From contig OY755241.1 in the NCBI GenBank assembly GCA_963576725.1, forward strand, positions 1,612,001 through 1,676,000: a DNA stretch of 64,000 bases. The letters are read 5' to 3'. The stretch is from Azorinus chamasolen. Lineage: Eukaryota > Mollusca > Bivalvia > Cardiida > Solecurtidae. A program made the position numbers and the translations under genes. Of the stretch, positions 1 through 64,000 are shown piece after piece (positions within the stretch are counted from its first letter, which is position 1; each line of letters begins with the position of its first letter). The notes beneath the pieces are model-generated. The model was not told the DNA's origin. It searched no databases and saw only the letters and a list, made by a program, of their open reading frames with translations.

Positions 1-140
1 CTACTAGAGGAGCCCTTGATCAGGGCATGCACCCCTCACATGTAACATGCATTGGTTCCAAATATTTGGACGAGTTTATATGATATGGGAGTTAAATGCA
101 CACTTTCGCATAATTAGGCTGTATATGTACTTGTAGCTAC

Positions 141-304
141 CTGAATCAGTCCCCTCTTGTATGCGCCATTGTTGTTTCCTATTCTCATGCCTGCATCAGG
201 ATGAAGACAGATGTCGCTGTCTCCCATGGTCCAGTAAAACAGGAAGGTGCCACACTCCCAATTCAGGTAACATGTGTGCACGTCACCAGGAGACTCTGGG
301 AACT
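141..304 (-). CDS. Exon 5 (last in window) of temptin/copper-monooxygenase-like gene
   Basis: The 54 codons resemble the middle of the N-terminal Cu2 monooxygenase domain of the DBH/PHM/MOXD1 family: a DVHTC segment, then CLHPDAGMRIG, then an end at GLIQ. In the family that end precedes a V/I-H-Y/W segment carrying a copper-ligand His. The acceptor reads tgttttcag and the donor CAG|GTAGCT. The exon opens with two bases that complete the one base left by the exon at 8915-8733, giving ...CSGD-EFPESPGD. The reading frame ends in phase 0, so the next exon, with the third CuA-site His, lies beyond the left edge. Splice sites and phases are read directly; the family is assigned from remembered motifs. 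Confidence 0.8.
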
Positions 305-425
305 CTGAAAACACGAAAAACAGCTCTTAGTTTTGTAAATCATTCTCTGTGACAATTTTAAAAGGATTTACTTGTTTTTGTATGAAAATCTAATCAGAAT
401 TCACACACAGTACTGTACATCAGTA

Positions 426-870
426 AGGTGAGTGAATGAGTTTGGGTTTACGGCACAGCTTCTCTTTTCGCATTGCTACTTTTGCTTTCGAAGGATCTCC
501 CACTTTCAGGATATATTTACCAAATACGGGTATGGGATTTTCGTTTGCTGCTCGTATACACTAGTTTGGGTCTTGTAGTATGGATTGCGGCTGTACACAC
601 CAGGTGAACGTGAACGAGTGAGTTGGCATTTCGACACTAAATAGGTCATATAGCGCCAATTACGAAAAATATGATGAAACGATGAAAGTCATTAAAAACA
701 AATATCGATCAACGTGTGTAAATCATAGCACAAATTGTATGAAATTTGAAAATCGAAAAATGAATACAGAACGAACATATAAATTAATGATTTATATTTT
801 AGGATAAAGACGAAAACACGAAATTATCTTCTTGCATGGAACTATTAGATAACTGGTGCGTAGAATCAAC
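426..870 (-). repeat. SINE-like interspersed repeats with LINE-type 3' tail
   Basis: Two partial units begin with gagtga-type tracts followed by a TTTACGGC box, then (second unit) AATAGGTCATATAGCGCC. The second unit continues with about 200 bp that recur at 57915-58190 and 60878-61080. Read on the minus strand, the unit ends in CCGTAAA plus a CTCA/TTCA microsatellite. That matches the 3' tail of the RNase H-bearing LINE at 41269, 50304 and 59226, so these look like SINEs or truncated LINE ends using the same 3' terminus. Confidence 0.55.
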
Positions 871-1375
871 ATTCAATAAAAACAATGGAAGGTACTTGTT
901 ATCTTGAAACCCCGTAGATACTTTGTTTCATCCCTTTTAAAAAGAGTTGACACAGAACAGATAGCCCCAGCAGGAGTCGTCTGCATAGCTTTGGGCTGTG
1001 TGTTTGCTTATGGAACAATAATGCTCTGAATGTGCGGTTTCTGCAAATTGTACTTATGTAAACATGTATCTGTATTTATTACGTAATTATTTCTTACTAC
1101 TACTTTACTACTTTTCCATTTACACATGGGTGTAGGACCCCCCCCCCCATGTTGAGACAGGGGGCCAGAGTATAATTTGCCCCCCCCCCCTCACCAATAA
1201 TTCTCATGTCCAAACATAAAAATGAAAAAAATACAAAAAGAAAAGTGAAAGGGATGTAAAACGCACACTTCCAATTGTAATTAAATGATTTATTTTCGTA
1301 CCTGCAATTTATTACGGCTTTTTGGTCCCACATATCTATAACTTAGCCCCGTTCAACGGTAAACAATCAGATAAT

Positions 1376-1479
1376 TCGTAACTACTCGTCTTATTCCGCC
1401 AGGGTTCGGAATATCTGCACTCGGATATGTTTCCCCGGCTTCACTCCGAACCCTGACGGAATACGACGAGTAATTACGA
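1376..1479. repeat. Inverted repeat, 35-bp arms
   Basis: The left arm at 1376-1410 and right arm at 1445-1479 are reverse complements over 35 bases with three mismatches, around a 34-base spacer. It has the look of a small foldback element. No coding potential is visible. Confidence 0.7.
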
Positions 1480-2022
1480 TTTGCGCTATTTTTGTCTTGT
1501 TCTACATCTGTTTAAAACCAACGAACAGCTGAAACGGAAGAATCCTCTCCTTCAAGGTAACTGCATGAATCTGACCGGGAATTCATGAATTTGAAAAAAA
1601 ATGGTAACGAAACAGGCATTAGCCGTATTCGACTGACCCACTTTCAATAAGCAACTGAAAGAATTCCCAGTCTAATACAATACACGTTGAGCAACGAAAA
1701 CTAATCATGCAACGCAGGTTGAAGAACGTTGAGATCGTTGAGTAAAGCAAGGTAAAGTTAATCCATACACTATAAATTGATTGGTTGAATTCAATAGGTG
1801 GGAGAAGTTCATGCGACGGAACAGCAAGATAAAGCCCAGTCGAATACCGGTAATGTTTTTTGTGTGACAGGTGGCTCGAGATTAAAACAGGAACAATATT
1901 CATATTATTGGATGAATGTGAATGTTACAAGATGAAGCTTAAACTTGTTCGTTTGAGTATGATTTATATTTTTTTCTGAAAAAATGTGCATCTTCGGGAA
2001 AAGACATATTAGCTCGTTAGAC

Positions 2023-2124
2023 AAGTTTAATATGATAAAGCCAGATTGGTTTTGTAGGTCAGATTTCGTGGCCAAGTTTAATATGATAAAGCCAGATTGG
2101 TTTTGTAGGTCAGATCCCGTGGCC
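2023..2124. repeat. 51-bp tandem duplication
   Basis: A 51-base unit starting aagtttaatatgataaag occurs twice back to back at 2023 and 2074. The copies differ by two bases near the end (TTCGTGGCC versus CCCGTGGCC). Confidence 0.85.
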
Positions 2125-2200
2125 GAGTGGTCTGGCGCGCTGTCTGTTACATAGAAGACTGGAAGTCATGGATTTACCTGCGCGCCACGGGATTGAATCC
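2111..2200 (+). tRNA. tRNA-like sequence, probably a SINE head or tRNA pseudogene
   Basis: It contains GTGGCCGAGTGGTCTGG, close to the A box of Leu/Ser tRNAs, and GGGATTGAATCC about 55 bases further on, a degenerate B box. The segments ATCCCGTGG and CCACGGGAT are complementary but do not sit where a standard acceptor stem would. I do not think it is a functional tRNA gene. A tRNA-derived SINE head is more likely. Confidence 0.35.
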
Positions 2201-2210
2201 ATTCAGAGAC

Positions 2211-3245
2211 GTATTTTTAGCACACCAGAGCACAAAGTGCTCAGGGTGAGCTATTGTGATCGCCTGATGTTCGTCGTGCGTCGTCTACAATTTGAACCTT
2301 TAAAAATCTTCTCCTCTGAATCTATAGGGTTCTTAGCTTTCATCTTTGGCATATAGCATCATATTCAGGTCCTCTACAAAAGTTATATAAATTATGCCCC
2401 AGGGGTCAATATTGGCCCCGCCCCAGGGGTGGCTAGTTTTTTTTAAGCAGACTGTTGTTCCAGTTTTCTGTTACAGAGTGCTTGGTTCATTAGTTAGGCA
2501 TAGGGAAAACTTTAAAAATCTTCATGCCAAAAACTGCATGTCCCAGAGCTTAGATATTTGGTGTATAGATTTACTTAGTACATGTATACCTTTATGAATT
2601 TTGTTAATATCATAGTTTTGAGGTTAAAAATGGTCCTGCCCTGTGGGTTATACTTTAAAACAGACTTCTACAGTATAAAGGTTTCCATTGAACCACTAGC
2701 TTGCCAGCTAGTGTACTGGAGAGGTCAAGCTGAAGTTCACCTGTTCTGTACTCTAGTTGATGTCTGTTTCAGAAATATTGTCTGTTTGTTCACACTGTTT
2801 TAAATACATACCAATCTTTCAATTAACCCTCTTGTACAAACCACATAATTATGAAGTTACATATGTATCAGATCAGAATCCAAACTGTGCTAATTTCAGT
2901 CAAGTCATGCTTAGCACTGATAGGGTTATAACACTGAGTTCCTGAGATCTGTTAGAAATGTCTGCTGAAAAATTAACACTGTCAATGGCTCTCTAGTTTT
3001 ATATAGAAACAATATTGTGAAACCTAAATAGTAATCTTCTGAAACTGGAAGTTTCTCTGGTTCATATTTGGCACAAAACATCATCTTGAAATCCTCTGAA
3101 AACATATATGAATTATGCTCCTGTGTTTAAATGAAGCCCGGCCCCAGGGCTGGCAAGATTTCTATAGAAACATAGTGAAAACTTTGTAAATATTCTCCTC
3201 TGATTGTCTGGTGAGCGATATCAGGGCCATCATGGCCCTCTTGTT
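2211..3245. mobile_element. Hairpin-ended tandem-repeat element, copy 1
   Basis: The left end carries tttttagcacaccagagc followed by an interrupted palindrome around GCTCAGGGTGAGCT. The right end is GGTGAGCGATATC followed by the palindrome AGGGCCATCATGGCCCT and CTTGTT. The interior has degenerate repeats and no credible reading frame. The same end structure recurs at 3270, 9657/15709, 35622, 39890, 40497, 45709 and 53914. It looks non-autonomous. Confidence 0.65.
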
Positions 3246-3269
3246 TCCGTTCCCGTGACTGCATCACAT

Positions 3270-4125
3270 TTTTAGCTCACCTGAGCAAAGCTCAGGGTGA
3301 GCTTTTGGGAGACTTGAATGTCCGGCGTCCGTCGTGCGTCGTCAACAATTTGCTTGTGAACACTCTAGTGGTCACAATTGTAGTCTAATCTTCATGAAAC
3401 TTGGTCAGAATGAATGTCTCGATAAAATCTCGGACGAGTTCGAAAGTGGGTCAAGTTGGGTTAAAAACTAGGTCACTAGGTCAAATAGTAGGAAAACCTT
3501 GTGAACCCTCTAGAGGTCACATTTTTAGCCCAGTTTTCATGAAACTTGGTCAGAATAAAATCTCGGAAGAGTTCGAAAGTGGGTCAAGTGGGGTTAAAAA
3601 CTAGGTCAAACAGTAGAAAAACTCTTGTGAACACTCTAGAGGTCACATCTATAGCCAAATCTTCATGAAAATTGGCCAGAATGATTGTCCTAATAAAATC
3701 TTAACCATGTTTGAAAGTGGGTTATGTGAGGTCAAAAAGTAGGTCACTGGGTCTTAGAAAAATCTAGTTTACACTCCAGTGGCCACATTTTTAGCTCAGT
3801 CTTCCTCAAACTTGCCCAGAGTGTTTGTCTTGGTGATACCAAGGTTGAGTGTGATCATGGGATGGATGGGAATAAAAAGTAGGTCACTAGGTCAAATCTT
3901 AGAAAAATTACTCTAGAGGGCACATTTTAAGCCCAATCTTGATAAAATCAATATACTAAATCTTTGAAAATCTTGTTCTGCAGAACTACTGCTCATGATC
4001 CACTATCAACGTTGTTCAAATATTGTCCTTAAGGTCAATCTTGGCCCTACCCATGGGCTACCCAGCAAAAATCTTAAATCTATGGTAATCAGGTGAGCGA
4101 TTAAGGGCCATCTTGGCCCTCTTGT
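3270..4125. mobile_element. Hairpin-ended tandem-repeat element, copy 2
   Basis: It starts with tttttagctcacctgagc and ends with tcaggtgagcgattaaggg, a GGGCCATCTTGGCCC hairpin and CTTGTT. The interior is built of divergent units of roughly 145 bp containing AAACTTGGTCAGAAT and AAAGTGGGTCAAGT. GCTCACCTGA near the left end is the inverse of TCAGGTGAGC near the right end. The short open frames inside are products of the repeat and not genes. Confidence 0.7.
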
Positions 4126-4285
4126 TATATCAACGAATCAACTGGATTTTGTTACGACACGACGCGGTTTAATGCGGAAATGACATAGTTTAATACTTAA
4201 ATGACATGGTTTAATACGGAATGACACATGTCAGTGGCGTGTGCACTGTGGATGAACGGCTTGATACGGTATAAGCAAGACTTAC

Positions 4286-4500
4286 TTCATTCTCATTGTT
4301 ATACCTTCTGATCCTTCGAGATCATGAATTTCAGTACTTGTTATGAAAATTGAGTACCGCTTAAGCCGGTGCTAGGGGGCGTGAGCAGTGTTGCACTTTC
4401 AATTACTGTTCATGAACAGACTCAATAAAACCGCGTCTACAATTTTCTCTTTTTGTGTTGCAATTTTTGCTCCCGGGGATCACCTCCCTTCAGAATTTAG
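4286..4500 (+). repeat. Dispersed repeat, also at 60308 and 60567
   Basis: A block running from CTCATTGTTATACCTTCTGA through GAATTTCAGTACTT, ACCGCTTAAGCCGGTGCTAG and gagcagtgttgcactttcaa to aacagactcaataaaaccg is nearly the same at 60308-60500 and 60567-60780. Shorter pieces are near 455, 17800 and 18150. No coding potential is recognised. Confidence 0.6.
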
Positions 4501-5296
4501 TATGAATAAGAACGGTCTAATACAGAATAGCATGGATCGACACGGATCTAAGCAATCCGCCTTCGGGCCTACGCATTAATGCGGTTTTAATACGGAATAA
4601 AACAATCAGTAGGTTCTAATAAGGTTTAATAAGGATGTACTACGGTTATTTGGTCGGTTGTGAAATTTTGAACATGTTCAAAAATGTTCACGTACATACC
4701 AGTACTACTACGGCTAAAATACGGAAAGCTAACGACAAAAACAGATTGCCACGAATGATGCCAGATCGCATCTTACCCTCCATAATATCCGGGAATGTCT
4801 GATCTAGGCATAAAGGAACCGCAAAATATTTATCTTGTCGCTTAGCCCTTTTCCTGTGAATATTAGTTTTGAGTATTTCTACATGAATACTCATAGCCTT
4901 TTTTTTATATAATTTCGTATTAATAAAGACAAATATGGCTTTGCCTGTAACTTCAGAATTAGATCTATATTAGCTAATAAGAAACCCGGAGCTGTCTGAT
5001 CCGGGTCTACTCTGTATACGAAGGTGCAAAAAAGTCGCCTGGCCTTCTTTGGTTATGAATGATGTCCTTGGCCAATATAGTAGAGCGTTATGCAAGATGT
5101 TATACACTTAGCTATACATCTATACATTTAGCATAAAGTCTAAAAGACTGGAGACATCGGTAGTACACCAGTTAAAGGCTGGAGACACCGGTGTTAAGAC
5201 TAGCAGCAGACCGTTGTTTTTGAGACGGGAGACACCGGTATTGGACTGGTAGTGACGGGCATCAGGTCGGGATTCAAACTGGTAGTAGACGTATAA

Positions 5297-5799
5297 AAGT
5301 ACAAAAATGAGTCATGCAGGAAACACCACATACAGAACAAACACTCGCCCGAACAGCAACACAAGGAAACAGCAAATGTACATAAGTAGAAAAAACAACA
5401 AGAGACGCACAAAGACAAAACAAACATACAATAGGAGGAAGATGGAAGTACCGCCTTGGAACGGTCAGTGACAAAAGTCACTGGGGGGTTAAACCGGTTT
5501 ATGGGCGCCCAACCTCACACTTATTCCATCCCCATCCTAAAAGACAGTGTAAATAAACGTATCCCCTCTCCGACTAATCTACAACAACCGCGACGGCAAA
5601 TACAGTGGTAAAATGCATGTATAACGAAAAAACATTTAAGTGAACATACTGTATGCACCTATCGCTAGTGTACTCAATGATTGAGCTGCAAACAGAGTAA
5701 CTGTAGAAAAGTAATAAAGGGTACGACAAAAATGAAATAGTACAGATATCCGACGTTCTCCTTCCATTTCTGGATTTAAGAGGTCGCCTTCATAGAGTA
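5297..5799 (-). repeat. 3' UTR of PLE family 1, copy 1
   Basis: This segment follows the PLE stop codon on the minus strand. It carries a SECIS-like fold at its start, then AAACCGGTTT, the core CTGACCGTTCCAAGGCGGTA, and an end of the type CATGACTCATTTTTGTAC. The same 3' UTR is found at 55340-55845 (+), 34105-34290 (-) and 9614/15710 (-), so it is a well-bounded element end. Confidence 0.8.
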
Positions 5800-5801
5800 C
5801 T
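5739..5801 (-). promoter_or_regulatory. SECIS-like element, PLE family 1 copy 1
   Basis: Reading the minus strand: AGTAC overlaps the TAG stop, then ATGA (5793-5790), a 12-base strand, an apical loop opening with AAA, the return strand, GA (5750-5749) and closing GTACT. This matches the eukaryotic SECIS core: UGA/GA quartet, helix of about 11 bp, unpaired AA in the apical loop. The helix has two internal mismatches. Read by eye; folding energy was not computed. Confidence 0.7.
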
Positions 5802-7033
5802 AAACCTTTCTTGTTGGCGTACATGCAAAGAGGCCAGCGTGATTGCCAACTGTAAAAGGGTTCACAACCAAACATGCAGTATGTTGTAGTACTACAGGAT
5901 CATATCCCTTTTTAATGAATTGTTTTATACATTTGATGAACAAAGTGCGAAAATGGGTATGTCCAATAATTTTACGAAGTTTGTAAATCACATCACCATA
6001 AAATTCAGGATGTGAAATACCGTGTCGCAGAAGCTCCTTGAGATTACATTTGTACTTGCCAATAAGCGAGAGATTTCGATAGTAAAATTTAGAGAAAGTT
6101 TTTCTTAGTTTATGGTATCTATATCCTTGCTTAATCAGTTTTTCAGTTAAAATGAGATTTCGACTGTTAAAATCGTCAATAGATGAACAAGCTCTAGCAA
6201 AACGAATAAGTTGAGATATATAAACCCCGTAAGATGGAGCACGGGGAACATCTCCGTCAAGATGAGGAAAATTTACAATATTAAAATCAAAATCATCTCT
6301 TTTGTCATATATTTTAGAAGAAATCATTCCATTATTAATTTTAAGGTCTAGATCAAGAAACGCTGCATAATTGTCGGACGGGTTAGCTTTATTCAATTTG
6401 AGTTCTTTAGGATAAATTGTAGGAATCAGAGCATCAAAGAAAGGGTTATCTAAGTTAAAAATATCATCCAAATATCGACAAGTTTCATTGAAGGCTTTTA
6501 TAACATCTTGTGATTGAGGATTCAAACGCAACATGAAATCTCTCTCATAGCAGTACAAAAACAAATCTGCGACAAGTGGTGCACAATTCGTACCCATAGG
6601 AATACCAATTACCTGACGGTATATAGCATTCCCATAACGTACAAATATGTTATCCAAAAGAAAGGTTAGTGCTTCGCAAACTTCTGAGCAAGTCCAATTG
6701 GTGTAATATTTCATTTGGTCGTCAGTAAAGAAAGCTTTTTCAGCATTACATGCCAAGAATGATGTTTTTTCTCGGGCAAATACTTTCTGGATCAAGTAAG
6801 TAAGCTTATCCTTAATTAAAATATGAGGAAGAGTTGTGTACAGAGTAGAAAAATCGTACGTGCTTACAGTGGAAGCAAGATACCTTTTGTTCTTAAGTTT
6901 GTTTAAGACTTCTGAAGAGTTCTTAATAGACCAGAAGAGATTTATTCCAGAATTTTCATAAGTCTTATCACAGTAGAATTTTACATGTTCCTTTACCTTC
7001 GTTAAACAAGAAGTCAAACGTATAGACAATTTA

Positions 7034-7229
7034 GTAGTTGTACATGAACTAGAATTTGCAATGAAACGCGCTTTATATGGTTTTTTATGTAGTTTTGGTA
7101 ACCAATACATTGTAGGAAGTTTATGTTGTGTGTAGTTGTACATGAACTAGAATTTGCAATGAAACGCGCTTTATATGGTTTTTTATGTAGTTTTGGTAAC
7201 CAATACATTGTAGGAAGTTTATGTTGTGT
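7034..7229 (-). repeat. 98-bp tandem duplication inside the PLE RT
   Basis: The 98 bases starting gtagttgtacatgaactaga at 7034 recur immediately at 7132. They encode the region around MYWLPKLHKKPYKARFIAN, so that peptide is specified twice. 98 is not a multiple of three, hence the frameshift. The copy at 51844-52120 lacks the duplication. Confidence 0.9.
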
Positions 7230-7364
7230 AATTTTAATATCGGTTTCAAATTGTTCACACTTTTTGACATGGTCTGAAATTATGGTCTTTTCGTCAGTGG
7301 TAACTGAAATGTATGACTTGGTATTAGTAATTTCCTGCTTCAAGACATCGATATAATGTAATCG

Positions 7365-7367
7365 TCA
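7365..7367 (-). other. In-frame TGA, candidate selenocysteine codon 2
   Basis: Context NNVIII-[TGA]-RLHYIDVLKQEI. The frame stays open on both sides and the surrounding protein is typical for PLEs, where this position is usually a Cys or another ordinary residue. The same TGA is at 51820-51822 in another copy. Confidence 0.65.
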
Positions 7368-7778
7368 AATAATAATCACATTATTCGATGCCTTATCAGC
7401 AGGAACAAAAACGTATTTTGAATGGAAATCCTGTAAACCCTTTTTAAGATGTCTAAAAGAAGTTCTAGGTTTAGGTGGAAGAAGGTGTTTATTAGAGCTG
7501 TAAAAGGAAATGCTTTTATCAATTATATCAAAAATTAGTTTTTTCCAACAAGAAAGAGCATTAGACTCAACATGTTCTCTTCGACACCATTTAATACTAA
7601 AATTTTGTAAAGCCTCCGCAATCTGAACTCGACAAGAGTTAAAATCTATCAAGGATGGTATTCTATATTTGGGACCTTTATTCAAAAGAGATCGTAGACG
7701 TTTATCTTTAATTATCTCAAAATTACCAGTAATCACATGACCAGCCGGAGAATAGCAAAATTTTGAGGTGGCGCAATC

Positions 7779-7781
7779 TCA
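7779..7781 (-). other. In-frame TGA, candidate selenocysteine codon 1 (C-x-C motif)
   Basis: Context NIPDN-[TGA]-DCATSKFCYSP. The TGA takes the first place of the C-x-C motif described between endonuclease and RT in Naiad elements, giving U-D-C. The same TGA in the same context is at 51422-51424. Confidence 0.7.
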
Positions 7782-8732
7782 ATTATCAGGAATATTATCA
7801 TTAATATTAAGGTCGGCCACAATTTTATTATAGTTGAAAATTGTATTTCTGATGGGTTTGTTATATTTGTAGCAGATGATAGGTGGTTCTGTATTTTTAA
7901 AGTATTTAGGAATAGTGTCAATTACATTTTTGTCTCTAAAAATACTTTGGAGGTCAATAAAATCAATACCTTTATTAATAAAAGGAATTTTCAAGAAGAA
8001 TCTTTGGTGTTCAGATAATTTGTCAATGTGCGGTCTGAGAACATGTAGAGTAAAGCTTTGTATCAAACTAGCCGTTCCTATGAGAGGATCTGATCTAAAA
8101 ATAATTTTATCGGCTTGCCCGTCAATTTCTTTTAATGAACATATAGATAAGGAGGAAAGTCTAGAAAGCATGGCATGTTTACCCGAAGTTAGGCGTAAAG
8201 TATGTAGATCAAAAAGAGTCATTTTCAAACGAGATTTTCGTTTAATATTACCATTTTTGCGAATGCCATGTGATCGAGATTTGCGTTTTCTAATAGAAAA
8301 AATATCTATATCTGGTTCTTTTGAAATATTTCCAGTCTGGTAAATATTATCATTCAGTCCTAAAGGAAAAGGTGTTTGCAATTTTTTGATCCAATTTAAT
8401 TCAGATATAAATATAGTTTTCGATTTAAAGCTACTAGTCGCCTCCTTATCATATGTTATATGCTCAACAATTTGTACTAAAACATCTTTAAAAGAATGGC
8501 CAGATTTCCGAAAGTGTTGGTATAAAAAAGTGTTTAGTTTACGATTTCGACACTGATATGCATGCTCACGAAATCGAGTTTTCAAAGCACGTTAGCATCT
8601 GACAAACCATGGCCAGTTCTCATCCAGAACTACTAGAGAAAATAAAATGTCAACCTAAATTTCTGTCTTTTACTACCAGAGCTACATAACATGTCATTTC
8701 TCAAGAGAAAGTCATAGTTTCTACGAACGTAC

Positions 8733-8915
8733 CGTCTCCACTGCAACCGAGCACTATGATCTCTTTCACTAGGGCAAAGTTGTCCACTTGTTCCGCGAGC
8801 GCCACCAGATGGAAGTCACCGTCGGTTGGAAAGTCAAACACCATACATTTGTATGTCATGGTGTGGCTGGGTACGCTGACAGCAGATGACAAGCTCACGG
8901 TCTGGCGGAAAACTC
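8733..8915 (-). CDS. Exon 4 of temptin/copper-monooxygenase-like gene
   Basis: 60 codons encode VFRQTVSLSSAVSVPSHTMT, then YKCMVFDFPTDGDFHLVA, then NFALVKEIIVLGCSGD. This follows the start of the DBH/PHM Cu2 monooxygenase N-terminal domain (VPxxxTxYxC, then the segment ending H-H-M-L-x-Y-G-C). The expected His-His pair, two of the three CuA ligands, reads Lys-Glu here. The acceptor is ttctttaacaatattcag and the donor GACG|GTACGT. The exon starts with two bases completing the Gly codon begun in exon 3 and leaves one base for exon 5. Confidence 0.82.
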
Positions 8916-9613
8916 CTGAATATTGTTAAAGAAAAGAACTAAAGTTAAATGTGCTCCAAAGCATTTTGCACCCAACACTCACTTATCGGAGAAAAAGGGA
9001 GATATGTATGTTACAAATATTTGAATGTCACAATATACTTTTCTTTTATTTCCGCACCTCATACTGTATTCATTAGAACATGTGCTTCAAAAGCGATTAA
9101 ATATGTTAAATGTAAACCATTGTAAAAGTCATATACTTTGAATTCCATTACACCTAGTGTTAATTGACCCTTTATTTCATGAATATTCATGAGAAAAAAG
9201 ACATTGAGAGCGGATCCTGATTGGAGCCGTCTGATCTGGATTTATGCGTTCAAAGGCATAGAAATGCGTATTTATGAAGTAAAGGGTTTAAAGCAGGTAA
9301 TAATTCGAACATGCTGTAGAGTTTTATGGAAATCTACCCAGCCATTCATGAGAAATTAAATTTTATCCAAATTTCATAATTTAGTGGCATATACCTATGG
9401 GGAAAATAATAAAACCACATCATTCTGGTTATAAACTACTCTTCACTATATATGAGACATTTGATTCATTTTTATCATCTAAGACAACAATCAAATTAGA
9501 TCATGCTGACGCTATGTACAACTACACTTTGTGTTGTAATTGATAGCTTCCCAGCCATTTATCAGAAATTGGATTTTCCAAACCTGACCAGCCATGACAA
9601 TTTGGATTTTACG
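8916..9613 (-). other. Intron 3, left part
   Basis: Non-coding intron sequence upstream (in gene order) of exon 4. Apart from the small TTAA-type palindromic element at 9164-9291 I recognise nothing. Confidence 0.5.
9164..9291. mobile_element. Small TTAA/CCC-ended palindromic MITE
   Basis: The left end TTGACCCTTTATTTCATGAA and right end TTTATGAAGTAAAGGGTTTAA are inverted copies. The middle carries an imperfect hairpin around GGATCCTGATTGGAGCC and GTCTGATCTGGATTT, the same arm type as at 30303 and 33169. TTAA-like flanks plus CCC suggest mobilisation by a piggyBac-like transposase (inference). Confidence 0.6.
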
Positions 9614-9657
9614 CAAGTACAAATGTGAGTCATGCAGGAAACATCACATGTAAAACA
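9614..9657 (-). repeat. PLE family 1 3' UTR fragment, distal piece
   Basis: It contains gtgagtcatgcaggaaacat, matching the end of the 3' UTR at 5297 and 34109. The rest of the same fragment resumes at 15710, so a hairpin-ended element has split it. Confidence 0.7.
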
Positions 9658-9690
9658 GGAGGGCCAAGATAGTCCTTAATCGCTCACCTG
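9658..9690. mobile_element. Hairpin-ended element, copy 3, left piece
   Basis: aggagggccaagatagtcct followed by TAATCGCTCACCTGATT is the terminal segment of the element that continues at 14097-15709. The L2-like LINE sits between the two pieces. Confidence 0.7.
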
Positions 9691-9895
9691 ATTGATAAAT
9701 TCATGCGCCAAAGTGTGAAGGCTGCATTAATTTTGTTCTGATGTTTTGCATAGTTTTAAGAGGAAAATACTTTATAAAAACTTTCCGAAACGTGACACAA
9801 ATGTGCATGAAGGGATTGTGAACAGATTGGTGTACTTTTTAGGCGATTCTGTTGTGTGATTTGACAGAAAAACGTGAATTTAATAAAACAATTTT

Positions 9896-10258
9896 GTGCC
9901 ATATTGGACTTTTAAAACCAAATGTGTGAGCCCCAGGCATCAGGATATACAGATGGAGATGAGAAGTGGATTAGTGGAGAAGCGGATTACTTATACAAGG
10001 TGTGATCTTTCTTTTATAGGGCAATTATCGCCCAATTTAAAACCCAGCAACCTATTAGTATCAATATTAAAACAGCTAGGACTGTTAGACTTCGGGCAAT
10101 TTGGCTTAGCTAAATTTAGGGGTTCGAGAGGGGGCAACTCGAAATCAAAGCGTGTTTGGGATGTAAATAAAGGTGTTCATTTAAACAAATTAAGGGAAAT
10201 ACCCCAATCAATTCCAATTGTTTCTGGATCAAAAGGGAAATTCCATTTGCTGGCGTAA
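9896..10258 (+). CDS. 5' open frame of the L2-like LINE, function unknown
   Basis: 120 codons, basic, with a glycine/arginine/lysine-rich stretch (FRGSRGGNSKSKRV) before its end. It precedes the endonuclease frame and is out of frame with it. Many L2/CR1 elements have a basic segment just before the endonuclease, so this may be the degraded N-terminus of the polyprotein. I recognise no ORF1 domain. Confidence 0.4.
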   Translation: MPYWTFKTKCVSPRHQDIQMEMRSGLVEKRITYTRCDLSFIGQLSPNLKPSNLLVSILKQLGLLDFGQFGLAKFRGSRGGNSKSKRVWDVNKGVHLNKLREIPQSIPIVSGSKGKFHLLA

Positions 10259-10269
10259 ATTTCTATCAC

Positions 10270-13200
10270 TTGAAAGAGTTACCCCAGATAATCCGACCCA
10301 CTGTTTCAAAACCTCACAGAAACACTGGTAAATTCTCAGCAGTGCCCTTTTCCAGGGAAACGGACAATCTTGTACTTGTAAAACGCGAACCTCCGACGCC
10401 AGCCAGAATTCAGACTTTTGTGAAAGTATGCAGCATAAATCCTAGATCAGTCAAAAACAAGGCTCTTTCTATTTGCGACTATATTGTTTCAAATGACTTA
10501 GATGTGGTAGCCGTTACAGAAACCTGGCTCGGTAGTTCTGTAGACAAATCATGCCTAAGTGAACTAGTTCCCACCAATTACAAAATTGAACATGTCCCTC
10601 GCTGCAATGGCAACCGTGGCGGCGGGGTGGCAGTCATACATAAGACTTCAATAGGACTTCGCCTCCATTCGTCGACAAGAGATGGCGATTTCTCAAACTT
10701 TGAGTACATGGACTGCACCGTTAGTATCCGAGATTTCACTCTACGCCTAGTAGTCGTTTACAGACCACCGCCATCGCGGGGAAATGGCCTTAAAACCGGA
10801 GATTTTCTTGATAATGAATGGCCACTTTTCCTATCTGAATTTGTGACTTGTGACAGACCAGTCATCATTGTAGGGGACTTAAACATCCACATTGACAATC
10901 AAAATGACAGGAACACAGTTAACTTTGTTAGTACACTAGTCATTTGGATTGCAACAGCATGTGGATGAAGCCACTCATGTAGGTGGACATACCCTTGATG
11001 TTATTATCACGAGAAACGGTGATGACTGTGTGTCAAATATTGAGGTCGCCGATCCAGGACTATCTGACTGCACTGGTAAAGTTTTGCGCGATCATTTTTC
11101 CGTAACTTTCGAAGCAAAGGCGGCTAAACCTCCAACAGTGAGAAAAACTGTTTTATTTCGGAAACTTAGGGCAATTAATGTTGACTCATTTAAAAGAGAT
11201 CTCATCAACTCTGAACCCATCAAAGTAAGTTTGCAAATGACAGATGTTGATGAGCTGGTTAACACATATACACAAGCGCTGGCGGCACTTGCCGATAAAC
11301 ATGCCCCATTGTGTACTAAAACCATAACGCTCAGACCATCATGTCCGTGGTATACCCAGGAACTGCACGATGCTAAACATGCACGGCGCAAGTTGGAAAG
11401 AAATTGGAAAAAATCCAGACTCGCAATAGACCATCAGCTATACAGAGAACAGTGTGCCAACGTAAACAAGCTGTTGACAAAGGCAAAGGTTGATTTCTAC
11501 TCAGAAAAAGTAGAATCTTGCCAGGCAGACTCAAAGAGTCTTTTCAAAGTTACTAAGCACCTGCTAGGCACAACTAGTGACATCAAATTGCCTAAGACTT
11601 CGTCCTCAAGACAACTTGCACAAGACTTCAGTGACTTTTTTGTCAACAAAGTGGACAAAATTCGGGCAGATATTGCATCAGACACTGTATCGAGTGCACC
11701 AGTTATTACGGAAATGCAGCATGCAACGAACGCTTTTGATAGTTTTGTTACAGCTACAGAAGAAGAAGTAGAACAGATCATTAAGGCACCCCCTTGCAAG
11801 TCCTGTGAACTGGATCCTATACCTACATGGCTGTTAAAGTCATGCCTTGGTGAACTCCTACCGATTCTGAGCTCCTCTTTAGACACGGCCTACGTTCCAA
11901 AAAACTTCAAGATGTCACATGTCAGACCTATTTTGAAGAAACCGAATCTGGATTCAAACGAACTTAGGAATTATAGGCCGGTTTCGAATTTGCCATTTGT
12001 CTCCAAAGTGTTAGAAAAAGTGGTCGACAAGCGCATTGAGTCCCACTTGACCTCAAACGGACTACATGAGCATCATCAGTCGGCATACCGAAAGCATCAT
12101 TCAACGGAGACTGCTCTCCTGAAAGTTCAGAACGACATCCTTCAATCCCTAGATGGAAACGAAATAACAGTTCTGGTCATGCTTGACTTCTCGGCTGCAT
12201 TTGACACTATCGATCATGAAACTCTGCTAAAACGCCTGGAAAAAAGACTTCAGAATTATTGGAAAACCTCTTGAGTGGATAACCTCCTACCTGAATGACC
12301 GCTATCAAATAGTCTCAGTAGATGGAGAACTGTCCACCCCAGTTAAAATGGAATATAGCGTGCCACAGGGTTCCGTCCTAGGACCAAAACACTACATCAT
12401 GTACACGAAACCTGTCGGCTCAATCTGCAGAAACCATGGGCTTAATCACCATTTCTATGCCGATGACTCACAGTTATACCTGTCCTTTAAGCCCAAGGGC
12501 ATATCCTGTCAACTGGAAGCTTTATCGCGAGTTGAGGACTGTCTCAAAGAAGTAGTCTCTTGGATGCATCAGAACATGCTGAAGCTCAATACTGACAAGA
12601 CTGAGGTCATTCTGTTTCATACAAAAAACACAGAAGTACCTGCAGAGGTTAGTGTGCAAGTAGGACCCTCTAAAATCAGGCCATCTTTGTGTATAAAGAA
12701 TCTCGGTGCATGGCTCGATTCACAAATGGATATGACATCACATGTCAATTCCGTGTGTAGGTCTAGTTATGCACAGCTCCGACAAATAGGCCATATTAGA
12801 AAGTACCTCTCACCTGATGCTACCAAGACTTTGGTAAACTCTCTTGTTACATCGAAAATAGACTACTGCAATTCACTGTTGCATGGGATTTCAAACAACT
12901 CACTGCGGAAATTTCAAAGAGTGCAAAACACAGCAGCCCGCATCATAACAAGAACTTCTCGATATAATCATATCACGCCGGTTTTGAAGGAACTTCACTG
13001 GCTTCCGGTTCAACATCGGATTGAATTCAAAATTCTGACTCTTACGTATAAAGCCATGCACAATGAATCTCCCAAATACATTGTCGACATGCTTGACGTA
13101 TACAGGCCGCGCAGAGAGTTAAGGTCAGCAAGCAGATCATTGTCGTTGGTTGTGCCAAAAAGTCGTAAGGTAAAATACAGTGAGAGAAGTTTCATGCATG

Positions 13201-13307
13201 CAGCTCCGAAACTTTGGAATGCTCTACCTTCAGGCATTAGAGACGCAAGGTCACTGGCATGTTTCAAAAGGTGTCTGAAAACGCACTTTTTCAACATTTG
13301 TTACTAG
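10270..13307 (+). pseudogene. L2/CR1-like LINE endonuclease-reverse transcriptase, two frameshifts
   Basis: The AP endonuclease domain shows VCSINPRSVKNKA, VVAVTETWL, RGGGVAVIH, VVYRPP, IIVGDLNIH and DHFSVTF. The RT shows NYRPVSNLPFVSKVLEKVV, HQSAYRKHHSTETALLKV, MLDFSAAFDTIDH, SVPQGSVLGP and HFYADDSQLYL. There is no RNase H. The C-terminus has TLVTSKIDYCNSLL-type and LHWLPVQHRIEFKI motifs. Frameshifts near 10935 and near 12250 each look like a single-base change, because the protein resumes in sense in the next frame. It is otherwise well preserved, so the insertion is fairly recent. Confidence 0.85.
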
Positions 13308-13319
13308 GACAGTTTTGTT

Positions 13320-13850
13320 CAGAATAGGAATGGCTTTCAGCCAACCTATTAAGCTAACCGATTACCCAATAGTCATGTACAGTGGCAACTAAGCTAAGGA
13401 TAGGAATGGCTTTCAGCCAACCTATTAAGCTAACAGTTGACCCAGTAGTCATGTACAGTGGCAACTGAGTTCAGGATAGGAATGGCTTTCAGCCAACCTA
13501 TCAAGCTAACAGTTGACCCAATAGTCATATAAATGGAATGATTTTCAGTCAGCCCATTTATTCTAATTTATGATATTGATGAGCATGGCTTTCAGTCAAC
13601 TTGTCTGTATCAAGTTTGTTAATATAGATTATTCTAATTTGTGATATTGATGAGCATGGCTTTCAGTCAACTTGTCTGTATCAAGTTTTGTTAATACAGA
13701 TTATTCTAATTTGTGATATTGATGAGCATGGCTTTCAGTCAACTTGTCTGTATCAAGTTTGTTAATATAGTTTATTCTAATTTGTGATATTGATGAGCAT
13801 GGCTTTCAGTCAACTTGTCTGTATCAAGTTTGTTAATACAGTTTATGCTA
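13320..13850 (+). repeat. Tandem repeats in the LINE 3' UTR
   Basis: Two related arrays: about three units of roughly 75 bp with aggaatggctttcagccaac, then four units of about 71 bp with gatgagcatggctttcagtc. The shared GGCTTTCAG core suggests the second array derives from the first. Confidence 0.8.
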
Positions 13851-14096
13851 TTTCTTGCGGATAGTGATTTTATATCTATTGTATATATTTTGCTTATCTT
13901 TCACTGACCGGGTGGAAAATCCTGTAGTTCCTTCCGGCTAGCGATTTCATATATATTGTACATCTTTCATTGTCTGGATAGATAATCATGCGGATGGTTC
14001 CGGTTAGTGATTTTATCCAGTGAAGCGCTTTTGAACGCACATATCCAGTGTGAAAAGAGCGCTATATAAATGTGGTATAATAATAATAATAATAAT

Positions 14097-15709
14097 TACC
14101 ATATATTTAAGATTATAGCTAGGTAGTCCCGGGATGGGGCCAATATTGACCTAAAGAAACAATGTTGATAGTGGGTTAGTGCAGTGGTTCTGGAGAATAT
14201 TTTCAAAAATTTAGAATATTGATTTTATCAAGACAATCATTCTGACCAATGAAGACTTGGCTAAAATGTGACCTAGAGTGATTTTTTTAAGATTTGACCT
14301 AGTGCCGCGCCGACCATGATCAAACTCAACATTAATATCATAAAGACAACATTCTGAGGAACTTTGAGGAAGATTGGGCTAAAAATGTGACAGCTGGAGT
14401 CTAAACAAATTTTAGATATAACCTAGTTTTTGCCGCCCCCCCCCCCCCCCTCCCATAACCCACTTTCAAACTCTTCCAAGATTTTAGATTTTATCAAGAC
14501 AATCTAAGTTTCATGAAGACTGAGCTAAAATGTAACCTAGCGTGTTCACAAGGTTTTCCTACCATTTGACCTCGTGACCTAGTTTTTGACCCCAAATGAC
14601 CCACTTTCAAACGCATCCTAGATTTTATCAAGACAATCATGATAAGTATAATAAGATTGGACAGAAAATGATCTGTAGAGTAATCAGAAGCTTTTTCTAC
14701 TGTTTTATCTAATGACCTAGTTGTTGACCCCACGTAACCCACTTTCAAACATGTCCGAGATTTTATCAAAACAATAATTATAAAGTTTCATGACAATTGA
14801 GTTGAGAATGTGACCACTAGTGTTCACAAGGTTTTTCTACTATTTGACCTGGTGACCTAGTTTATGACCCACTTTCACAGACGTCAGAGAGTTTAACAGG
14901 ACATTCATTCTGACAGTTTCATGAAGATTGGACTGAAAATATGACTTCTAAATTGTTTACAAGGTGTTCTTATTATATGACCCAGTGACCTTTTTTACTG
15001 ACCCCACGTGACCCACTTTCAAACTCATCCAAGATTTTATCACGACAATCATTCTGACAAAGTTTCATGAATATTGGGCAAAAAATGTGACCTGGAGCGT
15101 TCGCAAGGTTTTTTCTTCTATTTGACCTGGTGACATAGTTTTTGACTCCACATGACCCACTTTCGAACCCGTTCGAGATTTAATCAGGACAATCGTTCTG
15201 ACAAAGTTTTATGAAGATTATGCTGAAAATGTGACCCGAATTGTTCACAAGGTTTTCTATATGACCTAGTTTTTGACCCCACGTGACCCACTTTCGAACT
15301 AGTCCGAGATTTTATCAGGACAATCATTCTGACAGCTTCATGAAGATTGGTCTGAAAATGTGACCTGAAGAGTGTTCACAAGGTTTTCTATTTGACCTTG
15401 TGACCTAGGTTTTGACTGCACATGACCCACTTTTAAATTCGTCCGAGATTTTATCAGGACAATCATTCTGACAAAGTGTCATGACAATTGGGCTGAAAAT
15501 GTGACCTCTAAATTGTTCACAAGCTTTTATTATATGACCTAGTGACCTAGTTTTTGACCCCACGTGACCTACTTTCGAGATTATATCAAGACAATCATTC
15601 TGAAGATTAGACTAACATTGTGACCGCTGGAGTGTTCACAAGCCAATTGTTGTCGACGCACATTCAAGTCTCCAAAAAGCTCTCGCTAAGCTTTGCTCAG
15701 GTGAGCTAA
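14097..15709. mobile_element. Hairpin-ended tandem-repeat element, copy 3, main piece
   Basis: It starts accatatatttaagattata (compare accatagatttaagattttt at 45740 and 53955) and runs through about ten units of the roughly 145-bp repeat (TGACCTAGTTTTTGACCCCA, ATTTTATCAAGACAATCATT). It ends GCTTTGCTCAGGTGAGCTAAAA. Open frames in it reflect the repeat period. It contains a C-rich run near 14440. Confidence 0.75.
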
Positions 15710-15852
15710 AAGAACAGCTCCACAAGAAAACAGTAGATGTACATAACTACCAAAACCCAGAGACGCAAAAAGACAAAACAAATAAACAATAGGGGAAGAT
15801 GAAAGTACCGCCTTGGAACGGTCAGTGACAATAGTCCTTTACACTTAATGTT
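15710..15852 (-). repeat. PLE family 1 3' UTR fragment, proximal piece
   Basis: Minus strand carries CTGACCGTTCCAAGGCGGTA followed by the T-rich UTR. It continues the fragment at 9614-9657 after removal of the nested elements. Confidence 0.7.
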
Positions 15853-15960
15853 AATAATGGAAAAGTAGTAAAGTCAAGCAGGCAAAGCCACATGCAAGAC
15901 GCAACCACCACCAAAACACCGATAGACAGCATGACACACACACACACAACCACAAACCCT
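15853..15960 (-). repeat. PLE family 2 3' UTR fragment
   Basis: Minus strand includes a (GT)n stretch, GTCATGCTGTCTATCGGTGT and TTGACTTTACTACTTTTCCAT, matching 24895-24980. Confidence 0.7.
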
Positions 15961-16511
15961 TTACTCCATATATACTTAAATAAAAAGTAAACAGAGCAGA
16001 TCCTTATTAACTTTATCATTCAGGAAAAAAAGTAAACAGCAGATCCTTATAATTTTTATCATTCAGGGGACATAACTGAAAACAAAACAAAAGGCATGTC
16101 TATCGAGTAAAGAATTAACAGTGGTAGACTCCTACAGGGCACGCCTATTATGGGTCTACTCACTTTGCAAAGCCATTAAAATGCACATCTATCATGTAAA
16201 AAGTTAAATAGGAAACCGACAAACAGGGAATACATTGGCCATGTTTTTTAATGAGCCAGTCATCTGCTTTGTTAACTTCCAAAGGTCATATCATCAAAAC
16301 CAATTATTGCCGAAACATAGCTTCAGTCAGTATAATCTGTGGCCATTTAAACCTTTTATGTAGTCTACATCTACACTGATTAGGTTTGAGTCTATACTGC
16401 TCACATCGGTAAAAACAATTATGATAGTATCACACTACCAAGTAGTGCATAATGCTTTTAACTTTTGGAAATGCAGTTGTTCCGACGAGAAGGCATCGGT
16501 CATATTCCTAC
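15961..16511 (-). other. Intron sequence, nothing recognised
   Basis: Part of intron 3 of the minus-strand host gene, directly before exon 3 in genome order. Only weak short repeats (AAAAAGTAAACAGAGCAGATCC-type segments near 15985 and 16030) are visible. Confidence 0.4.
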
Positions 16512-16601
16512 CTTCCTCGTAGACAGCATCACAGAGCGCTTCACAATCCACAAAATCGTTTTTACCACTGCATTCTGTAGAATTCCAGGGATCACAGACA
16601 C
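16512..16601 (-). CDS. Exon 3 of temptin/copper-monooxygenase-like gene
   Basis: A 90-base exon encoding VCDPWNSTECSGKNDFVDCE, then ALCDAVYEE. It links the temptin domain (LSHPG-VCDP junction shared with exon 2) to the monooxygenase domain. The acceptor is gatgttttattcacag and the donor GAGGAAG|GTAGGAA. It starts with two bases and ends with one, consistent with both neighbours. Five cysteines suggest a secreted, disulfide-bonded linker. Confidence 0.8.
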
Positions 16602-17827
16602 CTGTGAATAAAACATCAAAGTCAGTATCCAACATATTTGACACTCGTAACATCACCAGGACACAAATTGTCTGAAACTCTAGCTACAACAGGATTCAAA
16701 GTATTTGACACTTCACCAGGACACAAAGTGTCTGAAGCTCAATTTATAGTCTCGTCCGAAGGACTTGGTCCGTCGGGGGATCGAACCTGAATCTGGGTTT
16801 ACACTGTTTGTGGATGTTAAAACTTTATTTCTGATCTAGATCTACATTGTTAACTCTGGGTTAACACTGTTTACTAGTATCATGATCGATATTTCTTACC
16901 TGGTTCCTACTGACACCATGATTATCATTTCTGACCTGGTTCTCACTGACACCATGATTGACATTTCTGAACTGGATCAATATTGTCAACTGACATCATG
17001 AATGACCTTATTTCTTACCTGGTTCTACACTGTTTACTAGTATCATGTTTGACATATAGTTCTGATCCGTGTTTACAATACTGATATCATAATTGACATC
17101 ATTTCTGATCTGAGTCTACATTGTTAACTGACATTATATCTGATACGAGTCTATGCTGTTTGTAATGAACTAAGACCTCTTCCCTTTAGAGAAGGCATCG
17201 GAGTCTATTTACATTAGCGAAAAAATGTGGATTGATGCCATAGTGCAAGGTCAGATCTGAGTGTAGTTTTTTGCTATCGGTATATATAATATTTACATTA
17301 AATTGTTTATTGGATACTTAATCTTTTTACTGCTATATTCAAAGTGAAATGGTCATCAAGTTTCCAGTAGACTCCATTACGCATGAAAAGCTATAATTTA
17401 CCAAAATACTTTGAATGACCCTCTAAGAGGGTTCTGATTTTGATCTACACTTTTTGCAAATGCATTCAAAGGTTTACGTAAGTGGTTTGGTATGTATACA
17501 ATATCACCCGTTGACATGTAGATTAGCTTATAACACCATATAAACCTTTACTCCATAGACAAATTTTGGAACATTTGCAAACAGTAAACCAAGATCAGAC
17601 CGCATTGTATGAGTCATCTTATCAGGGTCTTTGTTTACTATGACACAACACAGACATGTTTCGAAAGTTCCTGCCATGGTAACATCTTGTTCACGGTGCC
17701 AGCAAGTGCTATCAGGTGGTCAGTGTTTTGTGTGGCGGCCGTAAAGTGTCGTTGTATCTTCTGGTTTGTCGGGATCAATAGTTTCGATGTTAATAGTTTT
17801 GCAAATTGAATACCGCTTAACGGCTCA
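16602..17827 (-). repeat. Intron 2, left part, with degenerate short tandem repeats
   Basis: From 16790 to 17170 degenerate units around CACTGACACCATGATTGACA and TTCTGACCTGGTTC recur irregularly. A half hairpin of the MITE type (AACCAAGATCAGACC, TTATCAGGGTCTTTGTTTAC) is at 17583-17640. No exon is seen. Confidence 0.45.
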
Positions 17828-18061
17828 TTAACCCTTCGCTTACTATTCACGTCAATATATCTACCTGTAAATAGTGAAGACCCAGATGAGACTCATCAGG
17901 GTCTGCACTATTTACAAGTTGATTGTGCAACCAGTGCACTCCACAACAGTGATTGCACAGCAAAATACTTGTATACAGACAGTGAATATATATGTAATTA
18001 ACAACAGGGCATGGGTAAAGAATGAGAAACGTATTTTAAAATTCAGCAAACGAATGGTTAA
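17828..18061. mobile_element. TTAA/CCC-ended MITE with central hairpin
   Basis: It begins TTAACCCTTCGCTTACTATT and ends AGCAAACGAATGGTTAA, an inverted pair. The middle has GTAAATAGTGAAGACCCAGA and its inverse TCATCAGGGTCTGCACTATTTAC. It is the same family as 28467-28716. Confidence 0.75.
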
Positions 18062-18609
18062 CATATTCAATAAATATATTCTGAATGTGGGAAAATTGCA
18101 GACTAGGTTTGTTCACGCGTAGTAAATAAAAGTGCAACACTACTCACACCCTAACCAGATCTGCAATTTTCTCATTTTGAATTGCTGTTTTTGCTTTCGA
18201 AGGATATGCTCTATTTTGTTTGATCAATAATCTTATCTTATCATTTATATACCAGGTCCCGATGTTATAAAACTGTTTGATCGAGTATTCTCAAATATTT
18301 GAATTAGCATGAATTCGGACTCAGAATTTTAAGGACTTCGGGCAAAGTATACATGAAAACAGATTCTGTCGAAACGCTTATCGTGGAAGAAAACAGTCTT
18401 CTATGACATCAAATACTGTCGGAAGTAAAATAACCTAACACAGTATCAAGTACATGAGCGGATGGAAGTACAAACTGTAAAATCACAACGTATAAACAAA
18501 AGTAGTTCGTCGAAGTCCGTTGTATTGACCAAAGCATAATACACTGTCTTAGCATCAAGCATTCACGAAATCATAATAAAAGTACACATGTACTAACAAA
18601 ACAAGAAAA

Positions 18610-18985
18610 ACATTACTCATTCTATCACAACACCAAGTAAAGACAAAAAAATAGTGTTGTGCACATTCTGTCACACAACACTAAGTATAAAAAAAACCAA
18701 ACGCATAAAATTCAATGACAACGCTAAATATAGACAAAAATATTTTTCTGTTACAGCAATAAGTGTAGACAAAAATATAATATTCTGTCACAAAAAAGTA
18801 TACACAAAAACAAAACATTCTGTCACAACACTAAGTATAGCCAAAACATACAATATCCTGTCACAACACTGAGTATAGACAAATACATAACATTTCGTCA
18901 CAACACCAAGTATAGACAAATATTAACCATCTGTCACACTGCCGAGTATACACGACAATATAGCATTCTATGATAACATAAGTAT
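18610..18985. repeat. About 39-bp tandem repeat array
   Basis: Units of the form ctgtcacaacactaagtata followed by GACAAAAACATAACATT repeat about nine times with divergence. The stretch from 18062 to 18609 before it shows nothing recognisable. Confidence 0.7.
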
Positions 18986-19085
18986 ACAGGAACATTAAAA
19001 TACCCTTTCATAATACGAAATAAAGGTGCAAGTATAACATTTCTTGGCACGTATACATGTGTTTGGTTTTTAACATATGTTTTAC

Positions 19086-19218
19086 CTGGGTGTGACAGGC
19101 CAGTAGTTACGGAAGGCCGGGTACCAGGTGTCCACGTGCAGTCTGGATCACCCAGTTCGTCCCCATTGGTCCGACCATCGCCATCCGAGTCCATCTCGCA
19201 AAGAATTGAGTTCCACTT
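19086..19218 (-). CDS. Exon 2 of temptin/copper-monooxygenase-like gene
   Basis: 44 codons plus one base: KWNSILCEMDSDGDGRTNGD, then ELGDPDCTWTPGTRPS, then TGLSHP. The W-x3-LC-x2-DSDGDGxTNGxELGDPxC signature is characteristic of temptin, the Aplysia water-borne pheromone protein, and of temptin domains in other mollusc proteins. The DSDGDG segment is a calcium-binding-like loop. The acceptor is atgtatttgtag; the donor is CCCAG|GTAAAA. Confidence 0.88.
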
Positions 19219-19279
19219 CTACAAATACATGCAAGGGTTTTGGTTTTTTATCATGTAACATTTAGTTTGGAAAAAAACC

Positions 19280-19570
19280 CAGTCAAACAGGGAGAGCCAC
19301 ATACGAAAGGACACTGCACCAAACAAGAAACCACACAGCCACAAGACAAAACCGAACGGGACGCATATCTATGAAATCAAGCAGGAAAAGGAAAAGTGCA
19401 CACCCAACACACGGACATACACGAGGTGAACACAAAACATTAACAAACATGCAAGTACTAGAGATAAACATTCCAAACATGAACAAAAGCACAAGTACAA
19501 AGACACAAGACAAACAAAAGTAAAGGTGACGAAGAGAGTACCTCCTTGGCACGGTCAGTAGCAGGGCAGC
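19280..19570 (-). repeat. Diverged PLE 3' UTR fragment
   Basis: The minus strand has CTGACCGTGCCAAGGAGGTA, TCTCTTCGTCACCTTTACTT and the T/G-rich UTR of family 2 type, but it differs enough to be a third subfamily. The open frames in it are not genes. Confidence 0.65.
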
Positions 19571-19734
19571 ACCTTCAACTCATTTAAGTATACTGCCAGG
19601 AATATGTATATCCATTTTACCATTTTCACTAATATTCTAAAAGTGGGTGGTCCTTCGAAAGCAAAAGTAGTAATGCCACTAAACACGTGATGAATACCCC
19701 CGCACGGTAGCCTTGTTTGCTAATCAAAGTTTGT

Positions 19735-20545
19735 GATACCAACTACCCATGTAACAGGACCAAATGACAAAAATACTCAAAGTTCAAGTGGAGATCAGTC
19801 TGTAATGCCTGCCACTAAACACCGGAATATTGTGTCTTGCACATGTACTATTTGTGGTTATTATGTATGTAAAGTATCAATTCAATAACTTTCAAAATTG
19901 GAGGAGTGTGCAACATCAACTCCCCATGTTTCAGGGGGAGATAATTCTGCAATGGCCAGTGGTAAACCCATGAAAATTGCGTCTTCCACATCTACCATTC
20001 GTGGTTATTATATATACAATATTTGAATTCAAAAACTTTAAAACTGAAGTGGAAGTTCACGACACCAACTCCCCGTGTGTCATGCCAAAATGAAAAAAAA
20101 CATACTAAAAGTTCAAGTGTAGATAATTCTGCACTGCCAAGCGGTAAACATGTGAAAATTATGTCGTGCATATCTACCATTCGTGGTTATTATATATACC
20201 AAATATAAACTAAATATATTTAAGGTTGAAGGAGTTTGCGACACCAACACCACATGTTTCATGCCAAGAAATACTCAAAGTTCAAGGGGAGATAATTATG
20301 CAATGCCCAGCGATAAACAAGTGAAAAGTGTCTTCCACATCTACCATTCACGGGGAGTTCGTGTCATGTTTCATGAAAAATGTCAAAAAGCTCAACGTTC
20401 AGATGGGGGGGGGGGTAATTCTGTAATTACCAGCAGTAAACGCATGCAAATTGCGTCTTGCACATTTACCATTTGTGGTTATGTATACTAAAATAAATCC
20501 AATAGCTTTGAAACTGATAGAGGAGTTCGTGACACCGACTACCAA
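19735..20545. repeat. About 150-180-bp tandem repeat, roughly five units
   Basis: Each unit has gacaccaactccccatgttt-like, AAAGTTCAAGTGGAGATAAT, GTCTTGCACATCTACCATT and TCGTGGTTATTATATATAC segments. Units vary in length. It lies in intron 1 of the host gene. Confidence 0.75.
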
Positions 20546-20802
20546 TGTTCAAATGCGGACGGACCGCCCGACCAACTGACCTGACCGCTCGACAGGATGA
20601 TTCCAGTATACCCCCACACACTTAAAAAGAGAAAATTGCAGACTATGCGTGTCATAGATGTAGAAAGCATATAACGCTATCGACATGTTTGTTTTGTTAA
20701 TGAAACGCCTTCTCGGTTGCTATGAGTTTGAATACAGTATGTCTGGAAATTGTAGGCCCGTGCTAGCCTGAAAAGATCAAACATTCGAAAAGGTTCACTT
20801 AC

Positions 20803-21004
20803 TAAACCATTTGAGGCAAAGTCGAGTCCAAATGAGTTTCTGGCCCCAGTTCCAAGGTAAAGCTGGTGACCCACGCCCCTCCATATGTATTCAGGGTTAC
20901 AGGGGTGGGGAACCTGGTATCCGTTAGGTATTCTCGACCGGAAGTTGTAATGTCCGAACGAATTTCTGGTCAAAATGGTGGCAAGTAGACCAAACACTAT
21001 AAAT
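20803..21004 (-). CDS. Exon 1 or 2 (first coding exon seen) of temptin/copper-monooxygenase-like gene
   Basis: One base plus 67 codons. FIVFGLLATIL looks like the hydrophobic core of a signal peptide, followed by YNFRSRIPNGYQVPHPC, NPEYIWRGVGH and GARNSFGLDFASNGL, the conserved N-terminal half of temptin. The donor TTA|GTAAGTG leaves phase 0, matching exon 2. The acceptor tttttcacgcag precedes the first base and there is no in-frame ATG, so the start codon must be in a short upstream exon that I could not locate. Confidence 0.85.
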
Positions 21005-21006
21005 CT

Positions 21007-22305
21007 GCGTGAAAAATAAAACTACATATTAATAAACCATAACTCATCTATATCTGCATTTTTGGATATGATGTCCTGATTTCTTTCATAAATGTGTTAG
21101 AGGGTTTCAAATGAGTTAAGTACATAAACGGACGATCTCTTCTTGCAATGCTTTTCAAAAATACCTGTGGATTACACAACTCTCTTGTTTATGCGCTGAA
21201 AAGAAGTGCATTTATCTGAAGAAACACTGACGAACACAACGCTATCACAAGCCTTGATGAGACGTCTACTTGGGTACATGTTAAATTTATTCATGTGAGT
21301 CGTATAAACGTGGTTTTATACAACGTGGTTTAGACGAAGACAATTTTCTTTTTTGTTTTATGAGCGACATAATAAAATGTTGAAACTAAAAGACAAGAGA
21401 GATGGGACATAGTTACTGATGATTAAAAACAAAGATAGACAGAGACAGCTTAAGTAGACATATGGGAAAGTGCACTTTAAATATATTACGACACTGAATA
21501 GGGGGACATAGCGCCGGTGAATGATGAGGTGAAATGATGATGAGGGATGATTTAATGAAGATGGTTTTGGCTTATCTCATTCGCTGAAAATACGCACGAC
21601 ATAATTTGTTTTTATAAATTTGAATGTTCATATCAGGCGCAATAACACAAGCTTTTGACGGACAGACTGACAACTCTGCCAAACACAATATGTCTCCCCA
21701 TAAATGGGGGATACATAATAACGTCGGAAATAGATTTATAGAGACAGTGAGTGAAAGTAAACGAGAGAGGAAGAGAGAAAGAAGAGAGAACTTTGGGGTT
21801 TACGGCACTGAATAGGTCATATAGCGCCGACGAATTATGAGATGACATGACAGAGATAGATAGTCTCTTGCAAGTTGTCAGGTTTATTCTTATTTTCGAA
21901 TGCATGAGAGTGTGTGATTTAGTTGGAGTGTTACAGTCATTGTCCTTTTTTGTTTACCAAAATACACTCGAGATCTCAATTTGGTGAGACCCATACTATT
22001 AAGGGTTTCAACTTGATTCAAAAGTTTGTTAAGTTCGATACAATTCACATGATATACAACACTCTTGATTCAAGTTTTTGTATTAGGTCCGTTAAATATT
22101 CGCCTAACATACAGCCACTTTGTTTTTTAAAAGAAGTTTGCTTTGGTCCTCACAAAAACACCTAGCATACAACCATTTTGGTTGATGAGTTTTGCTATAA
22201 AATCACGTAACATTCACCACCGTGAAACCATAGTTGTACTTAGGTCATTACAATTTTACGTAACATACACAACCCTTGAACCAATAGTATTGTCACATTC
22301 ACCTA
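21007..22305. other. Upstream region with LINE-tail repeats
   Basis: LINE-tail/SINE-like motifs (CATAGCGCCG, GGTCATATAGCGCCGACGAA) lie at 21480-21550 and 21745-21850. No upstream exon or promoter of the host gene could be picked out. Confidence 0.4.
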
Positions 22306-22309
22306 ACAT

Positions 22310-22615
22310 ACACCACACTTAAATAAATAGTTTTGCTAAGACAAATTCATTCACCTAACATACACCACACTTAAATAAATAAATAGTTTTGCTAAGACAA
22401 ATTCATTCACCTAACATACACCACACTTAAATAAATAAATAGTTTTGCTAAGACAAATTCATTCACTTAACATACACCACACTTAAATAAATAAATAGTT
22501 TTGCTAAGACAAATTCATTCACCTAACATACATCACACTTAAATAAATAAATAGTTTTGCTAAGACAAATTCATTCACCTAACATACACCACACTTAAAT
22601 AAATAGTTTTGCCAA
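22310..22615. repeat. 56-bp minisatellite
   Basis: About five and a half units of cacttaaataaataaatagt then TTTGCTAAGACAAATTCATT then CACCTAACATACAC. The measured periods are 52 and then 56 bases; the first unit lacks one AAAT. Degenerate versions extend upstream to about 22180 and downstream to 22650. Confidence 0.85.
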
Positions 22616-22950
22616 GACATAAATTCACCTGACATACAACATTGAATCAAGAGTTTTGCTTACACATATCCCTAACACACAACCATACAAAGTTGTTAGA
22701 TGTATCGTTTATATCGTTACTTGATATTCACGGATCATCACTTTTTGCAAATATGCAAACGACCAGACACGTTTTATATATAGGTAAACAACAAGCAGTG
22801 AGCCGTGAATGTACTTTATATTTTGGTACGTTCCATGTATATTTTGGTACGTTCCACGATTTAGGGGTGTCGGCATTGCTGCAGTCTATCTAACATATGT
22901 ACTTTACATGCGACAGTCAATCATGATTTTCTCATGCAGGCTCCCAAAAA

Positions 22951-24381
22951 GTGGACTGCGCTGATATAACAGTTCAAACACCTGAAAAAGATATAGTCTC
23001 GGAACATGTAAAAATGTGCAATGATTTTAAGTCTGGTCCTAACATAAAACAACATAAACTTTCTACTTTGTACTGGATTCCGAAACTACATAAAAACCCT
23101 TATAAGTCGCGTTTTATTGCCAACTCTAGCTGTTGTACCACTACTAAATTATCTATACTTTTGACGTCCTGTCTTACTACGATCAAAGAACATGTTAAAC
23201 GCTACTGTGATAAAATATATGAAAATTCTGGTATTAATGTTTTTTGGTCCATAAAAAATTCAAATGATGTTTTAACAAAACTTGAAAATGAACAGTATAA
23301 CATTTCTTTACTGAGCTCTTATGATTTCTCTACACTCTATACTACTCTACCTCACCATCTTATAAAGGATAGACTTATTAAATTAATAGAAAAAACCTTT
23401 GCCAGAGAAAACAAAATGTTCATTGCTTGTAATGTTCAACGTTCATTCTTTTCGAATTCAGAAGTTGAACATTACACAATGTGGACTTGCCTTGATGTTT
23501 GTAGATCTCTTACCTTTCTTTTAGATAATATATTTGTGCGTTATGGAGATACCATATATCGTCAAGTTGTTGGTATACCCATGGGTACAAATTGTGCCCC
23601 TCTTGTTGCAGATTTGTTTTTGTATTGCTACGAGAGGGATTTTATGCTTAGCTTAAAACCTGATACACAGACCGATATTGTTAATGCTTTTAATAAAACT
23701 TCAAGGTATTTAGACGATATTTTGAATTTAGATAATCCTTATTTTGATACTATGGTTTCTTCAATCTACCCAAAAGAACTGTCTTTAAACAAAGCTAATC
23801 AATCTGACATTAATGCTTCATTTCTAGATTTGAATCTTTCAATTACAAATGATAGAGTTTCGTCCAAAGTATATGATAAAAGAGAAGATTTTAATTTTAA
23901 AATTGTTAATTATCCTTTTCTAGATGGGGATGTGCCACGTTCTACATCTTATGGTGTTTATATTTCTCAACTTATTAGGTTTGCCCGAGCCTGTTCTTTG
24001 CTTGAAGATTTTAACAGACGTAATTTAGTTATAACTGATAAACTTCTTAAGCAAGGTTACAGATATCACAAACTTCGGAAAACCTTTTCTAAATTTTATT
24101 ATCGAAATTTACCTCTCATTAGTAAATATAATTGCAATCTACGGACGTTACTGCGACAAGGCATTTCTCAACCAGAATTTTATGGGGATGTTATCTACAA
24201 ACTTAGGAAAATTCGGGGTCATATCCATTTTCATGATTTGTTTATAAAACGCATTAAAAAATTTAAAAAGAAAGGTTATGATCCTATTATATTGCAACAC
24301 ACTGCATGTTTGGTTATCGACCCTTTTACAGTCGGTAGTTACGCTTCCCTCTTTGCTTGCGCGATGACAGGCCGAGGGTAG
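22951..24381 (+). CDS. Reverse transcriptase of a second Naiad-type PLE family, 5'-truncated but open
   Basis: 476 codons without interruption. RT motifs: KLSTLYWIPKLHKNPYKSRF, YDFSTLYTTLPH (motif A), VVGIPMGTNCAPLVADLFLY, SRYLDDILNLDNPYF (catalytic DD), FLDLNLS, then YGVYISQLIRFARAC and GYRYHKLRKTFSKFYYR. It aligns along its length with the family 1 RT but is clearly diverged. The N-terminal endonuclease and C-x-C linker are missing: homology begins just before 22960. The frame starts at GTG, so this is a truncated insertion and not a complete gene. It ends in TAG, on which a SECIS-like fold begins. Confidence 0.88.
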   Translation: MDCADITVQTPEKDIVSEHVKMCNDFKSGPNIKQHKLSTLYWIPKLHKNPYKSRFIANSSCCTTTKLSILLTSCLTTIKEHVKRYCDKIYENSGINVFWSIKNSNDVLTKLENEQYNISLLSSYDFSTLYTTLPHHLIKDRLIKLIEKTFARENKMFIACNVQRSFFSNSEVEHYTMWTCLDVCRSLTFLLDNIFVRYGDTIYRQVVGIPMGTNCAPLVADLFLYCYERDFMLSLKPDTQTDIVNAFNKTSRYLDDILNLDNPYFDTMVSSIYPKELSLNKANQSDINASFLDLNLSITNDRVSSKVYDKREDFNFKIVNYPFLDGDVPRSTSYGVYISQLIRFARACSLLEDFNRRNLVITDKLLKQGYRYHKLRKTFSKFYYRNLPLISKYNCNLRTLLRQGISQPEFYGDVIYKLRKIRGHIHFHDLFIKRIKKFKKKGYDPIILQHTACLVIDPFTVGSYASLFACAMTGRG

Positions 24382-24442
24382 TACTCTATGATGGTATACT
24401 CTTAAACTTGGATACAGGAGGAGCTTACCAGACTCATGTATT
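24380..24442 (+). promoter_or_regulatory. SECIS-like element, PLE family 2
   Basis: AGTAC (24380-24384) pairs with GTATT (24438-24442). ATGA is at 24388-24391 and GA at 24431-24432. Between them TGGTATACTCTT pairs with AGGAGCTTACCA, with two mismatches in the middle. The apical loop opens AAAC. All SECIS hallmarks are present. Compared with family 1 the helix differs by compensatory changes at the fourth and fifth positions (T-A to C-G, A-T to G-C). Confidence 0.75.
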
Positions 24443-24982
24443 ATTTTTTCCCGGTCGTGCCCTTAACGGCTTACCTGCAGGTGCTCTGACTTCAGCAAAG
24501 TCATTGAGTACATATTTGACGGATTGTCACAGTTATTATGCTATGTTTTACATGTTGTCCTGTGTTCACCGTCGTCTATGTTGTGGGTAAGTCCAGCGGG
24601 GATACCTTTATTTACAATATTTGTAAAGCTAGGGTGACTTTGAGAGAAGTGTGAGGTTAGGACGTCCGTAAACCGGTTTAAACCCCCAGTGGTGTTTTTG
24701 CTGCTGACCGTGCCAAGGCGGTACTCTCTTTGTCACCCTTCCTTTTGTTTGCATTGCGTCTTTGTGCTTGTGGTTTGTTCATGTTGTGGAACGTTTGTCC
24801 CTGGTTCTTGTGTGTCTTTTGGTGTTTTCTGTGTTCATTTCGTGTGTGTGTGTGTGCGTGTGCGTTTGGGTGTGTGGTTGTGTGTGTGTGTGTGTGTGTG
24901 TGTCATGCTGTCTATCGGTGTTTTGGTGGTGGTTGCGTTTTGCATGTGGCTTTGCCTGCTTGACTTTACTACTTTTCCATTT
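24443..24982 (+). repeat. 3' UTR of PLE family 2
   Basis: It contains gtgaggttaggacgtccgta, AAACCGGTTTAAACCCCCAG, CTGACCGTGCCAAGGCGGTA, an imperfect (GT)n tract (24841-24903) and the end TTTACTACTTTTCCATTTA. Partial copies occur at 15853 (-), 50881, 52273-52842 and 56458-56780. Confidence 0.8.
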
Positions 24983-25342
24983 ATGGCTCACTGTTCGTTG
25001 TTTACTTATAACAGTTTGTCTTGTAACCCTTTCCCTCCTGAACATTTCAGCAAGAAATACATCATTAATATTAAATAGTCTTATCTAAAAAGTTTGGAAC
25101 ATTAACAAGAGATACATTGGTTGTTAGAGAAACTAGTACCCAGACCTATATTATCCATAAGCAACCACAGCAGACCCTGATCTGGGTCTACTCTGTTTGC
25201 TAAGCTAATTAACTCTTATCCTGCTGTGAAGTTTAGCATCTAATAAACTTAGGAAGAGGTGCAATGTTGACTACTTCCGATTCATTAAATGATTTACTGA
25301 GTGTCAAACAGCTTGGATACTGATGACGAGTTACTCGTCGTC
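24983..25342. other. Intergenic, one MITE hairpin remnant
   Basis: CAGCAGACCCTGATCTGGGT and TCTACTCTGTTTGC near 25150-25200 are an arm of the palindromic MITE type. Nothing else is recognised. Confidence 0.4.
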
Positions 25343-25514
25343 TCAACTTTGCCCACGCTAATCAAGTTGTAAGTTGAGTCCAAAGTGTTTGACCCACAAC
25401 ATGTGTAACAGAAGAAATTGAAGGAATTTCAACTTTGCCCATGCTAATCAAGTTGTAAGTTGAGTCCAAAGTTTTTGACCCACAACATGCGTAACAGAAG
25501 AAATTGAAGGAATT
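25343..25514. repeat. 86-bp tandem duplication
   Basis: caactttgcccacgctaatc through gaagaaattgaaggaattt is present twice, at about 25343 and 25429, with only a few differences. Confidence 0.85.
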
Positions 25515-26245
25515 TCAACTCCGAAACTGAAAGCATGCGACCTTTTCTGCAGATAAAATTAGTTGGGGCTTAAAGAGTCCACCTATGCCATTGGCACTTA
25601 TGTGAAACAGATTATAGTTGTGTAACATATGCATGGTGCGGCAGCAGATTCGCCCACTGTTTCGTAAATTTCCGATACAAAACGCAAATCAACCCGAAAG
25701 CTACTCAGCAGCCGGGAAGAAAAAGAACACATTTATCTCTGTAGAAACGGTAAGTTCTTATCCATTAACCTCTTTTGAAAATGTTTGATGATATTTCAGA
25801 GAGAAAACAAGCAAGGTTTTACGCAAGCGTAAAAGGGCTGCGAAACGTCTTTAAGCAGGATAGAAGAAAAAGAGGGAGCAATATTGTTTAGTAGTTTAAA
25901 TTAACAGATACATTGGGAAAACATGACTGTAATGTATAAATTAACAGCAGAAACGGGGGAATGTTTTAAGGAGCCATGATGCATAATACCTGTGTATGAC
26001 ACCAATAATACACATTACCACGAAGTAAATACAGATCAATGGTATTCATGCACAATTGTGAAATATTCAAAACGGTCAACAAAACCACGAGTAAAAGGTC
26101 TCAGCTAAATAACTTTACCAAAGACAAAATTCAAACAAAGGACTTATACTTTTACAATACTTGTGTACAGAATTGTTTTTAAACCAAAAGCACGTAAACT
26201 AAGTGTGCTAACAAAAAAAAAATGAGAGAAAAAAAAATTATGCTT

Positions 26246-26320
26246 CCGCCGAGGATCGAACCCGCGACCTCACATTTCCTAGGCCACCGTTATAACCCCT
26301 CGACTACGCTGACTGCTACA
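26246..26320 (-). tRNA. tRNA-like sequence (pseudogene or SINE head)
   Basis: The minus strand has a good A box, TAGTCGAGGGGTTA, and B box GGTTCGATCC 42 bases later, with plausible D, anticodon and T stems. The anticodon loop is too long and the acceptor ends do not pair. An active tRNA gene is unlikely. Confidence 0.4.
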
Positions 26321-27373
26321 AGAGGAGCGTGCTTTTAAATGATTTATACCCAATACACTAGCATTTTCAATGGCAGAAAAGAAGCAAATAACCTCGACAA
26401 AAATATTTGTCCCCGCTAACAAAAAATGTATGAATCAAAATAAGTAAAATAAATGAATGTATATAAATAAAAGCTTGTCTCACAGTAACCCATAGTTATT
26501 AAAAAAGATTGGCTTTTATAGAAACACAGGAACGCAGAAACGCATGGTCAAAATTCAAAGCCGTATAATTGTGGGCTGCTTTCAGCAGCCCAATGACGGA
26601 GTTTATTTGCCTAATCTTCCACTACGTGTTAACTTCCGGTGAACTTCTCTGATCCCGAGAAAAAAATGTTACGAGACATTTGATTGGTTGACAATGACCC
26701 GGTTATTTCGACTGTCTGCTCGAAGTCAAACTACATGTAAACATAAATACTATAATAGCTCTGATCCAATATTTCGACCACAAAGGACCCCTTTTTAAAG
26801 ATTATCATGTCAAAATGAACGTCACATTTTTGTTACATGCATTCAGCCAAAGAAATCAGAGAAAAATGTTGATCCAGCGTCAGGGTGACGTTGGGTTGTT
26901 ATTTGAAATGGCATGACGTCATGAGCGCGTCTTTCTTTGATAACTTTAAAACTTCATCAAGTAACAAAACATCCGTTCCGAAAACATTCTGGCTGACATG
27001 GCACAATTGCATCATCTTCCCTCACTAGTCTCGTCATAGTGACATCAACATAGCGGCCATCAATTAAACCTGTCCAGCTGTTCTGTTTGCTTATGGAATA
27101 ATCCAGATCTGATTCTACAGTTTCTGCTTTGACAAACATTTCCTTTGTAAATATGTCATTTCTAACCATTAATCTTAATTAATATTCCTGATACGACCAT
27201 TTCTTATATAAATATTTATGGAGTAAAGGGTTAAAGTCTGTCTTCGACCATTTTATAAATATGACTCTTAATTATTACATTGTTAAATTGTACAGGAATT
27301 TTGCACATTTGCCGCTGTTGGATAACAATGTATGGGTTTCTTGCAGGAGCCAACTCTTTCCAGTCCCGGCCTG

Positions 27374-27586
27374 TCCACAGGGGTAAGACACGTTTGAGTC
27401 GGTATATGTATATATAGAAAGCAATGTCTTTGCTAACGGAATAGCTTTTTATCTAGTCGAAATCGGTGCATTTCTTGCAGAACGAAGGGTTAAAAGTAGA
27501 TGAGTGGGTAATTTGGATCTTTTGAAGTCGGACCCCTTCTTTCTATATATACATATACTGACTCAAACGTGTCTTACCCCTGTGGG
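27374..27586. mobile_element. Foldback element with about 49-bp arms
   Basis: The left arm contains caggggtaagacacgtttga, GTCGGTATATGTATATATAG and AAAG. The right arm is its near-perfect inverse, ending CTTACCCCTG. The spacer is about 115 bases. There is no coding capacity. Confidence 0.8.
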
Positions 27587-28038
27587 CCTGTCCGGTAACC
27601 ACAAGATCGTGGCGTTCTAAGATGTTTTTTATTGCCAAGTTTTGCATTCTAAAAACGAATGTTTGACATATCGGGAGAAAAACAGACGCTTGACACACCT
27701 GATTCGTCAAATGAAAACGCCCGTTTCAACAGAGACAGATAAAGGTCGCTCAAACCGGAAATTGACTAGGAATGCTTACGACTATAAACTCAAACACCAT
27801 TTTCCGCTCGAAATATCAAATATTTTCGACAGGTTTGTTCATGAACAAGAACTTACCGTTTCTACAGAGATAAATGTCTTTCCTTACCGACCGCTAAATT
27901 GTGTATTAATGTACTAGTTGCTATAAATAAACTATAGTCTTTTTCCATCAAAGTGCTAGTGACCCAACCATTCCTTTGAATATTTTATTCACATTTCTGA
28001 TTGCCACCTATTTACAGAAAAGGGCCAGAGTGTCAAAC

Positions 28039-28143
28039 AGTTTGGATTCTGATGAGACGCCGAGTTACTCAACATCTCATATGGATTCAAACTGTTTAGA
28101 TGTGCATTCACTGTGATTCACACAAATTCGTTACAAGGGTTAA
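28039..28143. mobile_element. Palindromic MITE remnant
   Basis: aaacagtttggattctgatg and its inverse CATATGGATTCAAACTGTTT surround GACGCCGAGTTACTC. The right flank ends AAGGGTTAA. It belongs to the group at 29386 and 39146. Confidence 0.6.
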
Positions 28144-28466
28144 ATGAGCTGCGCAAGTGGTATACAATGATAAACTGGTGAACTGATGCATATAGGACAT
28201 CACAGTGATAAATGTGCAGATATTTAATCATACACCTTGCACATGAAGGATTTGCAAACTACATGTGGTAACTTAATACAGATCTATTGGAGCTTTCTAC
28301 ATTACTTTCCTTTTGCATTAAACAATCACCTGCTTGTAAAATCAATATCATCGTTATTTATTTAGTGGTCGGATTGGGGGGGGGGGGGTATCCTACTGTA
28401 CAGCAAACCCCTTCTAATGCGACCACCAGAAACATGTTTAACTAAATCTAAAAGGCAGACGACAGC

Positions 28467-28716
28467 TTAAACCTTCGCTTGCTATTCACGTCAATATACC
28501 TACCTGTAAATAGTGAAGACCCAGATGAGACAGCTTCTGCAGGAGCTGTCTCATCAGGGTCTGCACTATTTACAAGTTGATTGTGCAACTAGTGCACTCC
28601 ACAGCAGTGAGTGCACAGCGCAATATTTGCACACAGTGAAAATATATGTAATTATACAACAGGGCATGGGTAAAGAAGGAGAAATGTATTTTAAAATTCA
28701 GCAAGAGAAGGGTTAA
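28467..28716. mobile_element. TTAA/CCC-ended MITE with long central hairpin
   Basis: Ends TTAAACCTTCGCTTGCTATT and AGCAAGAGAAGGGTTAA. The central stem pairs GTAAATAGTGAAGACCCAGA-TGAGACAGCT with AGCTGTCTCATCAGGGTCTG-CACTATTTAC. It is a sister of 17828-18061, which has lost part of the stem. Confidence 0.8.
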
Positions 28717-28940
28717 TGCTGGACGGATGTTGTAGTTGTCTGCTCTGTTTGCTCACGAGATAATCTACATCTGAGTCTAGTGTCCGCCATTATCAATTAT
28801 TCCATTGTTCATTAAGCATTTATGAAAATTAATCTAGCTTATTGTATCCACATTCATATCTTTCATGAATATTCGCCAGGTCAAGGGTTACAAATGGGCG
28901 CTACTGGGTGTTCTTGCATGCTTAAATTATACCCCTTCAT

Positions 28941-29190
28941 TTATACTCTAGAAGTGAGTGAGTTTGGTTTTACGGCACTGCGGCAGGTCATATAGCGCTG
29001 ATGAATGATGAGATAATGATGATAAAAGATAATTTTAGGAAGATGATTTTGGCTAATATCAATCGCTTCAAAGTATCTTATGGCATCAAAACCATCGAGC
29101 TGTCTTCCTTTTAATTCTTGGCAGAGGGGATACTCTCTGTCAAATAAACAGACACATCGACAGTGACAATTAGGCCCTAAAACCACTGCA
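28941..29190 (-). repeat. LINE-tail/SINE-like repeat
   Basis: gagtgagtttggttttacgg, then CACTGCGGCAGGTCATATAG and CGCTGATGAATGATGAG. The 81-codon minus frame over it resembles the one over the unit at 35018-35235, as expected for a shared retrotransposon 3' end. Confidence 0.55.
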
Positions 29191-29385
29191 ATGTAGGAAG
29201 GTATCTGAAGTTTCTAGAATTGAACCAAACTACTCAAGAAAAGAAAACTGCTGTCTGCTTCAATGCTCAGAGTAGTTTTTCGTCTCGTTTTTTCCTCAGT
29301 CATAAACTTACTGGATCCGGCTGAGACACCGAATCATTTGTATAATCATAAAACGCTTTCAATCGTGACGTGATAATGACCGATA

Positions 29386-29567
29386 TTAAACCTTTCGCTG
29401 CCAAACTCTGCCGTCTGCTACAAATTTTCATTCTTTTGATGTTCTTCATAGTAACAGTAACAAACAGTTTGGATCCTGATGTGATGCCGAGTTACTCTGG
29501 GTTTCATCTCGATCCAAACTGTTTGCATAGGTAATCACAGATCCGGCATTGGCAGCGAAAGGGTTAA
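29386..29567. mobile_element. TTAA-flanked MITE with central hairpin
   Basis: TTAAACCTTTCGCTGCCAAA at the left and TTGGCAGCGAAAGGGTTAA at the right are inverted ends. The core pairs CAAACAGTTTGGATCCTGAT with ATCTCGATCCAAACTGTTTG. Confidence 0.8.
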
Positions 29568-29842
29568 ACCATCAGCAATATCTACTAGCGACTATATGAT
29601 GACATTTATAAACTGGTTTATCTAGATGAAATACAGAGTTCAGCGTCGCATGACAATCTAATCTATGCGGCGACACTCAAAACAACTGTTTGAAATGAAA
29701 CAGGAGAACGTGCACTTTTTGCAGGTAAAGTAGACGACTGCATTTGCTGTCAACAATTGCTTAGAGCATATAATGTTAAATCTGTTACATTCATCTTGTC
29801 GTTTGATGCATGAATAAATTATACAACCAAATACGTTTAAGT

Positions 29843-30068
29843 TTAAACCCTTCCTTGTTTTGTGTTTATTCCCAAAGTTCGATATACCTTCTGAATATTC
29901 ATGGACAAAATAGTTCGAAATATGGAAGGTGGAAAAATTGAAGCCATTTTAGAAAGTTAAGAAAAAGCTCTGTCAAATTATATTAGCAAACATCAGACGG
30001 CTCCTATAGGATTTGGGTCTACTCTGTTTGCAAATGCTTGATTACATTTATATGAAGGAAAGGGTCAA
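29843..30068. mobile_element. MITE, CCCTTCC-ended
   Basis: Left TTAAACCCTTCCTTGTTTTG; right ATGAAGGAAAGGGTCAA. The core has CAAACATCAGACGGCTCCTA and GATTTGGGTCTACTCTGTTTGC. The next unit at 30183-30409 is a second copy of the same kind. Confidence 0.65.
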
Positions 30069-30182
30069 GTACATCTTAGTACCTTCACTACCGTAGATTT
30101 AAGTAATCTGACAAATTTAGACAAATAGTGCAGACCCGGATCAAACATCTCACATGTGCAGTTTGATTAGGGTCTACACTAA

Positions 30183-30409
30183 TTGCCTTTCCCTGTTCTG
30201 TGTTTAAAACGATACCTACTGAATATTCATGGAGAAAACAGTTCGAAATATGGAAAGTGGAAAACTTGTAACCATTTTAGAAAGTAAAGAAACATCTTAT
30301 TAATAAACAGAGCAGACCCTAATCAGACGGCTCCTATAGAAGCAGTCTGATCTGGGTTTACTCTGTTTGCAAATGCGTGAAAACACGTTTATATGAAGGA
30401 AATTGTTAA
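30183..30409. mobile_element. MITE, second CCCTTCC-type copy
   Basis: The core hairpin at 30303-30372 pairs AAACAGAGCAGACCCTAATC-AGACGGCTCC with AGCAGTCTGATCTGGGTTTA-CTCTGTTTG. The right end GAAGGAAATTGTTAA is inverted relative to the left CTTTCCC. Confidence 0.6.
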
Positions 30410-30479
30410 GTAGATTTTTGTACCTTAACTACCATAAGTAATCTGACAAACTTAGACAAATAGTGCACACCCATCAGTA

Positions 30480-32578
30480 CTGATTGGGTGTAGGGTATGT
30501 ACTCTGGTGGGGTGAAGGGTAGGTACTCTGGTTGGGTGCAGGGCTCGACAGTAACGGTAGTCCGACTGCCCGGGACAATCAAAATTTAGGTCCGGACAAT
30601 AAAAACCTGTATCTAGCAGTCCGACGTGGCAAGTAGATCTCAAACCAATTTTCTGTAAAGTCTTATCATCAATAGTTCGGTATTAAACATGAAAATCGTT
30701 TACCGGTGAAATGGATTTTGCCGAAACGTCAAACAGCCCCAGTTTGTTTACAAGGAAGTACCGAGATAACCTATCGCGCATGCGTGAGACTATTCAGCAC
30801 ACCTCCTCCGTTATCGGCTAGAATAGCTTTGTAGACTGGTAATAGTACATCGTAATAAGGTAAAGCATGCTGCGAATAAAAAAGTTGGAACCAGTCGAGT
30901 TTTTCTGCTTCTTGTTTCCGGTAATTATTTGCATACATGTACGACATTTCACAGATATAAGTTCCGATTTTTTAACACAGCAAGGTTAGTTATCTACACC
31001 CATATTTATGCCCGTAAACATTTTTGACTCAATGGATTAGAATTAGAAGTTTATTGAACTAAGTTTCAAAGTAAAAGTTAACGACATCGTCAATCGACTA
31101 GTGTTTGTTTACCTTATTCACGGTTGAATGGCACGTGATTTGTAATGTCGCTTTCCAAGTTTTGGATTTACGGGTTCGAAAAAGGACAGTACCGAGTCTA
31201 CTGACAGTAGCAATAAGCCCAATTAAAGGAAGAGATGCTACTTAAAAGGAGTATAAAAAAGAGAAAACGTATATTTATTCCCAAGTGGCTGGAAGAGTAT
31301 GACTGGCTTGTTTTAATACAAAGAGTCTAAAGAGGTGATGTTTTGTGAACCGTGTCAGAAATATGCAAAATTAAGCGGCTCCAGCTTTGTAACAGGTTGT
31401 AGTTCTTTCCGAAGACAGTCAGATTTTTGAGTTGATACAGTCATATTAAGAAATGGAAGTTTTTTGTTTGTAAACAGAGCTCCAGATAAAAGAGGTATTT
31501 AAAAAAACTAAAAATTCTGTCTCTGGATTAAACCCTATGGTGTCATTACTCATAAGGATAGGCTCTTAGAGACACTTCTGAGTAGTAACTTCATAGGACT
31601 TTATGCTGAAATGTGTGAGAAAATGTGGAAATTGTGTGGCGTACTCTTTTTCTCTCTCTTATCCAGAGCCCTGTTTACAGCCCATGAATTGAGTCTGTCT
31701 GTTGAAACTTAAAAGGGTTAAGTCCCTGCGGGTGTAGGGTGGGTACTGGTGGGGTGTAGGGTAGGTACTCAGGTTGGGTGTAGGGTAGGTACTCTGGTTA
31801 GATGTAGGGTTGGTACTGGTGGGTTGTAGGGTAGGTACTCTGGTGGGGTGTAGGGTAGGTACTCTGATGGGGTGTAGGGTAGGTACTCTGGTTAGATGTA
31901 GGGTTGGTACTGGTGGGTTGTAGGGTACGTACTCTGGTTAGATGTAGGGTTGGTACTGGTGGGTTGTAGGGTAGGTACTCTGGTGGGTTGTAGGGTAGGT
32001 ACTCTGGTTAGATGTAGGGTTGGTACTGGTGGGATGTAGGGTAGGTACTGGTTGGGTGTAGGGTAAGTACTGGTGGGTGTAGGGTAAGTACCCTGGTTGG
32101 GTGTAGGGTAGGTACTGGTTGGGTGTAGGGTAGGTACTGGTGGGTGTAGGGTAAGTACCCTGGTTGGGTATAGGGTAGGTACTGGTGGGGTGTAGGGTAG
32201 GTATTCGTGGGTGTAGGGTAAGTACCCTGGTTGGGTATAGGGTAGGTACTGGTGGGGTGTAGGGTAGGTATTCGTGGGTGTAGGGTAAGTACCCTGGTTG
32301 GGTATAGGGTAGGTACTGGTGGGGTGTAGGGTAGATATTCGTGGGTGTAGGGTAAGTACCCTGGTTGGGTATAGGGTAGGTATTCGTGGGTGTAGGGTAG
32401 GTACCCTGGTTGGGTATAGGGTAGGTACTGGTGGGGTGTAGGGTAAGTACCCTGGTTGGGTATAGGGTAGGTACTGGTGGGGTGTAGGGTAGGTACTCAG
32501 GTGGGGTGTAGGGTAGGTACTGGTTGGGTGTAGGGTAGGTACTGGTTGGGTGTAGGGTAGGTACTGGTTGGGTGTAGA
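30480..32578. repeat. G-rich minisatellite (unit about 22-25 bp), split by a 1.2-kb insert
   Basis: Units of the form GGTTGGGTGTAGGGTAGGTACT, with CT and GG variants, fill 31727-32578. Two or three units also lie at 30480-30540. The 30545-31725 interval between them has no such units and starts CAGGGCTCGACAGTAAC; GAGCCCTG occurs at 31666. The regular GGG runs every few bases make G-quadruplex formation plausible. Confidence 0.8.
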
Positions 32579-32579
32579 T

Positions 32580-34104
32580 TAAATATAGTAACGCGTTTCA
32601 TTATGATCTAAACTCTAGAAACGTTTTAAAGGAAACTGGAGAAAATGTAGTAACAAAACACAGACATATTTGCTGTCGACAATTTCAACCAGTCATATTC
32701 GTCTTTTCGTTTGTTGTATGCCTGACAAGAGCAGTTTGATTGGGGTCTACGCTAGTTGCTATTATGTCAGTCTAATTCAAGTTATCAATGCAGTCAACTT
32801 GACATATAATTTTCCCCATAGAGAGGGAAGTATTTAGGGTAGGTATTCGTATTACCAGTTGAATGCTTGTTTTGAAATACGTATCAATTTACCTATTGCA
32901 TGCAAAGTAAATGTCGTCTGAAAAACTGTCGCCTTCTAGCCTGTACTTATCAAAATTCGTTTTCTTCCATATTTCTTTAAATAGAAACAAACAAATGTCA
33001 AAAGGTTGCCACAGATGGATCCAAATTGCATTAATTCATTGTCTACGTGCGAATGCTTGATAAATGACCTTGAGTTTGGCCGAATGAATGCTTATGTACT
33101 TGAGTTTGAATGTGTGATTTTCTGTACTTACAATTAATCCTGTACTCCATATAAACGCCTCTGCAAACAGAGTAGACCCAGATCGGATGGCCCCTATAGG
33201 GACTGTCTGATCAGGAACTGCTCTATGTGGTTATGAAATAAAATCGATACATGTAATGACTAGTTTCTGCCTTGGCCAAAATTCCATTCATTCATATGCC
33301 ATTATAAAAACGAATCTAATAAATATACACGACGTCGCTATTTCTACTCTTTCCCTGTTCTTTGTTCATGTAAGAAATTCTGAATATTTATTAATGTCAT
33401 AGACGTAGATCTAAACCTATTGTTTTGGTGGAAGAAGCCGTCTGGTTTCATGTTAGGTCTACACTGTTTGAAAAGGCGTGAGAAAAAAATGTGTATGAAA
33501 GAAATTATGAATTGTTGCTGGCAAGAATGTGCAATAAATTCAGCTATGTGAGTTAGGGTTCGTAGAAAATAGCCGAGGTGTTCAGAATGGCAAGGGGATA
33601 TATCTCCCGTGATACCTACTGTGTGTTTCACCCAGCTCTGTCAATCGATTTCAATCGAGATTTTTTTTTATTCCATATTTTTCTGTTTTTAAACTTACCT
33701 CAATCAATGTATTTATTTTTTATGTAGTCAGATCCTGAATAAAAGTTTGATCCCTGCTAATCTGACGTGACAATCAGCAAAAAATCATTTTTCACCTTGT
33801 AGCATTAGTCATTTTGACAGTTAAAATGGACGCCGATAGACGTAATTTTTCTGGAATAGTCCATGTGTAAATAATGTAGGGAGATCTAGTGTTCAAACAA
33901 GTAATTGGTTTAGGCTAGTGGCCTAGTAGTGGGTATGTTGCTTAAAACTTTCAAACACTGTCATTGCATTCTATACACGGTGCATTAAATTTTATTCTGT
34001 TTTATTGAAATAAATAAATAAAATGTTCAGCATGTTTCAACTAAACTTTCAGTATGACGTAATTTTACACCCAATAATGACGGTAAATTTTACGTCATGT
34101 TTTC
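32580..34104. other. Non-coding region with MITE hairpins
   Basis: Hairpin arms of the MITE group are at 33169-33232 (CAAACAGAGTAGACCCAGAT; GTCTGATCAGGAACTGCTC) and near 33350-33515 (ATATTCATG-type neighbourhood as at 29843). No gene is recognised. Confidence 0.4.
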
Positions 34105-34290
34105 CTAGTAAAAGTACAAAAATGAGTCATGCAGGAAACACCACATACAGAACAAACACTCGCCCGAACAGCAACACAAGGAAACAGCAAATGTACATAA
34201 ATAGAAAAAAAACAACAAGAGACGCACAAAGACAAAACAAACATACAATAGGAGGAAGATGGAAGTACCGCCTTGGAACGGTCAGTGTCC
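34105..34290 (-). repeat. PLE family 1 3' UTR fragment
   Basis: Near-identical to the distal 3' UTR at 5297-5470, ending at CACTGACCGTTCCAAGGCGG on the minus strand. It is cut at the conserved core, so only the last 180 bases of the element were inserted. Confidence 0.8.
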
Positions 34291-35017
34291 TAGTAAGTCC
34301 ATTAATCTGTTTGGGTATTTCAGTCCATGACATTTGCAGACAGTTTGGATCACGATGCGATACAGAGTAACTTGGTATGTCACAGGATCAACGCCATTTG
34401 AAACGTAATACGGGGATACTAGATAGTAGATCTAGATGCCTCCAATTCGAAATTGAATCTAGCACATCAAACATATTAATAGCGAAAGTGTTTCGATATA
34501 CAGATTGATTGTACCTAACTCGGGACATAACGACTATAACTGTATATAATAACTGGTAATGAACGTAATCAATCCATATAATTATGGGGAAAAGGGTTGT
34601 AATGGAAACAAACGAAAATATAAATGCTTGCTAATTCAAATAGATCGTGAATATGATTTTTTACTCAGATGGTTCATTCTCATTCTTTATAAGCGAGCAT
34701 TTTATGAAAAAAATATAGAGATAGTTTGCAGTAAATATAAACAATAAGCATATGAAACAAAACAAAACATAATAAACTACGATGAATATTCCCATCTCTC
34801 CAGATCTACAGCGTTCTCTTCAATACAGACTCACACAGCTTACATGAAAAACATTTAGACCTTTCTATTTATTTCAAATCAAACTTCTTTCCTAAAGAAC
34901 ACTCCAAATGTATGTGTCCAGCACTCGCACAAATCACACTCATTGTAACACCTGTTTACTCTTGTTTCGACGTCTCTTTGGGGTCCAAACTAATTACGAA
35001 GGAGAGAAGTCATAATG

Positions 35018-35235
35018 AGTGAGCGAGTGAGTTTGGTTTTACGGCACTGCGACGCATATAAGGTCATATAGCGCCGATGAATGAGATAGGTCATAGTGTC
35101 CCTAGAAGGGGCTGTACAAACTACAGACCCAGATTGGAGGGCTCCTAAAGGGATTTCAAACGGCTTGGAGCTTGGTTGGACACAAAGGTTATGACAGATC
35201 AGCCGAAGAGTTACATTTTGAACCAGTAACAATTG
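35018..35235 (-). repeat. LINE-tail/SINE-like repeat
   Basis: gagcgagtgagtttggtttt, ACGGCACTGCGACGC and GGTCATATAGCGCCGATGAA. It contains a MITE arm (ACAGACCCAGATTGGAGGGC). The surrounding 34291-35017 and 35236-35621 show nothing recognisable, apart from a TTAAAGAGAGGTTTTACTGC segment near 35340 that resembles the MITE end at 38150. Confidence 0.5.
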
Positions 35236-35621
35236 ATTCCCTACCATGTGGTCCTATAGTAGCGTTCTGTTTTACTTTCACCTTGCTTTAAGCAGTCACC
35301 TGCCTTTAACACAAAATACTTGATGCAATTAAGTGACCGTTAAAGAGAGGTTTTACTGCAGCTTGATTTCAACAATGGAATTATGAACAAGGGTTTTTGT
35401 ACCTACAGAGCTACACAGATAACGGTGTGTACTCAAATATTAAAATCGCCATTTTGAGACCAAACCCCATTGTGTGACCAAGGCATGAACACAAGTATTT
35501 ATTCTAAGCAAGGCTCTGCTAGCTTATAGAATAATAACAAGAGTGTTCGGAAGAATACGTGTGTCACCTGCTCGCAGCTGACACAAACACTTATTGTTAA
35601 TATGAACTGGGAGAATAACTA

Positions 35622-37252
35622 AAACAAGAGGGCCATGAGGCCCTGAAGCGCTCACCTGAGATAACCCCAGGGGCGGTGCCATTTTTTACCACAAGAAATC
35701 ATGTGGACAACCTTGGTAGAGAACCACAAGGCAAAGCAGTATGTCATTAATTAAAGGTCTAAGCCTTATGGTTTCAGAGAAAAATAATGTTTCATATTTT
35801 TCCCATGAAAAACTGATAAGCCCTGAGGCAGGGCCAAGTTTCGCCCAGTGGTCAGGGTCGTAAGTTAAACATTCTTGGCAGAGGACCACAAGCCACAGCT
35901 ACATATATATAGAGGACCATTAGATCATGTAGATTTTTTAAAGATTTTCCAATGAAAAACTGATAAGCCCTTGAGCGGGGCCATTTTTGGCCCGGGGGTC
36001 ATAATTTGAACAATATTTGTAGAGGACCATAAGATCATGCTACATACCAAATATCTAAGGTCTAGGCCTTACAGTTTCAGAGAAGAAGATTTTTAAAGAT
36101 TTTCCTATGAAAAACTGATAAGTCCTTGGGCGGGGCCATTTTCGGCCCGGGGGTCATAATTTCAACCACTTTTGTAGAGGACCATAAGATCATGCTACAT
36201 AGCAAATATCAAAGGTCTAGGCCTTACAGTTTCAGATTTTCCTATGAAAAACTGATAAGCCCATGGGCGGGGCCATTTTTGGCCCGGGGGTCATAATTTG
36301 AACAATATTCGTAGAGGACCATAAGATCATGCTACATACCACATATCAAAGGTCTAGGCCTTACAGTTTCAGAGAAGAAGATTTTAAAGATTTTCCTATG
36401 AAAAACTGATAAGCCCTTGGGCAGGGCCATTTTTGGCCCGGGGTCATAATTTGAACAATATTTGTAGAGAACCATAAGATCATGCTACATACCAAATATC
36501 AATGGTCTAGGCGTTACAGTTTCAGAGAAGGTTTTTAAAGATTTTCCTATGAATGATAAGCCCTTGGGCAGGGCCATTTTTGGCCTGGGGGTCATAATTT
36601 GAACAATATTTGTAGAGGACCATAAGATCATGCTACATACCAAATATCAAAGGTCTAGGCCTTACAATTTCAGAGAAGAAGATTTTTAAAAAAATTCCTA
36701 TGAAAAACTGATAAGCCATTGGGCGGGGCCATTTTAGGCCCGGGGCCATAATTTGAACAATATTTGTAGAGGACCATAAGACCATATTACATACCAAATA
36801 TCAAAGGTCTAGGCTTTACTGTTTCAGAGAAGAAGATTTTGAAAGATTTTCCTATGAAAATTCCATATTACCATATATGGAAAAAATGACCACGCCCTCT
36901 GGCGGCCATGTTTTTTGCCGGATCAATATTCTTTTAACAACTTTTGAAGTCTATCAACTGAGAAACATTTTGGTGAAAACTATATTCAAATCGGACAAGT
37001 CATTCTGGAGAAGAAGATTTTTCTAGATATTGTGTACGGTTGCCATGGAAACAAGACATCTTCACCCGCTATCTTTTAACAAATTTTGAAGCACCCACCC
37101 ACAGTATGTATCTGACCAAGTTTGGTTACAATTGGGCAGTCGGTTTCAGAGAAGAAGTCGTTTAAAATTGTTGACGGACAGACAGACGGACGCCGGACAC
37201 AGGGGTATCACAATAGCTCACCTTGAGCACTTTGTGCTCTGGTGAGCTAAAA
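35622..37252. mobile_element. Hairpin-ended tandem-repeat element, second subfamily
   Basis: Left end aacaagagggccatgaggcc and CTGAAGCGCTCACCTGAGAT. Right end ATAGCTCACCTTGAGCAC, GTGCTCTGGTGAGCTAAAA. The interior has about eight units of roughly 150 bp with GGGCGGGGCCATTTTTGGCC, GTAGAGGACCATAAGATCAT and GGTCTAGGCCTTACAGTTTC. It has the same architecture as the first subfamily but a different repeat. Confidence 0.75.
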
Positions 37253-37965
37253 ATGATGCCAGAATTGTGGCCCTTGTGCATGTCACTTCCTCTCATCATG
37301 CTTGTTCCATGTGTGAAATTTGAAAGCTCTATAATGATTAATTTAGAAATGACAGCCAAAAAAGAAAGTGTGACGGACAGACAGACGACGAAAAAGTGAT
37401 CCCTAAGTGACACACTGGCTATCGGCAGGTGACACAAAAATATGATTCTACAGTTTTATCGGGGCCTAAATATTCTTGTTCATGTTCGAGACGATTCTAA
37501 AGAGTGGACACAATTAAGGGGTTGGTGGAGAAATAAATGTTATACTTGATGGAATTATGAACAATCGCTTTTTAGCAGCAGAGCTACAAATAATGGCGCG
37601 TACTCAAATGCTAAAATCGCCATTTAGAAACGATTCTAAATAGTGGTCACAGCATAGGGTTTGGTGCAGAAATAAAGAAGTTACACTAGAACATATTTTA
37701 ATATAGGCATCTTATCTGGAGCTCTGATAAGGAAAGGAGTAGAATCAGTTTTATTTTATTTCATGAGCAAACAGAGCAGGCCTTGTTCAGACAGTTTCTA
37801 CAATCGCGTGGGATCTGGCCTACTATGTTTGCCAGTGTGTAAAAATGAGCACGTAATTAGGTAATGGGTTAAGAAAAGGTCTGGTCTGGATCTAACCTAA
37901 CGAAAGTGACACGAGTAGACATGTCAGTGTTGGTGTTTTAAATGTGCTTGCTAATTTACATATAC
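37253..37965. repeat. Dispersed repeat and MITE remnant
   Basis: 37255-37440 is the inverse of 43525-43760 (GTGTCACCTGCCGA, GTCACTTAGGGA, GTCTGTCTGTCCGTCACACT). 37765-37870 holds an arm pair AGCAAACAGAGCAGGCC and GGCCTACTATGTTTGCC, ending TAATGGGTTAA. Confidence 0.5.
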
Positions 37966-38168
37966 AGTAAAACCCCTCTAAACCGGACGTAACTTTTAGT
38001 ATAAATATTGGTGTTGGAGACAGGTGGCAGCTTAATGCAGGGTGAAAGTCATTCAGAAAGCTCCTAGATGAGCTTTCTGAATGACTTTCATCCTGCATTA
38101 AGCAGCCACCTGTATAAAAGTATCTAAATTCTTCTGTACTAGAATTCCGTTTAGAGAGGTTTTACATA
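37966..38168. mobile_element. MITE with 43-bp near-perfect central hairpin
   Basis: Outer ends GTAAAACCCCTCTAAACCGG and CCGTTTAGAGAGGTTTTAC are inverted. Inside, 38021-38063 and 38070-38112 are complementary over 43 bases with two mismatches and a 6-base loop (CTAGAT). Confidence 0.85.
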
Positions 38169-38806
38169 TAATAGTATGAGTTGCTCATATTAGACATCTT
38201 GGAACTGTAGCGCACTAGCGAAAAGTCGTTTACATATGATGTCTATGAATTAGGGCAAAACTATTTGCAACGATTATCAGCATGTAAACCCGTAACTGCA
38301 TAAATACGCCTATTAACGTATATTCAACCAGATTTGACTGTAGGACCTGTCTAATCAAGATCTGTGCTGTTTACTTATGGAGTAATAAAACATGATTCAA
38401 CAGTTTTGTCGGGTCTAAATATTCTTGTTCATATGCAATTGCCAAAGAAATCGGTCAATTACTATCTATACAACGTTTTTATTTCAAGAATATTTCTGAA
38501 AAGCTTAAAGCATTAGATGACACGTTGAAAAGTACATTTTGTATGTATCTTCGGTTGACTTACCTTGTCGCTAAATCCATCATACCACTTAAAAGCACAA
38601 ACCTTGATCAAAAGTTGTATTGCCGTTTAGCTGTGTGTAAAAGGGGTAGACACTCAAATCAAACTTTGCTGCAACGTTAGGGATGAATGATTTTGAACTC
38701 ATGCAGACTGTACAGAAATAAACGCTACCCTAAAACACGGACATGAATTAGCCGCATCAAGGTAAAACTTATCTAAATCGACCACTTTACCAATAACCAT
38801 GTGTCT

Positions 38807-39020
38807 TTAACCCATTCCCTCATATTGACGACTTTAAAAATTCACTTTGTGAAACCATTGTGATAAATAGAGCATTTGCTCCTATAGGAGCAAATGCTCT
38901 ATCACAATGGTTTCAAACTAAAAAATTCTAAAATTTTCCTTTTCTCTAGTTAATGCTCTTTTTCGGTAGATTTATTCAAAGAGGTTGTATCTAAAAATAT
39001 TTTATAAGGGAATGGGTTAA
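38807..39020. mobile_element. TTAA/CCC-ended MITE with central hairpin
   Basis: Left TTAACCCATTCCCTCATA; right TATAAGGGAATGGGTTAA. The core pairs AAACCATTGTGATAAATAGA-GCATTTGCTCC with GGAGCAAATGCTCTATCACA-ATGGTTT. Both TTAA flanks are intact. Confidence 0.85.
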
Positions 39021-39145
39021 AAAAAACAGATGGTTGCTTAATGCAAAAAAACCTTTTGCATATCTTTCGGTCTGCATTAAGCTAAACTGCCTTTAATGCT
39101 TTACTCCAGTCTTTTTGACGGAGTTTGAGCACTGCAAAACGACGT

Positions 39146-39344
39146 TTAACCCTTTTGCTGCCAAACTGTGTCGTCTACTACAAATTTTCATTCTTTTTAT
39201 TTTCTTCATTTTTGTCTCAAAAACATAGTAACAGTAACAAACAGTTTGGATCCTGATGAGACGCCGAGTTACTCGGCGTCTCATCTGGATCCAAACTGTT
39301 TGCATAGGTAATCACAGATCCTGCATTGGAAGCGAAAGGGTTAA
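39146..39344. mobile_element. TTAA/CCC-ended MITE with perfect central hairpin
   Basis: Left TTAACCCTTTTGCTGCCAAA; right TTGGAAGCGAAAGGGTTAA. The core AAACAGTTTGGATCC-TGATGAGACGCCGAG-TTA-CTCGGCGTCTCATC-TGGATCCAAACTGTTT is almost perfectly self-complementary. It is the best-preserved member of the group at 28039 and 29386. Confidence 0.88.
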
Positions 39345-40496
39345 ACAGAATCTTGAACTGTCGTAACTCGCAGTATTTTGATAGTCGAATAAAAAGTTTT
39401 TTTCAAAGAAGCTTCTGATATAATTTCAATTTTTTTGTAACATAAATGAAATATTTGAAACAACTTGAACGATGTCAGAATTACCTGATCAACATTTTGA
39501 CTGGTCTGTGTGATTCTCACCTGCCTTGTTAAACTTACTTTTACTCATATGAGCAAATATAGAGCAAACATGATGTGTTAATTGTTAATGACTGGTAATT
39601 CAACAAAGGACAAACAGCCTCGTTTACCCCCTACAATATTCACAAGGCCGCATACTACACAAATATTGATGTAATTTACATAAAAAATAAATTGACCATT
39701 ATCATGACTCGCATTTGCAAACATTTATTTCGGATGAGACACCAAGTAATTCGACATTTCAGAAGGATTCAAGCTCACTCTCTATATCAACAGTTTCTCA
39801 AACGCTTGTCTATATCAGAAACAAAAACAGATTTCGAGACATCTTTTCAGCATGATAAGGGTTGCGCATTCAAAACATTAATATAACAAAGAGCCAAGAT
39901 GACCCTTAATCGCTCACCTGATTAACCATAGATTTAAGAATATAACTGGGTAGCCCCTGTGTGGGGCCAATATTGACCTAAGGGACAACAATATTTGAAC
40001 AATGTTGATAGTGGATCATGAGCAGTGGTTTTGGAGAACAAGATTTTCAAAAATTTAGAATATTGATTTTATCGAGACAATCATTCTGACCAGTGAAGAT
40101 TGGGCTAAAATGTGCCCTCTAGAGTGTTTTTTCTAAGATTGCTTCAACAAATTTAAACAATTGTTTAAACAAATATTTATTCAGTAAATACTATATTTAT
40201 CTCCAAAAAGTATTTTTTCTAAAACAATAATTGTTCTTAAAATATATTTATGTTGTAAAAACATTTGTCTATAATAAAAATGCTGATAAAATATTTATAT
40301 TGGACTAAAAATTATTTGTGCGATAATTTTTTTTTATATGGACTATATAATTAGAATTGTGGGATAGCGGAATATTGATCTTGTAACAATGCATACCATT
40401 TGCTCGTACATTCCAATATGTCAGCTCATAGAATCATCATCCAAGAAGAAATTGATGTTTTAGTGAGTACGATATAACGCCAATTGTTTTTAAGGT
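39345..40496. other. Non-coding, with a hairpin-ended element fragment
   Basis: 39890-40140 is the left part of a hairpin-ended element (AGCCAAGATGACCCTTAATC, GCTCACCTGATTAACCATAG) truncated after TGTGCCCTCTAGAGTG. 40145-40350 is very AT-rich. No gene is recognised. Confidence 0.5.
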
Positions 40497-41268
40497 AATT
40501 AGAACAAGCGGGCCATGAGGCCCTGAAGCGCTCACCTGAGATAACCTTGTACAACCTTGGTAGAGAACAACAAGGCAAAGCAGTATGCCATTAATTAAAG
40601 GTCTAAGCCTTATGGTTTCAGAGAAAAATAATATTTCATACTTGTTCCATGAAAAACTGATAAGACCCGAGGCAGGGCCGAGTTTCGCCAAGAGGTCAGG
40701 GTCGTAAGTTGAACATTCTTGGCAGAGGACCACAAGCCAAAGCTACATATTTGTAGAGGACCATTAGATCACGTTTATGTTACATACCAAACATCAAAGG
40801 TCTAGGCCTTACAGTTTCAGAAGATTTTTAAAGATTTTCCTATGAAAAACTAATACGCCCTTGGGCGGTGCCATTTTTGGTCCGGGGATCACAATTTGAA
40901 CAATCTTTGTAGAGGACCATTAGATTATTCTACATACCAAATATCAAAGGTCTAGGCCTAACAGTTTCAGAAGATTTTTAAAGATTTTCCTATGAAAAAC
41001 TTATAAGCCCTTTGGCGGGCCCATAGTTTGAACATTTTTTGTAGAGGACCATTAGATCATGCTACATAATAATACAAAGGTCTAGGCCTTACAGTTTCTG
41101 AGAAGAAGATTTTTAAAGATTTTTCGTATGAAAAACTGATAAGCCCTTAGGCGGGGCCAGAACAATCTTTGTAGAGGACGATTAGATGATGCTACATACC
41201 AAATATCAAAGGTCTATGTCTTATAATTTCAGAGAAGATTTTTAAAGATTTCCCTAAGCCCTTGGGCA
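40497..41268. mobile_element. Hairpin-ended element, second subfamily, truncated copy
   Basis: It starts acaagcgggccatgaggccc and has about five units with GTAGAGGACCATTAGATCAT and GGTCTAGGCCTTACAGTTTC. It ends abruptly at CTTGGGCAG where the LINE tail (ATGAATGAATGG) begins, so its right end is lost. Confidence 0.7.
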
Positions 41269-41735
41269 GAATGAATGAATGAATGGTGTTTTACGGCCCA
41301 TAGACAATGATGGTCATATAGAGCCGAACAAATAATGTAAATAAAAATATAAGATGAAATCAAATAGAGACAATCTCACTAGATTATGTAAATGTCAGTC
41401 CCGATCAACAGGATTGAAGGACAAAACATAATCGACATTCTAAAAATATACCTTTTAAATTTTAGAATATATATTAACGGCTTTTAAAAAATCAAATATG
41501 TTTGGTATTTCTACCAGCTCAAACAGTTCCCTCAGGGAATCTGCTTGAAAGAACCTATCTCTGATTAAGATTAAATCAGGACATCCATTGAGAATGTGCT
41601 GAATTGTATCAAAACAAAATAAACATTCAGGTTGAACTTCATCTTTCAGTAACAAGAGTGCCAGTGGGCACAATATACGCCCGTCGAGGTTTTGTTCAAC
41701 ATAAACTGGGGTTAACGTATTTGCTAAATTCAAAT
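41269..41735 (-). pseudogene. C-terminus and 3' tail of an RNase H-bearing LINE (I-group-like)
   Basis: On the minus strand the frame reads PECLFCFDTIQHILNGCPDL, a C-x2-C-x6-H-x4-C knuckle typical at the LINE C-terminus, then SLRELFELVEIPNIFDFLKA and the stop. The 3' UTR of about 190 bases ends CCGTAAAACACCATTCATTC. It continues the protein broken off at 43130; the insert between the two is the repeat element at 41740-43129. Confidence 0.75.
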
Positions 41736-41739
41736 TCTA

Positions 41740-43129
41740 AGTCCAATTTTGCGACCAAGTTTCAAGGTTGTAAATAGGCATACTTTAACAAAAAAAATTA
41801 ACCAAAAATTCTAAATTAAAAAGTGCCATAATTGTGTCTAAATGCTTAAGATGAAGCTTGTGATGGTGAACAAATGTTTCAAGTTTAAAAGCTTTATCTG
41901 AAAGGATTATGTAAATAAGTGGACTTTAACCAAAACCTTAACCAAAAATTCCAAGCTAAAAAGCGTCATAATTATTTCAAAATGTTAGACAGCGTTATGT
42001 ACTCTTGCCTACAGGTGTGAGCAAGTGTTCCTAGTTTAAAAGCTTAATCTAAAAGGGTTATGTAAATAAGTGGACTTTAACCAAAATTTCTAAGTTAAAA
42101 GGGGGCATAATTCTGTCAAAATGTTGGACAGAGTTATGTACTCTTGCCTACAGGTAAAGCTTGTGATGGTGAACAAGTGTTCCAAGGTTAAAAGCTTTAT
42201 CTCAAAGGGTTATGTAAATAAATGGACTTTAACAAAGCCTTAACCATAAATTCTAAGTTAAAAAGGGGAATGATTATGTCAAAATGCTTGAAAGAGTTAT
42301 GTACTCTTGTCTACAGGTTAAGATTGTGATGGTGAACAAGTGTTCCAAGTTTAAAAGCTTTATCTCAAAGGGTTATTTAAATAAATGGACTTTAACAAAG
42401 CCGTACCAAAAATTCTAAGTTAAAAAGGGGCATAATTCGGTCAAAATGCTTGACAGAGTTATTTTCTCTTGCCTACAGGTACAGGTTGTGACGGTGAACA
42501 AGTGTTCCAAGTTTAAAAGCTTTATCTCAAAGGGTTATGTAAATAAATGGTCTTTAACAAAGCCTTTACCAAAAATTCTAAGTTCAAAAGGGACATAATT
42601 CAGTAAAAATGCTTGACAGAGTTATTTTCTCTTGCCTACAGGTGAAGGTTGTGACGGTGAACAAGTGCTCCAAGTTTCAAAGCTTTATCACAAAGTGTTA
42701 TGTAAATAAGTGGACTTGTTCCACATAAATTGAGGTTAACATTTTTGCTTAACGCAAATGCTAAACGCAAATTCTAAGTCCAATTAAGCGACCTTGACCT
42801 TGGATAAATGAGCCGGGACTTGGCAGGCTACTGTAGCATGTCGATAAACATTTTGATTAAATTTGGGAAGGATCCACCAAGCGGAACTTGAGTTAGAGAT
42901 GTTACAGACAGACAGACCGGTTAACATTTTTGCTAAACGCAAATTCTAAGTCCAATTGTGTGACCTTGACCTTGGATAAACAAACCGGGACTTGGCAGGC
43001 TACTGTAGCATGTCTAGATAAACATTGTGGCTAAATTTGAGAAGGATCCACCAAGCGGAACTAGAGTTAGAGATGTTACAGACGGACAGACAACCAGACG
43101 GACAGACAGCGCCATTCCATAATACGTCC
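41740..43129. mobile_element. Tandem-repeat element inserted in the RNase H LINE
   Basis: About seven units of roughly 150 bp (aagtgttccaagtttaaaag, CTTTATCTCAAAGGGTTATG, ATAATTCTGTCAAAATGCTT, TTGCCTACAGGT). Then come two copies of a distal block with GACCTTGACCTTGGATAAA and GTTAGAGATGTTACAGAC. It ends near the hairpin CGTCCCGTTTTTTTCAAACGGGCG. The repeats-plus-end-hairpin plan matches the other hairpin-ended elements. Confidence 0.7.
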
Positions 43130-43495
43130 CGTTTTTTTCAAACGGGCGTATAAAAATGAATGAGTTAAAAAAGAATGTCCAATTCTTATTCTGGCCAATA
43201 CGACCTCATCACGCCGAATTGGCAAGCATGAACAAAAATGTTCACCTAAAATAGGTTTAACAGCATGGGGCTTGTTATGAATTTCCTCATTCCAAGACTC
43301 CTGCCATTTATATAGAATATGTCTAGTAATTTGTGGTTTGAAATCCGAATACGGTATTCTCATATCAGATTCAGGCTATTCAAGGGCAGACTTCGCTGCA
43401 ATGTCCGCCCTCTCGTTGCCCTGTATTCCACAATGACTAGGTATCCAACAAAATATTACATCTTTTGAATTAGACATTTCATGGTATTTTAAAAC
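43130..43495 (-). pseudogene. RNase H LINE, middle C-terminal fragment
   Basis: The minus frame gives WIPSHCGIQGNERADIAAKS, the RNase H C-terminal motif, then IPYSDFKPQITRHILYKW and LPIRRDEVVLARIRIGHS. This is the region following RNase H in I-group-like LINEs. It is separated from its N-terminal side by the Tx1-type LINE and from its C-terminal side by the 41740-43129 repeat element. Confidence 0.75.
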
Positions 43496-44745
43496 GACTA
43501 GGTATCCAACAAAATATTACAAACTGTACCCATTTTTGTGTCACCTGCCGAGAGGCAGTATGTCACTTAGGGACAAGTTACCGTTGTCTGTCTGTCCGTC
43601 CGTCCGCCTGTCTGTCTGTCTGTGATGTCTGTCCGTCACACTTCTTTTTTTGGCTGTTATTTCTAAACTGGTTGTTGTAGAGCTTTCAAAGTTCACATGC
43701 GTCTTCCTCTCATTGTGAACCATTGATGTAAATAAGGGACATCATTCTGCATGCAATACCTTTTGGTTCATCCCCTTTGTTCACCTTTAATTTTGTTTGG
43801 CTGTCGTTTATAAACTAATTGTTATAGAGCTTTCAAATTTCAAACGTGTCTTTATCTCAGTGATGACCTCTGATGTAACTAAGGTCCATCACTCTGTATG
43901 CAATACTTTAAAAGTTATTTCCCTTTGTTCTGATTTCACACTATTGTATAGAATGTATTTGTGTCAGCTGCAAGCAGGTGGCACATGTGATCCTTCGGAA
44001 ACTCTTGTTATAGTATCGCAGTACAGTTTTACTTCTCACAGTAAAACAATTTTAACGATCTCTATTTGTATAAAATTGTTGAACGTTAAATTTATATTTC
44101 CAATTATATATCTCCTCATAGATCTTGCATACGGTTGAATGACATTTAAATGTTCTGTTTTGTTCTCGTGTATTGCTTTTTGTATAAATAAGGATGTAAT
44201 TTATACCATAACAGCAACAGCATACTGCACGTACTGGAATGTAACAGTATTATAGAAAAATTAGATGTACAATCACAGCTAGTGTGATTAGGACTGTTAG
44301 TAAGCAAAGAGATATCATGACAGTCGTCTACTTTTTATTATTATATAATTTTTAATGGAAATTATATGTGCATACATATCTACATATCCTCGTAAAGTTA
44401 CGTAGTGCACCTGTTTCATGGGCACGATAAGCATGCTGATTTGTTCATAGACCAATATGTTTCAGACATAATGGTCTACAAGCAAAGCAGCAGCATCAAG
44501 AAAAATAGACAGACAGAATATTGGATGGGGAAATACTTGTATTATATAATCTTTGAATAATTTTCCAAATGTCTTTTTAATGTGCGATTTCTGCCATTGA
44601 ATTTCTTTGGTGAAATGTTTGTGTGTGTTTATTTTGTACCTGTATTTCTATGTTTTTGCATTTTTCGTTTATCTTGCTGCCCAGGTCAATGTAACAACTA
44701 TTTTTCTTCATATAAAAGTATGGTTCCCCTTTCAACAAAACCAAA

Positions 44746-45708
44746 ATGGAAAGTCTAAAGATTTTGTCGCTTAATTGTAGAGGACTAAACGGTAAACAGA
44801 AAAGATTGAATGTTTTTAATCATCTCAAATCCCTAAAATATGATATATTCTGTCTACAAGATACCCATTTTACCCAAGATTTATATAAAACAGTTTATAC
44901 AGAATGGGGATCTGAAGTTTACCTAAGCTGTAATTCTTCAAATAGCCGTGGTGTAGCAGTGCTTTTCAGAAAGTGTGATTTTAAGATTCATAATGAAATA
45001 ATTGACCCGTATGGAAATTATGTTTTACTTGATTTGAGTGTACAAGAAGTTAGATTTACTCTAGCGTCGATATATATATGGCCCAAATAGTGATTCACCT
45101 TCTTTTTATAATAACATTTTTGACATCATAGACACAATCGGAAATACGTCGTATATAATCTGCGGAGATTTTAACTTAGTGTTAGATCCAGATCTAGATT
45201 ATTATAATTATAAACATGTAAACAACAAAAACGCACGCGAATTTCTTTTAAATAATATCTCGAATAGAGGGTTAATAGATCCATTTCGGGAAATGAATCC
45301 AGATAGGAGACTTTATACATGGAGAAAACAAAAACCAATACAACAAGCTCGTCTAGATTTTTTCCTCATCTCGCAACCATTGTCTGTTTATTCTAATAAC
45401 TCCTCTATACAACATAGTTTTCGATCAGACCACTCCATAATTACAGCAACATTTCAATTTAACAATTTTGAACACCGATCAGGACTTTGGAAACACAATA
45501 ATTCCTTACTTAAAGACTTACAATACATTCAAACAATAAACCAGAAAATAGATGATGTAATAGAACAATATGCGTTGCCAGTTTATAATAAAGACTCAAT
45601 TAAAGATATGCCAAAACAGGAGATACAATTTGTCATTAGTGATCAATTATTTCTGGACACTGTGTTAATGGAGATAAGGGGCAAGTCAATATCATATGGT
45701 TCGTATAC
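44746..45708 (+). pseudogene. Tx1/L1-type LINE endonuclease domain, one frameshift
   Basis: It starts MESLKILSLNCRGLNGKQKR, then DIFCLQDTHF, SRGVAVLFRK, YGPNSDSPSF, ICGDFNLVLD, RLDFFLIS and SDHSIITATF, the order of an APE-type endonuclease. The frame breaks near 45075 inside a TATATATATA run, where the family motif Y-G-P-N continues in the next frame. The reading then stays open to SYGSY, where a repeat element interrupts it. Confidence 0.85.
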
Positions 45709-46900
45709 AAGAGGGCCAAGATGGCCCTTCATCGCTCACCTGATTACCATAGATTTAAGATTTTTGCAGGGTAGCCCATGGGTAGGGTCAATATTGAACT
45801 TAGGGACAATATATGAACAATGTTGATAGTGGATCATGAGCAGTGGATTATGAGCAGTGGTTCTGCAGAACAAGATTTTCAAAGATTTAGTATATTGATT
45901 TTATCAAGACAATGATTCTGACCAAAGAAGATTGGGCTAAAAATGTGCTCTCTAAAGTATTTTTCTAAGATTTAACCTAGTGACCTACTTTCTATTCCCA
46001 CCCTACCCATGATCACACTCAACCTTGATATCACCAAGACAAACAGTCTGAGCAAGTTTGAGGAAGACTGGGCTAAAAATGTGGCCACTGGAGTGTAAAC
46101 TAGATATGACCCAGTGACCTACTTTTTGACCTCACATAACCTACTTTCAAACTTGTCCAAGCTTTTATAAGGACAATCATTCTGACCAATTTTCATGAAG
46201 ATTTGGCTATAAATGTGACCTCTAGGGTGTTGACAAGGTTTTTGCTACTATTTGACCTAGTGACCTAGTTTTTAAACCCACATAACCCACTTCCAAACTC
46301 TTTTGAGATTTTATCAAGACAATCATTACGACTAAGTTTCATGAAGATTGGACTAAAATTGTGACCACTAGAGTGTTCACAAGGTTTTTCTACTGTTTGA
46401 CCTAGTGACCTAGTTTTTAACTCCACTTGACCCACTTTCGAACTTGTCCGAGACTTTATCAAGACATTCGTTCTGACCACGTTTCATGAAGATTGGACTA
46501 AAATTGTGACTACTAGAGTGTTCACAAGGTTTTTCTACTGTTTGACCTAGTGACCTAGTTTTTTACCCCACATAACCCACTTTTCAAACTCCTCCGAGAT
46601 TTTATCAAGACAATCATTCTGACCAAGTTTCATGAAAATTGGGCTAAAAATGTGACCTGTAGAGGGTTCACAAGGTTTTCCTACTATTTGACCTAGTGAC
46701 CTAGTTTTTAACCCAACTTGACCCACTTTCGAACTCGTCCGAGATTTTATCAAGACATTCATTCTGACCAAGTTTCATGAAGATTAGACTACAATTGTGA
46801 CCACTAGAGTGTTCACAAGCAAATTGTTGACGACGCACGACGCACGACGGACATTCAAGTCTCCCAAAAGCTCACCCTGAGCTTTGCTCAGGTGAGCTAA
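45709..46900. mobile_element. Hairpin-ended tandem-repeat element inside the Tx1-type LINE
   Basis: It begins aagagggccaagatggccct, TCATCGCTCACCTGATTACC and ends GCTTTGCTCAGGTGAGCTAAAA. Removing it joins ...ISYGSYT to KKQTRSREMELINK, an in-frame continuation expected for this LINE, so the boundaries are good to a few bases. The left part is near-identical to the copy at 53914. Confidence 0.85.
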
Positions 46901-49719
46901 AAAAGAAGCAAACAAGATCAAGAGAAATGGAATTAATCAATAAAATTCGTGAATTAGAACAAAATTTAACTGAAGAAAAATTAGAAGAACATTCACTTTT
47001 AACCAATGAATTCAACACAATTAACGATGAAAAAACGATGGGGTCAGTCATAAGGTCGAGAGTTAAATGGAGTGTAGAAGGAGAAAAACCAACAAAATAT
47101 TTTTGTGGATTAGAGAAATCCAATAACATATCAAAGACAATTCAAAAAATTATAAGAGAGGATGGGTCGGAAATTATTAATCAATCAGATATTTTAGCTG
47201 AAACAAAACATTTTTACGAAACTTTATACAAAGCAAAAGAGGAAACAGTAACAAATGACCAATTAAATGTCTTTTTTGAAAATGAAAATATACCTAGATT
47301 AAATGATAAAGATTCAAAAAGTGTGGAAGGTGAAATCACTCTGGACGAAGCAACTAATACTTTGAAAAATATGAAAAATAATCGTAGTCCGGGAACTTCC
47401 GGATTCAGTGCAGATTTTTATAAGGTATTTTGGACTAAGATAGGTTGTTTTGTTGTCAGAGCTCTTAATGAAGCATTTAGTATGAACGCTTTGGCAACCA
47501 CTCAGACTCAAGGTTTAATTACATGTATTCCAAAAGGAAATAAATCAAAATGTTTTCTTAAAAACTGGCGTCCCATCACATTACTTAATACTGTTTATAA
47601 AATTGGGACTGGGTGTATTGCAAACAGACTCAAGTCGTTGTTACCAAACATAATACATACTGACCAAACTGGTTTCCTTAAAGGACGATTCATTGGGGAA
47701 AATACTAGACTTATATATGATATACTTCATTATACCGAAGAAAACAACATACCTGGGATTTTACTTTTAATAGATTTTGAAAAAGCTTTTGATTCCCTTT
47801 CGTGGTCATTTGTAAATAAAAGTCTGAAACATTTTAACTTCGGCCATGATATGCAAAGATGGTTTAATATTTTCTATAAAGACGCAACCTCTACTGTAAC
47901 TCAGTGTGGATTCCTCTCTGACTTTTTCAACGTCCATAGGGGCTGTAGACAAGGTGATCCTTTGAGTTGTTATATCTTCATTTTATGTGCAGAGATCTTA
48001 TCTATTCATTTAAGATCAAATCCTAAAATTCGAGGCATTACCATTAATGGTACAGAATATAAATTGTCACAATTTGCAGACGACACCAGCGTGATCTTAG
48101 ACGGATCTAGTGAATCGTTGAATGAAACTTTGAACGCACTTTCAAATTTCTCTTCAATATCCGGCTTAAAAGTTAATTTTGATAAAACAAAGGTGGTCTG
48201 GATAGGCAAGAAGAAATATAGCTCAGATACAATAAAAACTAAATGGAAACTAACATGGAATCATCAACAGTTTAGTATGCTAGGCATAGACTTTCATGTC
48301 GACCTGTCTAAAATGATTGACTTGAATTATAAATCTAAAATTGCAGAGATAGAAGATACAATTAAAAAGTGGAGCAGACGAATTCTTTCTCCCATAGGAA
48401 AAATTACAGTTGTCAAAACTTTAATAATTGCAAAGCTAAATCATTTATTTCTTTCATTACCCAACCCGTCTGATGAAATTTTGAAGAAACTAGAAAATAC
48501 CTTATTCCATTTTATCTGGAATGGCCCTCACAAGATTAAGAAAGAAATAGTTATCAAAGACTATATAGAAGGCGGTCTTAGAATGCTCAATATCAAAGCT
48601 TTTATAGATTCTTTAAAGATCACCTGGATAAGAAGATTAGTAAATTGTGAAAGTAGATGGTCAACAATTGCCAAGAAATATGTAGATATAGAAAGACTAA
48701 TGAATTGTGGTAAACATTATCCTGAACTATTGTCATTTACATGCAGTAATAAATTCTGGGCACATGTTTTCGAAGCATTTGCAAAGTTAATGTGTACTCA
48801 GTGTATGGGAAAAGAAAGTATAGTCAACTACCCCATTTTCTATAATCACATGCTTTTGATTAGGTCACAGAGTGTTTTCCTAAAATCGTGGTTTAGTGCT
48901 GGTCTATACTGTATTGGTGATTTGCTTAACGAGAACAACTCAATTATAGGGTTAGAACAGTTGAGAGTAAAATACAATCTTAAAACTGACTTTTTGACTT
49001 ATAATGGTGTTATATGTGCATTAAAAGCAACAGCAAGAAAATTGGATATAAATTTAAAAGAAGCCGAACTTTTCCGGAAACCCTATAAACCGCCTTATAT
49101 TGATATCATTATTAAAGACAGTAAAGGTGCCAAACGAATTTATGAAGCTTTGAATAGAAACAAAATTGAGCCAAAATGTATATACACGTGGAATAATAAA
49201 TTAACAGCACATATATCGGATAAAAAATGGAAAAACATATTTTTGCTACCATTCAAAATTACTACCGATACAAAAATACAATGGTTTCAAGTACGAGTCA
49301 TTCATAGACTTTTAGGAGTAAATTCATACCTCATTAAAATGAATTACACGGACGATCCACTTTGTACCTTTTGTAAAAGTAATCAAGAAACGATTGAACA
49401 TCTGTTTTGGTACTGCCCAATTACCCTAAAGCTGATACAAAATATGTTCGATCTATCCCATTTCAGGGATTTAAGTTTGGAAATTATGCTATTTGGATAC
49501 TCAAATACTTTACATATAGCTAATGATCTGGTTCTCATATTCTTTAAAATGTATATTTTCCAATGCAGAAACTTGAAATTTCTTCCTACTGAGCAAGGTG
49601 CAAAGAAATACATATCTTTTAAATACAATCTACTTAGACAGACCGCCATACAAAATAACAAGGAATATATGTTTGAAAAAACATGGCAAAATACCATGCA
49701 CATTTTACAAAAATCTTAA
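46901..49719 (+). CDS. Tx1/L1-type LINE reverse transcriptase and C-terminal domain
   Basis: 930 uninterrupted codons from the first Met at 46927. RT landmarks: NWRPITLLNTVYKIGTGCIA, DQTGFLKGRFIGENTRLIYD, LLLIDFEKAFDSLSWSFV, HRGCRQGDPLSCYIFILCAE, SQFADDTSVIL and ISGLKVNFDKTKVVWIG. A zinc-binding CTFCKSNQETIEHLFWYCP sits near the C-terminus as in zf-RVT domains. The frame is really the 3' part of an ORF2 whose N-terminus is at 44746. The RT itself looks intact, so the copy is young. Confidence 0.92.
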
Positions 49720-50209
49720 AATACAGTACGTATTCTACCAAGATCTTAAAAGATCACTACAGTGTTACATGTAGAATGTAGACAATAAGAACACAATAAA
49801 TAAATAACCGACCTGGCAGCTATGTTTCTTGTTTTTTTTTTTTTTAATTTGTTTAATTTGCAGAACTTAATTGGTCCTTGCAGCGACTGTACATATGTGA
49901 TTACTGTTCTAGCTATAACGCTTAAATGTCTAGGAAAAGAGTTTTTAGCCAAAAGACTTGTGCGATTGCTAGTTATGCCTTTGGAATAACCCCAGCTTTA
50001 CATTTATAACATCTCATTCAAGAATGTCGTCATATTTTGTTATATGTATGATATCCACTGTTTGTGAATTCGTATGTACTATATGTCAGTTTGTAAGGTG
50101 TGGAGGGGGATGGTTCTCCGACCCTCACACATCAAATGGACGGGGAAAATAAACGAGGTCCCTCGCTGCAGGGCCTGAATGGTTAAAAAAAAAAAAAAAA
50201 AAAAAAAAA
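49720..50209 (+). other. 3' UTR and poly(A) of the Tx1-type LINE
   Basis: The UTR ends with GGTTCTCCGACCCTCACACA, GGGGAAAATAAACGAGGTCC and CTGAATGGTT before A25. The tail is followed directly by the downstream target-site duplicate. Confidence 0.75.
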
Positions 50210-50880
50210 TTACATCTTTTGAATTAGACATTTCATGGTATTTTAAAACAAGTTTTTTAAGAAGAACATTTACTCAGAGATTGTAAAACAGAAAGAGAAT
50301 CCGAATGAATGAATGGTGTTTTACGGCCCATCGACAATGATGGTCATATAGAGCCGAATAAATAATGTAAATAAATCTATATGATGAAATCAAATAAAGA
50401 CAATCTCACTAGATTATGAAAATGTCAGTCCCGCTCAACAGGATTGTAAATAAAATAAGGACAAAAAATAATCGACATTCTAAAAATATACCTTTTAAAT
50501 TTTAGAATATATATTAATGGCTTTTAAAAAATCAAATATTTTTGGTATTTCTACCAGCTTAAACAGTTCCCTCAGGGAGAGAATCCGAAAAGATTATATG
50601 TTTACTATATGATTTGCCAGCAATATAATCAAGAGCTAAGTCAATAGCTTTAATCTCTGCTGAAAAAATGGAGGCATTGTCGGGAAGCCGAAACTTTGTC
50701 TCTGTGTCATCAGCCACAAAGGCAGCTGCGACTCTCTCATCATCTTTTGACCCATCAGTATAAACTTGTTCATAATCTTCAAATCTTGAAATTATTTCAT
50801 TTAAAAAAGAATTGAATTCAAGCGAACTTGTTTCAGACTTTTTATGCCGTGTTAGTTCAAAAATAACTTTTCGTGGTTGA
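50210..50880 (-). pseudogene. RNase H LINE fragments, rearranged
   Basis: 50583-50880 (minus) encodes VYTDGSKDDERVAAAFVADD and SIFSAEIKAIDLALDYIAGK, the first half of RNase H. 50304-50582 is a separate copy of the C-terminus plus 3' tail (ending CCATTCATTC). 50210-50303 returns to the RNase H middle (DSLSVLQSL, KYHEMSNSKD). So a LINE 3' end is inserted in, or fused into, another copy of the same LINE, splitting the FSDSL motif. Confidence 0.75.
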
Positions 50881-51085
50881 GCTTACCAGACTTAACAGGA
50901 TGAGCTTACCAGACTCATGTATTACTTTTTCCCTGTCGTGCCCTTAACGGCTTACCTGCAGGTGCTCTGACTTCAGGAAAGTCATTGAGTACATATTTGA
51001 CGGATTGTCACAGTTATTATGCTATGTTTTACATGTTGTCCTGTGTTCACCGTCGTCTAAGTTGTGGGTAAGTCCAGCGGGGATA
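50881..51085 (+). repeat. PLE family 2 3' UTR fragment
   Basis: gagcttaccagactcatgta through GGTAAGTCCAGCGGGGATACC matches 24421-24605. It starts within the SECIS 3' strand, so it lacks a complete SECIS, and it abuts the family 1 copy without spacer, as in tandem PLE arrangements. Confidence 0.75.
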
Positions 51086-51421
51086 CCTTATCTATATGTT
51101 CATTAAAAGAAATATCCCCTCATAGGAACGGATAGTTTGATACAAAGCTTTACTCTACATGTTCTCAGACCGCACATTGTGAAATTATCTGCACACCAAA
51201 GATTCTTTTTGAAAATTCCTTTTATTAATAAAGGTATTGATTTTATTGACCTCCAAAGTATTTTTAGAGACAAAAATGTAATTGACACTATTCCTAAATA
51301 CTTTAAAAATACAGAACCACCCATCATCTGCTACAAATATAACAAACCCATCAGAAATACAATTTTCAACTATAATAAAATTGTGGCCGACCTTAATATT
51401 ACTGATAATATTCCTGATAAT

Positions 51422-51424
51422 TGA
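51422..51424 (+). other. In-frame TGA, candidate selenocysteine codon (C-x-C motif)
   Basis: NIPDN-[TGA]-DCATS, identical in context to 7781-7779 on the other strand. Confidence 0.65.
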
Positions 51425-51819
51425 GATTGCGCCACCTCAATATTTTCCTATTCTCCGGCTGGTCATGTGATTACTGGTAATTTTGAGATAATTAAAGATA
51501 AACGTCTACGATCTCTTTTGAATAAAGGTCCCAAATATAGAATACCATCCTTGATAGATTTTAACTCTTGTCGAGTTCAGATTGCGGAGGCTTTACAAAA
51601 TTTTAGTATCAAATGGTGTCGAAGAGAACATGTTGAGTTTAATGCTCTTTCTTGTTGGATATAATTGATAAACGCATTTCCTTTTACAGCTCTAATAAAC
51701 TCCTTCTTCCACCTAAACCGAGAACTTCTTTTAGACATCTTAAAAAGGGTTTACAGGATTTCCATTCAAAATACGTTTTTGTTCCTGCTGATAAGGCATC
51801 AAATAATGTGATTATTATT

Positions 51820-51822
51820 TGA
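51820..51822 (+). other. In-frame TGA, candidate selenocysteine codon 2
   Basis: NNVIII-[TGA]-RLHYIDVLKQ, as at 7367-7365. A 16-bp deletion upstream puts it out of frame with the first TGA in this copy only. Confidence 0.6.
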
Positions 51823-52128
51823 CGATTACATTATATCGATGTCTTGAAGCAGGTAATTATTAATACCAAGTCATACATTTCAGTTACCACTGACGAAAAG
51901 ACCATTTCAGACCATGTCAAAAAGTGTGAACAATTTGGAACCGATATTAAAATTACACAACATAAACTTCCTACAATGTATTGGTTACCAAAACTACATA
52001 AAAAACCATATAAAGCGCGTTTCATTGCAAATTCTAGTTCATGTACAACTACTAAATTGTCTATACTTTTGACTTCTTGTTTAACGAAGGTAAAGGAACA
52101 TGTAAAATTCTACTGTGATAAGACTTGT

Positions 52129-52842
52129 TTGTTTATAAAACGCATTAAAACATTTAAAAAGAAAGGTTATGATCCTATTATATTGCAACGCACTGCATGT
52201 TTGGTTATCGACCCTTTTGCAGTCGGTAGCTACGCTTTCCTCTTTGCTTGCGCGATGACAGGCCGAGGGTAGTACTCTATGATGGTATACTCTTAAACCT
52301 GGATACAGGATGAGCTTACCAGACTCATGTATTACTTTTTCCCTGTCGTGCCCTTAACGGCTTACCTGCAGGTGCTCTGACTTCAGCAAAGTCATTGAGT
52401 ACATATTTGACGGATTGTCAGTTATTATGCTATGTTTTACATGTTGTCCTGTGTTCACCGTCGTCTATGTTGTGGGTAAGTCCAGCGGGGATACCTTTAT
52501 TTACACTATTTGTAAAGCTAGGGTGACTTTGAGAGAAGTGTGAGGTTAGGACGTCCGTAAACCGGTTTAAACCCCCAGTGGTGTTTTTGCTACTGACCGT
52601 GCCAAGGCGGTACTCTCTTTGTCACCCTTCCTTTTGTTTGCCTTGCGTCTTTGTGCTTGTGATTTGTTCATGTGTGGAACGTTTGTCCCTGGTTCTTGTG
52701 TGTCTTTTGGTGTTTTCTGTGTTCATTTCGTGTGTGTGTGCGTTTGGGTGTGTGGTTGTGTGTGTGTGTGTCATGCTGTCTATCGGTGTTGGTTGCGTCT
52801 TGCATGTGGCTTTGCCTGCTTGACTTTACTACTTTTCCATTT
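52129..52842 (+). mobile_element. 5'-truncated PLE family 2 insertion inside the family 1 copy
   Basis: It starts within the last 50 codons of the RT (FIKRIKTFKKKGYDPIILQR), includes the stop, the SECIS-like fold (52271-52333) and the whole 3' UTR, and ends TTTACTACTTTTCCATTTA. On removal, AAGACT-TATGAAAATTCTGG is restored as in the other family 1 copy. Target duplication is at most two or three bases. Confidence 0.85.
52271..52333 (+). promoter_or_regulatory. SECIS-like element in the family 2 insertion
   Basis: AGTAC...GTATT closing helix, ATGA at 52279, GA at 52322, AAACC loop. Two changes from 24380-24442: one in the loop and one near the top of the helix. Confidence 0.65.
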
Positions 52843-53913
52843 ATGAAAATTCTGGAATAAATCTCTTCTGGTCTATTAAGAACTCTTCAGAAGTCTTAAA
52901 CAAACTTAAGAACAAAAGGTATCTTGCATCCACTGTAAGCACGTACGATTTTTCTACTCTGTACACAACTCTTCCTCATATTTTAATTAAGGATAAGCTT
53001 ACTAACTTGATCCAGAAAGTATTTGCCCGGGGAAAAACATCATTCTTGGCATGTAATGCTGAAAAAGCTTTCTTTACTGACGAGCAAATGAAATATTACA
53101 CCAATTGGACTTGCTCAGAAGTTTGCGAAGCACTAACTTTTCTTTTGGATAACATATTTGTACGTTATGGGAATGCTATATACCGTCAGGTAATTGGTAT
53201 TCCTATGGGTACGAATTGTGCACCACTTGTCGCAGATTTGTTTTTGTACTGCTATGAGAGAGATTTGATGTTGAGTTTGAATCCTCAATCACAAGATGTT
53301 ATAAAAGCCTTCAATGAAACTTGCCGATATTTGGATGATATTTTTAACTTAGATAACCCTTTCTTCGATGCTCTGATTCCTACAATTTATCCTAAAGAAC
53401 TCAAATTGAATAAAGCTAACCCGTCCGACAATTATGCAGCGTTTCTTGACCTAGACCTTAAAATTAATAATGGAATTTCTTCTAAAATATATGACAAAAG
53501 AGATGATTTTGATTTTAATATTGTAAATTTTCCTCATCTTGACGGGGATGTTCCCCGTGCTCCATCTTACGGGGTTTATATATCTCAACTTATTCGTTTT
53601 GCTAGAGCTTGTTCATCTATTTTAACAGTCGAAATCTCATTTTAACTGAAAAACTGCTTAAGCAAGGATATAGATACCATAAACTAAGAAAAACTTTCTC
53701 TAAATTTTACTATCGAAATCTCTCGCTTATTGGCAAGTACAAATGTAATCTCAAGGTGCTTCTGCGACACGGTATTTCACATCCTGAATTTTATGGTGAT
53801 GTGATTTACAAACTTCGTAAAATTATTGGACATACCCATTTTCTCACTTTGTTCAAATATATAAAACAATTCATTAATTTTCTCACTTTGTTCAAATATA
53901 TAAAACAATTCAT

Positions 53914-55227
53914 TAACAAGAGGGCCAAGATGGCCCTTAATCGCTCACCTGATTACCATAGATTTAAGATTTTTGCAGGGTAGCCCATGGGTAGGGTCAA
54001 TATTGAACTTAGGGACAATATATGAACAATGTTGATAGTGGATCATAAGCAGTGGATCATGAGCAGTGGTTCTGCAGAACAAGATTTTCAAAGATTTAGT
54101 ATATTGATTTTATCAAGACAATGATTCTGACCAATGAAGATTGGGCTAAAAATGTGCTCTCTAAAGTATTTTTTCTAAGATTTGACCTAGTGACCTACTT
54201 TCTATTCCCATCCTACCCATGATCACACTCAACCTTGATATCACCAAGACAAACACTCTGAGCAAGTTTGAGGAAGACTGGGCTAAAAATGTTGCCACTG
54301 GAGTGTAAACTAGATTTCTCTAAGATATGACCCAGTGACCTACTTTTTGACCTCGCATGACCCACTTTCACACTTGTCCAAGATTTTATAAGGACAATCA
54401 TTCTGACCAATTTTCATGAAGATTTGGCTATAAAATGTGACCTCTAGGGTGTTCACAAGGATTTCGTACTATTTGACCTAGTGACCTAGTTTTTAACCCC
54501 ACATAATGCATATTCAAACTCGTTTGAGATTTTATCAAGACAATCATTATAAATAAGTTTCATGAAGATTGGACTAAAATTGTGACCACTAGTGTTCACA
54601 AGGTTTATCTACTGTTTGACCTAGTGACCTAGTTTTTAACCCCACTTTACCCACTTTCGAACTAGTTCGAGATTTTATCAAGACATTCGTTTTGACCAAG
54701 TTTCATGAAAATTGGACTAAAATTGTGACCACTAGTGTTCACAAGGTTTTTCTACTGTTTGACCTAGTTTTTAACTCCACTTAACCCACTTTCGAACTCG
54801 TCCGAGATTTTATCAAGATATTCATTCTGACCAAGTTTCATGAAGATTGGACTAAAATTGTGACTACTAGAGTGTTCACAAGGTTTTTCTACTGTTTGAC
54901 CTAGTGACCTAGTTTTTAACCCGACACAACCCATTTTTCAAACTCCTCCAAGATTTTATCAAGACAATCATTCTGACCAAGTTTCATGAAAATTGGGCTA
55001 AAAATGTGACCTGTAGGGGGTTCACAAGGTTTTCCTACTATTTGACCTAGTGACCTAGTTTTTAACCCAACTTGACCCACTTTCGAACTCGTCCGAGATT
55101 TTATCAAGACATTCATTCTGACCAAGTTTCATGAAGATTAGACTACAATTGTGACCACAAGCAAATTGTTGACGACGCACGACGCACACCGCACATTCAA
55201 GTCTCCCAAAAGCTCACCCTGAGCTTT
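53914..55227. mobile_element. Hairpin-ended tandem-repeat element inside the PLE
   Basis: It begins caagagggccaagatggccc, TTAATCGCTCACCTGATTAC and ends CAAAAGCTCACCCTGAGCTTT, lacking the final GCTCAGGTGAGC seen in other copies. It interrupts the PLE between AATTCATTA and AAGGGATATGATCC. The interior consists of about eight units of the roughly 145-bp repeat. Confidence 0.82.
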
Positions 55228-55337
55228 AAAGGGATATGATCCTGTAGTACTACAACATACTGCACGTTTGGTTGTGAACCCTTTTACAGTTGGCAATCAC
55301 GCTGGCCTCTTTGCATATACGCCGACAAGAAAGGTTT

Positions 55338-55845
55338 AGTACTCTATGAAGGCGACCTCTTAAATCCAGAAATGGAAGGAGAACGTCGGATATCTGTACT
55401 TTCATTTTTGTCGTACCCTTTATTACTTTTCTACAGTTACTCTGTTTGCAGCTCAATCATTGAGTACACTAGCGATAGGTGGATACAGTATGTTCACTTA
55501 AATGTTTTTTTTGTTATACATGCACTTTACCACTGTATTTGCTGTCGCGGTTGTTGTAGATTAGTCGGAGAGGGGATACGTTTATTTACACTGTCTTTTA
55601 GGATGGGGATGGAATAAGCGTGAGGTTGGGCGCCCATAAACCGGTTTAACCCCCCGGTGACTTTTGTCACTGACCGTTCCAAGGCGGTACTTCCATCTTC
55701 CTCCTATTGTATGTTTGTTTTGTCTTTGTGCGTCTCTTGTTGTTTTTTCTATTTATGTACATTTGCTGTTTCCTTGTGTTGCTGTTCGGGCGAGTGTTTG
55801 TTCTGTATGTGGTGTTTCCTGCATGACTCATTTTTGTACTTTTAA
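55338..55845 (+). repeat. 3' UTR of PLE family 1 with SECIS-like element (55338-55400)
   Basis: ATGA at 55346-55349 and GA at 55389-55390 flank a helix with an AAATCC-starting loop, closed by AGTAC and GTACT. The rest matches 5297-5799 base for base over most of its length and ends CATTTTTGTACTTTTAAC where RNase H LINE sequence resumes. Confidence 0.75.
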
Positions 55846-55847
55846 CA

Positions 55848-57132
55848 GCATGGAGCTTGTTATGAATGTCCTCATTCCAAGACTCCTCTGCCATTTATAT
55901 AGAATATGTCTAGTAATTTGTGGTTTGAAATCCGAATACGGTATTCTTATATCAGATTCAGGCGATTCAAGGGCAGACTTCGCTGCAATGTCCGCCCTCT
56001 CGTTGCCCTGTATTCCACAATGACTAGGTATCCAATAAAATATTATATCTTTTGAATTAGACATTTCATGGTATTTTAAAACAAGTTTTTTAATAAGAAC
56101 ATTTTTTGAACAACATTTACTCAGAGATTGTAAAACAGAAAGAGAATCCGAAAAGATTATGTTTACTATATGATTTTCCAGCAATATAATCAAGAGCTAA
56201 GTCAATAGCTTTGATCTCTGCTGAAAAAAATGGAGGCATTATCGGGAAGCCGAAACTTTGTCCCTGTGTCATCAGCCACAAAGGCAGCTGCGACTCTCTC
56301 TGAACCATCAGTATAAACGTGTTCATAACCTTCAAATCTTGAAATTATTTCATTTAAAAAAGAACTGAATGCAAGCGAGCTTGTTTCAGACTTTTTATGC
56401 AGTGTTAGTTCAAAAATAACTTTTAAACCACCAATAGTCCAAGGTGGTATAAATTCAAGTGTGAGGTTAGGACGTCCGTAAACCGGTTTAAACCCCCAGT
56501 GGTGTTTTTGCTGCTGACCGGGCCAAGGCGGTACTCTCTTCGTCACCCTTCCTTTTGTTTGCCTTGCGTCTTTGTGCTTGTGGTTTGTTCATGTTGTGGA
56601 ACGTTTGTCCCTGTTTCTTGTGTGTCTTTTGCTGTTTTCTGTGTTCATTTCGTGTGTGTGTGTGTGTGCGTTTGGGTGTGTGGTTGTGTGTGTGTGTGTC
56701 ATGCTGTCTATCGGTGTTTTGGTGGTGGTTGCGTCTTGCATGTGGCTTTGCCTGCTTGACTTTACTACTTTTCCATTTAGTCTTTGCAACTAAAGACAAA
56801 TCTATATCACTATTTTGAAAACAGTTTTTCATACGTATTCCGAAAGATGGAATTACCTTATCCTTAGATTCAAATAAACGTTGATATTTAGGTCTAAAAA
56901 CATTTTTATGAGCGGGATTTGATGGGTTTGAAGCTAATTTAGAGGTATACTGCATGGATAGTTTTTCACGACGAGAGTAAAGTGATGGCTCATTCGACTC
57001 AACATATAAACTTTTAGCAGGGGATGTCCTAAAGGCACCCAATGCTAAACGTAAACCTTGGTGATGAATTGGATCAAGCATCTGCAAGGATGATTTTCTT
57101 GCAGAGCCATATACAACACTACCATAATCCAT
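55848..57132 (-). pseudogene. RNase H LINE, second copy, split by a PLE 3' UTR
   Basis: On the minus strand from 57132: MDYGSVVYGSARKSSLQMLD, IHHQGLRLALGAFRTSP and YSRREKLSMQYTSKLAS, the segment after the RT in Jockey/I-type LINEs. Then, after the insert at 56458-56780, come VYTDGSERVAAAFVADDTG, SAEIKAIDLALDYIAGKS, FSDSLSVLQSLSK and YWIPSHCGIQGNERADIAAK (RNase H). Small indels move it between frames. The N-terminal RT is not present. Confidence 0.8.
56458..56780 (+). mobile_element. PLE family 2 3' UTR insertion in the RNase H LINE
   Basis: gtgaggttaggacgtccgta, CTGACCGGGCCAAGGCGGTA, (GT)n, TTTACTACTTTTCCATTTA. Only the last 320 bases of the element are present, without the SECIS. Confidence 0.8.
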
Positions 57133-57320
57133 AATGAAGGGCGACTTAATGTCATTATAATACAGTGAATTACCTTATATGATTTATAATGAAGTGAGCC
57201 TTACACTACCCATAATAAATTGTTGGTTTTTCCCATTTAAGGTGTGTGGGAGAGTATGACAGACTGTTGGAGGAGAAGGGGACAAACAGGTACAAAAGTG
57301 CATAGAGAAGAGAGGAGGAG

Positions 57321-57509
57321 AGAAGCAGTAGAACGTCAGAGGGAGAGGAGGTCAGAGATTATGGAGCGTGACAGGGGAGCCTCCAGAGTGCAAACAGCTT
57401 TGCACCCTAGCTGGTGAGAAGCAGTAGAACGTCAGAGGGAGAGGAGGTCAGAGATTATGGAGCGTGGCAGGGGAGCCTCCAGAGTGCAAACAGCTTTGCA
57501 CCCTAGCTG
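57321..57509. repeat. About 93-bp tandem duplication
   Basis: gagaagcagtagaacgtcag through GCAAACAGCTTTGCACCCTA is repeated back to back. One base differs (GTGACAGG versus GTGGCAGG). The flanking 57133-57320 and 57510-57659 hold nothing recognisable. Confidence 0.85.
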
Positions 57510-57659
57510 GTGAGTTGTTTTAAATAGTAAAACTCTGCAATTATCACGTGCAATATTACTGGGGTTGGACAGCTAGTAGCTTAACCCTCTATTCCATGTT
57601 TTTCTACGCCTTTGATATCTGTAAACTTGCTGAAGACCTAAAACTCCTCTAGCTAAGAA

Positions 57660-57912
57660 CAGACTCGGGCAAACCGAATAAGCTGAGAAATATAAACCCC
57701 ATAAGATGTAGAAAAGAGCACATCTCCATCTAGAAAAGGATAATTAACAATTTTAAAATCAAAAATTTCCATTTTATTGTATATTTTGGACGAAACTATT
57801 CAAATCTAAAAATGAAGCTAAAATGTCAGATTGATTCGCTTTGTTTAAAGACAATTATTTTGGGTAAATTGAAAAAAAATCTATTAATTTAATCAGTTTA
57901 TCCTTTATAAGA
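57660..57912 (-). pseudogene. PLE RT fragment with internal deletions
   Basis: The minus strand matches the family 2 RT around YGVYISQLIRF (57665-57720) and again around LIKDRLIKLI (57885-57912). The sequence between is shortened and rearranged. Old and non-functional. Confidence 0.7.
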
Positions 57913-57914
57913 GA

Positions 57915-58265
57915 GAGTGAGTTGGGATTTACGGCACCGCGACTCTAAATAGGTCATATAGGGCCAATGACGAAAATTATTATGAAAAACAATAAAAAAT
58001 CTCGATCGACGAGTCTGTAAATCATTAAAATATACGAAGATGAAAATGTAGAAAGGAATACAGAAATAATATAATCGAACGGGTTAAACAGATTTATATT
58101 TTAGAATAAAGATCAGTCTCTTTCAAAAACGAAATTATATTTCTCGTAGGGAACAACTGATGCAAAGAACAAGAATATAAGATGGTGAGGTAGAGTAGTA
58201 TCGAGTGTAGAGAAATTATAAGAACTCAGTGAAGGGCGAGTTGGGTTTTACGGCACTGCGAAACT
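57915..58265 (-). repeat. LINE-tail/SINE-like repeats
   Basis: Two starts: gagagtgagttgggatttac, AATAGGTCATATAGGGCCAA; and GGGCGAGTTGGGTTTTACGG at 58226. The first includes the 200-bp body also seen at 613-870 and 60878-61080. Confidence 0.6.
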
Positions 58266-58465
58266 GAATAAATGAAATAAATGAAGAAATGTTATACTGT
58301 TGATTTTCAAGTTTAGTTAAAACATCATTTTACTTTTTTATGGACCATAAATACCATATATTTTTTATCACAATAACGTTTTACATGTTTTATTTTTATC
58401 GTAGTAAGTTAAGGTTGAAAATCCTTTAGCAAGTCAATATTGTCATTTCGTTTTTCTTATTTCAG

Positions 58466-59225
58466 ATTATCAAAACCCTGTTCACATGTAGCAGCCCTAC
58501 TCTTCAAGATTGAAGCAGCAGTCAGATTAGAGCTACTCCGAAGGTTTTCGCTGGGAAAAAAACAAGTGACGGTTAAATTGCCATTACTCCTTTCAAATCT
58601 ATATCAAAAAGAGCACGAATGAATATATGGAACAATTAGAAAAAAAGTCTGCAAACAAGAACTGGACATGCTAACATTAACCAATAGTGAAATTGAATTC
58701 ATTGCAAAAAGTACGACGGGTCAATCAACCAATATACACTGGCTGGAACAAAGAATAACTTCATCAACAGTCCATTCAGTTCTTCATACAGGCATAAACA
58801 GTCCAGCTAGGGCAATAGTAGATACTATCTGCTATCTTCGGAAGAGGCCATTGCAAGTTCCAGCGGAAAGTGGAGAGTTGAACAAGAGGCAATAGCTTTG
58901 AAGGCATACAAACAGTTTGTGGCATGCGCTAATCTACCTCACAGCAATGTCACTTGATGTTGAGTAAAGATCTGTCTTTCCTTGGATGTAGCGCAGACTG
59001 CATTATGACATGTGATTGTCATGGAAAAAGCTAATAGAAGTTAAAGATAATACAAGACATTCTCGGCGAAAGACAAGGATTTTACTTGATTTGCCAACAT
59101 CCCAGGTTCAGATGCAGATGTTTATCTATGGTGTGGAAGCTGCAGATTTTGTTGTCTGGGTATCTAAATTTCTAGTCATTATGTATGTAAAGCGAGGCGA
59201 TGAATTCATTTATGAAATGAAAGAG
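58466..59225 (+). pseudogene. SWIM zinc finger / YqaJ-type exonuclease-like gene remnant
   Basis: After a good acceptor (tttttcttatttcag at 58465) comes LSKPCSHVAALLFKIEAAVR, like the SWIM-type C-x-H segment found next to YqaJ viral recombinase domains in mollusc proteins. Then EIEFIAKSTTGQSTNIHWLE-QRITSSTVHSVLHTG (RITAS-like YqaJ motif) and, one frame over, KWRVEQEAIALKAYKQFV. Further on come QVQMQMFIYGVEAADFVVWV and DEFIYEMKE. Frameshifts and stops separate all the blocks, so it is decayed. It may be host or transposon-borne. It ends at a LINE tail. Confidence 0.65.
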
Positions 59226-59560
59226 AATGAATGAATGAATGGTGTTTTACAGCCCATCGACACTGATGGTCATATAGAGCCGAACAAATAAAACTATGAC
59301 TCTCAGTCTCTCACTAGATTATGTAAATGTCAGTCCCGATCAACAGGATTGTAAACAAAATAAGGGCAAAACATCATCGACATTCTAAAAATATACCTTT
59401 TAAATTTTAGAATATATATTAATGGCTTTTAAAAAATCAAATATTTTTGGTATTTCTACCAGCTCAAACAGTTCCCTCAGGGAATCTGCTTGAAAGAATA
59501 TATTTCTGATTAAGATTAAATAAGGACATTCAAAGAGAAGACCGATATTCTTCAAGAAAT
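59226..59560 (-). repeat. RNase H LINE 3' end fragment
   Basis: (GAAT)n, GGTGTTTTACAGCCCATCGA, CATATAGAGCCGAACAAATA, then the C-terminal codons up to SLRELFEL on the minus strand. It is a 5'-truncated insertion. 59561-59806 shows nothing recognisable. Confidence 0.75.
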
Positions 59561-59806
59561 GTATTCTGTCAGCTGTTGACTAGGAGTAGCGAGTCAAATC
59601 CAGTGACAGCATTACCGACATATCCAGAAGTATTCCGTATTTGCCGACAATCCTGTTTGTGAGATTCAGTGTTGTCACTTAAAAGGCCTTAAGATGAAGC
59701 GTGAACCTAAAGGAGATCCTGGTATTGCCCATCATGTAGGAAAAAAGACAAAGTAGTACAAAAAATCACGTGTCAGATCTTCTCAACCAGCCAACTGTTT
59801 TGTACA

Positions 59807-60040
59807 CCTTGAACATATAACTTTTAGATCTGTTAGATGTTTACCCTTTACACCATAAATATGCATTTGTACGCCCTTTACAAACACAGTTGCCCCATAG
59901 CAGATGACTATTGTTGGCTGTTTTGTACACCTTGAACATATAACTTTTAGATCTGTTAGATGTTTACCCTTTACACCATAAATATGCATTTGTACGCCCT
60001 TTACAAACACAGTTGCCCCATAGCAGATGACTATTGTAGG
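59807..60040. repeat. About 115-bp tandem duplication
   Basis: ttttgtacaccttgaacata through CCCCATAGCAGATGACTATTG occurs twice, from about 59808 and 59922. A MITE arm (GAGCTATCTGATCTGGGTCT) follows at 60037. Confidence 0.85.
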
Positions 60041-60307
60041 AGCTATCTGATCTGGGTCTGTCCTGTATACTTCTACATTTATGTCAAGGCCAAAATTACC
60101 TGTGTCCAGTTGATAGTGCATAGACAAGTAACAGGTCAAGCAATATTATTGGCACAGAAAATACCTATTTACCAAGCAGTCTAGTTAATTACTGTGATAT
60201 TTTCATCTTTCGTAGTCGTTTGTTTCCACCTGATGTTAAACAACTAAACTGTAAAAAAGATTTATATTTTAGAATAAAGACAAGTCTTTTTCAAAAACGT
60301 CGCCCCG

Positions 60308-60800
60308 TACTTCATTCTCAGTGTTGTTATACCTTCTGATCCTTCGAGATCATGAATTTCAGTACTTCTTGTTCTGAAAATTGAATACCGCTTAAGCCGG
60401 TGCTAGGGGCGTGAGCAGTGTTGCACTTTCAATTACTGCTCATGAACAGACTCAATAAAACCGAGTCTGCAATTTTCTCTTATTGTGTTGCAATTTTCGC
60501 TTTCGGGGGATCACATACCTTCAGATTAACAGGTGTTAAGTGCTTGTGTAGCGGCCGTGAAACGTCACCCCGTACTTCATTCTCAGTGTTGTTATACCTT
60601 CTGATCCTTCGCGATCATGAATTTCAGTACTTCTTGTTCTGAAAATTTAATACCGCTTAAGCCGGTGCTAGGGGGCGTGAGCAGTGTTGCACTTTCAATT
60701 ACTGCTCATGAACAGACTCAATAAAACAGTCTGCAATTTTCTCTTTTTGTGTTGCAATTTTAGTTTTCGGGGGATCACAACCCTTCAGAATTTATTCAAA
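60308..60800 (+). repeat. Two copies of the dispersed repeat of 4286-4500
   Basis: 60308-60530 and 60567-60800 both contain cttcattctcagtgttgtta, GAATTTCAGTACTTCTTGTT, ACCGCTTAAGCCGGTGCTAG and TTGCACTTTCAATTACTGCT. They are closer to each other than to the first copy, suggesting a local duplication. Confidence 0.75.
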
Positions 60801-60877
60801 TAGAATTTCAACATGTTTTATCCTGATAAAATGCTGAATAATTTGAGTTCTCTTCATTGAATGTCACGGGGTGAGGA

Positions 60878-61080
60878 GTGAGTGAGTGAATGAGTTGGGT
60901 TTTACGGCACCACGACACTAAATAGTATGATGAAACGATGAAATTCAATCGAGATTTGTTTTATCGTCTTTAAAATATACGAAGATGAAAATGTAGAAAA
61001 GAATACAGAAATAATATAATAGAACGGGTTAAAAAGATTTATATTTTAGAATAAAAGACTGGTGCATAGAATCAACAGTA
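60878..61080 (-). repeat. LINE-tail/SINE-like repeat
   Basis: gagtgagtgagtgaatgagt, TGGGTTTTACGGCACCACGA, then the body with AAATATACGAAGATGAAAAT shared with 57915. The following 61081-61993 shows no recognisable feature. Confidence 0.6.
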
Positions 61081-61993
61081 AAGTATTTACGTTGTAGCGT
61101 AAAAAATGCAAGTCCGTAAAATCTGCAAGTTCCGGTCAGACTTGTAATTTTTACGCTGCTGCTGTAAAAAGTGCAAGCCGTAAAATTTGCAAGTCTATTT
61201 TATAGACACACGGAATGTAAACATTGAAACCTATAATTGAGAAAACAAAACGAATCTATGCGATATGAACATTTCGCCAGACATATACATGTATATATAT
61301 CTCCGATTAGCTTATTGTTTTGTTTTTTTATAAAACAATGATTTTGGAGGGCAGAAACGAATATATTGATCAGTGTGTATACGGTCGAGGAAACACATAA
61401 AAAAGTAAAGATGCTAACTTTTCCCTATCATTCTTGATATATTTGTTTGTGATTTAATTCTACGGATACTAGCTGTTTACATCTGTACCAAATAAAAATG
61501 TCCGTAGCAGGTTTTCTTGTTAATAATGTGTAAACTACCCGATAAACTGTAAAAGACAGCTATATAGCGCTGTTGCGTTATACCGGTATCTGCTTGTGGG
61601 CTGTCTAAGCGGCCGGCCTTTTCAAAGAATGGGATAGTGATTTCCTTTGTTTGCCCGTAATTTGATAATTCTCTTGTAAAATCAACAAAGACGCAGGGAT
61701 TCGTTTATAGTTATTGCCATTTTCCTCGAAACTTTAAAAGCGCTTGCATAAACAATACTGGAACTTTGAAATTTCGTTCCAAACGAGGGGCTGAAACATA
61801 AAAGCAGTAACCATAACTTACTTTAGTGTGAGAGTGACATATTCCAAAAAGAATAAAGCACATATTGCTTGTTGCATACTCTGCCGTCTTTATGGTTATT
61901 TTAACTTGAATTCAACTCCACTTATCACATTTATAATTACCTGTTCTAAGGCAATTCACTTGTAAATGAGATCAATTAAATCCTGACAATTAA

Positions 61994-62531
61994 ATGACAA
62001 AAAAGAGACATTTTACTGGCAGAACGAAGACGGGTACCACTTTGGTATATTTGGCCAGTTTCATACGACGACTGTGCGTCAAATGGCGACAATACCCTTT
62101 GGATGTCCTACCATATTCTGGAGAGGAGTTTGGCACCGGCGGCCTGAAAATAGACTTATTGCAGCTGCTCAAGAAACAGGTCATGGGGCGATTTGACTCT
62201 GTGTTCTTCCAGATTGGGGAGAACGACATCGCCAGTTACAACAATCACGAGTTATTGTATGCAATGCTTCGCATACATGAGGAATGCCAGGCACGGGGCT
62301 GAGCGTGTGTGTTTTGGAACTTTGTTTTCGCGCCGCCACAGAGCAAATAACCAGCGTCAAAAAAGATTCAACAAGCTCATGCCTGCTATTCACCCAGACC
62401 TGGTCTGGATCCATCCTGTTGAGTTAACTTCAACGGATTCCATATCTACCAGAAACAACGTTCATCTCCAGCCACCAAAGGAGAAATACTTTACCCAGAG
62501 CATCGCAGATGCTCTCAAGTCTTTCTTTTAA
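61994..62531 (+). pseudogene. SGNH/GDSL-hydrolase-like protein, one frameshift
   Basis: First frame: TLVYLASFIRRLCVKW, GGLKIDLLQLLKKQVMGRFD, VFFQIGENDIASYNNHELLY. After a single-base frameshift near 62295 the next frame continues ERVCFGTLFSRRH, KRFNKLMPAIHPDLVWIHPV and NNVHLQPPKEKYFTQSIADA to the stop. The order fits SGNH domains (GDSH block, G-x-N-D block, D-x-V-H-L block). Here the first block is LASF, which keeps Ser. G-E-N-D is intact, and the last block has Asn for the usual Asp. Such domains occur in mollusc multigene families and in some CR1/L2 ORF1s. Its origin is unclear. Confidence 0.6.
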
Positions 62532-63336
62532 ACAGCCCTTCTCAGGGCTACACCTACAACCCTTCTCACAACAGCCCTTGTTAGGGCTACACAATGCTCT
62601 GAAAGATGATACCAAGAGTTAATATAATATAATGTAATATAGAATTATATAATATTGACAAAAGTAACAAACTGTTGATATTCCGCTAACTTCATTTTGA
62701 CAATCAATGGAGTAGATGATACAGTTTAATATTTAATAATGTGTTTTATAGTGCATGTACCAGTATCTCTTGGGAGTCACACCCATAAATTCTTATTGGT
62801 CAGTTAGAAAATTTGGACATAGGATTTTCACACCTGTGACCACACTAAAACAACAGTTTTGGTTGTGGATTGCCCTACCCCCCCTTGACCGGGATTAATT
62901 GATGTATATATCTGTTTGATCCCCATGCTGTACCCATGTACCTGGGTGTAATAAAAGGTATGTTATGTAATGTCAATAATTGGGTCAGATTCAAAATTGA
63001 AACATCTGACATTTTCATCCATCCTCAATATATTCAGTTCGGTTTTCACACCTGTAGGTCTCCTCAGAAATAACATTGTAATTAATTAGAAGCCATCAAC
63101 TGACACTTAAAAGATCATGTAAATATACGAGACCATAATTGGTCTCGTATATTTACATGATATTTTAAGTGATTAAAAATTCAGTAATTAAAAGGCAAGA
63201 TTGAGGTATTGGAACCATACACTTTAAAATAAATGAAATATGAAAAAAAAAAAACAATTATTCAGAAAGATGTATACGTAAAAAAGTTTATGGACAATCA
63301 ATTTTAATTTCATATTATGCAATAGAAAAAAGTATA
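62532..63336. other. Non-coding; one perfect hairpin
   Basis: About 63112-63156 is a hairpin: ATCATGTAAATATACGAGAC-CA, loop TAAT, and the exact inverse TGGTCTCGTATATTTACATG-AT. A CAGCCCTT/TAGGGCTACAC pair recurs near 62533 and 62571. No gene. Confidence 0.6.
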
Positions 63337-63339
63337 TTT

Positions 63340-63920
63340 AATCATGAATGTTTATCCCATAAGGGTTATACTAAAATAGATGTTCAAATAAAATACATGA
63401 TTACAATTCCATTATTGTAAAACCTAAGTTTAGATTAGTAATAAGCAGATTCAGTCCAGTGTCATTGATTAGTATAATACACATAGTTATAGTATATAGC
63501 AAATACAAACAAATTAAAAAATAAAACCCAAAATAAAGTGTTTTTTGTTGAAGCCTGGACTTCTTTTATTCCATATACCAAATATAACATGGGCAAAAAT
63601 TATTAAGCTGGTAAAAAAAGTTGGATCTGATATTTAATCATGAATGTTTATCCCATAAGGGTTATACTAAAATAGATGTTCAAATAAAATACATGATTAC
63701 AATTCCATTATTGTAAAACCTAAGTTTAGATTAGTAATAAGCAGATTCAGTCCAGTGTCATTGATTAGTATAATACACATAGTTATAGTATATAGCAAAT
63801 ACAAACAAATTAAAAAATAAAACGTTTTTTGTTGAAGCCTGGACTTCTTTTATTCCATATACCAAATATAACATGGGCAAAAATTATTAAGCTGGTAAAA
63901 AAAGTTGGATCTGATGTTTG
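63340..63920. repeat. 297-bp tandem duplication at the right edge
   Basis: aatcatgaatgtttatccca at about 63340 recurs at 63637. The unit runs through TTGAAGCCTGGACTTCTTTT and AAAAAAGTTGGATCTGAT in both copies; the second lacks about 15 bases before GTTTTTTGTTG. Confidence 0.9.
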
Positions 63921-64000
63921 TTTAAACAGAAATATCAGAATTGAAAAAAAATAGCCTACACTGTTGACATATGGATACTTATATTTCAAACTCAATTTTT

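Follow-up and report, generated by a model that had tools for sequence, protein, structure and literature searches.

The window analysed here, a 64-kb stretch of DNA from the bivalve Azorinus chamasolen, holds copies of two retrotransposon families, A and B, whose reverse transcriptase (RT) frames end at a hairpin of SECIS shape. In family A, a 5'-truncated RT frame (22957-24381, forward strand; an open reading frame with a predicted fold nearest to telomerase RT) terminates at a UAG (24379-24381) that, judged from sequence, frame and fold, is paired in helix I of a type II SECIS (24379-24445, forward; fold z -2.53). The AUGA (24388-24391) and the GA (24431-24432) of the core quartet are placed by the sequence and the Rfam alignment, and between them the apical UAAA supplies a second in-frame stop, UAA (24403-24405), so that the frame past the first stop reads stop-YSMMVYS-stop, seven codons and then the UAA, an arrangement shared with family B and with a third family, C, described below. 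Sequence, fold, Rfam and our model R1 together place three further SECIS copies: a family A tail in a chimeric copy (52270-52336, forward; TAG at 52270-52272), a family B copy (5736-5802, reverse; TAG at 5800-5802) and a family B 3' fragment (55337-55403, forward; TAG at 55337-55339). The family B copy carries an RT open reading frame that ends at its SECIS (5800-7146, reverse) and, upstream, the end of a GIY-YIG region and a linker with two in-frame UGAs (7230-8591, reverse; from open reading frames and relatives). A perfect 98-bp tandem duplication (7034-7229, reverse) breaks this RT frame. Sequence comparison also identifies a partial family A 3' end with only the 3' half of the SECIS (50895-51089, forward); it opens a nested chimeric pile of Naiad pieces (50895-53877) that runs from this 3' end through a family B front and the family A tail with its SECIS to a family B RT. 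Elsewhere, the window contains a repeat with three long overlapping frames that encode YPTPNQYLPY-like units (31892-32607, reverse) and other retrotransposon-like frames at 46831-49719 (forward, 962 aa) and 10171-13307 (forward; 265, 444 and 358 aa).

The first-pass annotation had proposed a SECIS element starting on the stop codon at four places, and the sequence it described is found at all four (24380-24442, 5801-5739, 55338-55400 and 52271-52333). A SECIS-shaped hairpin starts at the stop each time, and the matches of the Rfam model SECIS_1 coincide exactly with these intervals, scoring 23.2 bits at 24380-24442 (forward), 24.0 at 52271-52333 (forward) and 26.0 at both 5739-5801 (reverse) and 55338-55400 (forward). 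None of the four reaches the curated gathering score of 35, and the Rfam E-values, at best 0.94, cover 4227 families jointly and are smaller by that factor for SECIS_1 alone. Beyond the four stop-abutting intervals, SECIS_1 gave no match on either strand of the 64 kb at E ≤ 10. Folded alone, every window copy takes up the SECIS fold (z -2.4 to -3.1), and a fixed SECIS descriptor matches five places, these four and an ATGA at 59200, compared with a mean of 0.25 and a maximum of 2 in 60 first-order Markov simulations. Within each family the two copies share about 97% of their sequence, so the window alone offers two independent observations rather than four. The fifth descriptor match (59200, forward) is a SECIS-like hairpin that model R1 does not find, and it is probably due to chance. 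Other Rfam matches (snoU105B, ceN44, CyVA-1, SECIS_5, miRNAs and others) lay far under their own cutoffs and were set aside.

Structure and covariation of the hairpin

The stop forms the outer part of helix I on the 5' side, its bases 24379-24381 pairing with 24441-24443, and the outermost of the helix I pairs forms in three of the four window copies. The AUGA starts seven bases past the stop, and the core comprises the AUGA/GA quartet at the base of helix II and the apical AAA. What had been described as an AAA-starting loop does start with AAA, but it is not a plain loop: it holds a hairpin of four base pairs, with three more two-sided changes between families A and B. A four-pair hairpin within an AAA-starting loop is the mark of a type II SECIS; here it folds in all four window copies and is weaker in family C. 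The changes reported at helix II positions 4 and 5 (T-A to C-G and A-T to G-C) are real, the two internal mismatches of helix II do stay in place between the families, and pairing of the helix is kept overall, with the exception of its first pair, which is broken in family B. Across the whole hairpin 19 of 20 pairs are kept between A and B (11 unchanged, three with one-sided and five with two-sided changes, three of these five in the apical hairpin) and one is broken. When the same substitutions were placed at random in paired positions (100,000 trials), 19 pairs were kept with P 0.002 and at least five two-sided changes arose with P 0.012, in a comparison that covers two families. Identity between A and B is 39/63 in the SECIS interval, below the coding flank (44/66) and at about the level of the 3' flank (22/37), which suggests that pairing rather than the letters has been conserved.

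Copies from the rest of the genome (1.72 Gb, 137 contigs) widen this comparison. Of 40 family A places, 28 were aligned (8 as loci and 20 fetched). Model R1 at E<0.001 marks 30 places in 200 kb around family A copies; these 20 stretches of 10 kb were picked for holding family A and have a SECIS density that cannot stand for the genome as a whole. One of the 30 places, L031:8215, led to family C, which is represented here by 21 rows (20 copies fetched from 40 places, and the L031 copy). Model R1, built without family C, matches all 20 fetched copies. The SECIS_1 cutoff is passed by 14 of the 20, with 35.3 to 43.4 bits; five score between 30 and 35 and one has no listed SECIS_1 match, while the L031 copy scores 19.1 bits. 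Among 11 additional copies whose tails are of A or B type, none passes the cutoff. The AUGA is intact in 21/21 family C rows, and the apical A run is altered in some. Five C-type copies were folded alone, and the SECIS shape is clearly the minimum in L060 only (z -1.94); it was not clear in L057 (-1.48), L059 (-0.59), L067 (+0.49) or L031:8215 (-0.36).

For covariation we used 29 distinct rows of families A, B and C, an alignment that was fitted to the model and whose rows are related, so the figures lean towards structure. Pairing cells make up 87.9% against 81.2% in shuffled alignments, cells with two-sided changes number 57 against a shuffled mean of 23.4, and the covariation score is 0.339 against 0.213; each value was reached by 0 of 500 shuffles. 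Structures slid along the same alignment give 44 to 55% pairing. Counted by pair, two-sided changes affect 10 of the 20 pairs, a number that 47 of 500 shuffles reach, and in two other shuffle tests the number was reached by 213/500 and 30/500. Further pair types do not exceed the shuffles in any of the three tests (22 in the 29 rows, reached by 495/500). The first pairs of helix II and of the apical hairpin are unpaired in 19 and 15 of the 29 rows, respectively. The proposal that pairing has been kept by compensatory change is supported, now with three families instead of two. The first-pass annotation had also named two absences that would speak against it, of a SECIS match at standard thresholds and of covariation: families A and B do fall below the cutoff and most fetched C copies lie above it, and the covariation score of the 29 rows was reached by no shuffle.

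Element identity and in-frame UGA codons

The RT was modelled by AlphaFold2 with pLDDT 81.5 and pTM 0.67. Compared with PDB structures, its 14 best matches by E-value are all telomerases, with modest TM scores by query length (0.35-0.43); a search of the PDB by sequence returned no match. In L081, a long family B copy, PF01541 (GIY-YIG) matches residues 111-204 of the N-terminal 350 residues with 25.2 bits (cutoff 22.6; UGA read as Cys in this search), and the same frame continues into the RT. Pfam searches gave no GIY-YIG match in the whole 999-residue L081 frame, in the relatives P0201 and P0222 or in six pieces without the whole domain. The linker motif reads UDC in the window, and the 121 listed relatives described below have Cys, Trp or a stop at its first position and mostly Cys at the second. 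A CxC motif in the linker is a hallmark of Naiad elements, as are an insertion-in-fingers domain, pseudo-LTRs and microsatellite targeting. The telomerase-like RT, the N-terminal GIY-YIG and the linker [C/U]xC together place the element in the Naiad group of Penelope-like elements. Relatives also occur in assemblies of the clam symbionts Thiodiazotropha, which points to a bivalve as the probable host. Two scans of viral contigs for relatives confirmed 0 of 29 and 0 of 21 pattern matches, and genome contigs yielded one degenerate relative, L001, from a Bathymodiolus symbiont assembly, without a SECIS match.

A finding absent from the first-pass annotation is that conserved in-frame UGAs, the partner that a SECIS calls for, lie upstream in the SECIS-bearing frames. 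Comparison with 121 relatives of the upstream half (120 among the matches listed, of 482 in total, plus P0079) defines two of them in the family B copy of the window, one in the linker (7779-7781, reverse; PDN-U-DCAT) and one before the RT (7365-7367, reverse; VIII-U-RLHY). At the linker site these 121 listed relatives have Cys in 72, Trp in 20 and another residue in 5, and 24 frames end within one residue of it. For the site before the RT, the counts are 71 frames ending no more than one residue away, 16 with Trp, one with Cys and 33 uninformative. Altogether 95 of the 121 listed frames end no more than one residue from one of the two UGA sites; the protein entries are silent on the stop that ends them, which, going by the copies whose DNA was seen, is presumably UGA. 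Cys at the site before the RT exists in P0001, P0099, P0111 and others, and Sec is therefore not universal there. Trp stands at both sites in 16 of the 121 listed relatives, and P0201 and P0222 have it at both endonuclease sites, a pattern suggestive of UGA translated under a code in which TGA is W.

L081 is open for 1032 codons up to its TAG save for three UGAs, which lie 2748, 1884 and 1470 nt before that TAG. Family A copies in L030 have four UGA sites: the endonuclease region holds two, and the linker and the stretch before the RT hold one each. The first endonuclease site is UGA (Sec) in the family A copy of L030 and Cys in the family B copy L081; read from the codons, this is a Sec/Cys exchange inside one genome.

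Two stop positions and protein ends

The two in-frame stops of the hairpin have counterparts in the ends of related proteins. We compared 131 RT relatives (120 among the matches listed, of 5069 in total, and 11 new ones from a second protein search): the first site is the end of 50 and the second of 34, and the other 47 stop elsewhere or are truncated. In each of the 34 second-site relatives the AUG of AUGA reads as Met, and the next residue is M (29), T (3), I (1) or N (1), always one whose codon begins with A; M, T, I, N and K jointly make up 30% of residues in the relative proteins. The 34 are non-independent and represent 14 distinct tails. By this reading, relatives known as proteins only would also end in a SECIS loop. 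Eight others (P0056, P0058, P0062, P0068, P0070, P0072, P0085 and P0092) end four codons past the first stop site with '..QPHGTP'-like ends, and in every case the last residue permits a codon with A in third place, so the UGA within AUGA may itself serve as the stop.

Within the genome, all 28 aligned family A loci, the window copy among them, have TAG at the first-stop site. A whole-genome search scored 95 places out of a loosely counted 43,259 first-look candidates, and the aligned stretch contains one TAG in 93 of these places, none in one and two in one. From the 95 we retrieved eleven 3' ends and a single upstream stretch; the stop position is inferred for the other 84. Ten of the eleven fetched ends have TAG on the SECIS site; the eleventh, L075, has TAT, and its frame extends to the SECIS loop stop. 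With TAT beside TAG copies, one substitution switches between the two ends, and the codons seen indicate that single substitutions do so. The 47 rows of alignments A5 and A6 add one ATG and one CAG at the first-stop position. In the 21 family C rows the first-stop codon is TAA in 17, AAA in 3 and TGA in 1, and the apical codon is TAA in 17, GAA in 2, TTA in 1 and CAA in 1. The three C copies with AAA are L059, L062 and L031:8215. AAA pairs better than TAA with the 3' arm GUAUUU, and the read-through form may accordingly be the older state. Many of the copies seen are truncated, frameshifted or decayed.

Interpretation and comparison with known SECIS elements

We are confident, with some reserve, that the hairpin is a type II SECIS with a built-in terminator, belonging to Naiad-type Penelope-like retrotransposons that encode selenoproteins, and that the host reads the UGAs as Sec. 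The sequence, the predicted structure, the covariation, the UGA sites and both stop positions are directly observed in the DNA of this genome. The UGAs would then be decoded as Sec, and the SECIS is predicted to bind its protein and direct Sec insertion: the host SECIS-binding protein, eEFSec and Sec-tRNA would insert selenocysteine at the three or four UGAs of the endonuclease-linker-RT frame. In the predicted structure, the 5' strand of helix I is the first stop (UAG in families A and B, UAA in most copies of C), and the apical UAAA supplies the second, UAA; where the first stop is missing, as in some copies and relatives, the last eight RT codons would be the 5' half of the SECIS.

Set against an element in the 3' UTR, this SECIS starts on the stop and, in copies that lack the first stop, part of it is in frame. 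A ribosome with a stop in its A site has its leading edge about a dozen bases further on. This edge covers the AUGA, so each terminating ribosome should open the SECIS, which could then act only between ribosomes. We speculate that the SECIS is a dual-coding terminator that is always melted by the terminating ribosome, such that termination would be coupled to Sec decoding by the next ribosome and act as a limiter, though we hold this stronger proposal only tentatively and think the odds are somewhat against it. Under it, the 5' half would be read as protein in many Naiad lineages with the apical UAAA as stop, and the stop in helix I would be an earlier alternative, gained and lost via single substitutions.

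It is also possible that this is an ordinary SECIS brought close to the stop by a compact 3' UTR, the overlap and the loop stop being without consequence, and we give this an even chance. The apical A run is needed anyway, chance alone would put a UAA there in frame in a third of cases, and the first-stop codon is not invariant (AAA 3 and TGA 1 of 21 in family C, TAT in 1 of 11, ATG and CAG once each in 47). But the first stop keeps one position across three diverged families and 50 of the 131 listed relatives, and the next commonest protein end, in 34 of them, is exactly the loop stop. Those 34 proteins have a well-conserved tail, of SDSMM type, which might be kept for protein function with the RNA structure secondary. 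We think this improbable: the TACTCTATGA nucleotides are identical in A, B and C although a stop precedes them, and the residue that follows Met differs among the 34 tails, yet its codon always begins with A.

Two other explanations would dispense with selenocysteine. The hairpin could be a SECIS look-alike of another kind, such as a 3' structure recognised by the RT of the retrotransposon. RT-binding structures are expected at the 3' ends of retrotransposons, which is where the hairpin is located, and families A and B are under the SECIS_1 cutoff; against this stand the exact SECIS core (AUGA...GA, apical AAA and type II hairpin), the 14 of 20 fetched C copies above the cutoff and the UGAs at Cys positions in the same frames, and we regard such a structure as slightly less probable still than a tail kept for its protein function. 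Least probable of all, to the point of being hardly credible, is that the in-frame UGAs are decay mutations of dead copies with no selenoprotein produced. Many copies are indeed truncated or frameshifted, and the family B copy of the window is broken by its 98-bp duplication, but the UGAs occupy the same sites in A and B, the frames of 95 of the 121 listed relatives end within one residue of two of these sites, and L081 is open throughout its 1032 codons save for three UGAs.

The preferred reading, a Naiad SECIS with a built-in terminator, belongs to a retroelement already known as a selenoprotein gene. Naiad elements of clams and spiders reportedly encode selenoproteins (Craig, Yushenova, Rodriguez and Arkhipova, Mol Biol Evol, 2021). 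By that account, the elements share with ours the N-terminal GIY-YIG endonuclease, the linker [C/U]xC, the telomerase-like RT, several Sec codons, many copies and an animal host; what the feature set here places beside it is a SECIS on the stop codon and an alternative stop in the SECIS loop. A narrow literature search, which is weak evidence, found no account of a SECIS that starts on the stop with an alternative stop in its loop.

SECIS and terminator are here one object in a genomic retrotransposon, in three families of one genome and at many places. If working, the hairpin would set a natural lower limit for the distance between stop and SECIS, supply many natural variants on which SECIS rules could be tested and allow a direct test of the terminating ribosome's effect on a SECIS. 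Sec at Cys sites of the endonuclease and linker also raises the question of why a retrotransposon would depend on selenium. With Rfam SECIS_1 (RF00031) the hairpin shares the AUGA/GA quartet, the apical AAA and the additional apical hairpin, and in copies of families A, B and C the match spans model positions 1-64; it differs in that A and B score below the cutoff and the match begins on a stop codon. In PMC8310308, eukaryotic SECIS elements are described as elements of the 3' UTR, with a poxvirus gene as the exception: the SECIS of fowlpox virus GPx4 lies in coding sequence (Mix et al. 2007, as described in PMC8310308 and PMC7409322). The fowlpox element is like the one described here in that the SECIS overlaps translated sequence, but it belongs to a viral gene that is called exceptional relative to cellular counterparts with a SECIS in the 3' UTR, whereas here the carrier is a genomic retrotransposon and the terminator lies inside the SECIS.
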